Part shown: positions 1-64,000 of the stretch, in pieces
Layout: each line of letters begins with the position of its first letter
Position numbering within the stretch: position 1 is the stretch's first letter
Origin: Thermosynechococcus vestitus BP-1
GTDB lineage: Bacteria > Cyanobacteriota > Cyanobacteriia > Thermosynechococcales > Thermosynechococcaceae
Assembly (NCBI RefSeq): GCF_000011345.1
Contig: NC_004113.1
Span: 1 to 64,000, forward strand
Length of the DNA: 64,000 nucleotides
Direction: 5' to 3'
The notes under the pieces: model-generated
What the model saw: the letters and a program-made list of their open reading frames with translations, nothing else
Told to the model about the DNA's origin: nothing
Database searches by the model: none
Made by a program: the position numbers and the translations under genes

Positions 1-128
1 ATTTAAATCCAGAGGTGCTTGCATCGCCAGCCAATGGAAAATCTGCAGGGGGTTCTTTGGCCGTCGAGTTGATGGAGTACAATAGGGGCGTTATTTTGTT
101 CTGAAGTGCTTTCCCAGCGAGCCAAAAG

Positions 129-1142
129 ATGAAAGCCGTTGCCATCGCTGAGTTTGGCGAGCCCGATGTCTTGGTGCTACGGCAGGTACCCGAGCCGCAG
201 ATTGAAGCTGCCGATGAGGTGAAAATTCAACTGCGGGCAGCCAGTGTCAACCCCATTGATACCAAGCTGCGACAGCGGGGCACGTTTTTTCCCGATCGCC
301 GGCCAGCGATTCTTGGCTGTGATGGTGCTGGCGTAGTCGTGGCCGTGGGTGCAGCAGTACGGCGCTTTCGCGTAGGCGATGAGGTCTATTTCTGCTATGG
401 CGGCCTGGGCGATCGCGGTGGCTGTTACGCCGAGTATGCAGTTGTGCCGGAAGCGGCTGTTGCCCACAAGCCCAAAACCCTCTCCTTTATTCAGGCAGCC
501 GCCTTGCCCTTGGCCGTCATTACCGCCTGGGAAGCCTTGGGCGATCGCGGGGCTGTCCCACCGTTGAATGTCCTCTCTACGGCAAAAACCGTTCTCATTC
601 ACGCCGGCGCGGGCGGGGTGGGGCATCTGGCCATTCAATTAGCGCGGCGCGCAGGGGCCCAGGTGGCCACCACCATTAGTTCACCGGCAAAAGCCCAATT
701 TACAGAAGCCTTGGGGGCAACCCTCGCCATTAACTACACAACAACCGACTGGGTGCAAGCGGTTTTAGATTGGACCGGCGGCAAGGGGGTCGATCTTGCC
801 CTTGATACCGTTGGGGGGGCCACCTTTGCCGAAACCTTCAAGGCCGTGCGTCCCTACGGCACCCTAGCCACCCTCTTGGAACCTGCAGTCGATACCCCAT
901 GGAAAATTGCCCGCCAACGCAATCTCTTGATCCAACTGACCCTAATGCTCACCCCTCAACTCCTGGGCCTGCGGGAGGCCCTTGCCCACCAAGGCCAGAT
1001 CCTAGAGCAGGTGGCTACCCTCGTGGATCGCGGTGAGCTGCGGGTTGTTGTGGATAAAACCTTTCCCCTCGGTGCCGCCGCCGATGCCCACCGCTATCTC
1101 AGCCAACGCTTGGTACAGGGGAAGGTGGTACTCATCCCATAA
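129..1142 (+). CDS. MDR-family NADPH:quinone reductase-like oxidoreductase
   Basis: A 337-residue medium-chain dehydrogenase/reductase. The GroES-like N-terminal half (about residues 1-120) is followed by a Rossmann domain with the nucleotide motif GAGGVGHLAIQLA near residue 160. The cysteine and histidine zinc ligands of classical alcohol dehydrogenases are not evident, so this looks like the zinc-free quinone reductase (zeta-crystallin) branch. That branch reduces quinones or enones with NADPH in the cytosol. The ATG gives a full-length protein. It is transcribed alone, convergent with the protease gene downstream. The family is clear; the substrate cannot be told from sequence. Confidence 0.85.
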   Translation: MKAVAIAEFGEPDVLVLRQVPEPQIEAADEVKIQLRAASVNPIDTKLRQRGTFFPDRRPAILGCDGAGVVVAVGAAVRRFRVGDEVYFCYGGLGDRGGCYAEYAVVPEAAVAHKPKTLSFIQAAALPLAVITAWEALGDRGAVPPLNVLSTAKTVLIHAGAGGVGHLAIQLARRAGAQVATTISSPAKAQFTEALGATLAINYTTTDWVQAVLDWTGGKGVDLALDTVGGATFAETFKAVRPYGTLATLLEPAVDTPWKIARQRNLLIQLTLMLTPQLLGLREALAHQGQILEQVATLVDRGELRVVVDKTFPLGAAADAHRYLSQRLVQGKVVLIP

Positions 1143-1350
1143 CTGGGGATTTTCCGATGGTTGCTCCAATCTTTGCTGCCCTCCCCATCGGGCTGGAACA
1201 CGCCCAAGGGATGCCGGTCCTCCGCAGCCAAAGGTCCCCCAGCGCTCTCTATCGTGTTGCCCCATGTTTAACGGGCGGCTTAGCGACTGTGGCCTTTGGT
1301 TTAGGGGCGAGACGGTGCGGGCGCAGCCTTAGTCCTAACTGGGTCCTAAC
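1143..1350. other. Convergent intergenic region without a supported gene
   Basis: Lies between the stops of two converging genes. A short open frame on the plus strand has composition like non-coding sequence and no ribosome binding site. No convincing terminator hairpin or RNA gene was seen. Confidence 0.4.
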
Positions 1351-2508
1351 TTATTCGGGTTGAGCGGAGGGATACCATTCCGGCGGCATGGGCTCGGGCT
1401 TAAGGCGAAGGGTTTGCCGGCGATCGCCCCGTTCAATCTCCAAAGTAATTTTCTCCCCAAGTTTCGTTTGCTCAACAACGCTTTGTACCTGTTGCGGGGT
1501 GGGTTGGTTAATGTCGTTCACTTTGGCAATCCAATCTCCCGCTTGCAGACCCGCTTTTGCTGCTGGGGAATTGGGGGCAACGCCAATGATCAAGGTGCCT
1601 TGGGTTCGGTTCAGGGTCCAGTTGGGCTGTTGTTCACGGATTTGTAGTGCCAGTTCTGGAGTTAGGGGCACCATGCGAATGCCTAAGTAGAGGTGCTGAG
1701 CGCGACCTGTGGTAATAATTTGCTCAGCAATACCATAGGCCGTATTGATGGGAATGGCAAAGCCAAGACCCTGCGCTTGGGAAATCACCGCCGTATTGAC
1801 CCCCACCACTTGACCGGCAGCATTCAGGAGTGGCCCCCCGGAATTCCCCGGATTAATGGCTGCATCCGTTTGAATAAAGCTGACGCGCTTATCGGCAGCA
1901 CCAATTTCACTACTGGCACGCCCCATGGCACTGATAATCCCAGCGGTGACCGTGTTACTCAGCCCCAAGGGGTTACCGATGGCGATCGCCCACTCACCGG
2001 GCCTCAGGGTGTCGGAATTCCCCAGTTGAACCGTGGGCAGATTCTTGGCATTAATTTGCACCACCGCCACATCCGTCAGGGAATCAGCACCCAGCACCTT
2101 GCCATCGTACTGGCGACCATCGGGAAGCGTGACTCGCACGGCGCTAGCGCCTTCCACCACATGGGCATTGGTCATGATTTTGCCATCGGGCGTAAAGATA
2201 AACCCAGAGCCTTGACCTTGGCGCAGCGGCACATCTGGCACTGGGAAAGGAGCGAGAAAAGGATCCTCGCTACCGCGGTCCAATCGTAGCGTATCAATAC
2301 TCACCACCGCTGGCCCTGCCTCAGCAACCACCTTGGCAATGAAATTCTCTCCCGCGTGGGGTCGCTCCGCGGGGGCAAGGGGAGGCAGAGATGCTTCTGT
2401 ACTAGGGGTGGAGGGGGTGCGATCGGGCAAACGCAATGGACAGCCCGTTAGGGCGCCAAGGGCGATCGCCATCCCAAGGAAACTCAGCCGCCTGCGGACC
2501 ATACTCAA
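1351..2508 (-). CDS. Deg/HtrA-family serine protease, lipoprotein type
   Basis: A 385-residue trypsin-like protease with one PDZ domain, expected to act in envelope protein quality control. The N terminus is a signal peptide ending in the lipobox LTGC (Cys23), so it is probably anchored in a membrane facing the periplasm. The catalytic triad is visible as H116 (TNAHVVEG), D146 (SLTDVAVV) and S223 (GNSGGPL). The PDZ domain covers roughly residues 275-370 and contains AGLQAGDWI. Cyanobacteria carry three paralogues (HtrA, HhoA, HhoB); I cannot assign which one this is. It is a single gene facing away from the urease region. Confidence 0.9.
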   Translation of the reverse strand: MSMVRRRLSFLGMAIALGALTGCPLRLPDRTPSTPSTEASLPPLAPAERPHAGENFIAKVVAEAGPAVVSIDTLRLDRGSEDPFLAPFPVPDVPLRQGQGSGFIFTPDGKIMTNAHVVEGASAVRVTLPDGRQYDGKVLGADSLTDVAVVQINAKNLPTVQLGNSDTLRPGEWAIAIGNPLGLSNTVTAGIISAMGRASSEIGAADKRVSFIQTDAAINPGNSGGPLLNAAGQVVGVNTAVISQAQGLGFAIPINTAYGIAEQIITTGRAQHLYLGIRMVPLTPELALQIREQQPNWTLNRTQGTLIIGVAPNSPAAKAGLQAGDWIAKVNDINQPTPQQVQSVVEQTKLGEKITLEIERGDRRQTLRLKPEPMPPEWYPSAQPE

Positions 2509-2609
2509 CCCAACTCGGCATCAGATCCACTCTAGCCTTATTCTGAAAATAGTGATTTTGTCGAACGTCTGCTGCCATGCTAACTGTGATTAGCTACCTT
2601 GAACAGCCC

Positions 2610-2762
2610 ATGACCTTTGATAGTTTCTTTGGGCCGGTGACCCTTCAGCCAGGTCGCAATGAAAATGTCGATGAACGGCGCTGGCGCAACTGCAAAACCC
2701 ACAATGCGGATCTGCAAGCTTTGATGAAAAAGGGCCTCATTGTTGTCGAAGAATTGGGCTAA
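2610..2762 (+). CDS. Small hypothetical protein upstream of ureC
   Basis: About 50 residues from the ATG at 2610 (MTFDSFFGPV), or 61 from an earlier ATG at 2577. No domain is recognised. The protein is soluble and rich in charged residues and Asn, and ends in LIVVEELG. It stops 53 nt before ureC on the same strand and may share its transcript. Neither candidate start has a good Shine-Dalgarno sequence, so the choice is weak. Its composition looks coding, but a function cannot be offered. Confidence 0.5.
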   Translation: MTFDSFFGPVTLQPGRNENVDERRWRNCKTHNADLQALMKKGLIVVEELG

Positions 2763-2815
2763 ATTTAGACTGAGAAGGCCAGACTTCGCCGGCACCTGAC
2801 CTCTTTAGACCCCCA

Positions 2816-4534
2816 ATGAGCTACCGGATTGATCGCCAGACCTATGCAGAAACCTATGGCCCGACCGTGGGCGATCGTCTGCGACTTGCGGATACTGACC
2901 TGATTATCGAAATTGAGCACGACTACACCCACTATGGCGATGAGGTTAAATTTGGCGGCGGCAAAGTGATCCGCGACGGGATGGGACAGTCCCCCATTGC
3001 CAATGCCGAAGGTGCGGTGGATGTGGTGATCACCAATGCGGTGATTCTGGACTGGTGGGGCGTGGTCAAAGCCGATGTCGGCATCAAAGACGGCAAAATC
3101 TACAAAATTGGCAAAGCCGGAAATCCCTACACCCAAGAGGGGGTAGATATTATCATTGGCCCCGGCACGGAGGCGATCGCTGGCGAAGGCATGATCCTCA
3201 CCGCTGGGGGGATTGATGCCCATATTCACTTTATTTGTCCACAGCAGATTGCCACTGCTATTGCCGCCGGCATTACGACAATGATTGGCGGCGGAACGGG
3301 ACCTGCCACGGGTACCAATGCCACCACCTGTACGCCGGGACCTTGGAACATCTACCGCATGCTTCAGGCTGCTGATGCCTTTCCAGTGAATTTAGGCTTT
3401 TTGGGCAAGGGCAATAGCAGCCAACCCCAAGGATTGATTGAGCAAGTGCAGGCGGGCGTTGTGGGTCTCAAACTCCATGAAGACTGGGGCAGTACCCCTA
3501 ATGCCATTGACACCTGTTTGAGCGTGGCGGAAGACTACGACATTCAGGTGGCCATCCACACCGACACCCTCAACGAATCTGGGTTTGTTGAAGATACCAT
3601 TGCTGCTTTCAAAAACCGCACCATTCACGCCTATCACACGGAGGGCGCTGGCGGAGGACACGCCCCCGACATTATTAAGCTCTGTGGTCAAGCCAATGTG
3701 TTGCCCTCTTCCACTAATCCCACTCGGCCCTACACCGTCAATACCCTCGATGAGCACTTGGATATGTTGATGGTGTGCCACCACCTCGACCCCAGTATTC
3801 CTGAAGATGTGGCCTTTGCCGAGTCGCGGATCCGCAGAGAAACCATTGCCGCTGAAGATATTCTCCATGACCTCGGGGCGTTTAGTATTATCTCCTCAGA
3901 CTCCCAAGCCATGGGACGGGTGGGGGAGAGTATTATTCGCACATGGCAAACTGCCCACAAAATGAAGGTGCAGCGGGGACATCTCAGGGATCCTCAGCGG
4001 CCGGGAGTCGATCACGACAACTTCCGCGCCCGCCGCTATGTGGCCAAATACACGATTAATCCTGCCATCACCCACGGCATTGCTGAGTATGTGGGATCAG
4101 TAGAGGTGGGCAAAATTGCTGATCTATGCCTCTGGAAGCCCGCTTTCTTTGGGGTCAAGCCCGAACTGGTTATCAAGGGGGGAGTGATTGCCTACGCCCA
4201 AATGGGGGATGCCAATGCCAGTATTCCCACACCGCAACCAGTACACATGCAGCCCATGTTTGCCAGCTATGGGGGCTGCCGAACCACCACATCGGTAACC
4301 TTTATGTCTCAGGCGGGCATTGCCAACAACATCCCAGAACAATTGGGGCTACAAAAAACGGTGCTGCCGGTGGGCCATATTCGCCAACTGCGCAAAGCGG
4401 ATTTGAAGCTCAATGACTACTTACCCCATATTGAGGTCGATCCCGAAACCTATGAGGTGCGGGCGGATGGTGAATTGCTCACCTGTGAACCGGCGACCGT
4501 TTTGCCCCTTGCCCAACGTTATTTCCTCTTTTAA
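2816..4534 (+). CDS. ureC: Urease subunit alpha
   Basis: The 572-residue catalytic subunit of urease, which hydrolyses urea to ammonia and carbamate with a dinuclear nickel centre. The length matches the family. Metal-site segments are readable: GGIDAHIHF with the paired histidines, GLKLHEDWG with the lysine that becomes carbamylated, the later [16 protein letters not shown] histidines, and MVCHHLDPS containing the flap cysteine and histidine. The beta and gamma subunit genes are not adjacent. The accessory GTPase ureG is 48 kb away in this window. Scattered urease genes are common in cyanobacteria. A TPR gene follows after 3 nt. Confidence 0.97.
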
Positions 4535-4537
4535 GCG

Positions 4538-5032
4538 ATGACAGATGCGGTATCTGCCCTCTTTCAACAGGGACAACAGGCCTTTGAGCGGGGCAACTAT
4601 CAACAATCCATTACCCTCTTGGCCCAGGCTGTCGCTCTCGCTGAGGGCAACACCACCCAATCGGGAGAAATTAGTCTCTGGCTGGTCACTGCCTATAGCG
4701 CTGCTGGCGATCAAGAGGCCGCCGTGAGCCTCTGCCGTCAACTGCAACGACACCCCGATCATCAGACCCGCCAGGAAAGTCGGCGCTTGCTGGCGATTTT
4801 GGAGGCGCCCCAACTGAAACGCCGCCCGGAATGGTGCAGCGAAATTCCTGACCTATCCCACCTGGGCGATCGCGCCTACACCTCCCCCTATCGCCATTCC
4901 CGGAAGCGGCCATCGGCCCCCACCCCAAAACCCCAAGAACCACCGCCCCCTGCAACTCCTTTACCAAATGCCTTTATCTGGATTGCCCTCACAGGCTTGG
5001 GCGTGGCTACCCTCTTGGCAGCTTGGTTATAA
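4538..5032 (+). CDS. Membrane-anchored TPR-like protein
   Basis: 164 residues. The N-terminal 80 residues have the helical-pair pattern of tetratricopeptide repeats (ALFQQGQQAFERGNYQQSITLL). A proline-rich linker follows (PTPKPQEPPPPATPLP), and the last ~20 residues form one transmembrane helix (FIWIALTGLGVATLLAAWL). Expected topology is a cytosolic TPR scaffold held by a C-terminal anchor. It begins 3 nt after ureC, so the two are probably cotranscribed. No known urease role exists for such a protein and none is claimed. Confidence 0.75.
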   Translation: MTDAVSALFQQGQQAFERGNYQQSITLLAQAVALAEGNTTQSGEISLWLVTAYSAAGDQEAAVSLCRQLQRHPDHQTRQESRRLLAILEAPQLKRRPEWCSEIPDLSHLGDRAYTSPYRHSRKRPSAPTPKPQEPPPPATPLPNAFIWIALTGLGVATLLAAWL

Positions 5033-5111
5033 AGCAGCTTTGACCACCCTGCAAAAAGTGCTGCAAAGGCAGTAGGGTAGTTCTCAAGGGCTACAAATGA
5101 CGACAGGGTAG

Positions 5112-5252
5112 GCCTTACTAATTTTCTTCTTAAGAATACTCTGGATGAGTGGGGCTCCAGAGCGATTACCCAAGGATGGCGATCGCTACGAAATGATGAG
5201 TGGGGAGTCAGGGGTGAGCCGTGCCTCCCACTGCCAAATCACCCATCTGTAG
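5112..5252 (+). pseudogene. Remnant of a Uma2-family (DUF820) endonuclease gene
   Basis: The frame from about 5112 to the stop at 5250-5252 reads PERLPKDGDRYEMMSGE and then SRASHCQITHL. This resembles the N-terminal signature of Uma2 proteins (LPxDGxRYExIxGE, then xAPSxxHQxI), which cyanobacteria carry in many copies. There is no ribosome binding site before the ATG at 5145. The frame closes after 35 codons and I could not find the catalytic core downstream. I read it as a decayed fragment. The match is from memory of the family pattern. Confidence 0.4.
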
Positions 5253-5429
5253 AAATTTTGACAGCCAACTTTAGGCATGGTCACACGTCACGGGTCTCCG
5301 TCGTACCTGCATGGGAGTTGGCGTTATTCAAAAGAAATTCAAAAGAATACCTTGACCTTTGCAACATCTCCCCTGTTGCCCAAGTTCCGTTGTCCCCTAG
5401 GGCAAATATTTCAGCCATGAGCCCATGGG
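5253..5429. other. Rest of convergent gap before cellulose synthase gene
   Basis: Between the Uma2-like fragment and the end of the cellulose synthase gene. It holds a short AAAAGAAATTC/AAAAGAATAC near-repeat around 5330-5350. A 64-codon plus-strand frame runs into the antisense of the next gene and is probably chance. Confidence 0.35.
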
Positions 5430-7640
5430 TTAGTGATTGCTATAGAGGCTAAAGAGCGAGCGAAAGTCGAATAGACGAATCAACATTGGCCAAAAGGCAT
5501 CTAGACCATTGGGGGCTTTCGGTTTGTGCCACCATGTGAGGCCACCATAAAGCAGTTGTACCAGGCCCCGCTGTGCCTCATCACTGACCTCAAGAAACCG
5601 CAGGTAAAGACAGCATTGCTCCTCTTCGGTGCGACTACGAACGACGGCAGCAGTCACACTAAAGTCCTGTTCCAAAAAGGTGAGGGTGCCGACGGTATCT
5701 CTTTGGGCTTCTATAAAACGCCCGGCGGTTAATAGTAGAGCAGCGCCTGTCTCCGACACATCGCGGGTATAGCCCCAGTAGGTTTGATCCCCTAATTGGA
5801 AGCGACACACAGTGCAAACGGGAAAGCGATCGCTTTGGCGCCGACTCGGCTGGTCAATAGACGACAAAACCGCAATCAAGGCAATAAAGGCGTTGTAGAG
5901 CGTCCAAGCCAACATCACCTCTAACCCTGACCGTTCATACTCCATTGGTGGCCAGATATGGAGCCAGTAACCCCCATAGCGGATAAAGACCCCTACGCTC
6001 ACCGCAATCAGAAACGCCACCAGCGGCCATGTATAGCGCAAATTCAACCGCTTCCGATTGGAGAGGGTGCCCTTGTTGGTGACAATGCTGCCAATTTTGC
6101 CGAAGGGATTGCGGAGGATTTTAATCAGTTGCACCATTCCCGGAAAGGCAAAGGTTACCTCATAAACTTCACCCCAAAGGGAAAAATACCGTCCTTCCGT
6201 CGCCCAGCTAAAGGTGGCGATCATCAGCAGCGTATAGGGCAGAGCATAAAAGAGATATTCACTCAAGGTAGCCACTGTCAGGGAAATGCCGGTCATCAGG
6301 CTTAAAAAAGGGCCGATGAGAAAGCAAGTGCGAATAAAGGGGTTGATGTTGTGCAATAGCAGCGACAGGTGGCAACTGCGCTGAAACCAGGACAGTTTTG
6401 ACCAAATGGGGAGATCATCGCCACAGAAATAGATTTGCATATTCCCCTGTAGCCACCGCAGCCGTTGCTCCAGATAATCTTGGAAGTTCCGCGGAGACTC
6501 GCCCATGCTGAGGATTTCATTGAGGTAAACGAGGCGATAACCAGCGATCTGCATTTTGGTTCCGGTCTGGAAATCCTCGACCACACAGCGGGTATAGTAT
6601 CCGCCTATGGCTTCTAGGGCACGGCGGCGCACGACATAGGAGGTACCACAGCAGATAATGGCGTTGCCAAAGTCTCGCCCTGGCTGAATAAAGCCAAAAA
6701 AGTACTCCATATCGCCGGGCATCATAAACTCAATCCCCAGGTTTTGGGAGTGGTAGTCAGGGTTAAAGAAGTGCTGGGGGGTCTGCACCATGGATACCTG
6801 ATCATCTTGGAAGAAGCCCACGGTGCGAGTGAGGAAGTTCTGAAAGGGAATAAAGTCGGCATCAAAAACGGCAATCAGTTCACCAGTGGTGTGTTTCAGG
6901 GCATGGTTGAGATTGCCTGCTTTGCGGTGCTCATTGGTGGGGCGGGTGAGATAGTTGACCCCCAGGTGCGCACAAAGATCTGCAATTTCCGATCGCCGAC
7001 CATCGTCAAGGACATAGATACTTTTATTCCTGTAGTGGATCGCCTGACAGGCCACAATTGTCCGCCGCAAAATATAGGGGGGTTCATTGTAGGTGGGGAT
7101 GAAAATATCTACACTGGGACAGTATTCACCCCTGAGAACCGCCTGCTGATAGGCATTTGCCTGCTGCGATCGCCAGGCAGTTGTCAGCCATGCCGTCTGG
7201 TAAAAATAAAGCAAATAGGTGAAAAAGGAGAGCACCTCAAGACCATAGAAGCCAAGACTGGCAGCGAAGCTCAACCAGTGGGCATCATTGAGCGTCACCC
7301 AGCCCCGCCACACCAGATAGCGGCAGCCAAAAAGAATGACAATGAAGCGAATAATTAAGCGGCTGACATTGTTGCTCGGAATAAAATTGAGGGCGATCGC
7401 CACCATCCCCACCAGAACCAGTGGCCACCACACACTCAACTCATCCTCAGGCATCTGTAAGAGGTCAGGTAAAGGCCGTAACTGGTCTGGGTTCACCAGA
7501 TCAATGGGAAACAGCGTCGGTCGCCACGTGGTGGCCAACAGCACACCGAAGAGCAAGAGGATGCTGAAAACAAAGAATCCCCAGACCCACGGTGCAACCC
7601 ATTGGCGGGGTGAAGCGGGCCTAGGCGGCTCATGGCTCAT
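5430..7640 (-). CDS. Cellulose synthase catalytic subunit with PilZ domain (GT2)
   Basis: A 736-residue inner-membrane glycosyltransferase of the BcsA/CesA type. N-terminal transmembrane helices are followed by the GT2 core with YVLDDGRR, the DxD motif FDADF, the acceptor motif VEDFQTG and the hallmark QRLRW. Further helices and a C-terminal PilZ domain follow, with RQSDR and DVSETG, the c-di-GMP binding pattern RxxxR...DxSxxG. Family knowledge: UDP-glucose is polymerised to beta-1,4-glucan and activated by c-di-GMP. The Thermosynechococcus orthologue (Tll0007, from memory) was shown to make cellulose for cell aggregation. No bcsB or bcsC partner is adjacent. Confidence 0.93.
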   Translation of the reverse strand: MSHEPPRPASPRQWVAPWVWGFFVFSILLLFGVLLATTWRPTLFPIDLVNPDQLRPLPDLLQMPEDELSVWWPLVLVGMVAIALNFIPSNNVSRLIIRFIVILFGCRYLVWRGWVTLNDAHWLSFAASLGFYGLEVLSFFTYLLYFYQTAWLTTAWRSQQANAYQQAVLRGEYCPSVDIFIPTYNEPPYILRRTIVACQAIHYRNKSIYVLDDGRRSEIADLCAHLGVNYLTRPTNEHRKAGNLNHALKHTTGELIAVFDADFIPFQNFLTRTVGFFQDDQVSMVQTPQHFFNPDYHSQNLGIEFMMPGDMEYFFGFIQPGRDFGNAIICCGTSYVVRRRALEAIGGYYTRCVVEDFQTGTKMQIAGYRLVYLNEILSMGESPRNFQDYLEQRLRWLQGNMQIYFCGDDLPIWSKLSWFQRSCHLSLLLHNINPFIRTCFLIGPFLSLMTGISLTVATLSEYLFYALPYTLLMIATFSWATEGRYFSLWGEVYEVTFAFPGMVQLIKILRNPFGKIGSIVTNKGTLSNRKRLNLRYTWPLVAFLIAVSVGVFIRYGGYWLHIWPPMEYERSGLEVMLAWTLYNAFIALIAVLSSIDQPSRRQSDRFPVCTVCRFQLGDQTYWGYTRDVSETGAALLLTAGRFIEAQRDTVGTLTFLEQDFSVTAAVVRSRTEEEQCCLYLRFLEVSDEAQRGLVQLLYGGLTWWHKPKAPNGLDAFWPMLIRLFDFRSLFSLYSNH

Positions 7641-7666
7641 CGGCAGGGACCCTAAAAAGAGGGAAC

Positions 7667-8746
7667 TTAGGCCATCGTTGGCATTTGCAGACGGGCAAAA
7701 ATCATGCGGCCGGCGGAGGTTTGCAAGGCACTGGTGACAACCACCGACAACTGATCGCCAATGTGATCCACCCCCTCTTCAACAACCACCATTGTGCCAT
7801 CCTCAAGGTAACCCACCCCTTGGGCAGGCTCTTTGCCTTCCTTAAGAATTTTCAACTCCAGGGTATCCCCGGGGAGATAGATGGGACGCAGGGCTTGAGC
7901 TAACTCGTTAACGTTAAAGACATCCACTTTTTGGAAGCGGGCAACTTTGTTCAGATTCAAGTCGTTAGTGACCAGGGTGCCGTTGATCTCTTGGCACAGG
8001 CGCACTAGCTTGGCGTCCACCGTCGTTAATTCTGGATAGTCTGCGGAGTGAATGACAATGCGATCGCCCAAACTCGCTTGGAGGCGATTGAGGACATCTA
8101 GACCCCGCCGCCCCCGCATCCGTTTTTGCTCATTGCCGGCATCGGCAATCAGTTGCAACTCCTGAAGGACAAACTGGGGCACAATGATTTGCCCTTCCAG
8201 GACCCCGAGATTCAACAGCGCCTCAATGCGGCCATCAATAATACAACTGGTATCCAGCACCTTTGCACGGGCAGGTTTGAGCATTCCCTCCGCCAAGAGG
8301 CTGCTTGCCACAGCATTGGGGTTAATTAACCGCAGTAGGGCCGGTCCGTGGCTATCGGCCAAGGTCGTTCCCGAATAGGCAAAGAGAATGCTCGTGAGAA
8401 CAGCAATCAGAGGCTTAATAAAGGAAAAGTCCTTGGGAATGGGCAACAGAAAAATCGGTGCCAGCATCAAATTGGCAAGGAGCAGCCCCACCACAAGACC
8501 CACTGCCCGCGACAGGAGGGTTTCTGGGGGCAATTGGCGGATACTGCGCTCGAGACGATGGTAAAGCGACTGCAACAATAAGCCAAGGGCAATGCCAACG
8601 ATGGCGCCAAAGGCAGCCATGACCCACTGCAATCCCCGCACATTGGCCACTTGAGCAAGAACCGTTTCTGGGAGTAGGTCAATGCTGTTGAAGCCAACGG
8701 CAATTCCCATCACGACGATAATGAGGAGTAAGATGGTATCGAGCAT
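7667..8746 (-). CDS. Membrane protein with PIN and TRAM domains (YacL family)
   Basis: 359 residues. Four predicted transmembrane helices occupy the first ~125 residues. A PIN nuclease domain follows with the acidic residues in DTSCIIDGR, near GLDVLNRLQ, in TVDAKLVRL and in VTNDLNLNK. The C-terminal TRAM domain (about residues 285-345) should bind RNA. The family is expected to cleave RNA at the membrane, but its substrate is unknown. It lies 26 nt upstream of the cellulose synthase gene on the same strand, so cotranscription is possible though no functional link is known. Confidence 0.85.
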   Translation of the reverse strand: MLDTILLLIIVVMGIAVGFNSIDLLPETVLAQVANVRGLQWVMAAFGAIVGIALGLLLQSLYHRLERSIRQLPPETLLSRAVGLVVGLLLANLMLAPIFLLPIPKDFSFIKPLIAVLTSILFAYSGTTLADSHGPALLRLINPNAVASSLLAEGMLKPARAKVLDTSCIIDGRIEALLNLGVLEGQIIVPQFVLQELQLIADAGNEQKRMRGRRGLDVLNRLQASLGDRIVIHSADYPELTTVDAKLVRLCQEINGTLVTNDLNLNKVARFQKVDVFNVNELAQALRPIYLPGDTLELKILKEGKEPAQGVGYLEDGTMVVVEEGVDHIGDQLSVVVTSALQTSAGRMIFARLQMPTMA

Positions 8747-8795
8747 TTGTTCGCTCCTGTCGCGCTGGACATCTCCATAGGCCCTTACTTTAGGA

Positions 8796-9758
8796 TTATA
8801 CTTTCTTCTCTTTTGCTGCGGTGTTGGACTGTTGCCTATCGAGATGACGACTCATACGGCTACCGGCTCGGATGCCCGCGGCTTCGGCTTGAGGCCCCAA
8901 AATGCCCCGTGCCACAATCCCACCGAGGGTGGCCAATAGCGTTTCCTTGGCAAAGGTTTGACTGGTTTTCACCCACCACTCCAGGAAAAAATGCAGGGAC
9001 GGAGGGGGAGGTCCCTCAGGGGAGGGTTCGGCCAACTGTCGCCCCAGATCTTCCCCGAGTTGCGAACCGACCATATTGCCCACCACACGTCCGAGGGTTT
9101 CACCCACAGGTCCTAAGACCACTTGCCCCGCTAAGCCGCCAGCAAGTTCACCGGCTGCCCCGCCAATTTTGTCACCGCTGTGAATCTCCAGTGCTTTTGC
9201 AATTCGTTCCGGAGTTTCCTCAAGGGCGGTAAATTGCAGTTGAATCATCTGCTCAGTGGCTTCCATGCCCAGTCGTGCACCAATGACACCGCCAACAAAG
9301 GTGCCCACTTGCACCCCCATGACAGCACCCCCAGGCCCCATCAACAGACCGCCCGCCGTTCCCCCCACCATGCCGCCGAGAATATCCCCCAGGTAGCCCC
9401 CCATGAGGAATCCGCCCATGGCGGTGAGTTTGTTGCCGACTTCTTCGGGTTCGAGATCAAAGGCGCGGGTGAGGTTTTGCAGGCCCCTATTGCCTTGGCC
9501 AATGATCTGAACCTCTCCCCAAAACTGAATGGCGGCGAGCAGTTGCAGGGGAGTGATCTGCTCGCGGTGATACTCAATGGTGATCGAGGCGGCAAGGGGG
9601 TTAACGTGAACAGACTGGATACCGCGGAGGGTTTTCAGGTAGGCAGTCAAGGAGTCGCGAAAGCCGACATCGGTTTTCAGTTCTTGAATCCGCAATCGCA
9701 GGCGATCGCCCGTGACGTGCACGAGCTCGGCAATCGGCGCAGTTTCAGCAGTGGCCAT
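8796..9758 (-). CDS. HMA-like domain protein with glycine-zipper region
   Basis: 320 residues. The start at 9758 is preceded by a strong GGGGAGGG element 7 nt upstream. Residues ~8-80 (HVTGDRLRLRIQEL to the HVNPLAASITIEY segment) resemble the ferredoxin-like heavy-metal-associated fold but lack the CxxC metal motif. The middle (~115-255) is a series of glycine-rich segments such as GGFLMGGYLGDILGGMVGG and GGLAGQVVLGPVGE, a glycine-zipper pattern for membrane insertion. A C-terminal hydrophobic segment precedes a basic tail. Function is unknown. It is divergent from the ABC ATPase gene. Confidence 0.7.
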   Translation of the reverse strand: MATAETAPIAELVHVTGDRLRLRIQELKTDVGFRDSLTAYLKTLRGIQSVHVNPLAASITIEYHREQITPLQLLAAIQFWGEVQIIGQGNRGLQNLTRAFDLEPEEVGNKLTAMGGFLMGGYLGDILGGMVGGTAGGLLMGPGGAVMGVQVGTFVGGVIGARLGMEATEQMIQLQFTALEETPERIAKALEIHSGDKIGGAAGELAGGLAGQVVLGPVGETLGRVVGNMVGSQLGEDLGRQLAEPSPEGPPPPSLHFFLEWWVKTSQTFAKETLLATLGGIVARGILGPQAEAAGIRAGSRMSRHLDRQQSNTAAKEKKV

Positions 9759-9857
9759 GGGAACCCTCCCCAATCGGCTCTAGTTGCTGTTGTAGCACGC
9801 ACCCCAAAGGAAGGAGAAATATCTGTCAAAATGTTAAGGGAATCGCACACAGAGTTA

Positions 9858-10886
9858 ATGACCATGACAGCCACGGTAAAGGTCGAACATCTCAGGAAGT
9901 CCTACGGTGCCATTACAGCGGTGGCCGATGTCTCCTTGACAGCCCATCAAGGGGAAATTTTTGGGGTGCTGGGGCCGAATGGCTCAGGGAAAACGACAAC
10001 GCTGCGCTGTCTGTGTACCCTCTCGCGACCGGATGCGGGGCTACTGGAAGTCTGCGGCTTCTCGGTGCTTCACCAACCCCATTTGGTGCGCCAAAAATTA
10101 GGCTATGTGGCCCAAGAGGTGGCTCTCGATAAAATTCTTACGGGTCAGGAATTCCTAGAATTGCAGGCGGCGCTGTACCACATTCCCCGTGCCCTGATTC
10201 CGGAGCGCATTGAGGCGGTGCTGGCGCGCTTAGATCTACTGCAATGGCGCGATCGCCAGTGTGGTACCTATTCGGGTGGCATTCGCAAACGCTTTGATCT
10301 GGCGGCAGGACTGCTGCACCAACCCCAAGTTCTTGTCTTGGATGAACCCACCGTAGGTCTCGACATTGAAAGTCGCCAAGTGATCTGGGATGTGCTGCGG
10401 GATCTCAAGGCCCAGGGACTGACGATTATCTTGACCAGCCACTACCTGGAGGAGGTGGATCTCCTCAGCGATCGCTTGGTGATTCTCGATAAGGGACGGG
10501 TGATTGCCAGTGGTTCTCCTGAGGAACTCAAGGCCAATATCGGGGGCGATCGCGTCACGTTGCGGGTGCGGGAATTTACACCGCGTCAAGAGGCGCAAAG
10601 GGCACAGGCCCTTCTCAGTCAATTGACCTGCGTAAAATCAGCACTGATTAATGCCAACCAAGGCAACTCCTTGAATTTGGTCGTCACAGATGTCACTGTG
10701 GCGATCGCAGCCATTAAAAGGGCGCTAGAGGAAGCAGGCCTGCCCCTCTTTAGCTTGGCGCAGTCACGGCCCAGTCTAGATGATGTCTATTTAGCAGCCA
10801 CCGGTCAAACCCTCTTGGATGCCGACTTGGCAGCAGCAGCGCAGCGGGACAGCAAACAGTTGAAAAAAGAGGTCATGCAACGCTAA
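9858..10886 (+). CDS. ABC transporter ATP-binding protein (DrrA/ABC-2 type)
   Basis: 342 residues from the ATG at 9858 (MTMTATVKVEHLRKSYG); an ATG at 9831 preceded by AAGGAGAAAT is an alternative. Walker A is GPNGSGKTTT, the signature is YSGGIRKR and Walker B is VLVLDEPTVGLD. The C-terminal ~100 residues match the DUF4162-type extension of drug and polysaccharide exporters. The permease is probably encoded elsewhere, because the next gene is not an ABC-2 membrane protein. The stop overlaps the next start by 1 nt (TAATG), so translation is coupled. Confidence 0.9.
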   Translation: MTMTATVKVEHLRKSYGAITAVADVSLTAHQGEIFGVLGPNGSGKTTTLRCLCTLSRPDAGLLEVCGFSVLHQPHLVRQKLGYVAQEVALDKILTGQEFLELQAALYHIPRALIPERIEAVLARLDLLQWRDRQCGTYSGGIRKRFDLAAGLLHQPQVLVLDEPTVGLDIESRQVIWDVLRDLKAQGLTIILTSHYLEEVDLLSDRLVILDKGRVIASGSPEELKANIGGDRVTLRVREFTPRQEAQRAQALLSQLTCVKSALINANQGNSLNLVVTDVTVAIAAIKRALEEAGLPLFSLAQSRPSLDDVYLAATGQTLLDADLAAAAQRDSKQLKKEVMQR

Positions 10887-11296
10887 TGGGGCAGCCAATT
10901 CTCTGGGTACATGGGGATTGCCTCGACCCCAACGCCCCCATCTTTAGCCGCTATCCGGCAGCACCGGCAATTTTTGTTTGGGATGTGGCCCTGCTCAAGG
11001 AGTGGCAAATTCGTCTGAAGCGGCTGGTGTTTCTCTATGAGTGCCTGCTGGATCTACCGGTGCAGATGTACCGTGGCGAGGTGGCGCCCTTGGTGAATGC
11101 CTTTGTGGAGCTGCACGGGGGCGATCGCGTGGTGACGATGGCAAGTCCTAGCCCCCGCTTTCGCGCCATTTGTGGGCAATTGGCCTATCCCCTGGAGATC
11201 CTAGAGCCAGAACCCTTTGTTACGTTGCCGGCCAATGCTGATTTGAAGCGATTCTTTCGTTATTGGAAGTTGGCCAAACCTCGCCTGGGGCTATAG
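10886..11296 (+). CDS. Conserved hypothetical protein, photolyase N-domain-like
   Basis: 136 residues starting MGQPILWVHGDCLDPNAPIF. The alternating hydrophobic strands and the early WVHGDCL and FVWD segments recall the Rossmann-like N-terminal domain of DNA photolyase/cryptochrome. There is no FAD-binding half, so it cannot be a photolyase. Such stand-alone proteins are common in cyanobacteria. It overlaps the ABC ATPase stop by one base and is followed by the LptF/G gene after 2 nt, giving a three-gene operon. Function unknown. Confidence 0.7.
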   Translation: MGQPILWVHGDCLDPNAPIFSRYPAAPAIFVWDVALLKEWQIRLKRLVFLYECLLDLPVQMYRGEVAPLVNAFVELHGGDRVVTMASPSPRFRAICGQLAYPLEILEPEPFVTLPANADLKRFFRYWKLAKPRLGL

Positions 11297-11298
11297 AT

Positions 11299-12438
11299 AT
11301 GTTGGCGATCGCCCACTCCCTTGAGAAGCTGCCTTGGCCGCCGCGATTCTCCCTGTTGGATCGCTATATCCTGCGGGAGATGATTCGCCCCTTTGTCTTT
11401 GGTTTTGGTATTTTTACGGCGATCGCGGCCGTTATTGGTACGGTGTTCTACCTCATTCGCAATATGGTGGAGCACCACCTTGGCCTCCTCAGTGCCATTC
11501 AAGTTTTTTTTCTACGCCTACCCACCTTTGCCGTGCTGGGCATTCCCATGGCGATGCTCTTTGGTGCGCTCCTTTCCTATAGTCAACTCTCCCGCCGCAG
11601 TGAACTGATTGCCTGTAAAAGCTGTGGGGTTAGTCCAGTGCGTCTGGTGCGACCCGCGCTCCTAGCGGGGTTCTGTGCCTTGCTCTGCACCTTTGCCCTC
11701 AATGAACTGGTAGCTCCCCCCCTGGCCTATCGCGCCATCAAAACCTTGGAGGTGGCGATCCACCGCCCGCAACCCACCTTTCAGACCCGCAATATCTTCT
11801 ACCGTCGTTTTGGCGACGGACACCTGCGGCAACTCTTTTTTGCCCATCGTTTTGATGGGAAGGTCATGGGTCAAGTGACGGTGTTGAACTTTGAGCAGGG
11901 GGAGTTGCGGGAAATTATCACGGCCCAGGAAGCTCAGTGGCAGGGTTCAGCGTGGCTGTTTCGTCAGGGAACCTACCACCACCTCAGGGGCGATCGCGAC
12001 TATGATGTGGCCGAGATCTTCTCAGAACGAAGGTTTGCCTACCCCCGCACCCCCCTTGATTTAGCCATGGAAACGCGGGTACCCGAGTTTATGACTAGCC
12101 GCGAAATCTATCGGTACTTGCAAATTTTGGCGGAAAGTGGCGATGCCAAACGCTTGCGGCAGTGGCGGGTGCAGTTGCAGGAAAAGCTCTCCCTCCCCTT
12201 TTTGTGTCTAAGTTTTGCCGTCATTGGCGCTGTTTTGGGGATCAGTTCTCCCCGCCAAGGACAGGGACGAGCCTTTGGCCTGAGTGTGGCGATTATTTTT
12301 GGCTACTATGTTGCCGCTTTTATTTTCACTGCCTTTGGTGAGGGTGGAGCGGTGCACCCGATCGTGGCCAGTTGGCTACCAAAGGGAATTGTGAGCGCGA
12401 TCGCCCTGGGGATGCTCTACGACGCCAATCGTCATTAG
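11299..12438 (+). CDS. LptF/LptG (YjgP/YjgQ) family permease
   Basis: 379 residues from the ATG at 11299 (MLAIAHSLEKLPWPP). There are three transmembrane helices near the N terminus (FVFGFGIFTAIAAVIGTVFY, then the FAVLGIPMAMLFGALLSY region), a large periplasmic jellyroll-like middle, and three helices at the C terminus. LptF and LptG are the membrane subunits that pull lipopolysaccharide out of the inner membrane with LptB2. Cyanobacteria usually have one such gene. The upstream ATPase is DrrA-like rather than an obvious LptB, so the pairing is uncertain. Confidence 0.87.
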   Translation: MLAIAHSLEKLPWPPRFSLLDRYILREMIRPFVFGFGIFTAIAAVIGTVFYLIRNMVEHHLGLLSAIQVFFLRLPTFAVLGIPMAMLFGALLSYSQLSRRSELIACKSCGVSPVRLVRPALLAGFCALLCTFALNELVAPPLAYRAIKTLEVAIHRPQPTFQTRNIFYRRFGDGHLRQLFFAHRFDGKVMGQVTVLNFEQGELREIITAQEAQWQGSAWLFRQGTYHHLRGDRDYDVAEIFSERRFAYPRTPLDLAMETRVPEFMTSREIYRYLQILAESGDAKRLRQWRVQLQEKLSLPFLCLSFAVIGAVLGISSPRQGQGRAFGLSVAIIFGYYVAAFIFTAFGEGGAVHPIVASWLPKGIVSAIALGMLYDANRH

Positions 12439-12456
12439 TCGGTGATGAGTAGGCCA

Positions 12457-13638
12457 TTAGTAGGGAATTTGCCAGTAGCGGCAGGCCGCATGGGCAAGGG
12501 TCATGACCCCCACAGGAATGGCCTGTTCATCCACATCAAATTCGGGGTGATGCAGGGGATAGTTGGGGCGATCGCGAAAGCCGACGCCAAGGCGAAACAT
12601 AGCACCGGGGGCGTGCTCGAGGTAAAGGGCAAAATCCTCTGCCCCAAGGGACGGTTCTGGCAAGATGTGCACATGGGGGGCACCGACCACCTCCGTGGCT
12701 GCCTCCGCCAGCAATTGCGATAGGTAGGGGGTATTTTCCACTCCCGGCACCCCCCGCCGATAGTGGAGCTGGTAGCGGGCACCGTAGGCGTGGCAGACGT
12801 TAGCCACAATTTGCTCAATCCAAGTGGGAAGGGTGGCGCGGGTTTCCGGGTGGAGCGATCGCACAGTTCCCTGAAGTGTGACCTGATCAGCAATGACATT
12901 GGCTGCCCGTCCCCCTTGAATTTTGCCAAAGGTGAGCACCACGGGGCGCAACGGATTTTGGGTACGACTAATGGCCTGTTGCAAAGCACTGATGACTTGA
13001 GCAGCAATCCAAATGGCATCCACCGCTTCATGGGGGCGCGCCCCATGTCCCGATTCTCCCAAAATCGTTAACTCAATGTCATCGGCAGCGGCCGTTAAAG
13101 CACCATAGCGCACCGCCACGTCCCCCGCTGGAATACTGGGGAAAACATGGAGCGACAAAATGGCACTCACCGCTTCCATAGCGCCATCCGCAATCATCCA
13201 ACTCGCCCCTTGGGCAATTTCTTCCGCAGGCTGAAAAATAAACCGCACGCGGCCGGGGAACTCCTCCTTGAGGGCAGCTAAGACCATTGCCGTGCCAAGA
13301 CCCACTGTCGTGTGGACATCGTGGCCACAGGCGTGCATCACCCCCGCATGTTTCGAGCTAAACTCCAGACCGGTGCGCTCTTGAATAGGCAAGGCATCCA
13401 TATCGGTGCGAATAGCCAAGAGCCGTTGTTCTTTGGAATTCCCCTCCAGCTCAGCAATCACACCCACTTTGCCCACATCCTGCTGTACACTTAAGCCTGC
13501 GGAGGAAAGGACCCCAGCCACATAGGCAGCGGTTTGATGTTCTTGGCCACTCAACTCGGGGTAGCGGTGCAGATGGCGACGAATTTCAATGAGACGGGGG
13601 GTGAGGGTGTGGGTAATCTGGCGAATCCGAGCAAGCAT
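12457..13638 (-). CDS. M20D-family amidohydrolase (N-acyl-amino-acid/hippurate hydrolase type)
   Basis: 393 residues. The M20 metallopeptidase core shows the family segments MHACGHDVHTT (metal-binding His/Asp), FQPAEE (catalytic and metal glutamates) and GHGARPHE (dimerisation domain), with a late EDFALY region. It hydrolyses an amide bond of N-acylated amino acids or a related compound in the cytosol; the substrate cannot be inferred. The start at 13638 gives a complete N-terminal domain. It follows the CYTH gene on the same strand after 46 nt and may close the BT1-carotenoid oxygenase-CYTH run. Confidence 0.88.
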   Translation of the reverse strand: MLARIRQITHTLTPRLIEIRRHLHRYPELSGQEHQTAAYVAGVLSSAGLSVQQDVGKVGVIAELEGNSKEQRLLAIRTDMDALPIQERTGLEFSSKHAGVMHACGHDVHTTVGLGTAMVLAALKEEFPGRVRFIFQPAEEIAQGASWMIADGAMEAVSAILSLHVFPSIPAGDVAVRYGALTAAADDIELTILGESGHGARPHEAVDAIWIAAQVISALQQAISRTQNPLRPVVLTFGKIQGGRAANVIADQVTLQGTVRSLHPETRATLPTWIEQIVANVCHAYGARYQLHYRRGVPGVENTPYLSQLLAEAATEVVGAPHVHILPEPSLGAEDFALYLEHAPGAMFRLGVGFRDRPNYPLHHPEFDVDEQAIPVGVMTLAHAACRYWQIPY

Positions 13639-13684
13639 AGGGCAGCTGTGGCGATATTTTTGTATCCTATCGAATCTTAGGAAT

Positions 13685-14158
13685 TCAGGGGGACCACTCC
13701 TGATAGGGATGCTCTGCTAAGTAGGCATTGGTATAGCGGGGGTCGTCGGTCACCTCAGGGCCAACCCAAGGGGGTAAAGTCAGGGGATAGTCAGCACGGG
13801 GCAATTCAATTTCTGCCAAAATGAGACCCCGACAGGCGCCAGCAAATTCATCAATCTCCCAACAGAGGTCACCCACTGGGATGCGATAGCGGTTTTTCTG
13901 AATGATTGGTTGCAGGCACAATTCCTCAAGGAGTTCCCTGGCCTCGGTAACGGGGATAGCATACTCATACTCACGGCGTTGGCCACCCCTGGCTTTGCCC
14001 TTGATCGTGATCCAGGCCTCCTCAGCCGCAAGACGCACGCGCACCGTGCGCTCAGGAACCGTTGAGAGGTAGCCTTGGGCAAATTCGGCCACACTTGTGG
14101 CTAGGGACCGCCATTGTTCACCTGTGACGAGGAACTTGCGCTCAATTTCAATGCCCAT
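13685..14158 (-). CDS. CYTH domain protein (ThTPase-like triphosphate tunnel enzyme)
   Basis: 157 residues beginning with the diagnostic MGIEIERKFLV, the ExExK strand of the CYTH fold. Basic and acidic strand motifs follow (VRVRLA, WITIKGKA, EYEYAIP, WEIDEFAG, LILAEIELP). The fold is a beta-barrel tunnel that binds inorganic or organic triphosphates with divalent metal; many bacterial members are tripolyphosphatases. The exact substrate is unknown. It starts 3 nt after the carotenoid oxygenase stop, so it belongs to that operon. Confidence 0.9.
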   Translation of the reverse strand: MGIEIERKFLVTGEQWRSLATSVAEFAQGYLSTVPERTVRVRLAAEEAWITIKGKARGGQRREYEYAIPVTEARELLEELCLQPIIQKNRYRIPVGDLCWEIDEFAGACRGLILAEIELPRADYPLTLPPWVGPEVTDDPRYTNAYLAEHPYQEWSP

Positions 14159-14161
14159 TGC

Positions 14162-15625
14162 CTAGACCGCCGTGGTAAATGAACCGTGAAGACCATAGGG
14201 AATGTGGTGTTTCAGGTGCAACCGTGCCACAGGACCAGCGCTAATGGCCGCGGCATCAAAGATGAGTAACTGGGATTTGTGGCAACTGGCATCATAAACC
14301 ACCTGCAACAGCCAGCCATCCTCTTCTCCTTGGGCCCCCTGCCAGAGAAAGTCTCCCTTTTGCAGACCGCGGGGGACAACGATCGGCTCACTGACAAAAC
14401 CGCGCGGCGCTGCTGACCAAAACTGTTCCTCGCCCGTCTGGCGATCGCACCGCCACAGGGCCTGTAGGGGTGCATTGGTTTTCGGATCATGCCCCGCCGC
14501 CAAATAGGTGTAGCGGTAGGGTTGGCCCACCTTGGCCGGATGCACCACAGGAAATTCGCAGGGGCGATCGCTCACCACCTGCCAGTCCACCGCTTTTGTC
14601 TTCGGATTCAACTGGATGCGCCACAGCAAACTTGCGGGCAGGGCTGCAAAATTCACCTCCCGAAAATCCATGCCCGGTTCCAAATTGGGAAAATGGCTGT
14701 AGGCAATGGACTCCACGTGAATTTCATCCCCCACTTCGTAGGCATTGGCATGGTGAAAGACAAAACAGGGGGGCATGGTCAACATTTGGGGGGGGCCACC
14801 CCGACGGGGCAGCAGCCAAACCCGTGTCGGTTCCTGAGCATTGAATTGAAGGCACTGGGCAGCGCCCCGCAGTCCCAGCAGATAGGGCAAGGGATTGAAT
14901 TGCACTGGGTTTTGAAAAACAATGGCGTAATTGGGGGTGAGGGCAAAGTCATGGATAAAGGCAAACCCTGGAATTTGAAATGTGGGTTGCGAAACACACT
15001 GACCATTGGCATCAAACTCGTAGAGCCTAATGCGGGTATTGAGGCCGGGCTGAACACCAAAATTCACCAGCCGCTGCGTCTGGGGGTCAAAGCGGGGATG
15101 GGCTGCAAAGGCATCCCTCTCCCTGAGGAGACCGCCTAGGTTGTCGAGTCCAATGGTTTCTAGGGTCACAGGATCAAGGCGGTGGGGCAGGCTTGCTTCC
15201 CAGAGCGCCAGTAATTTCCCAGCCCAGTAGATCACATGGGTATTGGCAATGTTTTTGACACGGGTATCGAGGAAATTGGCGAACCAGCCTCCCGGCTTTT
15301 GGGTGCCAAAGACACCCCGATAGAGCAGGCGATTGGCTTTTTCCTCCTCCAAAAATCCCGCAGTGCGCACGTAGCGATTGCGAAAATGTACCCGTCCCTT
15401 CTCAAAGCGAAAAGCACAGATCATGCCGTCGCCATCAAAGGGATGGGCTAAGGGCACGCCGCCGCGCTCCAACAGTCCAGGGCCATTGCGGTAGAGGGTT
15501 CCCACCAAATCCGTGGGCACCGTGCCTTCGACCTCCTCAATCCAATAGTCATACTCTTGGGTAAGGGATTCGGTACCCCCCCGCCAATCGGCCATTGTGT
15601 AGGGGCGATCTAAAACTCCGGTCAT
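14162..15625 (-). CDS. Carotenoid cleavage oxygenase (RPE65/apocarotenoid oxygenase family)
   Basis: 487 residues. The seven-bladed propeller family is recognised by FDGDGMICAF near the N terminus, FIHDFALT, and the metal-binding histidines in FVFHHANAY and in the C-terminal IPYGLHGSFT. These proteins use Fe(II) and O2 to cleave carotenoids or apocarotenoids; the Synechocystis homologue Diox1 makes retinal from apocarotenals. Substrate specificity here is not determined. The start overlaps the stop of the BT1 transporter gene by 4 nt (ATGA), indicating coupled translation. Confidence 0.9.
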   Translation of the reverse strand: MTGVLDRPYTMADWRGGTESLTQEYDYWIEEVEGTVPTDLVGTLYRNGPGLLERGGVPLAHPFDGDGMICAFRFEKGRVHFRNRYVRTAGFLEEEKANRLLYRGVFGTQKPGGWFANFLDTRVKNIANTHVIYWAGKLLALWEASLPHRLDPVTLETIGLDNLGGLLRERDAFAAHPRFDPQTQRLVNFGVQPGLNTRIRLYEFDANGQCVSQPTFQIPGFAFIHDFALTPNYAIVFQNPVQFNPLPYLLGLRGAAQCLQFNAQEPTRVWLLPRRGGPPQMLTMPPCFVFHHANAYEVGDEIHVESIAYSHFPNLEPGMDFREVNFAALPASLLWRIQLNPKTKAVDWQVVSDRPCEFPVVHPAKVGQPYRYTYLAAGHDPKTNAPLQALWRCDRQTGEEQFWSAAPRGFVSEPIVVPRGLQKGDFLWQGAQGEEDGWLLQVVYDASCHKSQLLIFDAAAISAGPVARLHLKHHIPYGLHGSFTTAV

Positions 15626-16983
15626 GAAACACTTGGCTCCAACTCAACAGTGACAGCGGATTGCGAGGCGGGTGCGGGCAGCTGCTGCGGCAACCAGTTC
15701 AACAGCGGTAGTGGCAATAGCGTACTCAGGTTAGTCATGAGCACCAGCAACCACAGGCGATCGAAGTTGTGCTCAGTAATCCCCAGCCAGTGGGTCAGCA
15801 GCGCCCCCAACTCATGGGAAACCAAATTGGCAAGGTTGCTAATGGACATCAGCAGCGCAAAGAGGGTGGCCTCAATCCCCGGCGGACACAACCGCGCCGC
15901 CAACACCAGTACCGGCATAAAGGCAATTTGTCCCATGACGGCCAAAATCAAGCTATCACCCAAGCTAAACCACTGGTCACTAATGCCCCATTGGCGATTG
16001 AGGTGGGTGACCAAAATCAAGCTAGAGAGCCCTAAAAAGGCTGAGAGAATCGTGCTCCAGAAAAATATGGTACGCAGGGGCAGCGTTTTCAGATACCGCT
16101 GGAAAATCCACACCCCCAAGAGGGAAGCAATGCTCGTGACAAGGCGCACCCGCCCCAAAAACTCCGCCTCAAAGCCCAATTCATTCGTTGTAAAGAAAAA
16201 GAAAGCGGATTCCGAGCCGGGGGTCGCCTGCCAGAGGAAGAGGAAAGCCACCGGCAACCAAATCCGTTTTTGCATCATGGCTTGGCGCACATGGTTGATA
16301 TGCTCCCAAGTCTGACTCAGTTGAGGCCGAGCCATGACCCGTTCTTCGGCGATCGCTCCCGCCACTGCCGACACCAAGAGGGGAAACACCGCCGTAATTT
16401 GAAAGACTGTACGCGGACTAAACCACTGCAACAGTTGGCCACTAAAGTAAGCGGTGAGGATGCCCCCCACAGCAGTAGCGGCCCAGCTTAGGGATTGCAG
16501 AGTTCCCATTTCTGTAGCGGATTCTTGGCGTGCCCGCTCAACCACCAGTGAATCGACAATCACATCACTGAGGGCGATCGCGATCGATGCTCCTAGAATT
16601 GCTGCCGTTGCCTGCCAAGGGGTAGCCACCCACGTCCCCAGGCTCAACCACGCCCCACAGCCCAGCAAGCCCGACAGGACAAGATAGGAGCGGCGGCGAA
16701 ATCCCAAAAGTGGCAGGCTATCAGAAACGAGACCAAAGACCGGCTTAATCACCCAGGGCAGCGCCGCCACCCCCATCAAGGCCGCCACTTCCGCCGGCGA
16801 CAGCCCCAACTCATCCTTAAAGAAAAAGCTAATGGCCAGCCGTGCTAAGCCCAAAACCCCTTGGACAAAATACACCAGCAAAATGGCTAGGAGTTCGCCA
16901 CTGGGCTCTTGGCCAAAAAGGAGTGTTTCCTTGAGCCCCCGTAGCCAGCGTTGAGGTTGCGAAGGTTGAACCAACATTACCAA
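15622..16983 (-). CDS. BT1/FBT-family folate-biopterin transporter
   Basis: 453 residues with about twelve transmembrane helices. The family motif region EVAALMGVAALPWVIKPVFG lies near residues 64-83, and ALSDVIVDSLVVERAR follows around 137-152. Cyanobacterial members import folates, and plant orthologues sit in the chloroplast envelope. It is first in a run with the carotenoid oxygenase, the CYTH protein and possibly the M20 amidohydrolase, a combination with no obvious shared pathway. The start is one of two nearby ATGs (MVMLVQ or MLVQ). Confidence 0.88.
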   Translation of the reverse strand: MVMLVQPSQPQRWLRGLKETLLFGQEPSGELLAILLVYFVQGVLGLARLAISFFFKDELGLSPAEVAALMGVAALPWVIKPVFGLVSDSLPLLGFRRRSYLVLSGLLGCGAWLSLGTWVATPWQATAAILGASIAIALSDVIVDSLVVERARQESATEMGTLQSLSWAATAVGGILTAYFSGQLLQWFSPRTVFQITAVFPLLVSAVAGAIAEERVMARPQLSQTWEHINHVRQAMMQKRIWLPVAFLFLWQATPGSESAFFFFTTNELGFEAEFLGRVRLVTSIASLLGVWIFQRYLKTLPLRTIFFWSTILSAFLGLSSLILVTHLNRQWGISDQWFSLGDSLILAVMGQIAFMPVLVLAARLCPPGIEATLFALLMSISNLANLVSHELGALLTHWLGITEHNFDRLWLLVLMTNLSTLLPLPLLNWLPQQLPAPASQSAVTVELEPSVS

Positions 16984-17095
16984 ATGTTAAGCAACAGCAT
17001 TGCCTCCATCATATCCAGACAAGCTGAAAATTGCTAACACTGGTACGTTTCACTAGCCCCCAGAAGAACAGAGGCGCAAGAGACCCTGATGGGGG

Positions 17096-17308
17096 TTATT
17101 GGGCAACCTCGAGTTGATCGAGGCGCAGCCAAACCGTGGGCGTGGGGACTGGAAATTTAATCTGGGCATAGTCACCGCGAATGTCCACCACCTCGCCCCG
17201 TCCCTCAAAGAGATAGGGAGGGTAGCGGTGATCACTGGCTAGAGCTTCAAGACTATTGGCCAGCTTTTCAGCAACGACTTTCACCAAATCTCCTTTTTTG
17301 ATTGCCAT
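17096..17308 (-). CDS. ndhO: NDH-1 complex subunit O
   Basis: 70 residues from the ATG at 17308 ([12 protein letters not shown]), ending [10 protein letters not shown]. This is the cyanobacterial/plastid-specific NdhO, an SH3-like small subunit of the thylakoid NDH-1 complex used in cyclic electron flow and respiration. The sequence contains [16 protein letters not shown], typical of the family, and the length fits. An upstream in-frame codon at 17320 would add four residues but is less conserved. ndhB lies 21 kb away, so the Ndh genes are dispersed. Confidence 0.93.
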
Positions 17309-17428
17309 AGGACGCTCCACAGAAATCGTTCCCCATTGTAGGGGATCAGGGAATGGCAGTGGCTCAACAGTAGGCTGCCTGCGGTTAAACTACGCTTAGG
17401 GATCACAATACCACTGGGGAGTTTTGGC

Positions 17429-18859
17429 ATGGACTGTATTCCCGTCATTCTGTCGGGGGGCGTAGGAAGTCGCCTCTGGCCCTTATCGCGACAAGCCCAT
17501 CCCAAGCAGTTTATACGCCTAACTCCCGAAGGTAAGAGTCTGCTACAGCAAACGTGGCAACGGGTGCAGGGCTTACCCCAACTTCAGCCCCCCCTTGTTG
17601 TTGCCAATGAGGCCCATCGCTTTCTTGTGGCGGAGCAATTTCAGGAGCTGGGGGTAACGCCGACGCGCATTTTACTTGAACCCGTAGGGCGCAATACTGC
17701 CCCTGCCATTACCGTTGCTGCCCTCTATGTCACAGAAGTCCTTGCCAGCGATGCCCTTCTCTTGGTGCTGCCGGCAGATCACTTCATTCAGGATGTCGCC
17801 CATTTTCAGTGGGGACTGCAACGGGGATTTTCAGCCGCAGCCAAGGACTGGCTGGTAACCTTTGGGATTGCGCCCACTTCTCCCCACACAGGCTATGGCT
17901 ACATCCGGCGCGGCGAGTCCCTCAGTGATCCTGACACCTATCGCGTGGCAGAGTTTGTGGAGAAGCCCGATTTGGCAACCGCAGAGGCCTATCTTGCTGC
18001 GGGGAATTATCTTTGGAATAGCGGCATGTTTCTCTTCCGGGCCCAGAGTTTTTTGGCGGAACTGGCGCAGCAACAGCCACAGATTTTAGACTATTGCCGC
18101 TTGGCACTGCGGCAGGGACGGGAGGATTTAGACTTTATCCGCTTAGGGAAGGAAGCCTTTGACCAATGCCCCAATCTTTCTGTGGATTATGGCCTCATGG
18201 AGAAGACCCAAAAAGCAGCTGTTGTGCCCCTAGACTGTGGCTGGAGCGATGTGGGGTCTTGGTCGAGTCTCTGGGAAATCCTGCCCAAGGATGAATGGGG
18301 GAACAGTTGCCGCGGTGATGTCCTCGTTTATAACAGCAAAGACTGCTTTGCCCAGAGTCAGCACCGCTTGGTGGCCTTGGTGGGCGTGGACAACCTCATG
18401 GTGGTGGAAACGGCCGATGCCATTCTGATTGCCCATCGCGAGGCCGCCCAACAGGTGAAACAGGTGGTGGAGCAACTCCAAGCCCGCAACCGCAGCGAGG
18501 CCTATAATCATCGGCTGGTCTATCGCCCTTGGGGTTACTACGATGCCATTGATGCCGGTCATCGCTTTCAGGTAAAGCGGATTACGGTGAAGCCAGGAGC
18601 CAGCCTTTCACTCCAACAGCACCATCATCGTGCCGAGCATTGGATTGTGGTCAGTGGCACCGCAGAGGTCACCTGCAATGGCAAGACGTTTTTGCTGACC
18701 GAAAATGAGTCCACCTATATTCCCGTGGGAGCAGTGCACCGTTTGGCCAATCCGGGAAAAATTCCCCTTGAGATGATTGAGGTGCAGTCGGGGTCATACT
18801 TGGGGGAGGACGATATTGTCCGCTTTGAGGATTGCTATGGTCGCAAGACAGAGGAATAA
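17429..18859 (+). CDS. manC: Mannose-1-phosphate guanylyltransferase / mannose-6-phosphate isomerase
   Basis: A 476-residue bifunctional type II enzyme. The nucleotidyltransferase domain carries SGGVGSRLWPLSR and HPKQF at the N terminus and FVEKP in the middle, and makes GDP-mannose from mannose-1-P and GTP. The C-terminal ~115 residues are a cupin with RPWG, QQHHHRAEHW and SGTAEV, the mannose-6-P isomerase part. GDP-mannose feeds capsule, glycan and GDP-fucose synthesis. It is a single gene with no polysaccharide cluster beside it. Confidence 0.93.
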   Translation: MDCIPVILSGGVGSRLWPLSRQAHPKQFIRLTPEGKSLLQQTWQRVQGLPQLQPPLVVANEAHRFLVAEQFQELGVTPTRILLEPVGRNTAPAITVAALYVTEVLASDALLLVLPADHFIQDVAHFQWGLQRGFSAAAKDWLVTFGIAPTSPHTGYGYIRRGESLSDPDTYRVAEFVEKPDLATAEAYLAAGNYLWNSGMFLFRAQSFLAELAQQQPQILDYCRLALRQGREDLDFIRLGKEAFDQCPNLSVDYGLMEKTQKAAVVPLDCGWSDVGSWSSLWEILPKDEWGNSCRGDVLVYNSKDCFAQSQHRLVALVGVDNLMVVETADAILIAHREAAQQVKQVVEQLQARNRSEAYNHRLVYRPWGYYDAIDAGHRFQVKRITVKPGASLSLQQHHHRAEHWIVVSGTAEVTCNGKTFLLTENESTYIPVGAVHRLANPGKIPLEMIEVQSGSYLGEDDIVRFEDCYGRKTEE

Positions 18860-18869
18860 AGGCAAAACC

Positions 18870-19319
18870 CTAGACCGCTAGCCAAGCGATCGCCACCCCC
18901 AGGGCGGAACCGACAATCACTTGAATGGGGGTGTGGCCCAACAATTCCTTGAGGTGGGCCTCTGCCAATTCGTGCCCCTCTTGGAAAAATTCATCAACAA
19001 TTTGATTGAGAATGCGGGCTTGTTTACCCGCTGCTTGGCGTACCCCAGCGGCATCGTACATGACAATACAGGCAAAGACAACGGCGATGGCAAACTCAAT
19101 GCTATCCCAGCCCCGCTGCAGCCCCACTCCAGTGGCCAAAGCAGTGACCAGGGCGGAATGGGAACTGGGCATCCCACCGGTTTCCACCAAAACGCGGAAA
19201 TTGAGCTTGCGGTGTTTGGCAATGTCAATCAGTAACTTGAGCATTTGGGCGATCGCGCTCGCGGCGAAAGCGACCCAGAGGACATGGTTAGCCAGTAGCT
19301 CACGAAGACCGTCCATCAT
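18870..19319 (-). CDS. DivPAP family membrane phosphatase-like protein
   Basis: About 149 residues from the ATG at 19319 (MMDGLRELLAN). Divergent PAP2 family signature: a TGGMPSSHSALVTALATGVG segment and a helix with YDAAGVRQAAGKQ. Four transmembrane segments are plausible. The family is conserved in cyanobacteria and plastids with unclear activity; phosphatidic acid or prenyl diphosphate dephosphorylation has been suggested. It is third in the folD-crtE-DivPAP operon, starting 51 nt after the crtE stop. The placement next to crtE fits a lipid phosphate substrate, but that is inference. Confidence 0.85.
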   Translation of the reverse strand: MMDGLRELLANHVLWVAFAASAIAQMLKLLIDIAKHRKLNFRVLVETGGMPSSHSALVTALATGVGLQRGWDSIEFAIAVVFACIVMYDAAGVRQAAGKQARILNQIVDEFFQEGHELAEAHLKELLGHTPIQVIVGSALGVAIAWLAV

Positions 19320-19370
19320 GGTTACGGACAAGGACAAACTCTGCGCCCATCCTAACCCACTTCGGGATCG

Positions 19371-20294
19371 TTAATGACTACGGCTGGTAATGTAGTCGGC
19401 GATCGCCTGCAAAGGAACAGCGGCCGCCCCATATACAGCCAACTCTGCCTTCGCCTCCGCCACCAAGCGCTCAGCCTCTTGGCGAGATTTTTCCAGACCC
19501 CACAGGCGCGGGTAGGTCATTTTTTGGGCAGCCACATCTTTACCAACGGTTTTACCGAGGACATCGCGGGTCGAAGTAATATCCAAAATGTCATCCACAA
19601 TCTGGAATGCCAAGCCAATATTTGCCGCATAACGGGACAGGCGTGCCACGTCAGATTCATGCGCCCCCGTCAGCAATGCCCCAGACACCACAGAGGCCTC
19701 CAGTAGGGCCCCCGTTTTGTGGGAGTGGATAAAATGCAGCGTTTCCAGACCAATGTCGGGCTGTCCTTCACACTCTAAGTCCACCACTTGACCACCGACT
19801 AAGCCCGTTGCTGCCACCGCATGCCCCAACCGCGCCACAATTTTCAACAGATACTCCGCGGGTACATTCTTGGTTTGTTCCACCACATACTCAAAGGCAT
19901 AGGCCAGTAAGCCATCCCCCGCCAGAATGGCAATATCTTCACCATAGACCTTGTGATTGGTGGGCTTGCCGCGACGGTAGTCGTCATTGTCCATGGCCGG
20001 TAGATCATCGTGGATGAGCGACATCGTATGGATCATCTCCAAGGCACAGGCAGTCGGCATGGCCATTTCCACGGTGCCCCCCATCAGTTCACAGGTGGCC
20101 AAACAGAGAATCGGGCGCAGCCGCTTGCCCCCCGCCATCAGTGAATAGCGCATCGCATCGTAAATTTTCTCCGGATAGGCCACCGGAATCGAGGCTTCAA
20201 GGGCAGCTTCCACAAGGGCTTGGCGTTCTTTGAGGTAGGCCTTGAGATCAAATGTGCCGGCGGGATGGACTTGGGGGGGATCAGCGGAAATCAT
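19371..20294 (-). CDS. crtE: Geranylgeranyl diphosphate synthase
   Basis: 307 residues from the ATG at 20294, with GAGGAG 6 nt upstream. Both aspartate-rich motifs of trans-prenyltransferases are present: first [14 protein letters not shown] and second FQIVDDILD, plus GGKRLRP near the N terminus. It condenses IPP with allylic diphosphates to C20 GGPP for carotenoids, phytol and quinones. It lies 10 nt after folD. From memory this is tll0020 in T. elongatus BP-1, the annotated CrtE. Confidence 0.95.
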
Positions 20295-20304
20295 GAACAA
20301 CTCC

Positions 20305-21225
20305 TCAGGGTGCGGGCGGCATAGAGGTCAAGGAAAGCAGGGGCTGCTGCCAGTTGTGACGGCGACAGTAGCTCCATACAGTATTGTGCAACAACATGGC
20401 AACGGTCATCGGACCTACGCCCCCCGGAACAGGGGTAATATAACTGGCCACTGCACGGGCAGCTTCGTAGTCCACATCACCCCAGAGACTTGATTTGCCA
20501 TCGGGGCGTTGGATGCGATTAATGCCCACATCAATGACCACTGCCCCTGGTCGGATCATATCGGCCGTAATGCGCCGCGGCTGCCCCATCGCTGTCACTA
20601 AAATCTCGGCACTACGGGTGATACTGGCGAGTTCACGGCTACGGGAGTGGGCGATCGTCACCGTTGCGTTGGCACTGAGCAACATCAGCGCCAGGGGCTT
20701 ACCGACCAAAATACTGCGACCCACGACCACTGCTGAGCGACCTACGACATCAATGCCATAGGCGGCCAAAAGCTGCATCACCCCAGCGGGAGTACAACTG
20801 CGCAGTCCCGGTTCATCGCGCACTAGCCGACCCAGATTTTCTGGATGCAGGCCGTCCACATCTTTATCGGGATGAATGGCGTATAGCAGGGGACGAGGAT
20901 CAAGGTGGGGCGGCAGGGGCAATTGCAGGAGAATGCCATCCACTCGTTCATCTTGATTGAGCTCAGTGATTTTGGCCAAGAGAGCTGCTTCTGTGATAGT
21001 GGCCGGTAGGTGGGCACCAAAGGATTGAATCCCGACGCGGCTACAGGCCTGTTCCTTGGCACGGACATACACCGCACTGGCGGGATCATTGCCAACTCGC
21101 AAGACTGCTAACCCGGGCGATCGCCCCCACTGGGCTTGAAACGTCCGCACATGATCAGCCAACTGGCGTTCAATAGACTGGGCTAAGGACTTGCCATCAA
21201 GGCAGGTAGCGGCATGTGCAACCAA
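20305..21225 (-). CDS. folD: Methylenetetrahydrofolate dehydrogenase/cyclohydrolase
   Basis: 306 residues. The bifunctional one-carbon enzyme shows [14 protein letters not shown] (catalytic Lys), [18 protein letters not shown], the nucleotide motif [11 protein letters not shown] and the C-terminal [18 protein letters not shown]. It interconverts methylene-, methenyl- and formyl-THF in the cytosol using NADP. The best start is TTG at 21225 with AAGGTG upstream, giving a slightly longer N terminus than average. It leads the operon folD-crtE-DivPAP, a pairing of folate and isoprenoid genes often kept in cyanobacteria. Confidence 0.95.
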
Positions 21226-21387
21226 AGGACACCTTAAAATTCATCGATCACAAAAGTCTAGGGTTGAGTTGCCCAATACGTTTCCATCGGTTGGCAACAA
21301 CATCGAACTAGTTTATCCCAAATCGTGACCACGGGCGCCCGCTTCGATCAAGTTCTTTACTCAGTTGTACCCAGGGCTTAACACTCC
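21226..21387. other. Short intergenic region, folD promoter side
   Basis: 162 nt between the end of a small hypothetical gene and the folD start. It should hold the folD promoter, but no clear -10/-35 pair, hairpin or riboswitch-like element was recognised. Confidence 0.3.
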
Positions 21388-21723
21388 CTAGGGGCGATCG
21401 CCTGCGGGGGAGCCTCGCTCCACTTGAATGTTGGAAATGGCAGGGGTGGTACACAGGTACGTCAGCACATCCTCTGCACTCATCAGGCGCTTTAGCACCA
21501 CTTGGCCAATGGTTGAGGCAGGATCAGGATGGCTCGGCTTGACCTCCACCATAAGAACCATGTCCTCCACTTGATAAAGCCAGAGCTTTTCTTCCCCCTC
21601 TAGGATGTAGAGGCAGGTACGGGTGATCACCGGCGATCGCCGCCACGCTTGCTCATTCCAGAGGCCTTGGGGTTCCCACACGCGGCCAATATGCCACCCC
21701 TCAGTGAGGAAAAAGTATTTCAT
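21388..21723 (-). CDS. Conserved hypothetical protein
   Basis: 111 residues beginning MKYFFLTEGWHIGRVWEPQG. No domain is recognised. The pattern is soluble, mainly beta-strand, with many aromatic residues (WEPQGLWNEQAWRR, LYILEGEEKLWLYQV). The start overlaps the stop of the preceding DUF454-like gene by 4 nt (ATGA), so the two are translated together. Composition and codon use match the neighbours, so it is probably a real conserved gene. Function unknown. Confidence 0.6.
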   Translation of the reverse strand: MKYFFLTEGWHIGRVWEPQGLWNEQAWRRSPVITRTCLYILEGEEKLWLYQVEDMVLMVEVKPSHPDPASTIGQVVLKRLMSAEDVLTYLCTTPAISNIQVERGSPAGDRP

Positions 21724-21917
21724 GCCCCGGGTGGCGATTCATTCCCTCGGGTACTGGCGGTCTCCTCGGGTTCCATAGAATTAAAACAAGCTGCCGCCAT
21801 CAGCAAAAAAGGTGTTCCTGGCACTAGGGGTAAGAGAAAGCCCACAACCCCAATAATTCCAAAAATCACACCAAGAATCATACGTGCTGTGTTACGGATG
21901 CTTTTAGTCACAGGCAC
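21720..21917 (-). CDS. Small membrane protein, DUF454-like
   Basis: 65 residues from the GTG at 21917, or 63 from the GTG at 21911, which has AAGGAG 5 nt upstream and is the better start. It has a single hydrophobic stretch, MILGVIFGIIGVVGFLLPLV, followed by PGTPFLLMAAACF. The LPLxPxTPFLLxAAxCF pattern is that of the DUF454/YbaN membrane family, of which this would be only the N-terminal part. The tail is polar. It is coupled to the next gene by a 4-nt overlap. Function unknown. Confidence 0.6.
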   Translation of the reverse strand: MPVTKSIRNTARMILGVIFGIIGVVGFLLPLVPGTPFLLMAAACFNSMEPEETASTRGNESPPGA

Positions 21918-21993
21918 TCCTTTCGAGTTCCAATAGGCGAGGATGATTCACCTCTAACGTAGCCTGAACCTTGTCTTTTCACAAGTTGCGGGT

Positions 21994-22638
21994 CTAAGCT
22001 TTATCGAGAATCGCATTCCGCAGATCCATGTCGTCCATTTCTGCTTTGTAGAGGTTGGCTCCCTTAAAGTTGGCACGGCGGGCATTGGCCTTCGCCATCT
22101 TGGCAGCAATGAGAACGGCAGATTCAAAGTTCGCCTCAATGAGACTGGCGCTTTCGAGAATCGCCTCCTGTAAAATTGCACCCTTGAGATCAGCCAAGTA
22201 CAGGTTGGCCTGAAAAAGATTGGCACGGGTGAGGTTGGCATAGGCAAGGGTTGCTTCCACCAAACTCACGCGCCGCAGTAGCGCGCCCACTAAGTTGGCT
22301 TGGCGGAGATCGGCCATCGCAATATTTGACTTGTAGAGATCGGCACCCACTAAGGTGGCTCGCTGTAGACAGGCACCCTGCAAATCTGCCTCAATCAGGT
22401 CACTCATGTAGAGGTTTGCACCTGCCATGTAGGCATCCTTGAGCAAAGCATTGCGCAGATCGGCCCCTGCTAAATTTGCCTGATCGAGATTGGCATTGGT
22501 GAGGTTGTATAGCTCTAAATTGGCGCCAGTGAGATCCGCCTGTCCCAGATCAGGACGAATATCACTGTTTTGCTCCCGCCATTGATTCCAAGCGGTCACC
22601 CCCTGCTTAAGAAGCTGAAGATGTTGGGGATTCGTCAC
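21994..22638 (-). CDS. Pentapeptide-repeat protein
   Basis: 214 residues. From about residue 30 to 205 the sequence consists of A(D/N)LxX pentapeptides (for example ADLTGANLELYNLTNANLDQ), which fold as a right-handed quadrilateral beta-helix. The N-terminal ~25 residues form a helical cap. These proteins are abundant in cyanobacteria, and only a few have known roles. It starts 5 nt after the PerR-type gene stop, so it is probably cotranscribed with that regulator. Confidence 0.9.
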   Translation of the reverse strand: MTNPQHLQLLKQGVTAWNQWREQNSDIRPDLGQADLTGANLELYNLTNANLDQANLAGADLRNALLKDAYMAGANLYMSDLIEADLQGACLQRATLVGADLYKSNIAMADLRQANLVGALLRRVSLVEATLAYANLTRANLFQANLYLADLKGAILQEAILESASLIEANFESAVLIAAKMAKANARRANFKGANLYKAEMDDMDLRNAILDKA

Positions 22639-22643
22639 AGCAG

Positions 22644-23105
22644 CTATCCTTGGGCACTCGGCTCAGTATTTTGATAACCGTAAAAATCAATGCGATAGTC
22701 AACAATCTTGACGCCAGTTTTTGCTTCAATCTCAGCAACGAGGGAGGGGGGGAGCTCAACGTGAACGTCAATAATCTTCTGGGTATCAAGACAATTGACA
22801 TGGCTGTGGCTATCACTGATATTGCCGTAGAGACGCCCATCGGCACGCTCAACGCACTCAATGATGCCATGCTCTGAAAGGGCTTCAAGATTTTGGTACA
22901 CAGAGGTATGGCCGATGTCTTTGCCGGCTTGATTCAGGCGATCATAGATCTGCCGCGCTGAGAGATGATCCTTGGCATCCCAGAGCAGTTCAAGAATAGC
23001 ACGCCGCTGCCGACTCAGGCGCAATCCTAGGCGTTGACAGCGATCAATGGCATCCTCAAGGGAACGAATGGGGGGTAGGGAACTGGGAGCAGGAGACGTG
23101 AACAC
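22644..23105 (-). CDS. perR: Fur-superfamily regulator, PerR type
   Basis: 153 residues. The winged-helix N-terminal domain includes LRLSRQRRAILELLW and DIGHTSVYQNLEALSEHGII. The metal-sensing part has RLYGNISDSHSHVNCLD. The structural CxxC zinc motifs of classic Fur are absent; this fits the cyanobacterial PerR group (Synechocystis slr1738-like), which controls peroxide-stress genes. The gap upstream contains the AT-rich stretches TATGATAATCA and GGTTATAATCA near 23213-23243, possible autoregulatory boxes. The specific PerR name is by resemblance. Confidence 0.8.
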   Translation of the reverse strand: MFTSPAPSSLPPIRSLEDAIDRCQRLGLRLSRQRRAILELLWDAKDHLSARQIYDRLNQAGKDIGHTSVYQNLEALSEHGIIECVERADGRLYGNISDSHSHVNCLDTQKIIDVHVELPPSLVAEIEAKTGVKIVDYRIDFYGYQNTEPSAQG

Positions 23106-23237
23106 GGCGCTATCCTAAAATAAAACTCAAACAGCAGATGTTGCTTAGTGAAGTAGCCTATTGCGGTTTAATCGCAGTTTCAGGATGATCCATTTATTAA
23201 CCTGTAGTCACTATGATAATCAATCCTCTGGTTATAA

Positions 23238-23537
23238 TCAAATTTGCCCCTTGTCAAGGCTCTCAGCCGTTGTTTGAGAGAGTAAGTAAAAACCCAGAAA
23301 TGCAAACATCATTGCAGCGATCGCCTTTACAACCTTGACGGGGATCAATGTGGCTATCCCACTGCCCAAAAGCACACCCAAAAACGTTGTACACACCAAA
23401 CCAGAGGCGACCCCTAAAAACACGGCAGTAGTGGAGCGGGCATTACTCCCTAAAGTAATCGCCACCAGTTGACTCTTGTCCCCCAGTTCCGACAAGAAAA
23501 CAATTGCAAAACCGAGGGCAAAGGATTGCCAGTCCAT
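23238..23537 (-). CDS. Half-size GDT1/UPF0016 family cation transporter
   Basis: 99 residues with three transmembrane helices. The diagnostic motif E-x-G-D-K-(T/S) appears once, as FLSELGDKSQLVAITL. Full-length GDT1/TMEM165 proteins carry two such halves and move Mn2+ or Ca2+ out of the cytosol. Cyanobacteria also encode half-size versions (Hmx) that are thought to pair as hetero-oligomers. No second half is found next to it, so a partner would be encoded elsewhere or it forms homo-oligomers. It sits upstream of perR on the same strand. Confidence 0.82.
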   Translation of the reverse strand: MDWQSFALGFAIVFLSELGDKSQLVAITLGSNARSTTAVFLGVASGLVCTTFLGVLLGSGIATLIPVKVVKAIAAMMFAFLGFYLLSQTTAESLDKGQI

Positions 23538-23699
23538 CTGGTCTCTCCAAAGAGGTTGCTGCTATAGGGCAGCGTAACGGTATAGGCAGTGGTGGTCAAC
23601 GAGGGTCCTGGTTCAGCGTGGCTGGTTCAGCTTAAAATAAGTTATAATTCTTAACATCAGTTTTGCCTATAGTTATAGCCCTGTTAAATAATAGTCGAG

Positions 23700-24683
23700 G
23701 TGCGCCTGTTGAATACCACTGATGGATCGAGCGCGATCGCGCCGGACCCTTCCTTCTTGACCAGTCCAGCACAGGCCTGGGCAAAGCGCTATATCAGCAA
23801 CCTCAACACCCCCACCCTTGCGGAGGATGATCCGGCAGTGGTGGCTCCTCGACTTTTGGCCGAACTGCGCAGCGCCAGTGTCAAGGCTTGGCAGCGCACC
23901 GAAGGCTTTTTGGCTGAAGCGATGATTCGCCATGGCATCCCAGCGGAACTGGTGGATCCCTGGAGCATCTCCAAAGACATTCATGACATTTATCAGCACA
24001 CCCTGAAACTCTACGTAGCTGGCAAGGGCACCCAGCAAATGACCGCCAAGATAGCCAGTGCCGTCAGTGAGATTCGCAGCCGCTATACAGCGGTCGATTC
24101 CCGGGTGATTGGCTTTGTGAGCATGCAATTTCACCACACGGGGGTATTACTGCTGGAAGTAGCACCCATAAATCAACGTCCCATTCTCAGTCGCTTCTTC
24201 AAGGTCATTGATGATCACCTCTACATGCCCTTGCACCGTCTCTATAGTGCAGCGGCCAATTACGACTACAACGATCCTGCCTTGGCTTTAGTGCGCCATC
24301 TATTGCCCCAGAGCACAGCGATCGCCACCGCCATTTGTCACCGTGTTGCCGAGCTCAACCCCCAGCACCGCTGTTTTAGTGGCCCTTTAACCGAAGCCAG
24401 TGTGCGCGTTTCCAGTATTCGCGATGTTGAGATGTTCCAAATCTACCTTTGGGTATGTCTTTTGGAGCAAAGCCTTGAGGCCCTGCAACGGGAACTTTTT
24501 CCCCTCTGTTTGATGCTGTATCCCTCTCTAAATGTGACATGGGAGCTGGTGTTTCAAATGGTGCACCTTTTGGGTAAAGAAATACAAACCCGTGCCCCTG
24601 GGCATGATACAAGTGTTTTTACACCCTACTATTTATCTTTCCGAGAAATGTTTGATCCCAAGATTTTTCAAGGACTCCCATGA
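23700..24683 (+). CDS. Conserved cyanobacterial protein of unknown function
   Basis: 327 residues from the GTG at 23700. No catalytic motif is recognised; the sequence is largely alpha-helical and soluble. A hydrophobic stretch, VEMFQIYLWVCLLEQSLEAL, lies near residues 244-263. A TTATAATTCTTAAC element at 23642-23655, related to PerR/Fur-type palindromes, lies 45 nt upstream. The stop overlaps the next start by 4 nt. It is probably specific to cyanobacteria; nothing in the sequence suggests a reaction. Confidence 0.65.
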   Translation: MRLLNTTDGSSAIAPDPSFLTSPAQAWAKRYISNLNTPTLAEDDPAVVAPRLLAELRSASVKAWQRTEGFLAEAMIRHGIPAELVDPWSISKDIHDIYQHTLKLYVAGKGTQQMTAKIASAVSEIRSRYTAVDSRVIGFVSMQFHHTGVLLLEVAPINQRPILSRFFKVIDDHLYMPLHRLYSAAANYDYNDPALALVRHLLPQSTAIATAICHRVAELNPQHRCFSGPLTEASVRVSSIRDVEMFQIYLWVCLLEQSLEALQRELFPLCLMLYPSLNVTWELVFQMVHLLGKEIQTRAPGHDTSVFTPYYLSFREMFDPKIFQGLP

Positions 24684-25006
24684 TTCCCAATTTGCCGCAG
24701 GTTTCTTTCTCCCCCATTGCCATTGCCGGCTCTGGTCTGTGGGCGATCGCCCTGTACTGGGGGTTTTATCCCACGGGGCAAGCCTTCATGCAGCGTTTAG
24801 TGATGTGGCTAGGGGGTGAAGCAAACCAAAGTGCCGAATTCTGGGCAGGGATGGTGGGGCTCATTCCCTTTATTCTTGTGGGTACGGGTTGCTTTGTCCT
24901 CTGTAGTTTGGGCTTAGGTCAAAGTTGGGCCTTGAGTTTAGGCCTGATGGCAACCATCGGCGGGGCAATTTACGAACTCGGACGGCGGGATGGCCAGCGC
25001 TCCTAG
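24680..25006 (+). CDS. Small integral membrane protein, unknown function
   Basis: 108 residues starting MIPNLPQVSFSPIAIAG. Two or three hydrophobic segments are visible: near residues 13-30, GMVGLIPFILVGTGCFVLCSLGLG around 58-80, and a glycine-rich C-terminal helix. The start ATG overlaps the stop of the upstream 327-residue gene (ATGA), so the two form a coupled pair. No domain family is recognised. Confidence 0.62.
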   Translation: MIPNLPQVSFSPIAIAGSGLWAIALYWGFYPTGQAFMQRLVMWLGGEANQSAEFWAGMVGLIPFILVGTGCFVLCSLGLGQSWALSLGLMATIGGAIYELGRRDGQRS

Positions 25007-25027
25007 GTTGGGCTGCGGATGAGAAGC

Positions 25028-25069
25028 CTAACATTTCAGTTAACCTTTATGTTAGTTAATCTTTATACA
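25028..25069. promoter_or_regulatory. Direct and inverted repeats upstream of sasA
   Basis: AGTTAACCTTTATG at 25039 and AGTTAATCTTTATA at 25054 form an imperfect direct repeat with a 15-nt period. CTAACAT (25028-25034) and ATGTTAG (25049-25055) form an inverted repeat around the first copy. The block lies 68 nt before the sasA ATG. It could be an operator or the sasA promoter; no factor is assigned. Confidence 0.4.
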
Positions 25070-25136
25070 TCCTCTTTAGGGTTTCCCCTCTAGGAAGCGC
25101 AATTCACTGCCCTTGAGAAGACTCCCCGGTGATTCA

Positions 25137-26279
25137 ATGAAAGCGTCTGCGGATGCCAGTTCTCCCCAAGAAACGACACCGCCGCTCAGTTTGCTCCTGT
25201 TTGTTGCCAATCGTCCGGGCGATGAAGAGGAAACTGCTGCCATTCAAGCTCACATTCAGCAACTGCCCTCGAACTTTAGCTTTGAATTAAAAGTGGTGCC
25301 CATTGGTGAGCAGCCCTACCTTCTAGAGGAGTATAAGCTAGTTGCCACGCCCGCTTTGATTAAAGTCCGTCCTGAACCGCGCCAAACCCTCGCTGGTCGT
25401 AAGCTCCTGCAAAAGGTGGACTATTGGTGGCCGCGCTGGCAGCGGGAAGTGGCCCTTGGCCTACAGGCGGATATGCAAAAGTCGGCAGCGGAGCAGTCAG
25501 ATTGCTCTATGGAACTCAGCCGCCTCAAGGATGAGCTGTTTCAACTGCGCCAAGAGCGGGATCGCCTTGCCGAACAACTCCAATTCAAGGATCGAATTAT
25601 TAGCTTGCTGGCTCACGAATTACGCAACCCCCTCACTGCCGGCGGCATTGCCCTTGAAACCCTAGAGTCCAACCTTCAGGAAGAGAGCAGTCAACAACTC
25701 CCTATTGAGGACATCCAACGCCTGTTTCACCATGCCCGCAGTCAAACCCAGACAATGGGACAGCTGATTACTGATTTACTTTTGGCGGCTCGCGGCCCCC
25801 AAGACAAGCTGCAAATTATGGCACGGCAACTGGATTTGCGGCAACTATGCCAAGAGACCGTTGAGGATGTGCGCCTAAATTTTGAGCGTAAAAAGCAGCA
25901 CTTTACCACCGATATTCCTCTGGATTTGCCCTTGGTTTATGGGGATGGCGATCGCATTCGTCAGGTGCTTGTCAACCTACTGGATAATGCCTGTAAATAC
26001 ACTCCCGAAGGGGGCAAAATTCACCTGAGTGCTTTTCACCGCATGACTCAAAAAGTGCAAGTTACCGTCTCTGACACTGGTCCAGGTATTCCCATTGAGC
26101 AGCAGGAGAAAATTTTTGGCGAAACGGTTCGCCTCGATCGCGATCGCGCCATTGAAGGCTATGGCATTGGCCTTGCCCTTTGCCGCCAGATTATTCGTAT
26201 GCACTATGGCCAGATTTGGGTGGACTCCCAACCGGGGAAAGGCAGTTGCTTCCACTTCACACTCCCTGTTTATAGCTAG
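25137..26279 (+). CDS. sasA: Circadian clock histidine kinase SasA
   Basis: 380 residues from the ATG at 25137. The N-terminal ~105 residues form the KaiB-like thioredoxin fold that binds KaiC (LLLFVANRPGDEEETAA). A coiled coil (~125-150) leads to the H-box LLAHELRNPLTAG with phosphoacceptor H160. The ATPase domain has the N-box VNLLDNACKY, DTGPGIP and EGYGIGLALC. Family knowledge: SasA senses the KaiC phosphorylation state and phosphorylates RpaA to drive clock-controlled transcription. From memory it is tlr0029 in BP-1. kaiABC and rpaA are not in the window. It converges on the next gene with a 4-nt overlap. Confidence 0.95.
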   Translation: MKASADASSPQETTPPLSLLLFVANRPGDEEETAAIQAHIQQLPSNFSFELKVVPIGEQPYLLEEYKLVATPALIKVRPEPRQTLAGRKLLQKVDYWWPRWQREVALGLQADMQKSAAEQSDCSMELSRLKDELFQLRQERDRLAEQLQFKDRIISLLAHELRNPLTAGGIALETLESNLQEESSQQLPIEDIQRLFHHARSQTQTMGQLITDLLLAARGPQDKLQIMARQLDLRQLCQETVEDVRLNFERKKQHFTTDIPLDLPLVYGDGDRIRQVLVNLLDNACKYTPEGGKIHLSAFHRMTQKVQVTVSDTGPGIPIEQQEKIFGETVRLDRDRAIEGYGIGLALCRQIIRMHYGQIWVDSQPGKGSCFHFTLPVYS

Positions 26280-27235
26280 GGCTGCCCTTCCTCAATCATG
26301 CGGGCGATCGTTTCGGCACGCAGATAGGGATCAGGCCCAAAGGGCAAAATTTCGTAGAACTCATTATCTGGCAAGCGCATCAGTTGGAGGGATTCCTGCT
26401 CGCGATAGATCACATAGACTCCCGGTGGCCACGTTTTGGCACTGCGCACTGGCACTGGAATGTCGCGGCGCTCTCCGCCGACGCAGGCTAGGCGTACCAC
26501 CTGTGTATTGGGACGATAGACCACCTTATCTTCCCGCGTGCGCCGAAACAAAAAGCGATCCAAAACCTTGGGTAGGATCTCTGTTTCTGTGCCCCCCAAT
26601 TGCAAATTTAACTCCAGCAATTTGTCTTCGAGGGTGAGTTCAATGATACGGGGTTCAGGGACAAGGGGCTGAGAGTGAATTTCGGTGGTCTCTTGGGGCG
26701 GCGCGGCAGTAGGTTTTAGCTTCTGGACAATTTGACTGATGTACTCTAGATCGACGGTCGTAATTTTCTTAAAGGTGACAAACCAAGAGAGCAAACTAAT
26801 GGCCACCCCCGGTTCCAATGTCGTAATTAAGGTGGCGAGGTCTAAGTCATCAAGACGAATGGCCTTAAGGGCAGCATCGGTTTGGCCTAAAACAATGGCT
26901 GCATCCCCCGGACTTAAGTGTTGCAGGCTGGTGTAGAGCAGGCCCAGATCAATCGTTTCTTGGCAGCCTTGGGTTGAAATGCGGTAGGTGATGTCGTAGA
27001 GCCAATCTAGGGTTACCAAGTCATGGTTGAGCATCCAGAGGGCAACATTAAAGGCGGTTTGGGGAAAGGCAGCTTGGGCAAGACTTTTGACGATGACTTG
27101 GGCGCGATCGCGCTGGAGCAAGGAGATCAAGGCCGCCTGTTTTTCTGCCTTGGTTGTGAGTTCATGATAGCCAAGGAGATCTTGGAAGAGTTTTTGATCG
27201 CTGGGCAGTAATCGAATTGCCGCTGGAGGAGTCAT
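26276..27235 (-). CDS. Conserved cyanobacterial hypothetical protein
   Basis: 319 residues, no recognised domain. The N-terminal ~160 residues are helical and repeat-like (residues ~25-155 look like stacked helices). A proline/glutamate linker at ~176-195 leads to a C-terminal part with beta character (VVYRPNTQVVRLACVGGERR and WPPGVYVIYREQESL). Its stop overlaps the 3' end of sasA by 4 nt on the opposite strand. Function unknown. Confidence 0.6.
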   Translation of the reverse strand: MTPPAAIRLLPSDQKLFQDLLGYHELTTKAEKQAALISLLQRDRAQVIVKSLAQAAFPQTAFNVALWMLNHDLVTLDWLYDITYRISTQGCQETIDLGLLYTSLQHLSPGDAAIVLGQTDAALKAIRLDDLDLATLITTLEPGVAISLLSWFVTFKKITTVDLEYISQIVQKLKPTAAPPQETTEIHSQPLVPEPRIIELTLEDKLLELNLQLGGTETEILPKVLDRFLFRRTREDKVVYRPNTQVVRLACVGGERRDIPVPVRSAKTWPPGVYVIYREQESLQLMRLPDNEFYEILPFGPDPYLRAETIARMIEEGQP

Positions 27236-27959
27236 AGGCTTAGTGCCGCAGATTGATGTGACTCATTTCCCCTCACCCGACGATGAAGGCGATGAAGGCT
27301 AGACAAGGCAACGCTAGCTCTTAATTCCACTATAGAGGGTGGCGTGCGACGCGAAAGCTAGCCAGATGATTGTCCCACTAGCCCAACAAGCTAGAACGGG
27401 ACCGGTTGTTCCCCCAACCGTAGCCTAGGGAGGCATGCGCGACTGGTAACGGTCAGGTATGAAGCCCTCCCGACAACGGAGCCCGAACCGAAAGGTTGAA
27501 GCCGAATCCGTGAGGAGGAAGCAACTTTGCCAGCGTCAGGCGATAGGGAGCTAGGCTTGAGGGTATGGTGAACGCAAGTGAAGTGACGCCAGAAGCCTCG
27601 TTACTATAAACAGGCCAAAGACGCCGATAGGCCTGAGCCAAAATGGCAAACGGACTGGTTTCACTGCTGTCATCTCAGTGGACGGGGACAATAGTTCCGT
27701 CGGGGTAAAGTCACCACCTAACCCCTCGCGTCATCTGGTTGGAACGCGGTAAGCCCGTATCTTCGCCTTGAACATTCAAGGCAGGCAAACCGTAAGGAAT
27801 GCTGATGAGGGTGCGGGTATGGGATGCAGGAGAAAGCGAATGCTGGTCTGTAACGGACCGGATAGGGGTTGAGGAAACAATCCAACATCACCCCGCCCGA
27901 AAGGGAGCAGACTTCCTGCTGGTCTCCCTTTGCGAGATAACCTGTAGAACCTCTTGAAT

Positions 27960-27963
27960 GGAG
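27960..27963 (+). promoter_or_regulatory. Ribosome binding site separated from its start codon by the inner intron
   Basis: GGAG at 27960-27963 is followed by ACAAGGCA and then the inner intron. Joining 27971 to 28811 restores GGAG-ACAAGGCAA-ATG with a 9-nt spacer to the intron-protein start codon. In the unspliced RNA the two are about 850 nt apart. Confidence 0.7.
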
Positions 27964-27971
27964 ACAAGGCA

Positions 27972-28810
27972 GTGCGACGCGAAAGCTAGCCAGATGATTG
28001 TCCCACTAGCCCAACAAGCTAGAACGGGACCGGTTGTTCCCCCAACCGTAGCCTAAGGAGGCATGCGTGACTGGTAACGGTCAGGTATGAAGCCCTCCCG
28101 ACAATGAAGCCCGAACCGGAAGGTTGGAGCCGAATCCGTGAGGAGGAAGCAACTTCACCAGCGTCAGGTGATAGGGAGCTAGGCTTGAGGGTATGGTGAA
28201 CGCAAGTGAAGTGACGCTAGAAGCCTCGTTACTCCAAGCAGGCCAAAGATGCTGATAGGCCTGAGCCAAAATGGCAAAGCGGATTGGATTCACTGCTTGC
28301 TTTTCAGTGAACGGGGACAGCAACTCCGCCGGGGTATAGTCACCACCTAACCCCTCGTGTCATCTGGTTGGAACGCGGTAAGCCCGTATCTTCGCCTTGA
28401 ACATTCAAGGCAGGCAAACCGTAAGGAATGCTGATGGGGGTGCGGGTAGAGGAGGTGGGAAAAAGCGAATGCTAGCCTGTAATGGGCTAGATAGGGATTG
28501 AGAATGCTGGCAGGACATTCAACATCATCCCACTCGAAAGAGGGCAGACTTCCCGCCGGTCCCCCCTTACGAGAAAGTCTATAGAACCTTCCTAATGGTG
28601 ACAATGCAAATGGCGGTGATCTTGAGTCACTGGTGCGGTCACCAACCTGCTCAAAAGGTAGAGAGGCTGTAGATGAGTATCGTAAAGGTTGCATGCACAA
28701 CCGGTTCCTCTTAAATGAGGGGTCCTGGGGGGCTCGAGCCGGATGCGGGGAAACTTGCACGTCCGGTTCCTAGGGGGCTAGGGGGCAGCGATGCCCCCCT
28801 GCTACCCGAC
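27972..28810 (+). mobile_element. Inner ORF-less group II intron inserted in the outer intron
   Basis: An 839-nt intron, GTGCGACG to CTACCCGAC, almost identical to the outer intron over its first ~90 nt and throughout domains V/VI. It has lost its protein gene: the relic of the ORF start (ATGGCGGTG at 28610) runs into a stop after 20 codons, and sequence resembling the outer ORF 3' end (CCGGTTCCTCTTAAATGAGG) follows shortly after. It depends on a protein supplied in trans. The insertion point is defined exactly because the inner copy itself preserves the uninterrupted sequence GACAATGCAAATGGCGGTG, matching GACAAGGCA/AATGACGGTG. Confidence 0.92.
28736..28769 (+). ncRNA. Domain V of the inner group II intron
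   Basis: A 34-nt hairpin starting GAGCCGGATGCGGGGAAACT and ending CGTCCGGTTC. The AGC catalytic triad and GAAA tetraloop are intact, so the ribozyme core appears functional. Confidence 0.9.
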
Positions 28811-28811
28811 A

Positions 28812-30485
28812 ATGACGGTGGACCAAACCACTGGTGCAGTCACCAACCAAACGGAAATAAGCTGGCACAGCATAAACTGGGCCAAAGCCAACCGTGAGGT
28901 AAAGAGGCTGCAAGTGCGTATCGCAAAGGCTGTGAAGGAAGGACGCTGGGGCAAAGTGAAAGCTTTGCAATGGCTCCTGACCCACTCGTTCTACGGCAAA
29001 GCCCTTGCCGTGAAACGGGTAACTGACAACTCAGGCAGTAAAACACCTGGTGTGGATGGGATAACCTGGTCCACACAAGAGCAGAAAACCCAAGCCATAA
29101 AGTCCCTCAGGAGAAGAGGCTATAAGCCCCAACCCCTGAGGCGGGTATATATCCCGAAAGCAAACGGCAAACAGCGCCCGCTAGGAATCCCGACAATGAA
29201 GGACAGGGCAATGCAGGCACTATATGCACTAGCCCTAGAACCAGTCGCGGAAACCACAGCAGACCGGAACTCCTATGGGTTCCGCCGAGGGCGATGTACG
29301 GCAGATGCGGCAGGACAATGCTTCCTTGCTCTGGCAAGAGCCAAGTCGGCTGAACACGTCCTTGACGCTGACATATCCGGATGCTTTGATAACATCAGCC
29401 ATGAGTGGCTACTAGCCAACACTCCACTGGACAAAGGGATCTTACGGAAATGGCTTAAATCTGGGTTCGTCTGGAAACAGCAACTCTTCCCCACCCATGC
29501 TGGGACACCTCAGGGAGGGGTAATCTCCCCAGTTCTTGCCAATATAACCCTAGATGGGATGGAAGAACTGTTGGCCAAACACCTCAGAGGTCAAAAAGTC
29601 AACCTCATCCGATATGCTGACGATTTTGTCGTGACGGGAAAAGATGAGGAAACCCTGGAGAAAGCCAGAAACCTAATCCAGGAGTTCCTAAAAGAACGGG
29701 GCTTGACCCTGTCCCCCGAGAAGACAAAAATCGTCCATATTGAGGAAGGCTTCGACTTTCTCGGATGGAACATTCGCAAGTACAACGGGGTTCTTCTCAT
29801 CAAACCCGCGAAGAAGAACGTGAAAGCGTTCCTCAAGAAAATCCGAGACACTCTAAGGGAACTTAGGACAGCAACCCAGGAAATCGTGATAGACACACTC
29901 AACCCAATCATTAGAGGTTGGGCCAACTATCACAAAGGACAAGTCTCTAAGGAAACCTTCAACCGAGTGGACTTCGCCACCTGGCACAAATTGTGGCGAT
30001 GGGCAAGGCGCCGGCACCCAAACAAACCTGCCCAATGGGTGAAGGACAAATACTTCATCAAAAACGGAAGCAGAGACTGGGTGTTCGGTATGGTGATGAA
30101 AGACAAGAACGGGGAACTGAGGACCAAACGCCTAATCAAAACCTCTGACACCCGAATCCAACGCCACGTCAAAATCAAGGCAGACGCCAATCCGTTTCTC
30201 CCAGAGTGGGCAGAATACTTTGAGAAACGCAAGAAACTCAAAAAAGCCCCTGCTCAATATCGGCGCATCCGCCGAGAACTATGGAAGAAACAGGGTGGTA
30301 TCTGTCCAGTATGCGGGGGTGAAATTGAGCAAGACATGCTCACTGACATCCACCACATATTGCCCAAACACAAGGGTGGTTCTGACGACCTGGATAATCT
30401 TGTCTTAATCCACGCCAACTGCCACAAACAGGTGCACAGCCGAGATGGTCAGCACAGCCGGTCCCTCTTGAAAGAGGGGCTTTGA
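28812..30485 (+). CDS. ltrA: Group II intron reverse transcriptase/maturase with HNH endonuclease
   Basis: 557 residues from the ATG at 28812. Reverse transcriptase blocks run from about residue 60 to 340, with [26 protein letters not shown] and the catalytic YADD at 268-271. A maturase/thumb region follows ([13 protein letters not shown]-like). The C-terminal HNH nuclease (~495-545) has [18 protein letters not shown] and [10 protein letters not shown], complete for zinc binding and catalysis. No stops or frameshifts interrupt it, so splicing, reverse transcription and target cleavage may all be active. An in-frame ATG at 28791 lies inside the inner intron and would add seven residues; it is unlikely to be native. 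Confidence 0.93.
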
Positions 30486-30492
30486 GAGGCCT

Positions 30493-30526
30493 GAGCCGGA
30501 TGCTGGGAAACTAGCACGTCCGGTTC
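30493..30526 (+). ncRNA. Domain V of the outer group II intron
   Basis: A 34-nt hairpin starting GAGCCGGATGCTGGGAAACT and ending CGTCCGGTTC. It differs from the inner copy at two paired positions that preserve pairing (CTGG/CTAG against CGGG/CTTG). The AGC triad is intact. Confidence 0.9.
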
Positions 30527-30579
30527 TTAGGGGGCTAGGGGGCAGTAATGCCCCCCGCTACCCGACTAGAGTATCGAGG

Positions 30580-31596
30580 CTATTCCCCCACCTTAGCTTC
30601 TAATTTGCGCACTCGCTTGAGGAGATCTGGCAATTGCTTCACTGCGGCTGAGACCTTGAGGTAGAGGGTTTGATCCATCGCCGGGATCCCCCCCATGCGG
30701 CTATCTGGGGGTACCGAGCTACTAATGCCGGATTTGGCGGAGACAACAGTGCGATCGCCAATGGTCAAATGACCCGCTGCCCCCACCTGTCCAGCCAAGA
30801 CCACGTGATTACCAATGTGGGTTGAACCTGCCAACCCCACTTGGGCACAGAGAATGGCGTTTTCACCAATGGTGCAGTTGTGGGCCACCATCGTTAAGTT
30901 GTCAATTTTTGTGCCATTGGCCACAGTGGTCTCTCCAAGGGTGGCGCGATCAATCGTTGTGCCAGCACCAATTTCTACATCGTTGCCAATGACCACGGTG
31001 CCCACTTGGGGAATTTTGTAGTGACGACCATCGGGTAGGGGGACATAGCCAAAGCCATCACTCCCTAAAACCACGCTGTTTTGCAAGATGACGCGATCGC
31101 CCAATTGCACCCGCTCCCGCAGGGCACAGTGGCTGTAGATACGACAGTCTGAGCCAATCACCACATCGTCATAAAGGGTGCAATGGCTATCAATCACTGT
31201 GCGATCGCCAATGCGGACGCGATCGCCAATCACCGTATAAGCACCAATCGTTACCTCAGCTCCCAAAACCACATCGGCTCCCAGAATTGCTGTCGGGTGG
31301 ATTTTGGCGACAGGTTTGGGTTGTGGATAAAACCATTCAATACACTTGGCAAAGGCAAGGTAGGGATGGGGCACCCGCAGCAGAGGACAGGCCGCCTCCC
31401 CTTGAAAGTCGGGACGCACAAACACCGCAGCCGCTTGGGTGGTCTGCAACAGGGCGGTGTACTTAGGATTGGCCAGAAAAGAAATATCCGTTGCTGTTGC
31501 TGTTTCTAGGGGGGCTACTCCCAACACCGGGCGATCGCCGTGCTCTGGACAGTCGAGGGTTGCCCCAAACCGTTCGGCTACATCTGCCAACCGCAT
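30580..31596 (-). CDS. lpxD: UDP-3-O-acylglucosamine N-acyltransferase
   Basis: 338 residues. The N-terminal uridine-binding domain (MRLADVAERFGATLDC to ~100) is followed by a left-handed beta-helix of hexapeptide repeats (~105-290) containing DNLTMVAHNCTIG with the catalytic His. A C-terminal helix closes the protein. It transfers the N-linked acyl chain in lipid A synthesis in the cytosol. Its stop lies 13 nt from the end of the group II intron, which is inserted in the opposite orientation. It is divergent from nblA. Confidence 0.94.
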   Translation of the reverse strand: MRLADVAERFGATLDCPEHGDRPVLGVAPLETATATDISFLANPKYTALLQTTQAAAVFVRPDFQGEAACPLLRVPHPYLAFAKCIEWFYPQPKPVAKIHPTAILGADVVLGAEVTIGAYTVIGDRVRIGDRTVIDSHCTLYDDVVIGSDCRIYSHCALRERVQLGDRVILQNSVVLGSDGFGYVPLPDGRHYKIPQVGTVVIGNDVEIGAGTTIDRATLGETTVANGTKIDNLTMVAHNCTIGENAILCAQVGLAGSTHIGNHVVLAGQVGAAGHLTIGDRTVVSAKSGISSSVPPDSRMGGIPAMDQTLYLKVSAAVKQLPDLLKRVRKLEAKVGE

Positions 31597-31786
31597 CTTG
31601 CCGTCCTCATCATTGACCTGGATTTGAGCTCAGTCTATCAGGTCTCATTAATGAAACTGAACAAGAATTTCGTGAAATCGTTCACGCTGAACATTTTATC
31701 CTTTGCGCAGGTGATATTCATTGAGTGGCAACTTTGTCAATGTGTTTGTTATATTTTTTAACACCTATACCGATGACATGGAGTAA

Positions 31787-31798
31787 GGAGTACGTTCT
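31787..31798 (+). promoter_or_regulatory. Ribosome binding site of nblA
   Basis: AAGGAG at 31788-31793 lies about 6 nt before the nblA ATG. The upstream 200 nt contains a TATATT element near 31749 that could be a -10 box. No GTA-N8-TAC NtcA site was found. Confidence 0.5.
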
Positions 31799-31984
31799 AT
31801 GGAGCAACGCTTCCCCGAACTGAATGTTGACCTCAGCGTCGAACAGCAGTTTCAAATGCGAGTGATGGAGGCGCAAGTGAGTGCGATGAGCCTTCAGGAA
31901 GCTCGTGAGCTGCTGTTGCAAGCCTCTCGCCTATTGATGATGAAAGACAACGTCATTCGCTCCTTGGTCAAACGCGCTGCCTAG
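31799..31984 (+). CDS. nblA: Phycobilisome degradation protein NblA
   Basis: 61 residues, all helical: FPELNVDLSVEQQFQMRVME near the N terminus and SLQEARELLLQASRLLMMKD in the second helix. NblA binds phycobiliproteins and delivers them to Clp protease during nitrogen or sulfur starvation. Length and sequence match the family (59-65 residues). It is a single gene divergent from lpxD with its own promoter region. Starvation induction is family knowledge; I see no clear NtcA box. Confidence 0.95.
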   Translation: MEQRFPELNVDLSVEQQFQMRVMEAQVSAMSLQEARELLLQASRLLMMKDNVIRSLVKRAA

Positions 31985-32155
31985 GTCACCAATGTGTGGG
32001 ACGGACCTCTTTCTCCACCTTGCTTCCGCTCGCGAATCAAGTAGGGGATACGGGGCTGCACCACAATTTTTTCTGCACAGGACTCTTCCCACAGCAAAAA
32101 GCTTTGTAGCGGCGAATCACGCCCATCATTTTTTCTGGGTTCAATGTCCCTTGCC
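31985..32155. other. Short gap between nblA and a decayed gene
   Basis: On the minus strand a frame remains open through the gap, including FLLWEESCAEKIVVQPRIPY, but it lacks a start and runs on from the pseudogene in a shifted frame. It could be more decayed coding sequence. No nblA terminator hairpin was recognised. Confidence 0.3.
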
Positions 32156-32715
32156 CTACCACGGGCGGAGCTGAAACTGCGGGTCGTGGAGAATCGTCAC
32201 CCCATCCCGCGACTGCGCTAGCACAAACAAGCCTTGCCGATAAGCGTAGCGAGGAATCATCCCCACCACAGGTCCCAAGAGTTGAGTGCTGCGATACTGA
32301 TGAGCCAAACGAGGAAATTTTGCAATCCGCTCTAAATGCTCATCAATATTCCCTTGGCTGAGTTGTGTTTTCACTGGGACGAGAACGGCTTCATCCCTAT
32401 TGACCACCGATAGATCAATTTCTAGGCTTTCGTTGCCATCTTGAAGCATGACATCGCTGTAGAGTTGAGAAACAGCAATTCCACGACTCTGAGATCAGCG
32501 CAACACGGCTGGGCGTACTTGCCACTCAACAAATTCCCCAAGGCGATTGCCCAGTTTGCCAATTTGTTGGTTGAGCGGCCGTGCTTCTTCTTACAGTAAG
32601 CGTTCAGCCTCTTGAAAGCGGTGTTCTGTTTCCTTTTGAGTCTCTAGTAGCTCCGCCAATCATCGCGAAACCTCTTTAGGAGTGTATGCCTGATTGATAA
32701 TTGCAAACGACCTAG
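32156..32715 (-). pseudogene. Decayed gene of a coiled-coil plus PD-(D/E)XK nuclease-like family
   Basis: A single minus-strand frame reads AYTPKEVSR-stop-LAELLETQKETEHRFQEAERLL-stop-EEARPLNQQIGKLGNRLGEFVEWQVRPAVLR-stop-SQSRGIAVSQLYSDVM and then an intact 97-codon tail ending FQLRPW. The stops are at 32660-32662, 32591-32593 and 32495-32497. The pattern is that of the cyanobacterial DUF3782-like proteins, which have a coiled coil and a restriction-nuclease-like C-terminal domain (EIDLSVVNRDEAVLVPVKTQ). The lysine/glutamate core seems weakened. Three nonsense codons in one frame mark it as a pseudogene. Confidence 0.75.
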
Positions 32716-33007
32716 TGTGTACCCCTTGCCATCCTAATTTAGGGAACCATACAAAAGAGGACCTGAGCAGCCTCGCCATCTCAGGGTGAAGAGGAAAAAC
32801 TGAAAAAGGACTTTAGTCCCAGGGAGTATAATGAAAAAATAAGGCTGAGTTGAGTGAACAAAACGAACGGCTAGCGGAAGGAAAAAGTCAGCAGCCCTTT
32901 AAGTTTGAAGCTGGAGGAAGTAGGTAGGAGTATTTTAACAGCGCTTTTATTTTTAGGTGTCACTCCAGAGGACTGCAAGTGCGATCGCTCCTAGGAGGTA
33001 TGGATTT
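32716..33007. other. Intergenic region upstream of a small secreted protein gene
   Basis: A plus-strand frame around 32845-32920 reads KAELSEQNERLAEGKSQQPF before a stop. This recalls the C-terminal coiled-coil tail of Uma2-type proteins, but there is no upstream body, so it is weak. The strong ribosome binding site TAGGAGG at 32992-32998 serves the next gene. Confidence 0.3.
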
Positions 33008-33289
33008 ATGACCCGTCTACTGCTGATGAGTATGGTGCTGACGGCGATATTCTCTCCCCTCGTCACGTTGGCAACCCCCCTGTCCCCAATCTTTAATCCC
33101 ATTTCCCCGACCACTGGCTTTGAATCCTCAGAAATGAACCGCCTTTGGCAAAATCAGTGGCCCCCTAAAGACCGCCGCAAAACCAACACCACACTGCAAC
33201 CCTCCTCTGACAAGGTGCTGCAAATTGAGCTGGATGGCCAACTCCTGACCCCCAGCCAAGCCCAACAACTCCTGCTGCGCCAGGAATAA
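33008..33289 (+). CDS. Small secreted hypothetical protein
   Basis: 93 residues from the ATG at 33008, with TAGGAGG about 9 nt upstream; an earlier in-frame start at 32957 lacks such a signal. The N terminus MTRLLLMSMVLTAIFSPLVTLA is a Sec signal peptide. The mature part is short, polar and proline-rich, ending QIELDGQLLTPSQAQQLLLRQE. No domain is recognised. It precedes the superoxide dismutase gene by 46 nt and may share its transcript. Confidence 0.7.
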   Translation: MTRLLLMSMVLTAIFSPLVTLATPLSPIFNPISPTTGFESSEMNRLWQNQWPPKDRRKTNTTLQPSSDKVLQIELDGQLLTPSQAQQLLLRQE

Positions 33290-33335
33290 TCCTGAAGGGC
33301 TTAGACTGTTAGCGGGAACATTTCACGTACTCGTT

Positions 33336-34058
33336 ATGCGCCTAACCCGTCGTCAAACCCTCGGCCTCCTCGGCGTCAGTGCTGCTACCCTGTGGTTGCG
33401 ATCGCGCCCCGCCGTGGCGGCAGGTGAGCCATCAGAAATTTATACGCTGCCGCCTTTGCCCTATGACTACGATGCCCTAGAGCCAGTGATTGATGCAGAG
33501 ACGATGCGTCTGCACCACGACAAACACCATGCAGCCTATGTCAACACTCTCAACAAGGCACTGACACCCTACCGTCAATGGCACGGGCTCGCCATCGAAA
33601 CGCTCCTGCGCCACCTTCACCAACTCCCCACCGCTATCCAATCAACTGTGCGCAACCACGGCGGTGGCCATGCTAATCATTCCCTCTTTTGGCAAAGTAT
33701 GGCACCGAATGGCGGCGGTGAGCCCGCGGGGGACTTAGCCATAGCCATAGAAAACACTTTTGGCTCGTTCCCAGAATTTCAAGCCCAGTTTCAGCAAGCA
33801 GGTCTGAGGCACTTTGGCAGTGGCTGGGTCTGGCTTGTGCTGACGCCCCAAGGGAATTTGACCATTACCACCACGCTCAACCAAGATTCTCCGCTGATGC
33901 AAGGGCAAGTGCCCATCTTGGGTAATGATCTGTGGGAACATGCCTACTACCTAACCTATCGCAACCGTCGCGATCAGTACCTAGAGGCTTGGTGGCAGGT
34001 GGTTAATTGGCCTTGGGTGAGCGATCGCTATGCCCAGATGCGCGAGCTTTTGGCTTAG
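33336..34058 (+). CDS. sodA: Mn-type superoxide dismutase with Tat signal peptide
   Basis: 240 residues. The N terminus MRLTRRQTLGLLG carries a twin-arginine motif followed by a hydrophobic core and PAVAAG cleavage site, so the enzyme is exported to the periplasm or lumen. Metal ligands are the histidines in MRLHHDKHH and in GGHANHSLFW, then Asp and His in NDLWEHAYY. The position of Gln in TLNQDSPL and Gly after SMAPNGGG favour Mn over Fe. It converts superoxide to peroxide and oxygen. It overlaps the convergent phoH end by 56 nt. Confidence 0.9.
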   Translation: MRLTRRQTLGLLGVSAATLWLRSRPAVAAGEPSEIYTLPPLPYDYDALEPVIDAETMRLHHDKHHAAYVNTLNKALTPYRQWHGLAIETLLRHLHQLPTAIQSTVRNHGGGHANHSLFWQSMAPNGGGEPAGDLAIAIENTFGSFPEFQAQFQQAGLRHFGSGWVWLVLTPQGNLTITTTLNQDSPLMQGQVPILGNDLWEHAYYLTYRNRRDQYLEAWWQVVNWPWVSDRYAQMRELLA

Positions 34059-35025
34059 TGCGCAAGGCCTGCTCATGGCGATCGTAGGCATCAATAATCC
34101 GCTCGACAAGGGGATGGCGAATGACATCCCCCTTGGTTAGATAACAAAATGCGATCCCTTCGACATCCTTGAGAATTTTCGTAGCCACACTGAGGCCGGA
34201 AGTTTGGTGTTCTGGTAGATCGGTTTGCGTCAAGTCCCCGGTCACCACCAAGCAGGAGTTAAAACCAATACGGGTCAACACCATTTTCATCTGGGCAGGA
34301 GTGGTGTTCTGGGCCTCATCGAGGATGACAAAGGCATTGTTCAGTGTACGCCCTCGCATATAGGCCAAGGGAGCTACTTCAATCACACCCCGCTCCATCA
34401 GGTTGCTAATTTTCTCCGGCTCTACTAGCTCGTAGAGGGCATCGTAGAGGGGGCGCAAATAGGGATCAATTTTTTGCTGTAAATCTCCCGGCAAAAAGCC
34501 AAGCCGCTCCCCCGCTTCCACCGCAGGCCGTGTCAAAATTAACCGCTCATAGGTGCCCGCCAGTAGCGCTTGTACGGCTAGGACCGTGGCCAGGAAGGTT
34601 TTACCAGTGCCCGCTGGCCCAATGCCAAAGGTCAGGGTATGGCTACGAATCGCTTGAATGTACTGGCGCTGGCGAAAGGTTTTGGCGCGAATAATGTCAC
34701 CCCGACGGGTGCGAGCCAGAATATCCTGTTGCAGCTCTTGGAGGGCTTCCCGCTGCTGAGTATCGTAGGCGTGGCGGACCGTGAGAATATCCACCCCCGA
34801 CACAGGACGTCCCTCCCGCCAGAGGGTACCGAGGTCCTGAATGAGTTGTTGGCAGAGTTGGACTTGAGCAGGGGTGCCAGTGATATAGAGATCCCGTCCC
34901 CTTAAAACAAGAGTCGCCCCTGTTTGGGCGGCAAAGATGCGCAGGTTAGCTTCTTGCTCACCGACAAGGGCGATCGCACTCTCAATGCTGTGGAGGTCAA
35001 TGGTGAGGCTTTCCCTCGTGGTCAT
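34003..35025 (-). CDS. phoH: PhoH-family ATPase
   Basis: 340 residues. A KH-like N-terminal region (~1-100) precedes the P-loop ATPase domain with GPAGTGKTFLA, AYMRGRTLNNAFVILDEAQN (Walker B) and the late TSGLSVATKIL segment. PhoH proteins are RNA-associated ATPases linked to ribosome biogenesis and phosphate stress. It is last in the rpsP-khpA-rpsU-phoH operon, 9 nt after rpsU, which supports a ribosome or RNA role. The 3' end is antisense to the end of sodA. Confidence 0.92.
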   Translation of the reverse strand: MTTRESLTIDLHSIESAIALVGEQEANLRIFAAQTGATLVLRGRDLYITGTPAQVQLCQQLIQDLGTLWREGRPVSGVDILTVRHAYDTQQREALQELQQDILARTRRGDIIRAKTFRQRQYIQAIRSHTLTFGIGPAGTGKTFLATVLAVQALLAGTYERLILTRPAVEAGERLGFLPGDLQQKIDPYLRPLYDALYELVEPEKISNLMERGVIEVAPLAYMRGRTLNNAFVILDEAQNTTPAQMKMVLTRIGFNSCLVVTGDLTQTDLPEHQTSGLSVATKILKDVEGIAFCYLTKGDVIRHPLVERIIDAYDRHEQALRTKPKARASGHSDRSPKAN

Positions 35026-35034
35026 AGCCTAAGC

Positions 35035-35208
35035 TTAGCGATTGCGCTTGCGGGCAGCCTCCTGTTTGCGTTTGCGGCGCAGGCTAGGTTTTTCGTAACG
35101 TTCACGCCGCTTGACTTCCGAAAGAATACCTGCTTTCTGGATTTTTTTCTTGAATCGCCGTAGAGCGGACTCAATGGATTCGTTTTCACCTAAACGGACT
35201 TCAGCCAC
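35035..35208 (-). CDS. rpsU: 30S ribosomal protein S21
   Basis: 57 residues from a GTG start at 35208: [20 protein letters not shown], then a basic tail ending [12 protein letters not shown]. This is bS21 of the small subunit platform near the anti-Shine-Dalgarno region. Length matches the family (55-70). It starts 3 nt after the khpA stop, so it lies inside the rpsP-khpA-rpsU-phoH operon. It is easily missed because it is short and starts with GTG. Confidence 0.95.
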
Positions 35209-35211
35209 GCG

Positions 35212-35565
35212 CTAACTTTGCCTCCTTGATGATGGATAAAAACGACGACGGGATCGCCGCGGGCGATCGCTCCTTTGATGATCTATTTTAGGCGTACTTT
35301 TGGCATCATCATAAACATCTAAATAAACCTGCTGACCAGCGGCTTGGGCAGCAGCCTGTAAAACCGCTCGAATGGCTTGAAGATTGCGACCCCCACGACC
35401 ATAAACCCGCCCTTTATCCTCGCCAGCAAAGGCAAGACGTACCCAGATACGAGAATTGGCAGGGGAAAATTCCGCATGGAGCCGCAGGGTTTCTGGTGCT
35501 TCCATAAAGGGCTCCAGCAGGAAGCGAATCAAGGCAGCGTAGTTGGGGGCAGCCGATTCAGTCAT
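35212..35565 (-). CDS. khpA: KhpA-type KH-domain RNA-binding protein
   Basis: 117 residues. One KH domain with the GxxG loop in VYGRGGRNLQAIR, flanked by RIWVRLAFAG and the helix AVLQAAAQAAG. The C-terminal ~30 residues form a basic, disordered tail (RSDRPRRSRRRFYPSSRRQS) absent from short bacterial homologues and typical of cyanobacteria. It probably binds RNA with a role in translation or cell division. It starts 3 nt after the rpsP stop. Confidence 0.9.
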   Translation of the reverse strand: MTESAAPNYAALIRFLLEPFMEAPETLRLHAEFSPANSRIWVRLAFAGEDKGRVYGRGGRNLQAIRAVLQAAAQAAGQQVYLDVYDDAKSTPKIDHQRSDRPRRSRRRFYPSSRRQS

Positions 35566-35568
35566 TGC

Positions 35569-35820
35569 CTATTTTTGGGCAGTTTCGGGGAGAAGATTCG
35601 CTTTGACAAAGAGCCGCCGGACGGTATCTGTGGGTTGTGCACCCTGCGCCAAACGCCGCTTGATCGCCTCTTCCTTGAGGCGCACTTCATTATGGATTGG
35701 ATCATAAAAGCCCAATTCTTCAAGGGCACGCCCATCGCGGCGATCGGTATTATTCATGGCCACAATACGATAGGTGGCGTTCCGCTTTTTGCCGTAGCGT
35801 TTGAGACGCAGTTTAATCAT
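35569..35820 (-). CDS. rpsP: 30S ribosomal protein S16
   Basis: 83 residues: [20 protein letters not shown] at the start, then [12 protein letters not shown], the signature of bS16. The length is normal. S16 stabilises the 16S rRNA 5' domain during 30S assembly. It is the first gene of rpsP-khpA-rpsU-phoH, and its promoter must lie in the 106 nt between it and the divergent fabD. Confidence 0.97.
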
Positions 35821-35926
35821 GTCAGCCTATGGAGATAAAAGAGGTAGGTTTTTCTCGACAATTTTCTAGTATAACGGACATCCCAAATCGGGTAAAGTAG
35901 ATTCCGGTTTGAGTTGAGCAGTGCCG

Positions 35927-36813
35927 ATGACAAAGACAGCGTGGTTATTTCCCGGCCAAGGGTCGCAACATCCAGAAATGATGGCGGATTTGCTGACGGC
36001 CTATCCCCCAGCCAAGGCGCGCTGCGAACAGGCAGCGGCCATTTTAGGGTGGTCGGTCATTGACTGCTGTGGAGGGCGCATCGGCAATTTAGACCAAACG
36101 CTCTATACCCAGCCCAGTTTGTTTCTCGTCGAGAGCCTACTGGTGGATGCCCTCAAGGAACGGGGAGCGAAGGCGGACTTTGTGGCAGGACATAGTCTCG
36201 GTGAATATGTTGCTCTCTATGCGGCAGAAGTCTTTGATTTTGAAACGGGACTCCAATTGGTGCAGCGGCGCGCCGCACTGATGAATGCTGCTGGTGGCGG
36301 CAAGATGGTGGCCTTGATTGGCTTTGACCGCGAGGAGTTGCAGCAGGCGATCGCCCGCATCCCCAATGTGGTTCTGGCCAATGATAACCATCCGGGACAA
36401 GTGGTGATTTCAGGGCTGCCCGAGGCCGTTGACGCCCTACTGGCAAAGATAAAAGTCAAACGGGCAGTTCCCTTGAATGTCAGTGGTGCCTTTCATTCCC
36501 CCTTTATGGCGGAGGCCGCGGCAACTTTTGCCACACTGTTGGATGAGTGCCAGTTTCAAGAGGCTGTCTTTCCTGTCCTGAACAATGTCGAACCCGAACC
36601 AACAACGGATGCAGCGCTGATCAAGGCACGGTTGCGATCGCAAATGACGGGTTCTGTGCGTTGGGTGGACACTTGCTATGCCCTTGCGGCGGCGGGAGTA
36701 ACCCAAGCTCTGGAGATTGGGCCCGGGAATGTCTTAGCTGGCTTGGTCAAGCGCACCACTCCAGAGATCACAGTCACAGGGGTGGCAACGATCGCCAGTT
36801 TGGAGAGCCTGGT

Positions 36814-36817
<4 letters not shown>
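35927..36817 (+). CDS. fabD: Malonyl-CoA:ACP transacylase
   Basis: 296 residues from the ATG at 35927 (MTKTAWLFPGQGSQ). The active-site serine is in GHSLGEYVALYAAEVF, the partner histidine in GAFHSPFM, and the conserved arginine in VQRRAALM. It loads malonate onto acyl carrier protein in fatty acid synthesis. The stop overlaps the plsC GTG start by 4 nt (GTGA), coupling fatty acid and phospholipid synthesis genes. Confidence 0.95.
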
Positions 36818-38483
<1,666 letters not shown>

Positions 38484-38490
38484 TCATCCA

Positions 38491-38826
38491 CTAGTAACGG
38501 GGAAGGGTTGGATCCACTACCGCAGCATAGGCATCAATTCCACCCACAATATTCTTGACATTGCGAAACCCCTGCTGAATTAACCAGTGCCCCATCTGGG
38601 CAGAGCGTACACCGTGGTGGCAGAGCACCAAGGTTTCCCGGTCTGGATCAAAGAGCTGACAAATTTGGGGCGACCATTGGGGAAAGGCACTCAAGGGCAA
38701 AGGCGTAAAGTGAGGAAGATGGGCGATCGCCCACTCCTCGGGTTCCCGCACATCAATGAGTTGCAAGGTATCCGCCTCTGTGGCTAGGCGTTGCGCCAAT
38801 TCCACCACTGTGATTTGTCCTAGCAT
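38491..38826 (-). CDS. Single-domain rhodanese-like protein
   Basis: 111 residues. A rhodanese fold with LIDVREPEEWAIAHLPH and the active-site loop LCHHGVRSAQM, with the sulfur-carrying cysteine present. Such proteins transfer sulfane sulfur; the acceptor is unknown. The end, ALNNLVGGIDAYA-like, matches the usual NVxGGIDAW tail of the family. It sits between ndhB (52 nt upstream) and gap1 (22 nt downstream) on the same strand. Confidence 0.9.
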   Translation of the reverse strand: MLGQITVVELAQRLATEADTLQLIDVREPEEWAIAHLPHFTPLPLSAFPQWSPQICQLFDPDRETLVLCHHGVRSAQMGHWLIQQGFRNVKNIVGGIDAYAAVVDPTLPRY

Positions 38827-38878
38827 GGTTTCCCCTTGATTCTATGAGGATCATGGGAGATCGGCATTGAAATCATCC

Positions 38879-40426
38879 TTAAGATTTGCCTGCCGGGGAG
38901 AGGGCTTGGTAAGCGACCTCCATAACCGTTGGTTGATTAGCCAGTTGCGGCACATCCCATACTGCCGTATTCACCAAGTTGAAGAGGGGATTGGCCAAGA
39001 TGCCCGCTAAGGAGGTGGCAATCACCGTCATGACCAAGCCCACCTGCAAAGGCCGCAGGCCAAAACTCGACCAGGAGACTTCGGGATAGTTGCGCACCGC
39101 CTCTGACATTTCTTGGGGCTCCTTGACCACCATCATCTTGACGACGCGGATGTAGTAGTAAATGGAGATCACACTCGTCAATAGGCCCAGCAGGACAAGA
39201 CCATAGGCACCTGCTTGCCAACCCGCCCAGAAGAGGTAAATCTTACCAAAGAAGCCTGCCAAGGGTGGAATCCCCCCCAGAGACAGTAGGCATAGGCTCA
39301 GGCCAAGAGTCAGCAGGGGGTCTTTTTGATAGAGGCCTGCATACTCACTAATTTGATCGGTGCCGGTGCGCAGGGAGAACAGAATCACACAGGTAAAAGC
39401 ACCAAGGTTCATGAAGAGGTACACCAGCAAGTAAAAGAGCATACTGGCATAGCCTGCCTCAGTGCCAACGACAAAACCAATCATCACAAACCCCGCCTGA
39501 CCAATGGAGGAGTAGGCGAGCATCCGCTTCATACTGGTTTGGGCGAGTGCCACCACATTGCCGAGAATCATGCTGAGGATGGCCAGCACTGTAAAGATGA
39601 GTTGCCACTGATCGGTGACACTGGGGAAGGCCAAGGTCAAAAAGCGAATGGCGAGGGCAAAGCCAGCGGCTTTGGAACCCACCGAAAGAAAGGCAACCAC
39701 AGGGGTAGGGGCACCCTCATAGACATCGGGGGTCCACTGGTGAAAGGGTACCGCGGAAATTTTGAAACTAATGCCGGCAATCACAAACACTAGGGCCACA
39801 ACAAGACCCAAGGATTCGGAGGACAGGGCTTGGGCGATTGCTGGCAGTTGGGTGTGCCCACCGGAAAGGCCGTACAGTAGCGATGAGCCATAAAGGAAGA
39901 TGGCAGAGCTGGCCGCACCAATCAGGAGATATTTCAAGGCGGCTTCATTGGAGCGGCTATCGCGCTTTGTATAGCCCGTGAGCAGATAGGAGGCAATACT
40001 TAGGGTCTCTAGGGCCACAAAGATAAACACCAGTTCTTGGGCACCGGCAATGAACATGCCACCCACCGTGGCCGTCAACAGAATGGTCATAAATTCGCCG
40101 AGGGAACTGCCCGTTTGCTCAACATAGCGAATGGACATGAGAATCGTGCCCAAAGCGGAGAGGGCAATCAGTCCCCGGAAGAAGAGGCTGAGGTGATCGG
40201 AAATAAAGCTGCCAAAGAAACTGATAGTTGCAGGCTGAGTCCATAGGGGAATCATCGTGGCGATCGCCCCCCCTAAACCGACAATGGCAAAGTAGGGCGT
40301 CCAGCGATCGGCCTGACGTCCCTGAATCAAATCCGCCAACAGGACGACAAGCAGCGTCACAATCAGGATGGTTTCCGGCAAAATGGTGCCTGCATTGAGC
40401 TGTCCGGCCAGTGTCACCAAATCCAT
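38879..40426 (-). CDS. ndhB: NDH-1 complex subunit 2
   Basis: 515 residues with about fourteen transmembrane helices. This is the antiporter-like core subunit NdhB of the thylakoid NDH-1 complex. Family segments include [37 protein letters not shown] and [12 protein letters not shown]. The complex takes electrons from ferredoxin for cyclic electron transfer, respiration and CO2 uptake. Length and start fit cyanobacterial orthologues. It leads a minus-strand run with rhodanese and gap1, which may be cotranscribed. Confidence 0.97.
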
Positions 40427-40600
40427 AACTTTTTACGTGCCTTGATGGAATCCCCCATATCTTATCACCCAGATTTTCATTTCATTGGTGACTGGCGATC
40501 AGCTTCTGCTTATGGGTTCGATTAGTTTTGGCCCCCCTTGACAGCGGCGCATCAGGGATTTGATTCCTTAGCAGCTTGTGGTTCACCGGGTGTCAGCTTG

Positions 40601-41497
40601 TCAGAGCAATACCTGCAAAGAACCGCGATCGCCATCTAGCTCAGCCGCTACCCCCACTGGTAATGCAGCATTGACCCCCTCATGGCCAAAGGGCAAGTCA
40701 CTAACAATGGGAATTCCCAAATCCCCCAAGCGATCGCTCAAAACCTCAATCAGCCGAAAATTCGGTTCCATGGTGGCATCTTCACAACGACTAAAACGGC
40801 CGAGGGCAATCCCCTTAATCTGATATAACGCCCCACTCCGGCGCCACTGCGTCAGCATACGGTCAATGCGATAGGGGGCTTCAGCCACATCCTCTAGGGC
40901 CAAGATCACATTCTCCAAAGGTGGGCAATCAGGTGTGGCCAGTAAATGGGTCGCGACCGTTAAATTTCCCACTAAGAGGCGACCCTGCACCACACCGCCT
41001 CCCCAACCGCTTCCCCATAGGGGGTCTAGGGACTTGCCCTGGACGAGATCAAAAAGACGCTGCTGAGTCCAAAGGGGCTCTTGCGCCAGTGTGGTGAGGA
41101 CTGGACCATGAACGCCGGCCACCCCTTGGGCGGCATAGCTCCACAGAAGAGCCGTAATATCTGAAAAACCAATTAGCCACTTTGGTGGCGCTGAAGGCCA
41201 CTGCCACTGTTCCAGTAGACGGGTGGCACCAAATCCCCCTCGCCCACAGAGAATGCCCTTAATAGAATCATCTTGCAATAAGTGCCGTAGGCGATCGCGC
41301 CGCTGTTGATCGGAACCCGCAAGGTAGCCCCAGCCGGCAAAGGCCGCCTCATCGACAATGACCTCATAGCCCTGGGCTTGCCAACAGGCCACTCCCTGCC
41401 AAAAAGGTTCCTCTTGGCGGAGCACACCACTGGGAAAGGCGACGGCAAGGCGATCGCCCGGCTGCAGGGGAGGCGGTAATGCTGCAACAACAGTCAC
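40601..41497 (-). CDS. ldcA: LD-carboxypeptidase, peptidase family S66
   Basis: 298 residues from the GTG at 41497 (VTVVAALPPPLQPGDRLAVA). The catalytic Ser is in GFSDITALL, the Glu in LEDVAEAPYRIDRM and the His in PFGHEGVNAALPVG; GRGGFGATRLL is also typical. It removes the terminal D-alanine from murein tetrapeptides during recycling. The open frame continues to 41641, but the GTG one base after the stop of the upstream gene (TAA-C-GTG) suits coupled translation and leaves the usual N terminus. A start at 41548 would add a hydrophobic leader. Confidence 0.87.
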   Translation of the reverse strand: MTVVAALPPPLQPGDRLAVAFPSGVLRQEEPFWQGVACWQAQGYEVIVDEAAFAGWGYLAGSDQQRRDRLRHLLQDDSIKGILCGRGGFGATRLLEQWQWPSAPPKWLIGFSDITALLWSYAAQGVAGVHGPVLTTLAQEPLWTQQRLFDLVQGKSLDPLWGSGWGGGVVQGRLLVGNLTVATHLLATPDCPPLENVILALEDVAEAPYRIDRMLTQWRRSGALYQIKGIALGRFSRCEDATMEPNFRLIEVLSDRLGDLGIPIVSDLPFGHEGVNAALPVGVAAELDGDRGSLQVLL

Positions 41498-41498
41498 G

Positions 41499-41837
41499 TT
41501 AACAAAAATTAGAATTGCGGCAAAACTGTAAGCGACCCGTGATGACATTTTGACCCAAGGGGCGATCGCCCCCACGGAGACCTTGGGGCAACAAATCAAC
41601 GGTCTCAATGCTGGGCAGTTGCTGAATCTCAAGACGGGCAAGGGGTTTCCCTGCGCTGGCCGGTATCTGGATAAAGAAGTTGGAGGTGGTCTTCATCAGG
41701 CCCCCTTGAGGGCTATTGGCTTCAAGAACAACTTCAGCAAAAACAGAGGGCTGCTCAAAGGCCACTCGCCCATGGGGAAACCCAACCCCCGGAATTATAG
41801 GGGTTAAAACAAGGGCAATCCCGAGAGGGCGTAACAT
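41499..41837 (-). CDS. Small secreted protein, partial DUF2808-like
   Basis: 112 residues. A signal peptide (MLRPLGIALVLTPIIPGVGF) is followed by TSNFFIQIPASAGKPLARLE, resembling the yxFxIxLPxxAGxPLxxxxI core of the cyanobacterial DUF2808 family. Family members are normally 160-200 residues, so the C-terminal third appears missing; the frame closes right before the S66 gene. It starts 3 nt after fur. Either a short variant or a truncated copy. Function unknown. Confidence 0.55.
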   Translation of the reverse strand: MLRPLGIALVLTPIIPGVGFPHGRVAFEQPSVFAEVVLEANSPQGGLMKTTSNFFIQIPASAGKPLARLEIQQLPSIETVDLLPQGLRGGDRPLGQNVITGRLQFCRNSNFC

Positions 41838-41840
41838 CCC

Positions 41841-42362
41841 CTATTTACCCCGCGAGGGGGGTTCTGTCCCGTGGGCGATCGCGCTACTACAGACCCAGTT
41901 TTCTGGCAGTCCCGGATAACCACGCCGCAGCGCCTCTGGACAAATGGTATAGATCGTCAGTTGGCAATCAATCAGTTGCAAACCATATTTCTCCGTTTGC
42001 TTCAAGGCCTGCTTGAGGATGGAGTCATTATCGAACTCAGTCGTGCGGTTGCACTGCACACACACCATGTGGTGATGGTGGTGGGGGGACATGGTATTTA
42101 ATTCGTAGTGCTTGTGCCCCTCAGCCAGTTCCAACTCCCGCAGAATACCCATCCGTGACATCAACTTCACGGTACGATAAACGGTGGATAAACTAATGGA
42201 GTGTCCCTGTTTGCGCAACTCATGGTAGAGGTCTTCAGCACTCAGGTGATTGCCCTTAGGCAGATTCTGGAAAATGTTGAGAATAGTTTCTCGCTGTGGC
42301 GTCAACCGCCAGCCCTTCTCATTGAGTTCTGCCTTTAAGGCTGCTGCTGTATAAAGTGGCAT
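41841..42362 (-). CDS. fur: Ferric uptake regulator
   Basis: 173 residues from the ATG at 42362 (MPLYTAAALKAELNEKGWRL), the typical cyanobacterial FurA start; the frame continues to 42413 with no conserved sequence. DNA-binding region: LTPQRETILNIFQNLPKGNH and SISLSTVYRTVKLM. Metal and zinc part: HKHYELN, SPHHHHHMVCVQCN (CxxC), and a single late Cys in TICPEALRRG. It represses iron-uptake genes when loaded with Fe(II). It may head a transcript with the DUF2808-like and S66 genes. Confidence 0.93.
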   Translation of the reverse strand: MPLYTAAALKAELNEKGWRLTPQRETILNIFQNLPKGNHLSAEDLYHELRKQGHSISLSTVYRTVKLMSRMGILRELELAEGHKHYELNTMSPHHHHHMVCVQCNRTTEFDNDSILKQALKQTEKYGLQLIDCQLTIYTICPEALRRGYPGLPENWVCSSAIAHGTEPPSRGK

Positions 42363-42431
42363 AGGAGATTCACTTGATCTGCCGGTCTTGGTTTGCATGA
42401 TAGCCGAGAACAAGTGTCATTTGCAACAACC

Positions 42432-42461
42432 GGAGCTTATTGAGAATAATTACAATGGTTT
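42432..42461. promoter_or_regulatory. Possible Fur box upstream of fur
   Basis: The A/T-rich TTATTGAGAATAATTACAAT at 42437-42456 has two hexamers close to GATAAT (GAGAAT, AATTAC). It lies about 75 nt upstream of the fur ATG. Autoregulation is common in the family, but the match is partial. Confidence 0.3.
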
Positions 42462-42584
42462 TACTGGACTTTTTGCCAATGAGTTGCAATGCTTCACCAG
42501 CCCCCATAACGGTGTTCCCCAACTCCCAGATCAATCCCTGAACCACCTCACCCTATGGGGGGATTCAGAATTGCGCCAGCAGAG

Positions 42585-44516
42585 TTAATTTTTTGGCCGC
42601 GGCGGCTTGGGCCGCTGGAACTTCGACATCGGGGTAAAGTCCTCTACGGGCACATCCTTGAGTGCCTGACTCATGAAATCTCGCCAAATGGGTGCCATAA
42701 AACCACCCCCCGTTGCCCCCTGCCCCAAGGGCGCATAGTTGTCATTCCCTGCCCAAACAGCCGCTGAGAGTTGGGGCACATAACCCACAAACCAAATATC
42801 CCGCTCCGAAGAAGTGGTGCCTGTTTTTCCTGCGGCAGGCCGGCCAATGTTGGCTGCTGTCCCTGTACCACTGGTGATCACACTCTGCAGTGTGTTATTT
42901 ACAGCGGCGGCGGCCCAAGGATCAAGCACGAGTTTGGGGCGCGGTGTGTGATCCAACAGCAAATTGCCATTGTTGTCGGTGACCTGAATAATTGTTGTCG
43001 TGGGAGATTGCCAACCATTATTGGCGAATGTGGCATAGGCAGCGGCCATTTCCAAGGGGGTGAGATCCACCGCTCCCAAGGGCAGGGAAACCACCGGCAG
43101 CATGGGACTGGTGATGCCAAGGGTGCGGCAAATTTCAATTACGCGCTCAATGCCCACCTCTTGGCCAAGGACAATCGCGGGAATATTGCGGGACATGGCC
43201 AAGGCCATGCGCATAGACATCCCACCCATAAATGAGCCATCGTAGTTGCGAGGCACATACCATCCGTCCCCATCCCGATACTGCACTGGCGAGTCGCTAA
43301 TGACTGACTCAGGGGTATATTTGCCACTGGCATAGGCGGCATAGTAGACAAAGGGCTTAAAAGCAGACCCCGGCTGGCGCAGGGCTTGGGTGGCTCGATT
43401 AAATTGACTGCGGCTGTAGTCCACTCCCCCCACCAGTGCTTTGACATAGTGGGTACGCGGATCCACAGCAGCTAAAGCTAACTGATCTGCGCGCACGCCA
43501 CTGGCTTGTAGGCTGTCATATCCCCGTCGGATGGCCTCTTCCGCCATTGTTTGCATTTTGAGATCAAGGCTGCTTTGCACCCGCATGCCACCACGAATGA
43601 CTGCTTCACGGCCAAATTGGCGGGTCAATTCCTGCAACACAGCATCGGTTATCCAAGGGCTACGACTGCGCTGGAAGGAGGTAATTTCCCCCAGCTTGAT
43701 GGGTTCTTGGGCAGCGGCAGCAGCCTCTTGGGGGGTAATCCAATGCAACTCCACCATCCGATCCAGGACCAATTGCTGCCGTTCCTTGGCGAGATCAAAA
43801 TCCACAAAGGGGCTATAGGCTTCTGGAGCTTGAATAATCCCAGCCATCATGGCGGCTTCAGCAAGCGTGAGATCTGCAGCATTTTTTTTGAAGTAGCTTT
43901 GGGCTGCAGTTTGCACACCGTAGGTGTTGTGTCCCCAATAGACCTGATTGAGGTACATCTCTAAAATTTCGTCTTTGTTGAAGATCTGCTCGAGGCGCAT
44001 GGCCAAAACGGCCTCAGCCACTTTACGGCTCAGGGAGCGATCGCGAGACAAAAAGAGATTTTTGACCAATTGCATCGTCAGGGTAGAGCCGCCCTGCACA
44101 GTACGCCCAGAGGTGAGGTTGACCATCAAGGCACGGGCAATACCAATGGGATTAATACCGCGATGCTGGTAGAAACTGCTGTCTTCGATCGCCAGCACGG
44201 CCAGCTTCAAATTGGGCGAGATTTCGTTGAGGGGAACGACTTCGCGGTTTTCTTCATCGTGAAGGCTCACAAGGAGTGTGCCCTTGGCATCGTAAATGTG
44301 GGTGGTTTCACTGGGGACATAGCCCCGTAGCGATCGCACATCCGGCAGATTCCGAAAGCTAATCGCTAGGCCCAACAGGCTGCCCCCAATAGCCGCACTC
44401 CCAAAGGTCATCCCCACGAGGAAGGTGCGGTTAGCAATTCGCAGTACCCCACGCCAGAAGTTTTCATGTTGGGGGCGAGTTTGGGAGGGGTGTTTGCCAA
44501 GGGTAGTGGTGGACAC
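42585..44516 (-). CDS. Class A penicillin-binding protein (PBP1A type)
   Basis: 643 residues. One N-terminal transmembrane helix (~residues 33-52), then the GT51 transglycosylase domain with [13 protein letters not shown], then the transpeptidase domain with GSAFKPF (catalytic Ser, SxxK), SRN and [12 protein letters not shown] (KTG). It polymerises and cross-links peptidoglycan in the periplasm. The C terminus is short and basic ([12 protein letters not shown]). It is a single gene divergent from tyrS. Confidence 0.95.
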
Positions 44517-44644
44517 GACAGTCGCTGCCTCAGGCGAATTATTTTTTGCTTCGTATACGATTTTTTATTTGGAGAAAAGTCAGGAATGGCAAAATTGCCG
44601 CGCGATCGCAATTGATTGCTATCATAGCCATCCTAGACCAGAAA

Positions 44645-45904
44645 ATGTCCTCACCCCAATCAATGCCCAATCAAATGATGTCTTCAGACCTTGAGGCCAC
44701 CATTGCACGGCTCCAGCGCGGCGTGGTCGAAACGTTCCCCCATGTCCCTGATTCTGTCAAACCCGAAGAAAATCTCTGGGCCTATTTGCGGCAAACGCAG
44801 CGACCGCTCCGAATTAAGTTTGGCATTGATCCAACCGGCAGTGAAATTCACCTCGGTCATAGCATTGTCCTGCGCAAGCTCCGCCAGTTTCAGGATGCGG
44901 GGCACTGTGCTGTGCTGATTATTGGTGACTTTACGGCTCAAATTGGCGATCCCACGGGGAAGTCGGAAGTACGCAAACAACTCACCCCTGAGGAGGTCGC
45001 TGCCAATGTGCAAACCTACCTTGAACAGGTGAGGCCGATTTTGGATTTTGAGACCCCTGGCCGCTTAGAAATTCGCTACAACTCAGAGTGGCTTGCCAAA
45101 CTGGACCTGCGCAAAGTGCTTGAGCTTTTGGGAACGATGACGGTGGGCCAGATGCTGGCCAAGGAGGGATTTGCCGAACGTTACGCCAAGGAAACGCCTA
45201 TTTTTCTCCATGAGTTTCTCTATCCGCTGATGCAGGGCTATGATTCGGTGGCGGTGGCCGCAGATGTGGAATTGGGGGGAACGGATCAAAAGTTTAATAT
45301 TGCCGTCGGTCGCGATTTACAGCGTCACTTTCGCTTGCCAACCGTGCAATTTGGCCTGCTGATGCCAATTCTAGTGGGGACCGATGGGGTTCAGAAAATG
45401 TCCAAGTCCCTTGGCAACTATGTGGCGCTCACGGAGTCGGCAGCCAGTATGTACTCCAAGCTTGAAAAAATTCCCGATGCTTTGGTGAACCAGTACATTG
45501 AGCTGCTCACGGATCTGCCTTTGGACAGTTTGCCCACTCATCCTCGCGATCGCCAGAAGGCCTTAGCCCTAGCAGTAGTCAGTCAATACCATGGGCAAGA
45601 GCTGGCCCTGCAAACCCAAGCGGAACTGGCGGCGATCGTCACCCAAGGGCAAACGGCACAGGCGGGATCCATTCCAGAGTATTCCCTTGGCGAGTTTCAG
45701 TTTCCTGTGAAACTGACCTACGTGCTCAGTCACACCAAGCTCTGCCCCAGCAGCAGCGAAGCCCGGCGGCAAATTCAAGGGGGTGGCGTCCGCCTCAACG
45801 GTGAGAAAATTACCGATGTGGATTTTACCCTCACCGCGCCAGAACCCTACGTCAACCAAGTGCTGCAAGTGGGCAAGAAAAAATTCCTGCGCTTTGTGCC
45901 CTAG
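44645..45904 (+). CDS. tyrS: Tyrosyl-tRNA synthetase
   Basis: About 419 residues from the ATG at 44645 ([10 protein letters not shown]); starts at 44663 or 44675 are also possible. The HIGH motif is GSEIHLGHS and the KMSKS motif is QKMSKSLGN. The C-terminal S4 RNA-binding domain begins at [21 protein letters not shown]. It charges tRNA-Tyr in the cytosol. The [12 protein letters not shown] variant places it with the second bacterial TyrRS type (TyrZ-like). Confidence 0.94.
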
Positions 45905-45914
45905 GCGTTTTTTC

Positions 45915-46080
45915 ACCTGCTGCGCCAAGATTGATTCAAGATAGAGGGAGCAGGTTCGGGGGCAGATGGGTGAGCAGGAATGTCAGGCCAAGGTCCGCAG
46001 GGAGTGACCCGCCTTGGGCGCCGATGTGCCGCAGCGGCAAACAGATGTCACGTCTCTTGCTCATCTTCAGACTGACCTGC
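45915..46080 (+). ncRNA. Predicted structured RNA element upstream of the M16 protease gene
   Basis: Several nested helices can be drawn. ACCTGCT (45915-45921) can pair with AGCAGGT (45949-45955), which can alternatively pair with ACCTGC (46075-46080). Inside the second arrangement are TGAGCA (45971-45976) with TGCTCA (46058-46063), CCAAGG (45988-45993) with CCTTGG (46012-46017) enclosing GGG/CCC, and the hairpin GCCG-CAG-CGGC (46028-46038). No known riboswitch signature was found. It could equally be a 3' element of tyrS. Orientation is assumed. Confidence 0.35.
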
Positions 46081-46285
46081 CCAAGCGGCAAAGTGATAGG
46101 AGTGAGTTGGCAAGGGTACAAGGTGAGGTTAGGCGTGTGACCCCATGGTGTGGATGGCAACAACGATGAAACAATGGGGAAGGCGGCAGCATCAGGGATG
46201 GTTCTGTTGCGTCTTTCAGCAGCGATGATGACTCTTGGGAGCGCGATCGCCCCCCAAGGCAATTCAAAGGCAATTCAGTGAAACA
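46081..46285. other. Leader region of the M16 protease gene with tandem 11-mers
   Basis: The 11-mer AAGGCAATTCA occurs twice in tandem at 46256-46266 and 46267-46277, ending 8 nt before the ATG. The GGC in each copy is the only purine-rich candidate for ribosome binding. Short frames on both strands look non-coding. Confidence 0.4.
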
Positions 46286-49024
46286 ATGACCCTAGGGCTA
46301 ACTCCAAAATTCGTTAAAATTTTCTTATTTGTTGGCTTGATGCTCTTGAGTACCAGTTTGGCTGTGATTTTTCCCCTGAACTCGGTAGAAGGACTCGGTA
46401 GTGGCGTGACCAAAACGGTCTTAGACAATGGCCTGACCGTTCTCATTAAGGAAATTCCCACGGCGCCCGTTGTGAGTTTGCAGGTGTGGTATCGCGTGGG
46501 GTCTCGCCATGAACCTAAGGGAGAAAACGGAATTGCTCACCAGCTAGAGCATCTGATGTTTAAGGGGACCCAAAGCCGACCCGTGCAATTTGGGCAGTTG
46601 TTTTATGCCCTGGGCAGTTCTTCCAATGCCTTTACCAGCTACGACATGACGGCCTACCACCACACGGTGCGTGCTGACCAACTGGAGCCACTGCTGATCC
46701 TTGAAGCGGATCGCCTGCGCCATACCCTCATCACCCCCGATGCCCTTGAAAGTGAAAAGCGGGTGGTGATCTCGGAGCTACAGGGCTATGAAAATAGTCC
46801 TGAATATCGCCTCAGTCGTGCGGTGATGGCGGCCCTCTATCCCAAGCATCCCTACGGCTTGCCAGTGGGGGGAACAGCCAGTGATGTGGAGCAGTTGACG
46901 CTAGCGGCAGTCAAGAGTTTTTATCAGCAGTACTATCGCCCCGATAATGCTGTGGTGGTGATTGCTGGCAATGTTCGGGCCGCGAGGGCACTGGAGCTGG
47001 TCAAGAGCACCTTTGGGGCTATTCCGCAGCCGCCAGAACCTTTGATTTCTCCGCCGCTGCCGCCGCCTGGGGCCGTTTCAGGCCAGCGAATTCGCCTCAG
47101 GGAACCGGGGAGTGCGCCGCTACTACAGATTTTGGTGCCCATCCCGGGGATCACCCATCCGGATCAAGCGGCGTTGGATGTCCTGGATATGCTCCTCAGT
47201 GGCGGCCGCAGTTCGTACTTTTATCAAGAACTGATGGAAACGGGTCAAGCCAGTTCGGCCTACTCCTACGTAGCTGCATTGCAGGAGGGGGGCTGGTTTG
47301 AAATGGGGGCGATCGCCAGCCCCGATCAATCCCTTGAAACCATTGAGCAGAGCATCGGCAAGATGTTGCAGCAACTGGCGGAGCGTCCCCTCAGCCTCGC
47401 TGAATTGCAACGCGCCAAACAACAGCTCAAGGCCAATTTTATTCTCCGCAATCGCGATATTGATGCCCAAGCCAGTCAACTGGCCAACGATGAAACCCTC
47501 ACGGGCGATTACCGCTTTAGCGATCGCCACCTGGCGGCCATTGAAAAGGTCACTGCTGCCGATGTGCAACGGGTGGTGCAGACCTATTTTGGGCGCGATC
47601 GCTGGATTGTTGGGGAATTTATTCCCAGTGAATTTGCCGATGTGGAGCTATCAGGTCGGCCGGCGGTCCAAACCACCGCCCACAATCTGATTGGCGAACC
47701 CGTCGATCCCCAAACCATTGCCGCCTATTTACCCCAAGGAAGCGCCCAGGCTGCCCCGGCGGTCAAAAACAATGGGGTGGAAACCTTTACCCTTGAAAAT
47801 GGTCTGCGGGTGCTCTTACTGGTGGATCGCAGTACCCCCACGGTCACCCTGGCGGGGCGGATTGATGCTGGCACCGCCTATGATCTGCTCACGCAGCCGG
47901 GGGTTGCCAACCTCACCGCTGCCAATTTGCTCAATGGTACCCGCACCAAAACGGCCCTCACCTTAGCTCAAACCCTTGAGGATCGCGGCATTAGCCTTGA
48001 ATTCAGCGCCTTTCGCGACGGAGTTGATGTCGAAGGCTATGCCCTAGCCAGTGAGCTACCCACCCTCTTGGCCACCCTTGGCGAAGTGCTGCAGGAGGCC
48101 ACTTTCCCAGAGGCGGAGTTTAAACTCAGTCAGCAGCGCTACCTAACGGCCCTGGGTCTGGAGGCGGACGATCCTGTGCGCTGGGGGCGCCGCGTTCTGC
48201 AGGAAACCCTCTATCCCGCTCATCATCCGCTGCATCCCTTTGCCACCCCTGAGTCGGTGCAGGCCATTCAACGCCAAGATCTCCTGAATTTTTATCGTGC
48301 CGCCTATCGGCCGGATCGCACGATTTTGACCCTCGTGGGAGATTTTGACCCCCTGGCGGTGCGATCGCGCCTCAAGGACATTTTTGGCCCTTGGCAGCCG
48401 CCAACGGCGCCCCTTTCCCTCACGTTTCCTGCGGTTTCGCCACCCCCGCAAACCCTCTTTCGGAATGCGGTCATTGCCGGTAAAAGCCAAGCAATTACCT
48501 ATTTAGGGACGCCGGGGATCGATCGCCGGCATCCGCGCTTCTATGCGGCAATGCTGATGAATCACATCTTGGGGGGAGATACCCTGGCCAGCCGCTTGGG
48601 CACGGAGATTCGCGATCGCCAGGGGTTAACCTACGGTATCTACAGTTTCTTTACGGCCAGTCGTCAGGCTGGACCTTTCATGATTCAGTTGCAAACTGCC
48701 CCCGAAGATACCGCCAAGGCCATTCAGGCCACGCTGCAACTGCTGCGGGAGGCACGCCGCCAGGGATTCACTGCTGCTGAACTGGAGGCGGCCAAGCGGA
48801 GCCTCAGTAACACTTATCTAGTGGAGTTGGCCAATGTGGATGTGGTGGCACGGACGCTGTTGGCAAATGCCAGTGTGGATTTACCGCCGCAGGAATTGCA
48901 ACAGTTTAGCGATCGCCTGCAGCAGGTGAGCTTGGCGGAGGTCAATCAAGCGCTGCGAGAGCTGATTGATCCGGAGCGACTGGTCATTGTCACTGCCGGA
49001 CCTGCCGTTTCCTTTAGCCCCTAA
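46286..49024 (+). CDS. M16 family metalloprotease, tandem-domain
   Basis: 912 residues from the ATG at 46286, with an N-terminal hydrophobic anchor or signal (FVKIFLFVGLMLLSTSLAVI). The first half carries the inverted zinc motif HQLEH within GIAHQLEHLMFKG and the later metal glutamate in SEKRVVISELQG. The second half (~residues 500-910) has the same fold without the zinc site. This layout is that of periplasmic pitrilysin-like processing proteases of cyanobacteria. The substrate is unknown. ccdA follows after 4 nt. Confidence 0.92.
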   Translation: MTLGLTPKFVKIFLFVGLMLLSTSLAVIFPLNSVEGLGSGVTKTVLDNGLTVLIKEIPTAPVVSLQVWYRVGSRHEPKGENGIAHQLEHLMFKGTQSRPVQFGQLFYALGSSSNAFTSYDMTAYHHTVRADQLEPLLILEADRLRHTLITPDALESEKRVVISELQGYENSPEYRLSRAVMAALYPKHPYGLPVGGTASDVEQLTLAAVKSFYQQYYRPDNAVVVIAGNVRAARALELVKSTFGAIPQPPEPLISPPLPPPGAVSGQRIRLREPGSAPLLQILVPIPGITHPDQAALDVLDMLLSGGRSSYFYQELMETGQASSAYSYVAALQEGGWFEMGAIASPDQSLETIEQSIGKMLQQLAERPLSLAELQRAKQQLKANFILRNRDIDAQASQLANDETLTGDYRFSDRHLAAIEKVTAADVQRVVQTYFGRDRWIVGEFIPSEFADVELSGRPAVQTTAHNLIGEPVDPQTIAAYLPQGSAQAAPAVKNNGVETFTLENGLRVLLLVDRSTPTVTLAGRIDAGTAYDLLTQPGVANLTAANLLNGTRTKTALTLAQTLEDRGISLEFSAFRDGVDVEGYALASELPTLLATLGEVLQEATFPEAEFKLSQQRYLTALGLEADDPVRWGRRVLQETLYPAHHPLHPFATPESVQAIQRQDLLNFYRAAYRPDRTILTLVGDFDPLAVRSRLKDIFGPWQPPTAPLSLTFPAVSPPPQTLFRNAVIAGKSQAITYLGTPGIDRRHPRFYAAMLMNHILGGDTLASRLGTEIRDRQGLTYGIYSFFTASRQAGPFMIQLQTAPEDTAKAIQATLQLLREARRQGFTAAELEAAKRSLSNTYLVELANVDVVARTLLANASVDLPPQELQQFSDRLQQVSLAEVNQALRELIDPERLVIVTAGPAVSFSP

Positions 49025-49028
49025 GACC

Positions 49029-49751
49029 ATGGCCAGCCTTAGCCTAGGACTCTACCAACTGGAACAGTGGGCCGACCAATGGGTGACCGGTCAACTCCGG
49101 GATCTGACGCCCATCAGTGGCGGTATCGTCTTTTTGGCAGGACTGCTCACCAGTCTCACCCCCTGTACCCTCTCCATGCTGCCGATTACGGTGGGTTATA
49201 TCGCCGGCTATGCCAGCAAGCAAAATAGCTCCGGGTTGCGCCAGTCCCTTTGGTTTGCCCTGGGTCTTGCCACCACCTTAACGGTCTTGGGGATAACAGC
49301 GACCTTGGCGGGACGCATCTACGGTCAGGTGGGCTGGGGATTGACCCTGGGGGTCAGTTTGGTGGCGATCCTCATGGGGTTGAATTTGCTCGATGCCTTG
49401 CCCCTCAGCTTTCCCCGCAGTCGCTTCCTAGAGGAACTGCCGGATCGTGTCCCTGCCAGCTTACAGGCGTATACCCTAGGAGCCACCTTTGGCATCGTTG
49501 CTGCCCCCTGTAGCACACCGGTTTTGGCAACGCTCTTGGCGTGGGTGGCCACCACCCAAAACCTCTGGGTGGGGGCAGGTTTGCTCTTGGCCTACACAAC
49601 GGGTTATGTCGTCCCCCTGATGATCGTGGGTACCTTTAGTGGCGCCCTCCAAAAGCTACTGGCCCTGCGGCAGTGGTCGGGTTGGATCACCAGAATCAGT
49701 GGCGTGCTCCTCATTGCCTTTGGGGTGATTGCTTTGGCCACTCGGTTGTAG
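49029..49751 (+). CDS. ccdA: CcdA/DsbD-like thiol electron transporter
   Basis: 240 residues, six transmembrane helices. The two reactive cysteines are in LLTSLTPCTLSMLP and GIVAAPCSTPVLA, both after helix breaks with proline as in CcdA. It passes reducing equivalents from cytosolic thioredoxin across the membrane for cytochrome c assembly. The start at 49029 is 4 nt after the M16 stop. A longer frame upstream lies inside the protease gene and is not conserved. Confidence 0.93.
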   Translation: MASLSLGLYQLEQWADQWVTGQLRDLTPISGGIVFLAGLLTSLTPCTLSMLPITVGYIAGYASKQNSSGLRQSLWFALGLATTLTVLGITATLAGRIYGQVGWGLTLGVSLVAILMGLNLLDALPLSFPRSRFLEELPDRVPASLQAYTLGATFGIVAAPCSTPVLATLLAWVATTQNLWVGAGLLLAYTTGYVVPLMIVGTFSGALQKLLALRQWSGWITRISGVLLIAFGVIALATRL

Positions 49752-50146
49752 CGATCGCTCCCCTTCAGATTTTCTTTCCATTGATTCGGCTGGGAGAAAC
49801 TCCCAGCACTGACCCCCCTTAGGAGGTGCTCTGGAGTGACTATGGCACAACCCATTTTCAAGCATCTAGTCCTGATCATTATTTTGTTTTTGTAAAATTT
49901 TTAGATCCGCGGCTGCCTAGGGGCGCAATCTCTCTCTAGGACTGGTTTTCCAGAAAATTCAAGCACCTCTAAATCTGCCAGAAACTGCCCTAGGCCTGAC
50001 GGTGTCGGAGGTTGCTAAAATCTTGGAGCGGAGAGAATATTTTTGTCCGGAGGTGCTTGATCGACTGCCGTTGGACCCGCGATCGCCACCCCAGGGAGGA
50101 AGCCTCTATACTAGGATGTTGACCCTCTGGCGATCTGGTTTGCCCC
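49752..50146. other. Intergenic region with short unexplained open frames
   Basis: Contains a CTGGGAGAAACTCCCAG hairpin at 49789-49805 (possible ccdA terminator, without a T tract), a 17-codon frame at 49842-49895 starting MAQPIFKHLV with GGAGTG upstream, and a frame open from 49921 to 50169 with no ATG that reads LGLTVSEVAKILERREYFCP. Neither frame is recognised. Confidence 0.4.
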
Positions 50147-50169
50147 ATGAGCTTGCTCGAAGTCTCTGA
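50002..50169 (+). CDS. Doubtful short reading frame before the livF-type gene
   Basis: From a GTG at 50002 the frame gives 55 residues: VSEVAKILERREYFCPEVLD, then RLPLDPRSPPQGG and an end overlapping the ATPase gene start by 23 nt. The amino-acid pattern (amphipathic helix, EYFCPEVLDRLPLDP) looks coding-like and the frame stays open back to 49921. There is no Shine-Dalgarno sequence. It may be the 3' remnant of a gene whose start was lost, a small real gene, or chance. Confidence 0.3.
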   Translation: MSEVAKILERREYFCPEVLDRLPLDPRSPPQGGSLYTRMLTLWRSGLPHELARSL

Positions 50170-50869
50170 TGTCTATGCCGGCTATATTCCCGACGTGGAT
50201 ATTTTACGGGGGGTGAATTTTCGCCTCGAAGCCGGGGAGCTTGTGGCGGTCATTGGGCCCAATGGCGCCGGAAAATCCACATTGGCAAAAACGATTGCTG
50301 GTTTGCTGAGACCCCGCCTTGGCACCATTACCCTCGCCGGAGAAGATATTACTTACCTGCGTCCCAACCAAATTGTTAAAAAGGGCATCGGTTACGTGCC
50401 GCAAATTGCTAATGTGTTCCCCTCCCTCACCATTGAAGAAAATCTGGAGATGGGAGCCTTTATCAAAAGCGGCAACCTCAAAGGACTCAAGGGGCGCGTC
50501 TATGAAACCTTTCCCCGTTTGGCTGAGCGCCGTCACCAACGGGCGGGTACCCTTTCTGGCGGCGAACGGCAAATGCTGGCCATGGGACGTGCCATGATGC
50601 TCGATCCCCAAATTATGGTCTTGGATGAGCCCTCTGCTGCTCTTTCCCCAGCGCTGGTCAATGATGTCTTTGCCAAAATCAAAGAAATTAATGCCCAGGG
50701 CACCGCGATTATCCTCGTGGAGCAAAACGCCCGCAAAGCCCTTGCCATGAGCGATCGCGGATACGTCCTAGAAATGGGGAAAGATCGCTATGAAGGACTG
50801 GGCAGCGAATTACTCAATGACCCCAAAGTGGGGGAACTCTACCTCGGAATTGTGCGGGCAGAGCCTTAG
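50147..50869 (+). CDS. livF: Branched-chain/neutral amino acid-type ABC transporter ATPase (LivF family)
   Basis: 240 residues. Walker A is GPNGAGKST, the signature [14 protein letters not shown] and Walker [12 protein letters not shown]. The C-terminal VEQNARKAL and [12 protein letters not shown]-like end are typical of LivF/NatE. In cyanobacteria these ATPases serve neutral amino acid (N-I) or urea uptake; the [11 protein letters not shown] start fits the amino-acid group. Partner genes are not adjacent, which is usual for the dispersed nat genes. Confidence 0.88.
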
Positions 50870-51441
50870 GGCGCTGGGCTAAAAATGGCCGTTTCAAGAG
50901 CAATCAGGCTTTTTTCTAGATCATCATTGACAATTTGCACATCAAATTCTGGGGCAGCCGCAATTTCCGTTTCTGCTTGAGCTAAACGGCGGGCGATCGC
51001 CTCCTCACTGTCTTGGCCACGGCTGCGCAGGCGGTGTTCCAGTTCTGCTAAAGATGGCGGCAAAATAAAAATGTGACGCGCTTGGGGATAGGATTGGCGC
51101 ACTTGACGTGCCCCTTGCAGTTCAATTTCAAGGATCACGGTTTTCCCTTGGGCAATGAGTTGAACCAGTGGCTGGCGCGGTGTGCCGTAGTAATGACCTG
51201 CAAACTCCGCCCATTCCAAGAGTTGGCCAGCGGCAATCATGGCCTTAAATTCTTCCACAGAAACAAAATAGTAATCCACCCCTGCCACCTCCGTAGGGCG
51301 CGGCGGCCGGGTCGTCGCCGAAACCGAAAGTGCCAGTTCCGGATGTCGCTGCCGCAGTTGCCGTAGGAGCGTCCCTTTGCCAACACCACTGGGGCCAGTA
51401 ATCACAATGAGTTGTCCGGGCTGGGGCGTTGCACTGGTCAT
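50866..51441 (-). CDS. gmk: Guanylate kinase
   Basis: 191 residues. The P-loop is [11 protein letters not shown], followed by [21 protein letters not shown] and [13 protein letters not shown], all characteristic of GMP kinase. It converts GMP to GDP with ATP. The start at 51441 gives a normal N terminus with a few extra residues. It overlaps the 3' end of the LivF-type gene by 4 nt on the opposite strand and is divergent from exbD. Confidence 0.95.
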
Positions 51442-51517
51442 AACTGCATGGGTGGGAAACTTTTTGATCCTACTGTGTTTGCTCAGAGTTTTATCATTAA
51501 GGCAACGTGGTTGAGGA

Positions 51518-52021
51518 ATGGCCGTGAAGATTCATCTGCCCACTGAAAGTGACAATGTCCGCATTGAAATGCTGCCCCTAATTGACGTGGTCTTTTGTAT
51601 TCTCACGTTCTTTATTTTGGCGGCGGTGAGTCTGACGCGGCAGCAGGCGATTACCTTGAATCTCCCTAAAGCGAGCACTAGCCAAGCCCAGTTGCAAAAG
51701 ATGTTCGTGGTGAGCATTGATCCGGCAGGCCAACTCTTTGTCGATAAAGACCCCGTCAACCGCAGTGAACTCTATCAACGCTTGGCCACATACTTGAAAA
51801 CCCATCCAGAGGGACTCGTGATTTTACGGGCGTCGCAGGTGGTCAGTTACAACGAAGTCATCCAAGTCTTGGATCTCCTGCGATCCCTAGGGGGCAATCG
51901 GGTGGCCTTGGCCACTCAACCCGTTGAACGGCCGGTGCTGAGCACGGAGGCCCCCCCTAGCAGCCCTAACCCCCTCCCCTCGCTACCGGCTAACGAGCAA
52001 CCCCTACCCTCCAACCCATAG
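51518..52021 (+). CDS. exbD: ExbD/TolR-family biopolymer transport protein
   Basis: 167 residues. A short cytosolic N terminus is followed by one transmembrane helix ([20 protein letters not shown]) with the conserved Asp of the proton path at its start. A periplasmic domain and a proline/serine-rich tail follow ([20 protein letters not shown]). ExbD works with ExbB to couple proton flow to outer-membrane import. No exbB is adjacent, so the partner lies elsewhere. era follows after 9 nt. Confidence 0.88.
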
Positions 52022-52030
52022 GCTGCTACC

Positions 52031-52954
52031 ATGGAAGCGATTGCCAGTATTCCTGTGGCCCCGGCGGGCTTTCGCTCTGGCTTTGTGGCCTTAGTCGGTC
52101 GTCCCAACGTCGGTAAGTCCACGCTCTTCAACCATCTCCTGGGGCAAAAGGTAGCCATTACCTCGCCTGTGGCGCAAACCACCCGCAATCGCTTACGAGG
52201 CATTCTGACAACGGCAACAGCGCAATTTATCTTTGTGGATACACCGGGCATCCATAAGCCCCACCATCGCCTTGGGGAAGTGCTGGTGCACAATGCCAAA
52301 GGTGTTCTCAAGCGGGTGGATGCCATTGTCTTTGTGGTGGATGCTGCCAGTCCGCCGGGTCGGGGCGATCGCTACGTGGCGGATCTCCTGACAACGACCC
52401 CCGCTCCCGTTCTGATGGCCATCAATAAAATTGACCTACTGCCCCCAGAGGCGCGGGAACAGCGGCAACAGGACTATCAAACCCTTGGGCCTTGGCCAGC
52501 CTATCCCTGCTCAGCACTCACTGGCGAGGGAGTTGGTTTGCTACAATCGGCGATCGCAGCGCAGTTGCCCCTTGGTCCCTATTACTATCCGCCAGACATG
52601 GTCACCGATCAGCCGGAGCGATTCATCATGGCGGAATTAATCCGTGAGCAAATTTTGCACCACACGCGCGAGGAAGTCCCCCATTCAGTCGCCGTGACGA
52701 TTGAACAGGTGCAGCAGGAGCGCAACCTCACTCGGGTACACGCGGTGATTTATGTGGAGCGTCCAACGCAAAAGGCTATCATTATCGGCCAAGGGGGTCA
52801 GTTGCTCAAACAAATTGGCACCGCTGCCCGCCAAGAAATTGAAACCCTCATTGGTGGCAAGATCTATCTAGAACTGTTTGTCAAGGTGCGTCCCCGCTGG
52901 CGACAGGATCGGTTGCGCTTAGCGGAGTTAGGCTATCGCATTGAGAAGGATTGA
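52031..52954 (+). CDS. era: GTPase Era
   Basis: 307 residues. G motifs: [12 protein letters not shown] (G1), DTPGIH (G3), NKIDL (G4) and CSALTGEG (G5). A C-terminal KH domain contains [14 protein letters not shown] and binds the 3' end of 16S rRNA. Era couples 30S maturation to growth. It sits between exbD and ureG on the same strand; ureG starts 4 nt after its stop. Confidence 0.95.
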
Positions 52955-52958
52955 GAAC

Positions 52959-53561
52959 ATGGAGACAGTATTGCGAGTCGGTGTGGCAGGGCCCGTGGGT
53001 TCAGGTAAAACCGCGCTTGTGGATGCGCTTTGTAAAGCCTTGCGCGATCGCTATCGCCTAGCGGTTGTGACGAATGATATTTACACCCAAGAGGATGCTC
53101 AGTTTTTGGTGCGCTCCCAAGCCCTTCCCCCAGAGCGAATTCTGGGCGTTGAGACCGGCGGATGTCCCCACACCGCCATTCGGGAAGATGCCTCCCTCAA
53201 TCTGGCGGCCATTCAGCAATTGGAAACGGCTTTTCGGCCTTTGGATTTGATTTTTGTCGAGAGTGGTGGCGATAATTTGGCTGCGACCTTTAGCCCAGAA
53301 CTGGTGGATTTGACAATTTACGTGATTGATGTGGCTGCCGGCGATAAAATTCCTCGGAAAGGCGGGCCTGGCATTACCAAGTCGGATTTATTGGTGATTA
53401 ATAAAATTGACCTTGCCCCCTATGTGGGCGCTGATTTAGAGGTCATGAAACGGGACACCCTAAAAATGCGCGGCGATCGCCCCTATGTGATGACGAACTT
53501 GAAAACTGGCCTTGGGCTAGATCAGGTGATTGCTTTTCTCACAGTCCACTTAGCCGCCTAA
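52959..53561 (+). CDS. ureG: Urease accessory GTPase
   Basis: 200 residues from the ATG at 52959 ([20 protein letters not shown]). The P-loop is GPVGSGKT; nickel-binding CPH is in [31 protein letters not shown] and NKIDLAP follow. UreG supplies GTP hydrolysis for nickel delivery to the urease active site encoded by ureC at 2.8 kb. It is placed behind era with a 4-nt gap and separated from all other urease genes in view. Confidence 0.96.
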
Positions 53562-53675
53562 ATGTCATCCCCCAGAATTTGACCCAACCCACAAACAGTG
53601 ACTGATCATCATCACTGCTACTGCAACAATTTGCCCGTTAAAATCGTCGTATCAGTGTCATCAGGTAGGAAAGGG

Positions 53676-54584
53676 ATGATGAACGACGCATGGGTGAGGG
53701 GCGCAATGGTAGGAGCAACGGGGTTAGTGGTCATGGCTCTACCCGCAGTGGCTCAAGTCCAACCCCGCAGTGGTGAAGAAATTAACGAGATTGCCCGCAA
53801 CATCACGGTGCTCATTGTGGGAAAAGATTCCCACGGTTCTGGTGCGATCATTTCCCGGTCCGGTTCGACCTACTATGTGCTCACGGCAAAGCACGTTGTC
53901 AATCGTAAGGATAATTACCGTGTGATTCCCATTGATCAGCAGGCCTACGCCGTTGATTTTAATAAGATTAAATTTTTGCCGAATACCGATTTAGCGATCG
54001 TGGAATTCACGAGTGAAAAGAAAGACTATCAGGTAGCGACGCTAACAAACTCTGACTTTGTCAAGGAAGGGTCGCAGGTCTTTGTCTCTGGATGGCCGCA
54101 GCCGGGAGGCAGTGGTCAGTTAGTGCGGCAGTTTACCGATGGTCGTATCTCTGGCTTTTTGATTGAACCCATCGATGGCTACAAAATGATCTACACCAAT
54201 GTGACCCGTCGTGGCATGAGTGGTGGTCCTGTCTTGGATAGTGCAGGGCGTGTGGTTGGGGTTCATGGTCTTGGCGATACAGAAGACCCCCGCTCCCTGG
54301 AGCGCCAGGGCTTGAATCCAGAGGCGGCAGCCAGCATTGCCAGATTGATTAAGCCGGGGTTTAATTACGCGATTCCCATTAACACTTTTTTGGCGGGTGC
54401 GCCAGCGGCGGGTGTATTCCTGTCCCTGCAAGTGGATAATCAGGCGATCGCCAGCGGCACTGCTCCTGTGGTTGTGACTGTACCGAGTCAACCCGATAGT
54501 CGCGATCGCATTGAGAACATCAATTTAATTTTGAATGCGGTCAATACGGGTGTGGATGTCCTCCGTAGCATCTTTCCTTTCTAG
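53676..54584 (+). CDS. Secreted trypsin-like serine protease
   Basis: 302 residues from the ATG at 53676; the next codon is also ATG. Signal peptide: MVGATGLVVMALPAVAQ. The chymotrypsin-fold triad is visible as His in VLTAKHVVN, Asp in LPNTDLAIVEF and Ser in RGMSGGPVLD. No PDZ domain follows, unlike the Deg protease at 1.4 kb. It acts in the periplasm or outside the cell. A DUF928 gene follows on the same strand after 83 nt. Confidence 0.87.
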   Translation: MMNDAWVRGAMVGATGLVVMALPAVAQVQPRSGEEINEIARNITVLIVGKDSHGSGAIISRSGSTYYVLTAKHVVNRKDNYRVIPIDQQAYAVDFNKIKFLPNTDLAIVEFTSEKKDYQVATLTNSDFVKEGSQVFVSGWPQPGGSGQLVRQFTDGRISGFLIEPIDGYKMIYTNVTRRGMSGGPVLDSAGRVVGVHGLGDTEDPRSLERQGLNPEAAASIARLIKPGFNYAIPINTFLAGAPAAGVFLSLQVDNQAIASGTAPVVVTVPSQPDSRDRIENINLILNAVNTGVDVLRSIFPF

Positions 54585-54667
54585 ACCTTTGAGAAAACCT
54601 TCCAATGACCGGTTGAACTGAGTCCCTATTCATTGCCTGTTCATGTTCAATTGTGAGGATTAAGGAC

Positions 54668-55396
54668 ATGGCTATTCAATTTGGCATCCGCCCCGTTGCC
54701 GTTCCCCTAAGTTTGGCAGCAGTGATGATTCCAGCGATCGCCCATGCCTCTTGGGCAAGTTATCGTCCACCAGCCAACATTGGCCGCCCTGGTAATCGTG
54801 AGGGAGCCGCAACGCGAATTGCCCGTCCCATGCTGCTGCGGGAGAGTACCGGTGATACCGAAAGCTGTCTGACTGAGCCAAAGCAAACCGTGGTTGCCCT
54901 CGTGCCCAGGGATAACAATGGCCTCAGTAGCACACCCACTCCCACCCTCTATAGCTTCATTCCCGCCAATAGGGGAGCAACCCTAACCCTGACGCTGCGG
55001 GCTCCCCAAGGTACAGAAGTCTATCGCCAAGAGCGTCCAGCCCCCACGGCAGCAGGCATTATTGGCTGGCCCGTGGAGAATGTCTCCCTCAAAAGTGGTG
55101 TGGATTACCAGTGGCAACTGACTCTCACTTGCACCAATGGCACCACGGTCCTCAAAACCGTCAGTTGGTTTCGACCGGTGCCCTTATCCCAAAGCCAACA
55201 GCAGCGAATTGTCCAAGCTAAAGATGCGGTGGATGCCTTTGCCATGGCAGGCTACTGGTACGATGCCCTCAATCAACTCGCTAAACAACGCCTAGCGCAG
55301 CCGGAGAATGCCCAACTCCAGCAAAAATGGCAAGCCCTCTTACAGTCTTCCCCTGTCCAGTTGAGTAACGTGGCAGATCAACCCCTCCTGCCTTGA
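54668..55396 (+). CDS. DUF928-family secreted protein
   Basis: 242 residues from the ATG at 54668, with TGAGGATTAAGGAC upstream. A signal peptide (FGIRPVAVPLSLAAVMIPAIAHA) precedes a domain with ALVPRDNNGLSSTPTPTLYSF and AGIIGWPVEN, matching the cyanobacterial DUF928 pattern, in which an extracellular beta domain is followed by helices (ALNQLAKQRL). Function unknown; the family often sits beside CHAT/TPR genes. It overlaps the convergent SbcD-like gene by 19 nt. Confidence 0.78.
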   Translation: MAIQFGIRPVAVPLSLAAVMIPAIAHASWASYRPPANIGRPGNREGAATRIARPMLLRESTGDTESCLTEPKQTVVALVPRDNNGLSSTPTPTLYSFIPANRGATLTLTLRAPQGTEVYRQERPAPTAAGIIGWPVENVSLKSGVDYQWQLTLTCTNGTTVLKTVSWFRPVPLSQSQQQRIVQAKDAVDAFAMAGYWYDALNQLAKQRLAQPENAQLQQKWQALLQSSPVQLSNVADQPLLP

Positions 55397-56664
55397 TCCT
55401 CCCAGCCCTCGCTCTCTAGGGAGAGACTTGCTAGCCACTGGTAGAGGTCAGGAATATTGGCATTGGGTTGAAGGAGATCCTCTTTCATGCGCATGAGTGC
55501 CTTGGCCAGGGGTTGGGCGCGATCGCGATACTCGGCAACACTGGCCAGCAAATCCGTAAATACCTGTTCTTCGATCTGGGCGCGAGGGGGTGACGCAGCG
55601 GTCCCATCACGGTAGGTTTGATAGGCCACAGCCGTTGCGGCAAACCCCAGTCGAAAAATAAAGGCCGCCGCTGCCTCTTGCAGTTGCCCTTGGAGCGATC
55701 GCACAGACAACTCACCGCGCTCAAAGCCCACTTCTCCTTTGAGGGTGACTTCAACAATCGCCTCTGCCATGTCTGACCGATGCCGCTGCACCAATTGCTG
55801 GAGTTGGCTCTCCACATCGCTCACGGTGTCACTGGGGGTGAGGGTAAGGGTGTAGCGATGGATGGGACGCTGCCAATAGTCGCGCTTGAGTTCCGCTTGG
55901 GGGGGGCCCTGATCCAGGTTGACCAACAGTACTCCCCGCGGATTTTGCTGCTGATTTTCCTGAATCGAATTGGCCTCAATGGAGCCGGGATTAAAGATCC
56001 AGTCCTCAACGGCATAGTGGCGATGGATATGCCCTAGGGCCAGGTAATCGACACCCGCTTGACGCAGAGGTAGGAGTTCGTTGTAGCGCAATGCCCCTTG
56101 GTAGCGGCAGACTTGCCCCTCAAGACCGTGGTGAAAGAGCAAAATCGTCGCACCAGCAGCGGGGGGCAGCGCCTGAATTTGCCTAGCCAGCTGTTGAATG
56201 GCCCGGGGGGCACTGGCACCATACCACTGGGAACCAATGACGCGCACACCACAGGGAAGATCAACATACCCACCCCGCGCTGTTTCTGGATCCCAGGGCT
56301 GGAGAGTACCTGTCTCGTCGGGTTCCAAAAGATAGAGGTAGTCCTTTTCGCAGAGGTAGCGTAGCCAATTGGACTTGACACCGTAGGGGCAGTTGTCGTG
56401 GTTGCCCTCAATGGCGAGCACTGGAATTCCCGCCGATCGCACCTTATCAAGGACGTATTCCGCCTGATTGAGAATGCCGGGGGTAATCATCCGCTCCTCA
56501 AAGAGATCACCGGCAATCAGAACAAAATCAACCTGCGCCTGGATAGCGTAGGTTTCCAGGGCACTGTCAAAGGCCCTAAAAAAGTCCAGCATGCGGCTGG
56601 GGTTGTCTTGGCGATACTTGTTGTAGCCTAGGTGGACATCGGCAACATGGAGAAACCGCACCAT
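55378..56664 (-). CDS. sbcD: SbcD/Mre11-type DNA repair exonuclease
   Basis: 428 residues from the ATG at 56664 (MVRFLHVADVHLGYNKYRQD). All metallophosphoesterase motifs are there: DVHLG, GDLFEE, GNHDN, HHG and GHIHRH. The C-terminal ~130 residues (cap and Rad50-like binding region) are divergent. It would process DNA ends with an SbcC ATPase, which is not in this window. Some cyanobacteria carry several such nucleases, so the role may differ from E. coli SbcD. Confidence 0.85.
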   Translation of the reverse strand: MVRFLHVADVHLGYNKYRQDNPSRMLDFFRAFDSALETYAIQAQVDFVLIAGDLFEERMITPGILNQAEYVLDKVRSAGIPVLAIEGNHDNCPYGVKSNWLRYLCEKDYLYLLEPDETGTLQPWDPETARGGYVDLPCGVRVIGSQWYGASAPRAIQQLARQIQALPPAAGATILLFHHGLEGQVCRYQGALRYNELLPLRQAGVDYLALGHIHRHYAVEDWIFNPGSIEANSIQENQQQNPRGVLLVNLDQGPPQAELKRDYWQRPIHRYTLTLTPSDTVSDVESQLQQLVQRHRSDMAEAIVEVTLKGEVGFERGELSVRSLQGQLQEAAAAFIFRLGFAATAVAYQTYRDGTAASPPRAQIEEQVFTDLLASVAEYRDRAQPLAKALMRMKEDLLQPNANIPDLYQWLASLSLESEGWEDQGRRG

Positions 56665-56677
56665 TTGACCCTGTCTC

Positions 56678-58132
56678 CTAGGGGCGATCGCTGGCAAGTT
56701 GGGCAAGGCGGACTGCCCAATTGGGATAGGCCTCTGCTGCTTGATCGGTGGCCACCACTTCCATGGTGCGATAGCAGGCCATGGGCAAATTCAGTAAACT
56801 GGCCAGAAATGCAGCTAAATCTTCACGACTGAGAGAACCCATCAGGCGATCGCCCTGATCCAGGCGCAGTTCTCTACCGCCGGACTGATCCGTCAGACCA
56901 CAGGGACGGACAATCGTATAGGGAAGACCACTTTGGCGCAGCATATTTTCCGCTGCTAGTTTCCACGTCAGGAGGCCCCCCAATTCTTTGTTGTATTGAA
57001 CCGCCAAGGGCTGTTCCTTAGGATCAAGATTGGCTTGTTGGGGACGGGTAACCCCCGCAGAACTGACCTGAATAATACGAGGTAAGGGCAAGTTCCCATA
57101 GGCTTGGATGGATTCTATCTCAAGGCTGAGGGTGCCGGGACGAAAGCGGGGGTTGAGGGCGCCGTCATACTCAAATTTGCTGAGCATCAGTTGTAGTGAG
57201 TAAATTTGCCCCACATTCAGGGGTGGGGCACTGGGGGCTGTGCGTGCCCGAAATACCGGAATAAAGTGGCTAAAGGGCAACTCGACCGTGATCCACTGAT
57301 CGGCCACCGTATCAAAAGAGATGGCATAGCCGACGCCATCCCAAGCGGGGTCACTGCGTAGGAAAAATTTATAGCGCTGGCCATCGCCGCGAACCCGTAG
57401 TTGAATGCCCGTGTAGCCTTGGAGATTGAGGGGTGGGGTGAGGTTGCGGGTGCGAATCGAGACAAAGCCCCCCGAATTTGCCGTAGAAACCACCCCTGTG
57501 AAGAGCGCACTGTGATCCTTGAGGTAAAACTGGCTGGCGCTGACGCCGCCCATGACCACATCATCGAGGGCACCCCAAACCTCCTTCAGAGGCGGCGTGG
57601 GATAGCGATAGTCAAAGAGAGGATAGGTGTTGGGTTGACTTTGAAAATAGGGCTGAGCACGTTCCAACAGATGCCGCATCCCCTCAAACTCAACGGCCTC
57701 TGGGCTAGCACCAACAATTTCAAGGCCCGGGGGTGGCGCGTTCGGATTGGGCTGTACCTTTGCCCCGACACAGTTGATCACCGCTCGACTCCCCTGCAGC
57801 ACATCGGCCGGCAGGGGCTGAGTTACATCGGCAACGACAATCTCTAAAAAGGGGTCTGGGGGCAGCAGCCTTTCAGCCTTGGCGCGATCGCGCACCACTG
57901 ACCGCACGGCATAGCCTTGACCTAAGAGGGTTTTCACGACCGCTTGGCCGGTTCGGCCCGTTGCCCCCATAACCACCACCAGGCCACTGCCCCGATAGGC
58001 GGGCGGCTTGAAGAGATCCGGTAAAAGAGGTAACAGCACAGGGCGCAGAGGCTCCAGCGTTCCCACAAAAGGTAAGGTTTGAAAAAAGCGCAGTGTATCG
58101 AGAAAGCGACCCAGTTCCCAGTTATTTGCCAT
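56678..58132 (-). CDS. NAD(P)-binding SDR/NmrA protein with inserted CIA30 domain
   Basis: 484 residues. An atypical short-chain dehydrogenase fold starts with MGATGRTGQAVVKTLLGQG near residue 54 and resumes after an insertion (~residues 170-345) that is a CIA30 domain (YRYPTPPLKEVWGALDDVVM, SIRTRNLTPPLNL). CIA30 proteins assist complex I assembly in mitochondria. The C-terminal part contains LPYTIVRPCGLTD. The fusion is typical of cyanobacteria and plants. Its start lies 10 nt inside the tsaB stop, so it is coupled to tsaB. Confidence 0.83.
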   Translation of the reverse strand: MANNWELGRFLDTLRFFQTLPFVGTLEPLRPVLLPLLPDLFKPPAYRGSGLVVVMGATGRTGQAVVKTLLGQGYAVRSVVRDRAKAERLLPPDPFLEIVVADVTQPLPADVLQGSRAVINCVGAKVQPNPNAPPPGLEIVGASPEAVEFEGMRHLLERAQPYFQSQPNTYPLFDYRYPTPPLKEVWGALDDVVMGGVSASQFYLKDHSALFTGVVSTANSGGFVSIRTRNLTPPLNLQGYTGIQLRVRGDGQRYKFFLRSDPAWDGVGYAISFDTVADQWITVELPFSHFIPVFRARTAPSAPPLNVGQIYSLQLMLSKFEYDGALNPRFRPGTLSLEIESIQAYGNLPLPRIIQVSSAGVTRPQQANLDPKEQPLAVQYNKELGGLLTWKLAAENMLRQSGLPYTIVRPCGLTDQSGGRELRLDQGDRLMGSLSREDLAAFLASLLNLPMACYRTMEVVATDQAAEAYPNWAVRLAQLASDRP

Positions 58133-58739
58133 AGAGGGGCACCACGCTTGACCAGTGGGGGAGTTTTTCCCCTGCCCTTAGTGTATCGTGCCATTGTTGG
58201 GCTGCCCATGTCAGCAAGGCCCGGCCATGGTCGCTGGGATGGGGAGGGCTGAGGTGTTTGTAGGGGTGGGGCCAGGTGGCTAGGAGCGCCTCTGCTTCAC
58301 TGTCTGTGACCAGGCGATCGCCCCAAAGGGTGTGGAGACGCCCGCCCTGATAGCGATAAATACCAAGGTATTGATGCCCCTGCTGGGCGCGGCGCGACAC
58401 CACCCCATCCGCGTCTAGGAGTTCATTGCGAGCGTGCCAAGCCATTGTGCCAAGGCTAGACAGACCCAGAAGGGGGACTTCCAATTGCTGAGCCAATATG
58501 CGAGCAGTGACTACCCCTAACCGTGTTCCCGTAAAGCTGCCCGGACCACAGCCAATAGCGATCGCCCCCAATTCGCCCCAAGGGTAGGGAGCCATGAGTT
58601 CCCTCAGGCAAGGGTGAAGTTGACTGGCCAGTTCTCGACCCAAGGGCCATGTTTTCACCTCCAGCAGTTCATGAGCCCCCAAATCATAGAGACCAGCCAC
58701 CAGTGTGGCATCACTGGTATCAAAACCCAGACAAAGCAG
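58122..58739 (-). CDS. tsaB: tRNA threonylcarbamoyladenosine biosynthesis protein TsaB
   Basis: 205 residues if started at CTG 58739, 192 from the GTG at 58700. The first strand LLCLGFDTSDATLVAGLYD, with the family's xDTS motif, is encoded only if the start is at or near 58739. In this frame the only codons between an in-frame stop (58746-58748) and the motif are GCT, AAT and CTG. GGAGTGA lies 9-13 nt upstream of that CTG. Later features: IAIGCGPGSFTGTRLG. TsaB pairs with TsaD to make t6A. It overlaps the CIA30 gene by 11 nt. Confidence 0.82.
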   Translation of the reverse strand: MLCLGFDTSDATLVAGLYDLGAHELLEVKTWPLGRELASQLHPCLRELMAPYPWGELGAIAIGCGPGSFTGTRLGVVTARILAQQLEVPLLGLSSLGTMAWHARNELLDADGVVSRRAQQGHQYLGIYRYQGGRLHTLWGDRLVTDSEAEALLATWPHPYKHLSPPHPSDHGRALLTWAAQQWHDTLRAGEKLPHWSSVVPLYGK

Positions 58740-58740
58740 A

Positions 58741-58911
58741 TTAGCTCACTCCGACAGCGATCGCCACCAAGCCAGCCACTAAGAGCAATCCACCCCCAAC
58801 CAACAGGGCTGCCCGTACTTTTTGCTGAGGTGTCCAAGGCTGCGCTTGATAGACCTTGGGTTCAATGGCAAAGTTGTTGAGGCGGCCGCCCTCATCGGTG
58901 GTATAGCGCAT
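58741..58911 (-). CDS. psb34: Photosystem II assembly protein Psb34
   Basis: 56 residues from the ATG at 58911 (MRYTTDEGGRLNNFAIEPKV), ending VAIAVGVS. A soluble N terminus with PKVYQAQPWTPQQK is followed by a single transmembrane helix (ALLVGGGLLLVAGLVAIAV). It matches the ssl1498/tsl0063 family recognised as Psb34, bound to PSII assembly intermediates in Thermosynechococcus (from memory). Its stop is 1 nt before the proposed tsaB CTG start. Confidence 0.88.
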   Translation of the reverse strand: MRYTTDEGGRLNNFAIEPKVYQAQPWTPQQKVRAALLVGGGLLLVAGLVAIAVGVS

Positions 58912-58963
58912 CGAAACAAACCTCAATTCAGCGTTACAGTGCAGCTATTTTAACAAGCGAGCT

Positions 58964-60127
58964 TTAGAACTCTTGAGAATCCTTAACAATTTCTTGCAAT
59001 TGACCGTGGCGATTGACTTGCAACCAGCGACCGCGCCAGTAGATGCGATTGCCAAAACAGCCCCCCAGCCAAATTAGGAAACTCATCACATCCCGCAGGG
59101 GCAATAGCCACAACCACAGCAGCAGCCGCGGCGTCCCCATCAAAAGGATGCTGATCACAGCCTGCAACCAGCGAATCCCCTGTACCGTCAAAAAGAGCCC
59201 TAGGGTCCAAGGTGCCGGAAACAGCCCCCACAGCAGGGCACTATAGACAGTGCCAAACATAAACACCATGCCAAAATACTGATTGCCGCGATTGGAGCGA
59301 ATACTGCGAGACCAGCGCAGTTCCCGTTGGACAGCGCTGAGAAGGGAATCATTGCCACAGTCATTGTCAAGGATGTAGGTGGATAACTCCACCCGGTACC
59401 CTGCCCGCCAAGCCGCATATCCCAATTGATAATCTTCACCAATACGATTCAGGGCAATCTCAAAACCACCGATTTTTTCTAGAACCTCTCGCCGCAACAG
59501 CACTGTGGGTCCAATGGCAAAACGCAGTCCCCCATCCAGGCGCCGCGCAACGAGCACACTAGGGATAAAGTCCAGACACCGCCCGAGGGCGACAAAGGCG
59601 GCTCCTAACCTTTGGGGCTGGTGATCGATGTAACCACAGGTAACAACTCCCACCTGGGGATCCGCTAACGGTTGGGTTAGAGTGGCTAGGTAATTGGATC
59701 GGACCCGCACGTCACTATCGGTTTCCACCACCACGTCATAGCGGGCATGGGCAAATAATTGCGAGACGTTGCTAGCCTTTAGGTTGATGCCACGAATTGG
59801 GTGACAAAGATACCAACGGGCCCGGTCGGGATAGGTTTCACAAATTGCCTGCAGGACGGGTATAGCCGGATCATTGGGGCTTTGGACACCAAAGAGAACT
59901 TCGTAAACAGGATAGTTTTGCTCACACAGCGAGGACCAATTTTGCCATGCCCTTGCCTCTAAGCCACAGACAGGCACCAAGATCGAGACGGCTGGCAAAG
60001 TCTCCAGGGGGGCGGTTTTCTCCTTTGTAAAATTGGTGAAAAATTGCCAAGTGAGTACCCCTGCAACAATGTAAAAAAGGGCTCCTGTACAGCTCAGCAG
60101 GGTGAGAAGAATGGGCACAAGACTCAT
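58964..60127 (-). CDS. GT21-like ceramide glucosyltransferase family protein
   Basis: 387 residues. A transmembrane helix at the N terminus precedes the GT-A core with VETDSDVRV (DxD), [10 protein letters not shown] and [11 protein letters not shown] (the (Q/R)xxRW motif). Two or three C-terminal helices follow. The family transfers sugars to lipid acceptors such as ceramide, or N-acetylglucosamine in HpnI-type hopanoid synthesis. The acceptor here is not known. Its start overlaps the thiG stop by 4 nt. Confidence 0.87.
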
Positions 60128-60957
60128 GATCTAGCCGTAATCGTGCCACTGAGGGGTGAACTGGCACTGGCATAGGCTTTGACGGGAATGCGCCCCGCTA
60201 AGTAGGCAAGGCGGCCAGCAGTGGTTGCAAGGGCCATGGCTTTTGCCATTGCTGGGGCATTTCCCGCTTCGGCGATCGCCGTATTAATCAACAGGGCATC
60301 GGCTCCCAATTCCATGGCAGCGGCAGCCTCACTGGGCGTGCCAATCCCCGCATCCACCACAACGGGCACACTGGCTTGCTCAATAATGATTTGGATATTG
60401 GCGGCATTGCGCAAACCTTGCCCTGAGCCAATGGGGGAAGCCAAAGGCATGACGGTGACGCAGCCCACTTCCTCAAGGCGTTTGGCCAGCAGGGGATCTG
60501 CATTGATGTAGGGAAGAACAGCAAACCCTTCTTTAACCAGTTGCTCAGCGGCAGCTAAGGTGCCAAAGGGATCCGGCAACAAATACTTGGGATCGGGGAT
60601 CACCTCAAGTTTGACAAAGTTATTATCTTCTTGACCCAAGAGCTTGGCCATTTCTCGGCCTAAACGGGCAACGCGAATCGCCTCCTCAGCGGTTTGGCAG
60701 CCAGCGGTGTTGGGCAGTAGCCAGAGTTTACTCCAGTCAAGGGCATCCACAAGTCCTTCGTGACCGGGGGCATTGGTTTGAACGCGACGTACAGCTACCG
60801 TAACAATTTCGCAACCGCTTGCGGCAACACTGGCCTGCAAATCTGCAATGGAACGATACTTACCCGTACCCGTCATCAAGCGTGAACGAAATTGCCGCCC
60901 AGCGATCGTTAGCGGGGCATCCTCAATCAACTGCTCAGCAGGAGGCGCACTCACCAT
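60124..60957 (-). CDS. thiG: Thiazole synthase
   Basis: 277 residues. A TIM barrel with [46 protein letters not shown] (the Schiff-base lysine region) and [20 protein letters not shown]. It makes the thiazole phosphate of thiamine from DXP, dehydroglycine and ThiS thiocarboxylate. The ThiS partner is not adjacent. The 133-nt gap before the next divergent gene shows no THI-box, so regulation is not explained. Translation is coupled to the glycosyltransferase downstream. Confidence 0.96.
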
Positions 60958-61090
60958 GATGTCCTTGGGAAGTGAAAAGCACTAGGGTTTGCTTCTCTAC
61001 AATATCAGGGTTACGCTCTTTGCTGCTGCGACCTTGAAAAACTTATGGCATCATAGAGGCACTATCATCACAGGAGTGCAACATTGGTGC

Positions 61091-61543
61091 ATGGCACACA
61101 TTGGCAACAATGCCGCTATTCAGGCTGCCGATCGCCTGCTACGTCAATATGGGTTTGATTTGGATGGCTCCTCCGTTGAGGTTATCTTAGATCGCTGGTT
61201 GCGCCATTTTCCTCCCCGCTGGATTCGCCTTGCACTCATTGAAGCCCTTTATTTGGGACGTTATAAGGCTATTTCTGTAGAACAAATTTTAGAGCTGTGG
61301 CAACGGCGTGAGCAACCAATTTATCACTTCAACAGTGAGTTTGAAGCCATTATCTGCCAGTCATTGCCCCTGAGTGTGCCGGAAGCTCCTCCCTCTCGCC
61401 TTGCAGAGACACCCAGCAATACAGGAATCAGTGAATTTCACCCTGATTTAGGTTCTGACCCATTTGTTAGCAAGTTAACCAGTATTGTGCAGCAGTGGCA
61501 GTCCCAAGACTTCCTCGTGGAGCAAGGCGATCGCTCCTCCTAG
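61091..61543 (+). CDS. Conserved cyanobacterial hypothetical protein
   Basis: 150 residues from the ATG at 61091 (MAHIGNNAAIQAADRLLRQY). The first ~95 residues are helical (VILDRWLRHFPPRWIRLALI, YKAISVEQILELWQRR); the rest is a polar, low-complexity tail. No motif points to a function. Upstream in-frame starts to 60989 would add a poorly conserved leader. It precedes ribH by 47 nt and may be in its transcript. Confidence 0.65.
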   Translation: MAHIGNNAAIQAADRLLRQYGFDLDGSSVEVILDRWLRHFPPRWIRLALIEALYLGRYKAISVEQILELWQRREQPIYHFNSEFEAIICQSLPLSVPEAPPSRLAETPSNTGISEFHPDLGSDPFVSKLTSIVQQWQSQDFLVEQGDRSS

Positions 61544-61590
61544 GCCGTTGCAGGTTATACTCTTTTGGGTAAGATTTGGCACCTCCACCT

Positions 61591-62127
61591 ATGGCTGTTT
61601 TTGAAGGCACCTATCAAGTTCTGGGAACGCCTCGCTTTGGCATTGTGATTTCCCGTTTCAATGATCTGATTACGACCAAGCTGCTAGAGGGTTGCCAAGA
61701 TTGCCTGCGTCGTCATGGCGTTGATCCCAATCCCCACGGTTCCCAAGTGGACTATGCTTGGGTACCCGGTAGTTTTGAAATTCCCCTTGTGGCAGCTCAA
61801 CTGGCGGCTACTCGTCGCTACGCTGCCATTATTTGCCTAGGGGCGGTGATCCGTGGCCAAACCCCCCACTTTGACTATGTCGCTGCTGAAGTCACCAAAG
61901 GTATTGCCACTGCCTCAATGCAAACAGGGGTGCCCATCATCTACGGCATCCTCACCACTGACACCATGCAGCAGGCCCTTGAGCGGGCGGGTATTAAAAG
62001 CAATAAAGGCTGGGAATATGCCCTCAATGCCTTGGAAATGGCAAACCTGATGCAAACCCTCCCCAGCGCCATCAATCCACCAACAACCAAACTGAGTTCC
62101 AGTACCCGTATTCTCACGGATGGGTGA
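61591..62127 (+). CDS. ribH: 6,7-dimethyl-8-ribityllumazine synthase
   Basis: 178 residues from the ATG at 61591 ([12 protein letters not shown]). Lumazine synthase signatures: [56 protein letters not shown] (catalytic His) and [17 protein letters not shown]. The C-terminal tail ([15 protein letters not shown]) is longer than in E. coli. It makes the lumazine precursor of riboflavin and forms 60-mer or pentameric shells. Confidence 0.95.
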
Positions 62128-62147
62128 AGCAGAAATTGCCCCTAGAG

Positions 62148-62521
62148 CTACCAAGGACTGCCAATCATCGTAAAGGCTGCCCAAAAGGATGCATGGGAAA
62201 GTAGACGGCCACCCCTCGTTTGAACTGCTTGGGGTAAAGGAATCGAAAGCGCTCCCCACAGTCCAGCACTGTGCCGATGACTCTCCTCAACCACAACCTG
62301 CTGATGGATCATGGCAAGCTGCGGCTGTCGCAGGGCCTCTGCTTTAATCGGAGCAGTTCTCAAGTTGCCATAAAATGCTGTCATCAGGATCAGCGCTCCT
62401 TCATCACTGACGGTAGTGCCAGTGCCATTGGTGGTTGGGGTCATCTGGCTTAGACACTGCCGCTGAAAAGTCCCCAAAAGGCTAAGACCATGGGAGAGAG
62501 ATACCGTTGTGGGGTTTTCAC
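62148..62521 (-). pseudogene. Remnant of a secreted CHAT-domain protein gene
   Basis: The minus-strand frame ending at 62148 reads VSDEGALILMTAFYGNLRTA, then PIKAEALRQPQLAM and finally SHASFWAAFTMIGSPW. This is the C-terminal half of a CHAT (caspase-like) protease domain; cyanobacterial versions end in HPYYWAAFTMIGNPW. Just upstream, in another frame, GTG 62521 to TAA 62450 encodes TPQRYLSPMVLAFWGLFSGSV, a signal-peptide-like start with CTGGAGG before it. The catalytic His and Cys region and any TPR repeats are gone. I read it as a gene with a large internal deletion. Confidence 0.68.
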
Positions 62522-62522
62522 G

Positions 62523-62717
62523 ATCCCAGCCTCCAGATCATTCATCGAGTCCTGCCGCTGGCGATTCCTGTGGGGGAGTCCAGAGGCTGTGGTCAAAATT
62601 GGCTATAGCCATTATAGATACGACAATAAAATTCCCAAAATAAAATTCTCAAAATGCGATGCCTTGTTACTTCTTCACCTGCAACGATCATAAAATGAGC
62701 TTATATTTCTAGGAGTA
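62523..62717. other. Upstream region of asd
   Basis: Holds the asd promoter. An AT-rich near-repeat, ATAAAATTCCCAAAATAAAATTCTCAAAAT, occurs around 62627-62656, and TTAGGAGTAATG-like sequence at 62710-62720 supplies the ribosome binding site (AGGAG). No gene is supported here. Confidence 0.4.
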
Positions 62718-63740
62718 ATGGTTTTGGCACAGGGATTACGGGTTGGCATTTTAGGAGCCACAGGTGCGGTTGGCACGGAAATTTTAGCAATTTTGGCGGA
62801 ACGGTTGTTTCCAGTGGCAGAGCTACGGCTGTTGGCGTCGCCCCGTTCTGCGGGTCAAACCCTCTCGTTTCGTGAGACTGTCCTGCCTGTAGAGGCGGTG
62901 AGTGAACAGACCCTCAAAGGGTTGGATCTCATTCTGGCTTCGGCGGGGGCAAGTGTGTCGCGGCAGTGGCTGCCGATCGCCCTCAAAGGGGGAGCGATCG
63001 CCATTGATAATTCCAGTGCCTATCGCATGGAACCCAACGTGCCCTTAGTGGTGCCAGAGGTCAACCCTGACGATCTAAAAACCCACCAAGGCATCATTGC
63101 CAATCCCAACTGCACAACCATTTTGATGACCGTGGCGCTATGGCCATTGCATCAGGTGCGACCGATTCGGCGCATTGTGGTGGCCACCTATCAGTCCGCG
63201 AGTGGGGCGGGGGCAAAGGCTATGCAAGAACTCAAGGATCAAGCTCTTGATATTCTGAAGGGACAACCGCCGCGTACTGAGGTCTTTCCCTATCCCTTGG
63301 CCTTTAACCTCTTTCCCCACAATTCTCCCCTCAATGAGCAGGGCTACTGCCAAGAGGAAATGAAGATGGTCAATGAAACCCGCAAAATTTTCCATGCCCC
63401 AGAGTTGCGGCTAACGGCTACCTGTGTGCGTGTGCCGGTACTGCGTGCCCATTCAGAAGCGTTGAATGTTGAGTTTGCTGAGCCTTTTCCCGTGCAAGAG
63501 GCCCGCGATCGCCTGCAAAAAGCGCCGGGGGTGCAGTTTGTTGAGGATTGGCAGCGCAATTATTTCCCCATGCCCCTAGAGGCAACAGGGAAGGATGCGG
63601 TGCTTGTGGGGCGGCTGCGCCAAGATATTTCCGCACCCAATGCCCTTGAACTGTGGCTGTGTGGGGATCAAATTCGCAAGGGGGCGGCATTGAATGCGGT
63701 GCAAATTGCTGAATCCCTGATTGCCCAAGGACTTCTTTAA
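62718..63740 (+). CDS. asd: Aspartate-semialdehyde dehydrogenase
   Basis: 340 residues. NADP-binding VGILGATGAVGTEIL at the N terminus, the active-site cysteine in NPNCTTILM, the SASGAGAKA segment, and FNLFPHNSPLNEQGY with RVPVLRAHSE, as in the bacterial enzyme. It reduces aspartyl phosphate on the path to lysine, threonine and methionine. Start ATG 62718 has AGGAG 4 nt upstream. No dapA lies within the window. Confidence 0.95.
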   Translation: MVLAQGLRVGILGATGAVGTEILAILAERLFPVAELRLLASPRSAGQTLSFRETVLPVEAVSEQTLKGLDLILASAGASVSRQWLPIALKGGAIAIDNSSAYRMEPNVPLVVPEVNPDDLKTHQGIIANPNCTTILMTVALWPLHQVRPIRRIVVATYQSASGAGAKAMQELKDQALDILKGQPPRTEVFPYPLAFNLFPHNSPLNEQGYCQEEMKMVNETRKIFHAPELRLTATCVRVPVLRAHSEALNVEFAEPFPVQEARDRLQKAPGVQFVEDWQRNYFPMPLEATGKDAVLVGRLRQDISAPNALELWLCGDQIRKGAALNAVQIAESLIAQGLL

Positions 63741-63776
63741 CTCCCGCAAAGGACGCTCCTCTCACCAGTCAGTGAT

Positions 63777-64000
63777 TCATTGATCAGTCGGTTCAGGGGG
63801 CGATCGCCCAAGATCAGGTGATGGCTCCCCCAGCTTTTCTAAATAGGCTTCGAAGTGCTCCTGAAAATACAGCCACGAGGTCATATCTGCCCCCTCGCGG
63901 TATTCCCTGGGGGCTTCACGGTATTGGGGCAGTCGCTCTAATTGCTCTTGTAGGAGAGGGGGTAAGTCTTCCACAGTCAGGGCTTTGCAGCCGGTCGCGC
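63777..64000 (-). CDS. Hypothetical protein, probably cut by the window edge
   Basis: The frame reads TGCKALTVEDLPPLLQEQLE, then RLPQYREAPREYREGADMT and ends GRSPPEPTDQ. The GTG at 63974 could be a start (65 residues), but the frame stays open to the window end, so the 5' end may lie outside. It is soluble and rich in Glu, Pro and Tyr (SWLYFQEHFEAYLEKLGEPS). No domain is recognised. Confidence 0.5.
   Translation of the reverse strand, partial: ATGCKALTVEDLPPLLQEQLERLPQYREAPREYREGADMTSWLYFQEHFEAYLEKLGEPSPDLGRSPPEPTDQ

Follow-up and report, generated by a model that had tools for sequence, protein, structure and literature searches.

A known group II twintron of Thermosynechococcus elongatus in which the inner intron is predicted to separate a Shine-Dalgarno sequence from its start codon

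Main

Group II introns that sit inside other group II introns have been described in detail for Thermosynechococcus elongatus, in which five ORF-containing introns of the F1 family (TeI4a-e) each harbour an ORF-less intron of the F3 family (TeI3a-e). In the available excerpts of PMC2882425, the F3 insertion is placed 'between two start codons' of the intron-encoded protein (IEP), and TeI4-type proteins are reported to mobilise both kinds of intron, F1 and F3, in E. coli. For another cyanobacterial twintron, that of Trichodesmium erythraeum, the excerpts of PMC4649490 report sequential splicing in vivo.

Here we analyse such a locus within a window of 64,000 nucleotides, the whole stretch of DNA under study. 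It is almost certainly one of the five F1/F3 twintrons already in the literature, a known rather than a new element, and the initial annotation was right to name Thermosynechococcus as the organism and Mohr, Ghanem and Lambowitz as the prior description, given that PMC2882425 explicitly covers both the class and the five copies in this genome. If the letters run in genome order, the element is probably TeI4a/TeI3a, the TeI4a label being based on order along the genome. The locus is thus a published example of group II intron proliferation; what we add is a different reading of where the inner intron lies, namely between a predicted Shine-Dalgarno sequence and the IEP start codon, and not 'between two ATGs'.

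Anatomy of the twintron

Judged from its sequence, the locus is a twintron: a whole intron lies inside domain IV of an ORF-containing intron, as had been proposed, and its removal in silico restores the outer intron (Table 1). Both introns begin with GTGCGACG and finish with CCCGAC, that is, with a GUGYG-type 5′ end and an AY 3′ end. They are 95% identical over their first 300 nt, without gaps, and 87% identical over the next 226 nt of the 5′ part, and their 3′ ends (TACCCGAC) fall in a 105-nt repeat of 85% identity. The Rfam models for the domain I core (RF02012; 121.8 and 125.8 bits over the full model) and for domains V/VI (RF00029; 60.0 bits for the inner and 63.9 bits for the outer intron) match each intron once, all with E < 1e-8, and the domain V/VI ends of both introns fold far below shuffled sequences (z of −4.4 and −5.0). 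Excising the inner intron leaves a 2384-nt outer intron with an open frame of 562 aa (METRQMTVDQ...). Repeats, Rfam matches, folds and the restored ORF agree in placing all four intron ends exactly at the bases first assigned to them, and the covariance models called for at the outset fit both introns in their domain I and domain V/VI portions.

Table 1. Positions of the twintron, its parts and its neighbours in the window
Feature	Position	Strand	Remarks
319-aa gene	26276-27235	-	neighbour of outer site; without Pfam family
Outer 5′ exon	27331-27343	+	IBS2 TATAG 27331-27335; IBS1 GGTGGC 27338-27343; IBS3 T 30567
Outer group II intron	27344-30566	+	subclass IIB1/CL, F1, TeI4 type; 2384 nt without insert
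Outer domain I region	27402-27551	+	RF02012
Outer EBS2 CTATA	27604-27608	+	
Outer EBS1 GTCATC	27669-27674	+	EBS3 A at 27708
'First ATG' of IEP in the literature	27958-27960	+	overlaps Shine-Dalgarno
Inner 5′ exon	27959-27971	+	IBS2 TGGAG 27959-27963; IBS1 AAGGCA 27966-27971; IBS3 A 28811
GGAG, predicted Shine-Dalgarno of IEP	27960-27963	+	9 nt before 28812 start codon when spliced; within inner IBS2
Inner ORF-less group II intron	27972-28810	+	F3, TeI3 type; 839 nt
Inner domain I region	28030-28179	+	RF02012
Inner EBS2 CTCCA	28232-28236	+	
Inner EBS1 TGCTTT	28298-28303	+	EBS3 T at 28337
Inner domains V/VI	28734-28810	+	RF00029
In-frame ATG, inner domain VI	28791-28793	+	AGGGGG upstream in DVI hairpin; candidate bypass start before splicing
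IEP (RT, maturase, HNH endonuclease)	28812-30485	+	557 aa counted from second ATG
Outer domains V/VI	30491-30566	+	RF00029
lpxD	30580-31596	-	neighbour of outer site

Three lines of evidence fix the inner junction: the conserved ends of the introns, the cut at the identical base in four more F1 copies, and EBS/IBS pairing. It had also been argued that an intact version of the inner copy's insertion site survives within that copy; a loosely similar stretch is indeed present (28595-28608), but two of its 14 positions differ. We also considered, and rejected, the idea that the insert disrupts the domain IVa stem: local folding pairs GGAGAC with an upstream GTCTCC and leaves the stem intact before the insert. 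The IEP has RVT_1, RVT_N, GIIM and HNH domains above the cut-off together with a YADD motif, and can be aligned from end to end with maturase 6me0, a relative of solved structure.

In each intron, all 12 positions of EBS1, EBS2 and EBS3 pair with the exons, G-U pairs included. Over 21 distinct introns, 196 of the 252 EBS/IBS positions pair, against a mean of 126 and a maximum of 177 in 20,000 exon permutations, a test that is somewhat favourable because the EBS positions were picked by inspecting these same introns. Full exon pairing supports, at the level of predicted base pairs, both retrohoming and splicing competence of the two introns.

Elsewhere in the window, the minus strand at 2971-3257 matches Rfam RF02514 (5′ ureB sRNA; 82.7 bits, E 7e-20), a match that may merely reflect conserved ureB coding.

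Position of the inner insertion

To place the insertion relative to translation signals, we compared the leaders of 29 distinct homologues from other bacteria, whose IEPs are 53-63% identical. Their start codon mostly falls at the position of the second ATG of T. elongatus, and a Shine-Dalgarno core is found at −5 to −16 in 24 of them, compared with 10% of random positions; the commonest spacing to the start is 9 nt, and AAAGCAA or AGGCAA often stands in between. Only two leaders place a start codon where the first ATG lies, and there both appear poorly aligned. The T. elongatus stretch ATGGAGACAAGGCAAATG has the same arrangement, with the first ATG overlapping GGAG and GGAG lying 9 nt before the second ATG, a distance that recurs in F2 introns. 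Because most homologue leaders carry a Shine-Dalgarno sequence before the second ATG and lack the first ATG, we conclude that the inner intron separates the predicted ribosome-binding site from the start codon.

Duplex energies with an assumed anti-Shine-Dalgarno are −6.4 kcal/mol for the second ATG in spliced RNA and +0.2 kcal/mol before the first ATG. Local folding predicts GGAG to be partly or wholly paired, even after splicing, so its accessibility is uncertain. Table 2 of PMC2882425 gives little difference between the two ATGs; those constructs, as described in the excerpts, carried an engineered phage T7 Shine-Dalgarno, and the comparison is therefore no test of the native site. From these predicted signals, removal of the inner intron should be needed for normal maturase translation, which would give a positive feedback loop.

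It is possible, though we consider it unlikely, that unspliced RNA serves as the message for the IEP, with translation starting at the 28812 ATG or at the in-frame one at 28791 and the inner intron having no effect on expression. The reading frame is open from 28791, an AGGGGG 5 nt before that ATG pairs with the assumed anti-Shine-Dalgarno at −9.3 kcal/mol, and a passage of PMC2882425 suggests that initiation at the second ATG might not require splicing. However, the 20 nt before 28812 offer no Shine-Dalgarno pairing in unspliced RNA (+0.4 kcal/mol, same assumed anti-Shine-Dalgarno), and both the AGGGGG and the 28791 ATG sit in a stable DVI hairpin, in which the mean unpaired value of AGGGGG is about 0.15 at 37 and at 55 °C.

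The separation of Shine-Dalgarno and start codon by the inner intron leads to a wider and more tentative reading, to which we give somewhat less than an even chance: that F3 targets the ribosome-binding site of its own family's maturase genes, at a motif conserved across phyla, so that synthesis of the protein that drives it would be tied to its own splicing. The motif in question, AAAGCA/AAGGCA ahead of the ATG, persists in related introns from other phyla. Several relatives from the proteobacteria and Bacteroidota have AAAGCA, which is perfectly complementary to the F3 EBS1, just before their IEP start codon (homologue loci L097, L099, L100, L103, L104, L156 and L175), and the F3 target motif would thus be conserved far beyond the cyanobacteria. 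A scan of the region upstream of the start in 80 homologue loci with a simple domain V pattern, which misses many domain Vs, returned no second case of a twintron at this site.

Intron copies across the genome

Querying the whole genome with the inner intron returned seven identical F3 copies. Five of these lie at the identical base in F1 introns, one in the ORF-less intron TeI3h (444131) and one at an intergenic site (2082690). The other F1 copies are at 293406, 519483, 1148139 and 1196954; the frame of the copy at 1148139 is broken, and TeI4d is described in PMC2882425 as having a broken frame. In total, our census gives 25 intact introns and three fragments, in agreement with the numbers in the excerpts of that article. 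No intron-related DNA was found in ten other Thermosynechococcus species, and the burst of 28 introns therefore looks species-specific among those genomes.

The F1 copy in the window differs from those at 293406, 519483 and 1196954 by 8 to 11 positions, all within positions 656-1156 of the spliced intron (28838-29338). Some of its residues match the broken copy at 1148139 instead.

The twintron is intergenic, lying between lpxD and the 319-aa gene and antisense to the two of them. Eight other Thermosynechococcus species have an empty outer site, which reads GGTGGC joined to TAGAGTATC or close variants, with neither duplication nor deletion; the insertion was therefore clean. The outer target as a whole, CACTATAGAGGGTGGC followed by TAGAGTATC (27320-27343 and 30567-30590), shows conservation in eight species of the genus, and its minus strand includes TATAGT upstream of the 319-aa gene, so the insertion may split parts of a promoter.

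In the history that we propose, an F1 intron with its ORF inserted between lpxD and the neighbouring gene, and an ORF-less F3 intron retrohomed into the beginning of the protein gene that this F1 intron carries. That the twintron instead moves and splices as a composite, the inner intron being removed along with the outer one and its own splicing being irrelevant, strikes us as improbable. Outside the insert, at most 11 differences separate four of the five F1 twintrons, and their inner copies are identical, a pattern that composite copying could yield. Against this, F3 is also found in TeI3h and at an intergenic location, unrelated but with a matching IBS, and therefore moves alone; moreover, in our own comparison as in the excerpts of PMC2882425, the outer copies differ among themselves whereas the inner copies are identical. 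That the locus is a dead remnant with two splicing-defective introns is very improbable: although it is intergenic and antisense to its neighbours, and a promoter scan found no site clearly above chance, domains V and VI are intact, EBS/IBS pairing is complete, the IEP frame is open with YADD, and the IEPs of TeI4a, b, c and e are active in E. coli according to PMC2882425.

Discussion

In the mechanism that we propose, with the inner intron lying between the predicted Shine-Dalgarno and the start codon, the inner intron would be spliced first, rejoining GGAG to the start codon; the IEP would then be made efficiently and would promote splicing of both introns. If true, one mobile intron would, by being spliced, bring together in the native RNA the ribosome-binding site of a protein on which both introns depend, a regulatory claim that is testable. 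It would also explain the quality of the insertion site as a refuge that is conserved and not easily lost by the host intron. A search of the open-licence literature, followed into PMC2882425 and PMC3073962, yielded no statement of a twintron that splits a Shine-Dalgarno sequence from its start.

The locus shares with the TeI4a-e/TeI3a-e twintrons of PMC2882425, as excerpted, by all appearances the organism, the F1 and F3 families and an insertion five codons into the IEP frame; the sequence is the same, and only the interpretation of the insertion site differs. The Trichodesmium erythraeum twintron (Pfreundt and Hess 2015, PMC4649490) is likewise a cyanobacterial intron within an intron. In the portions of that article available, it interrupts a protein-coding host gene, whereas no coding exon flanks the T. 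elongatus twintrons. Homing into related introns also links the locus to the nested group II introns of Methanosarcina acetivorans, as cited in PMC2882425. With Ll.LtrB and its protein LtrA it would share a control point at an IEP Shine-Dalgarno inside the intron (PMC3073962, in part); in Ll.LtrB the LtrA protein covers that site, whereas in T. elongatus splicing would assemble it.
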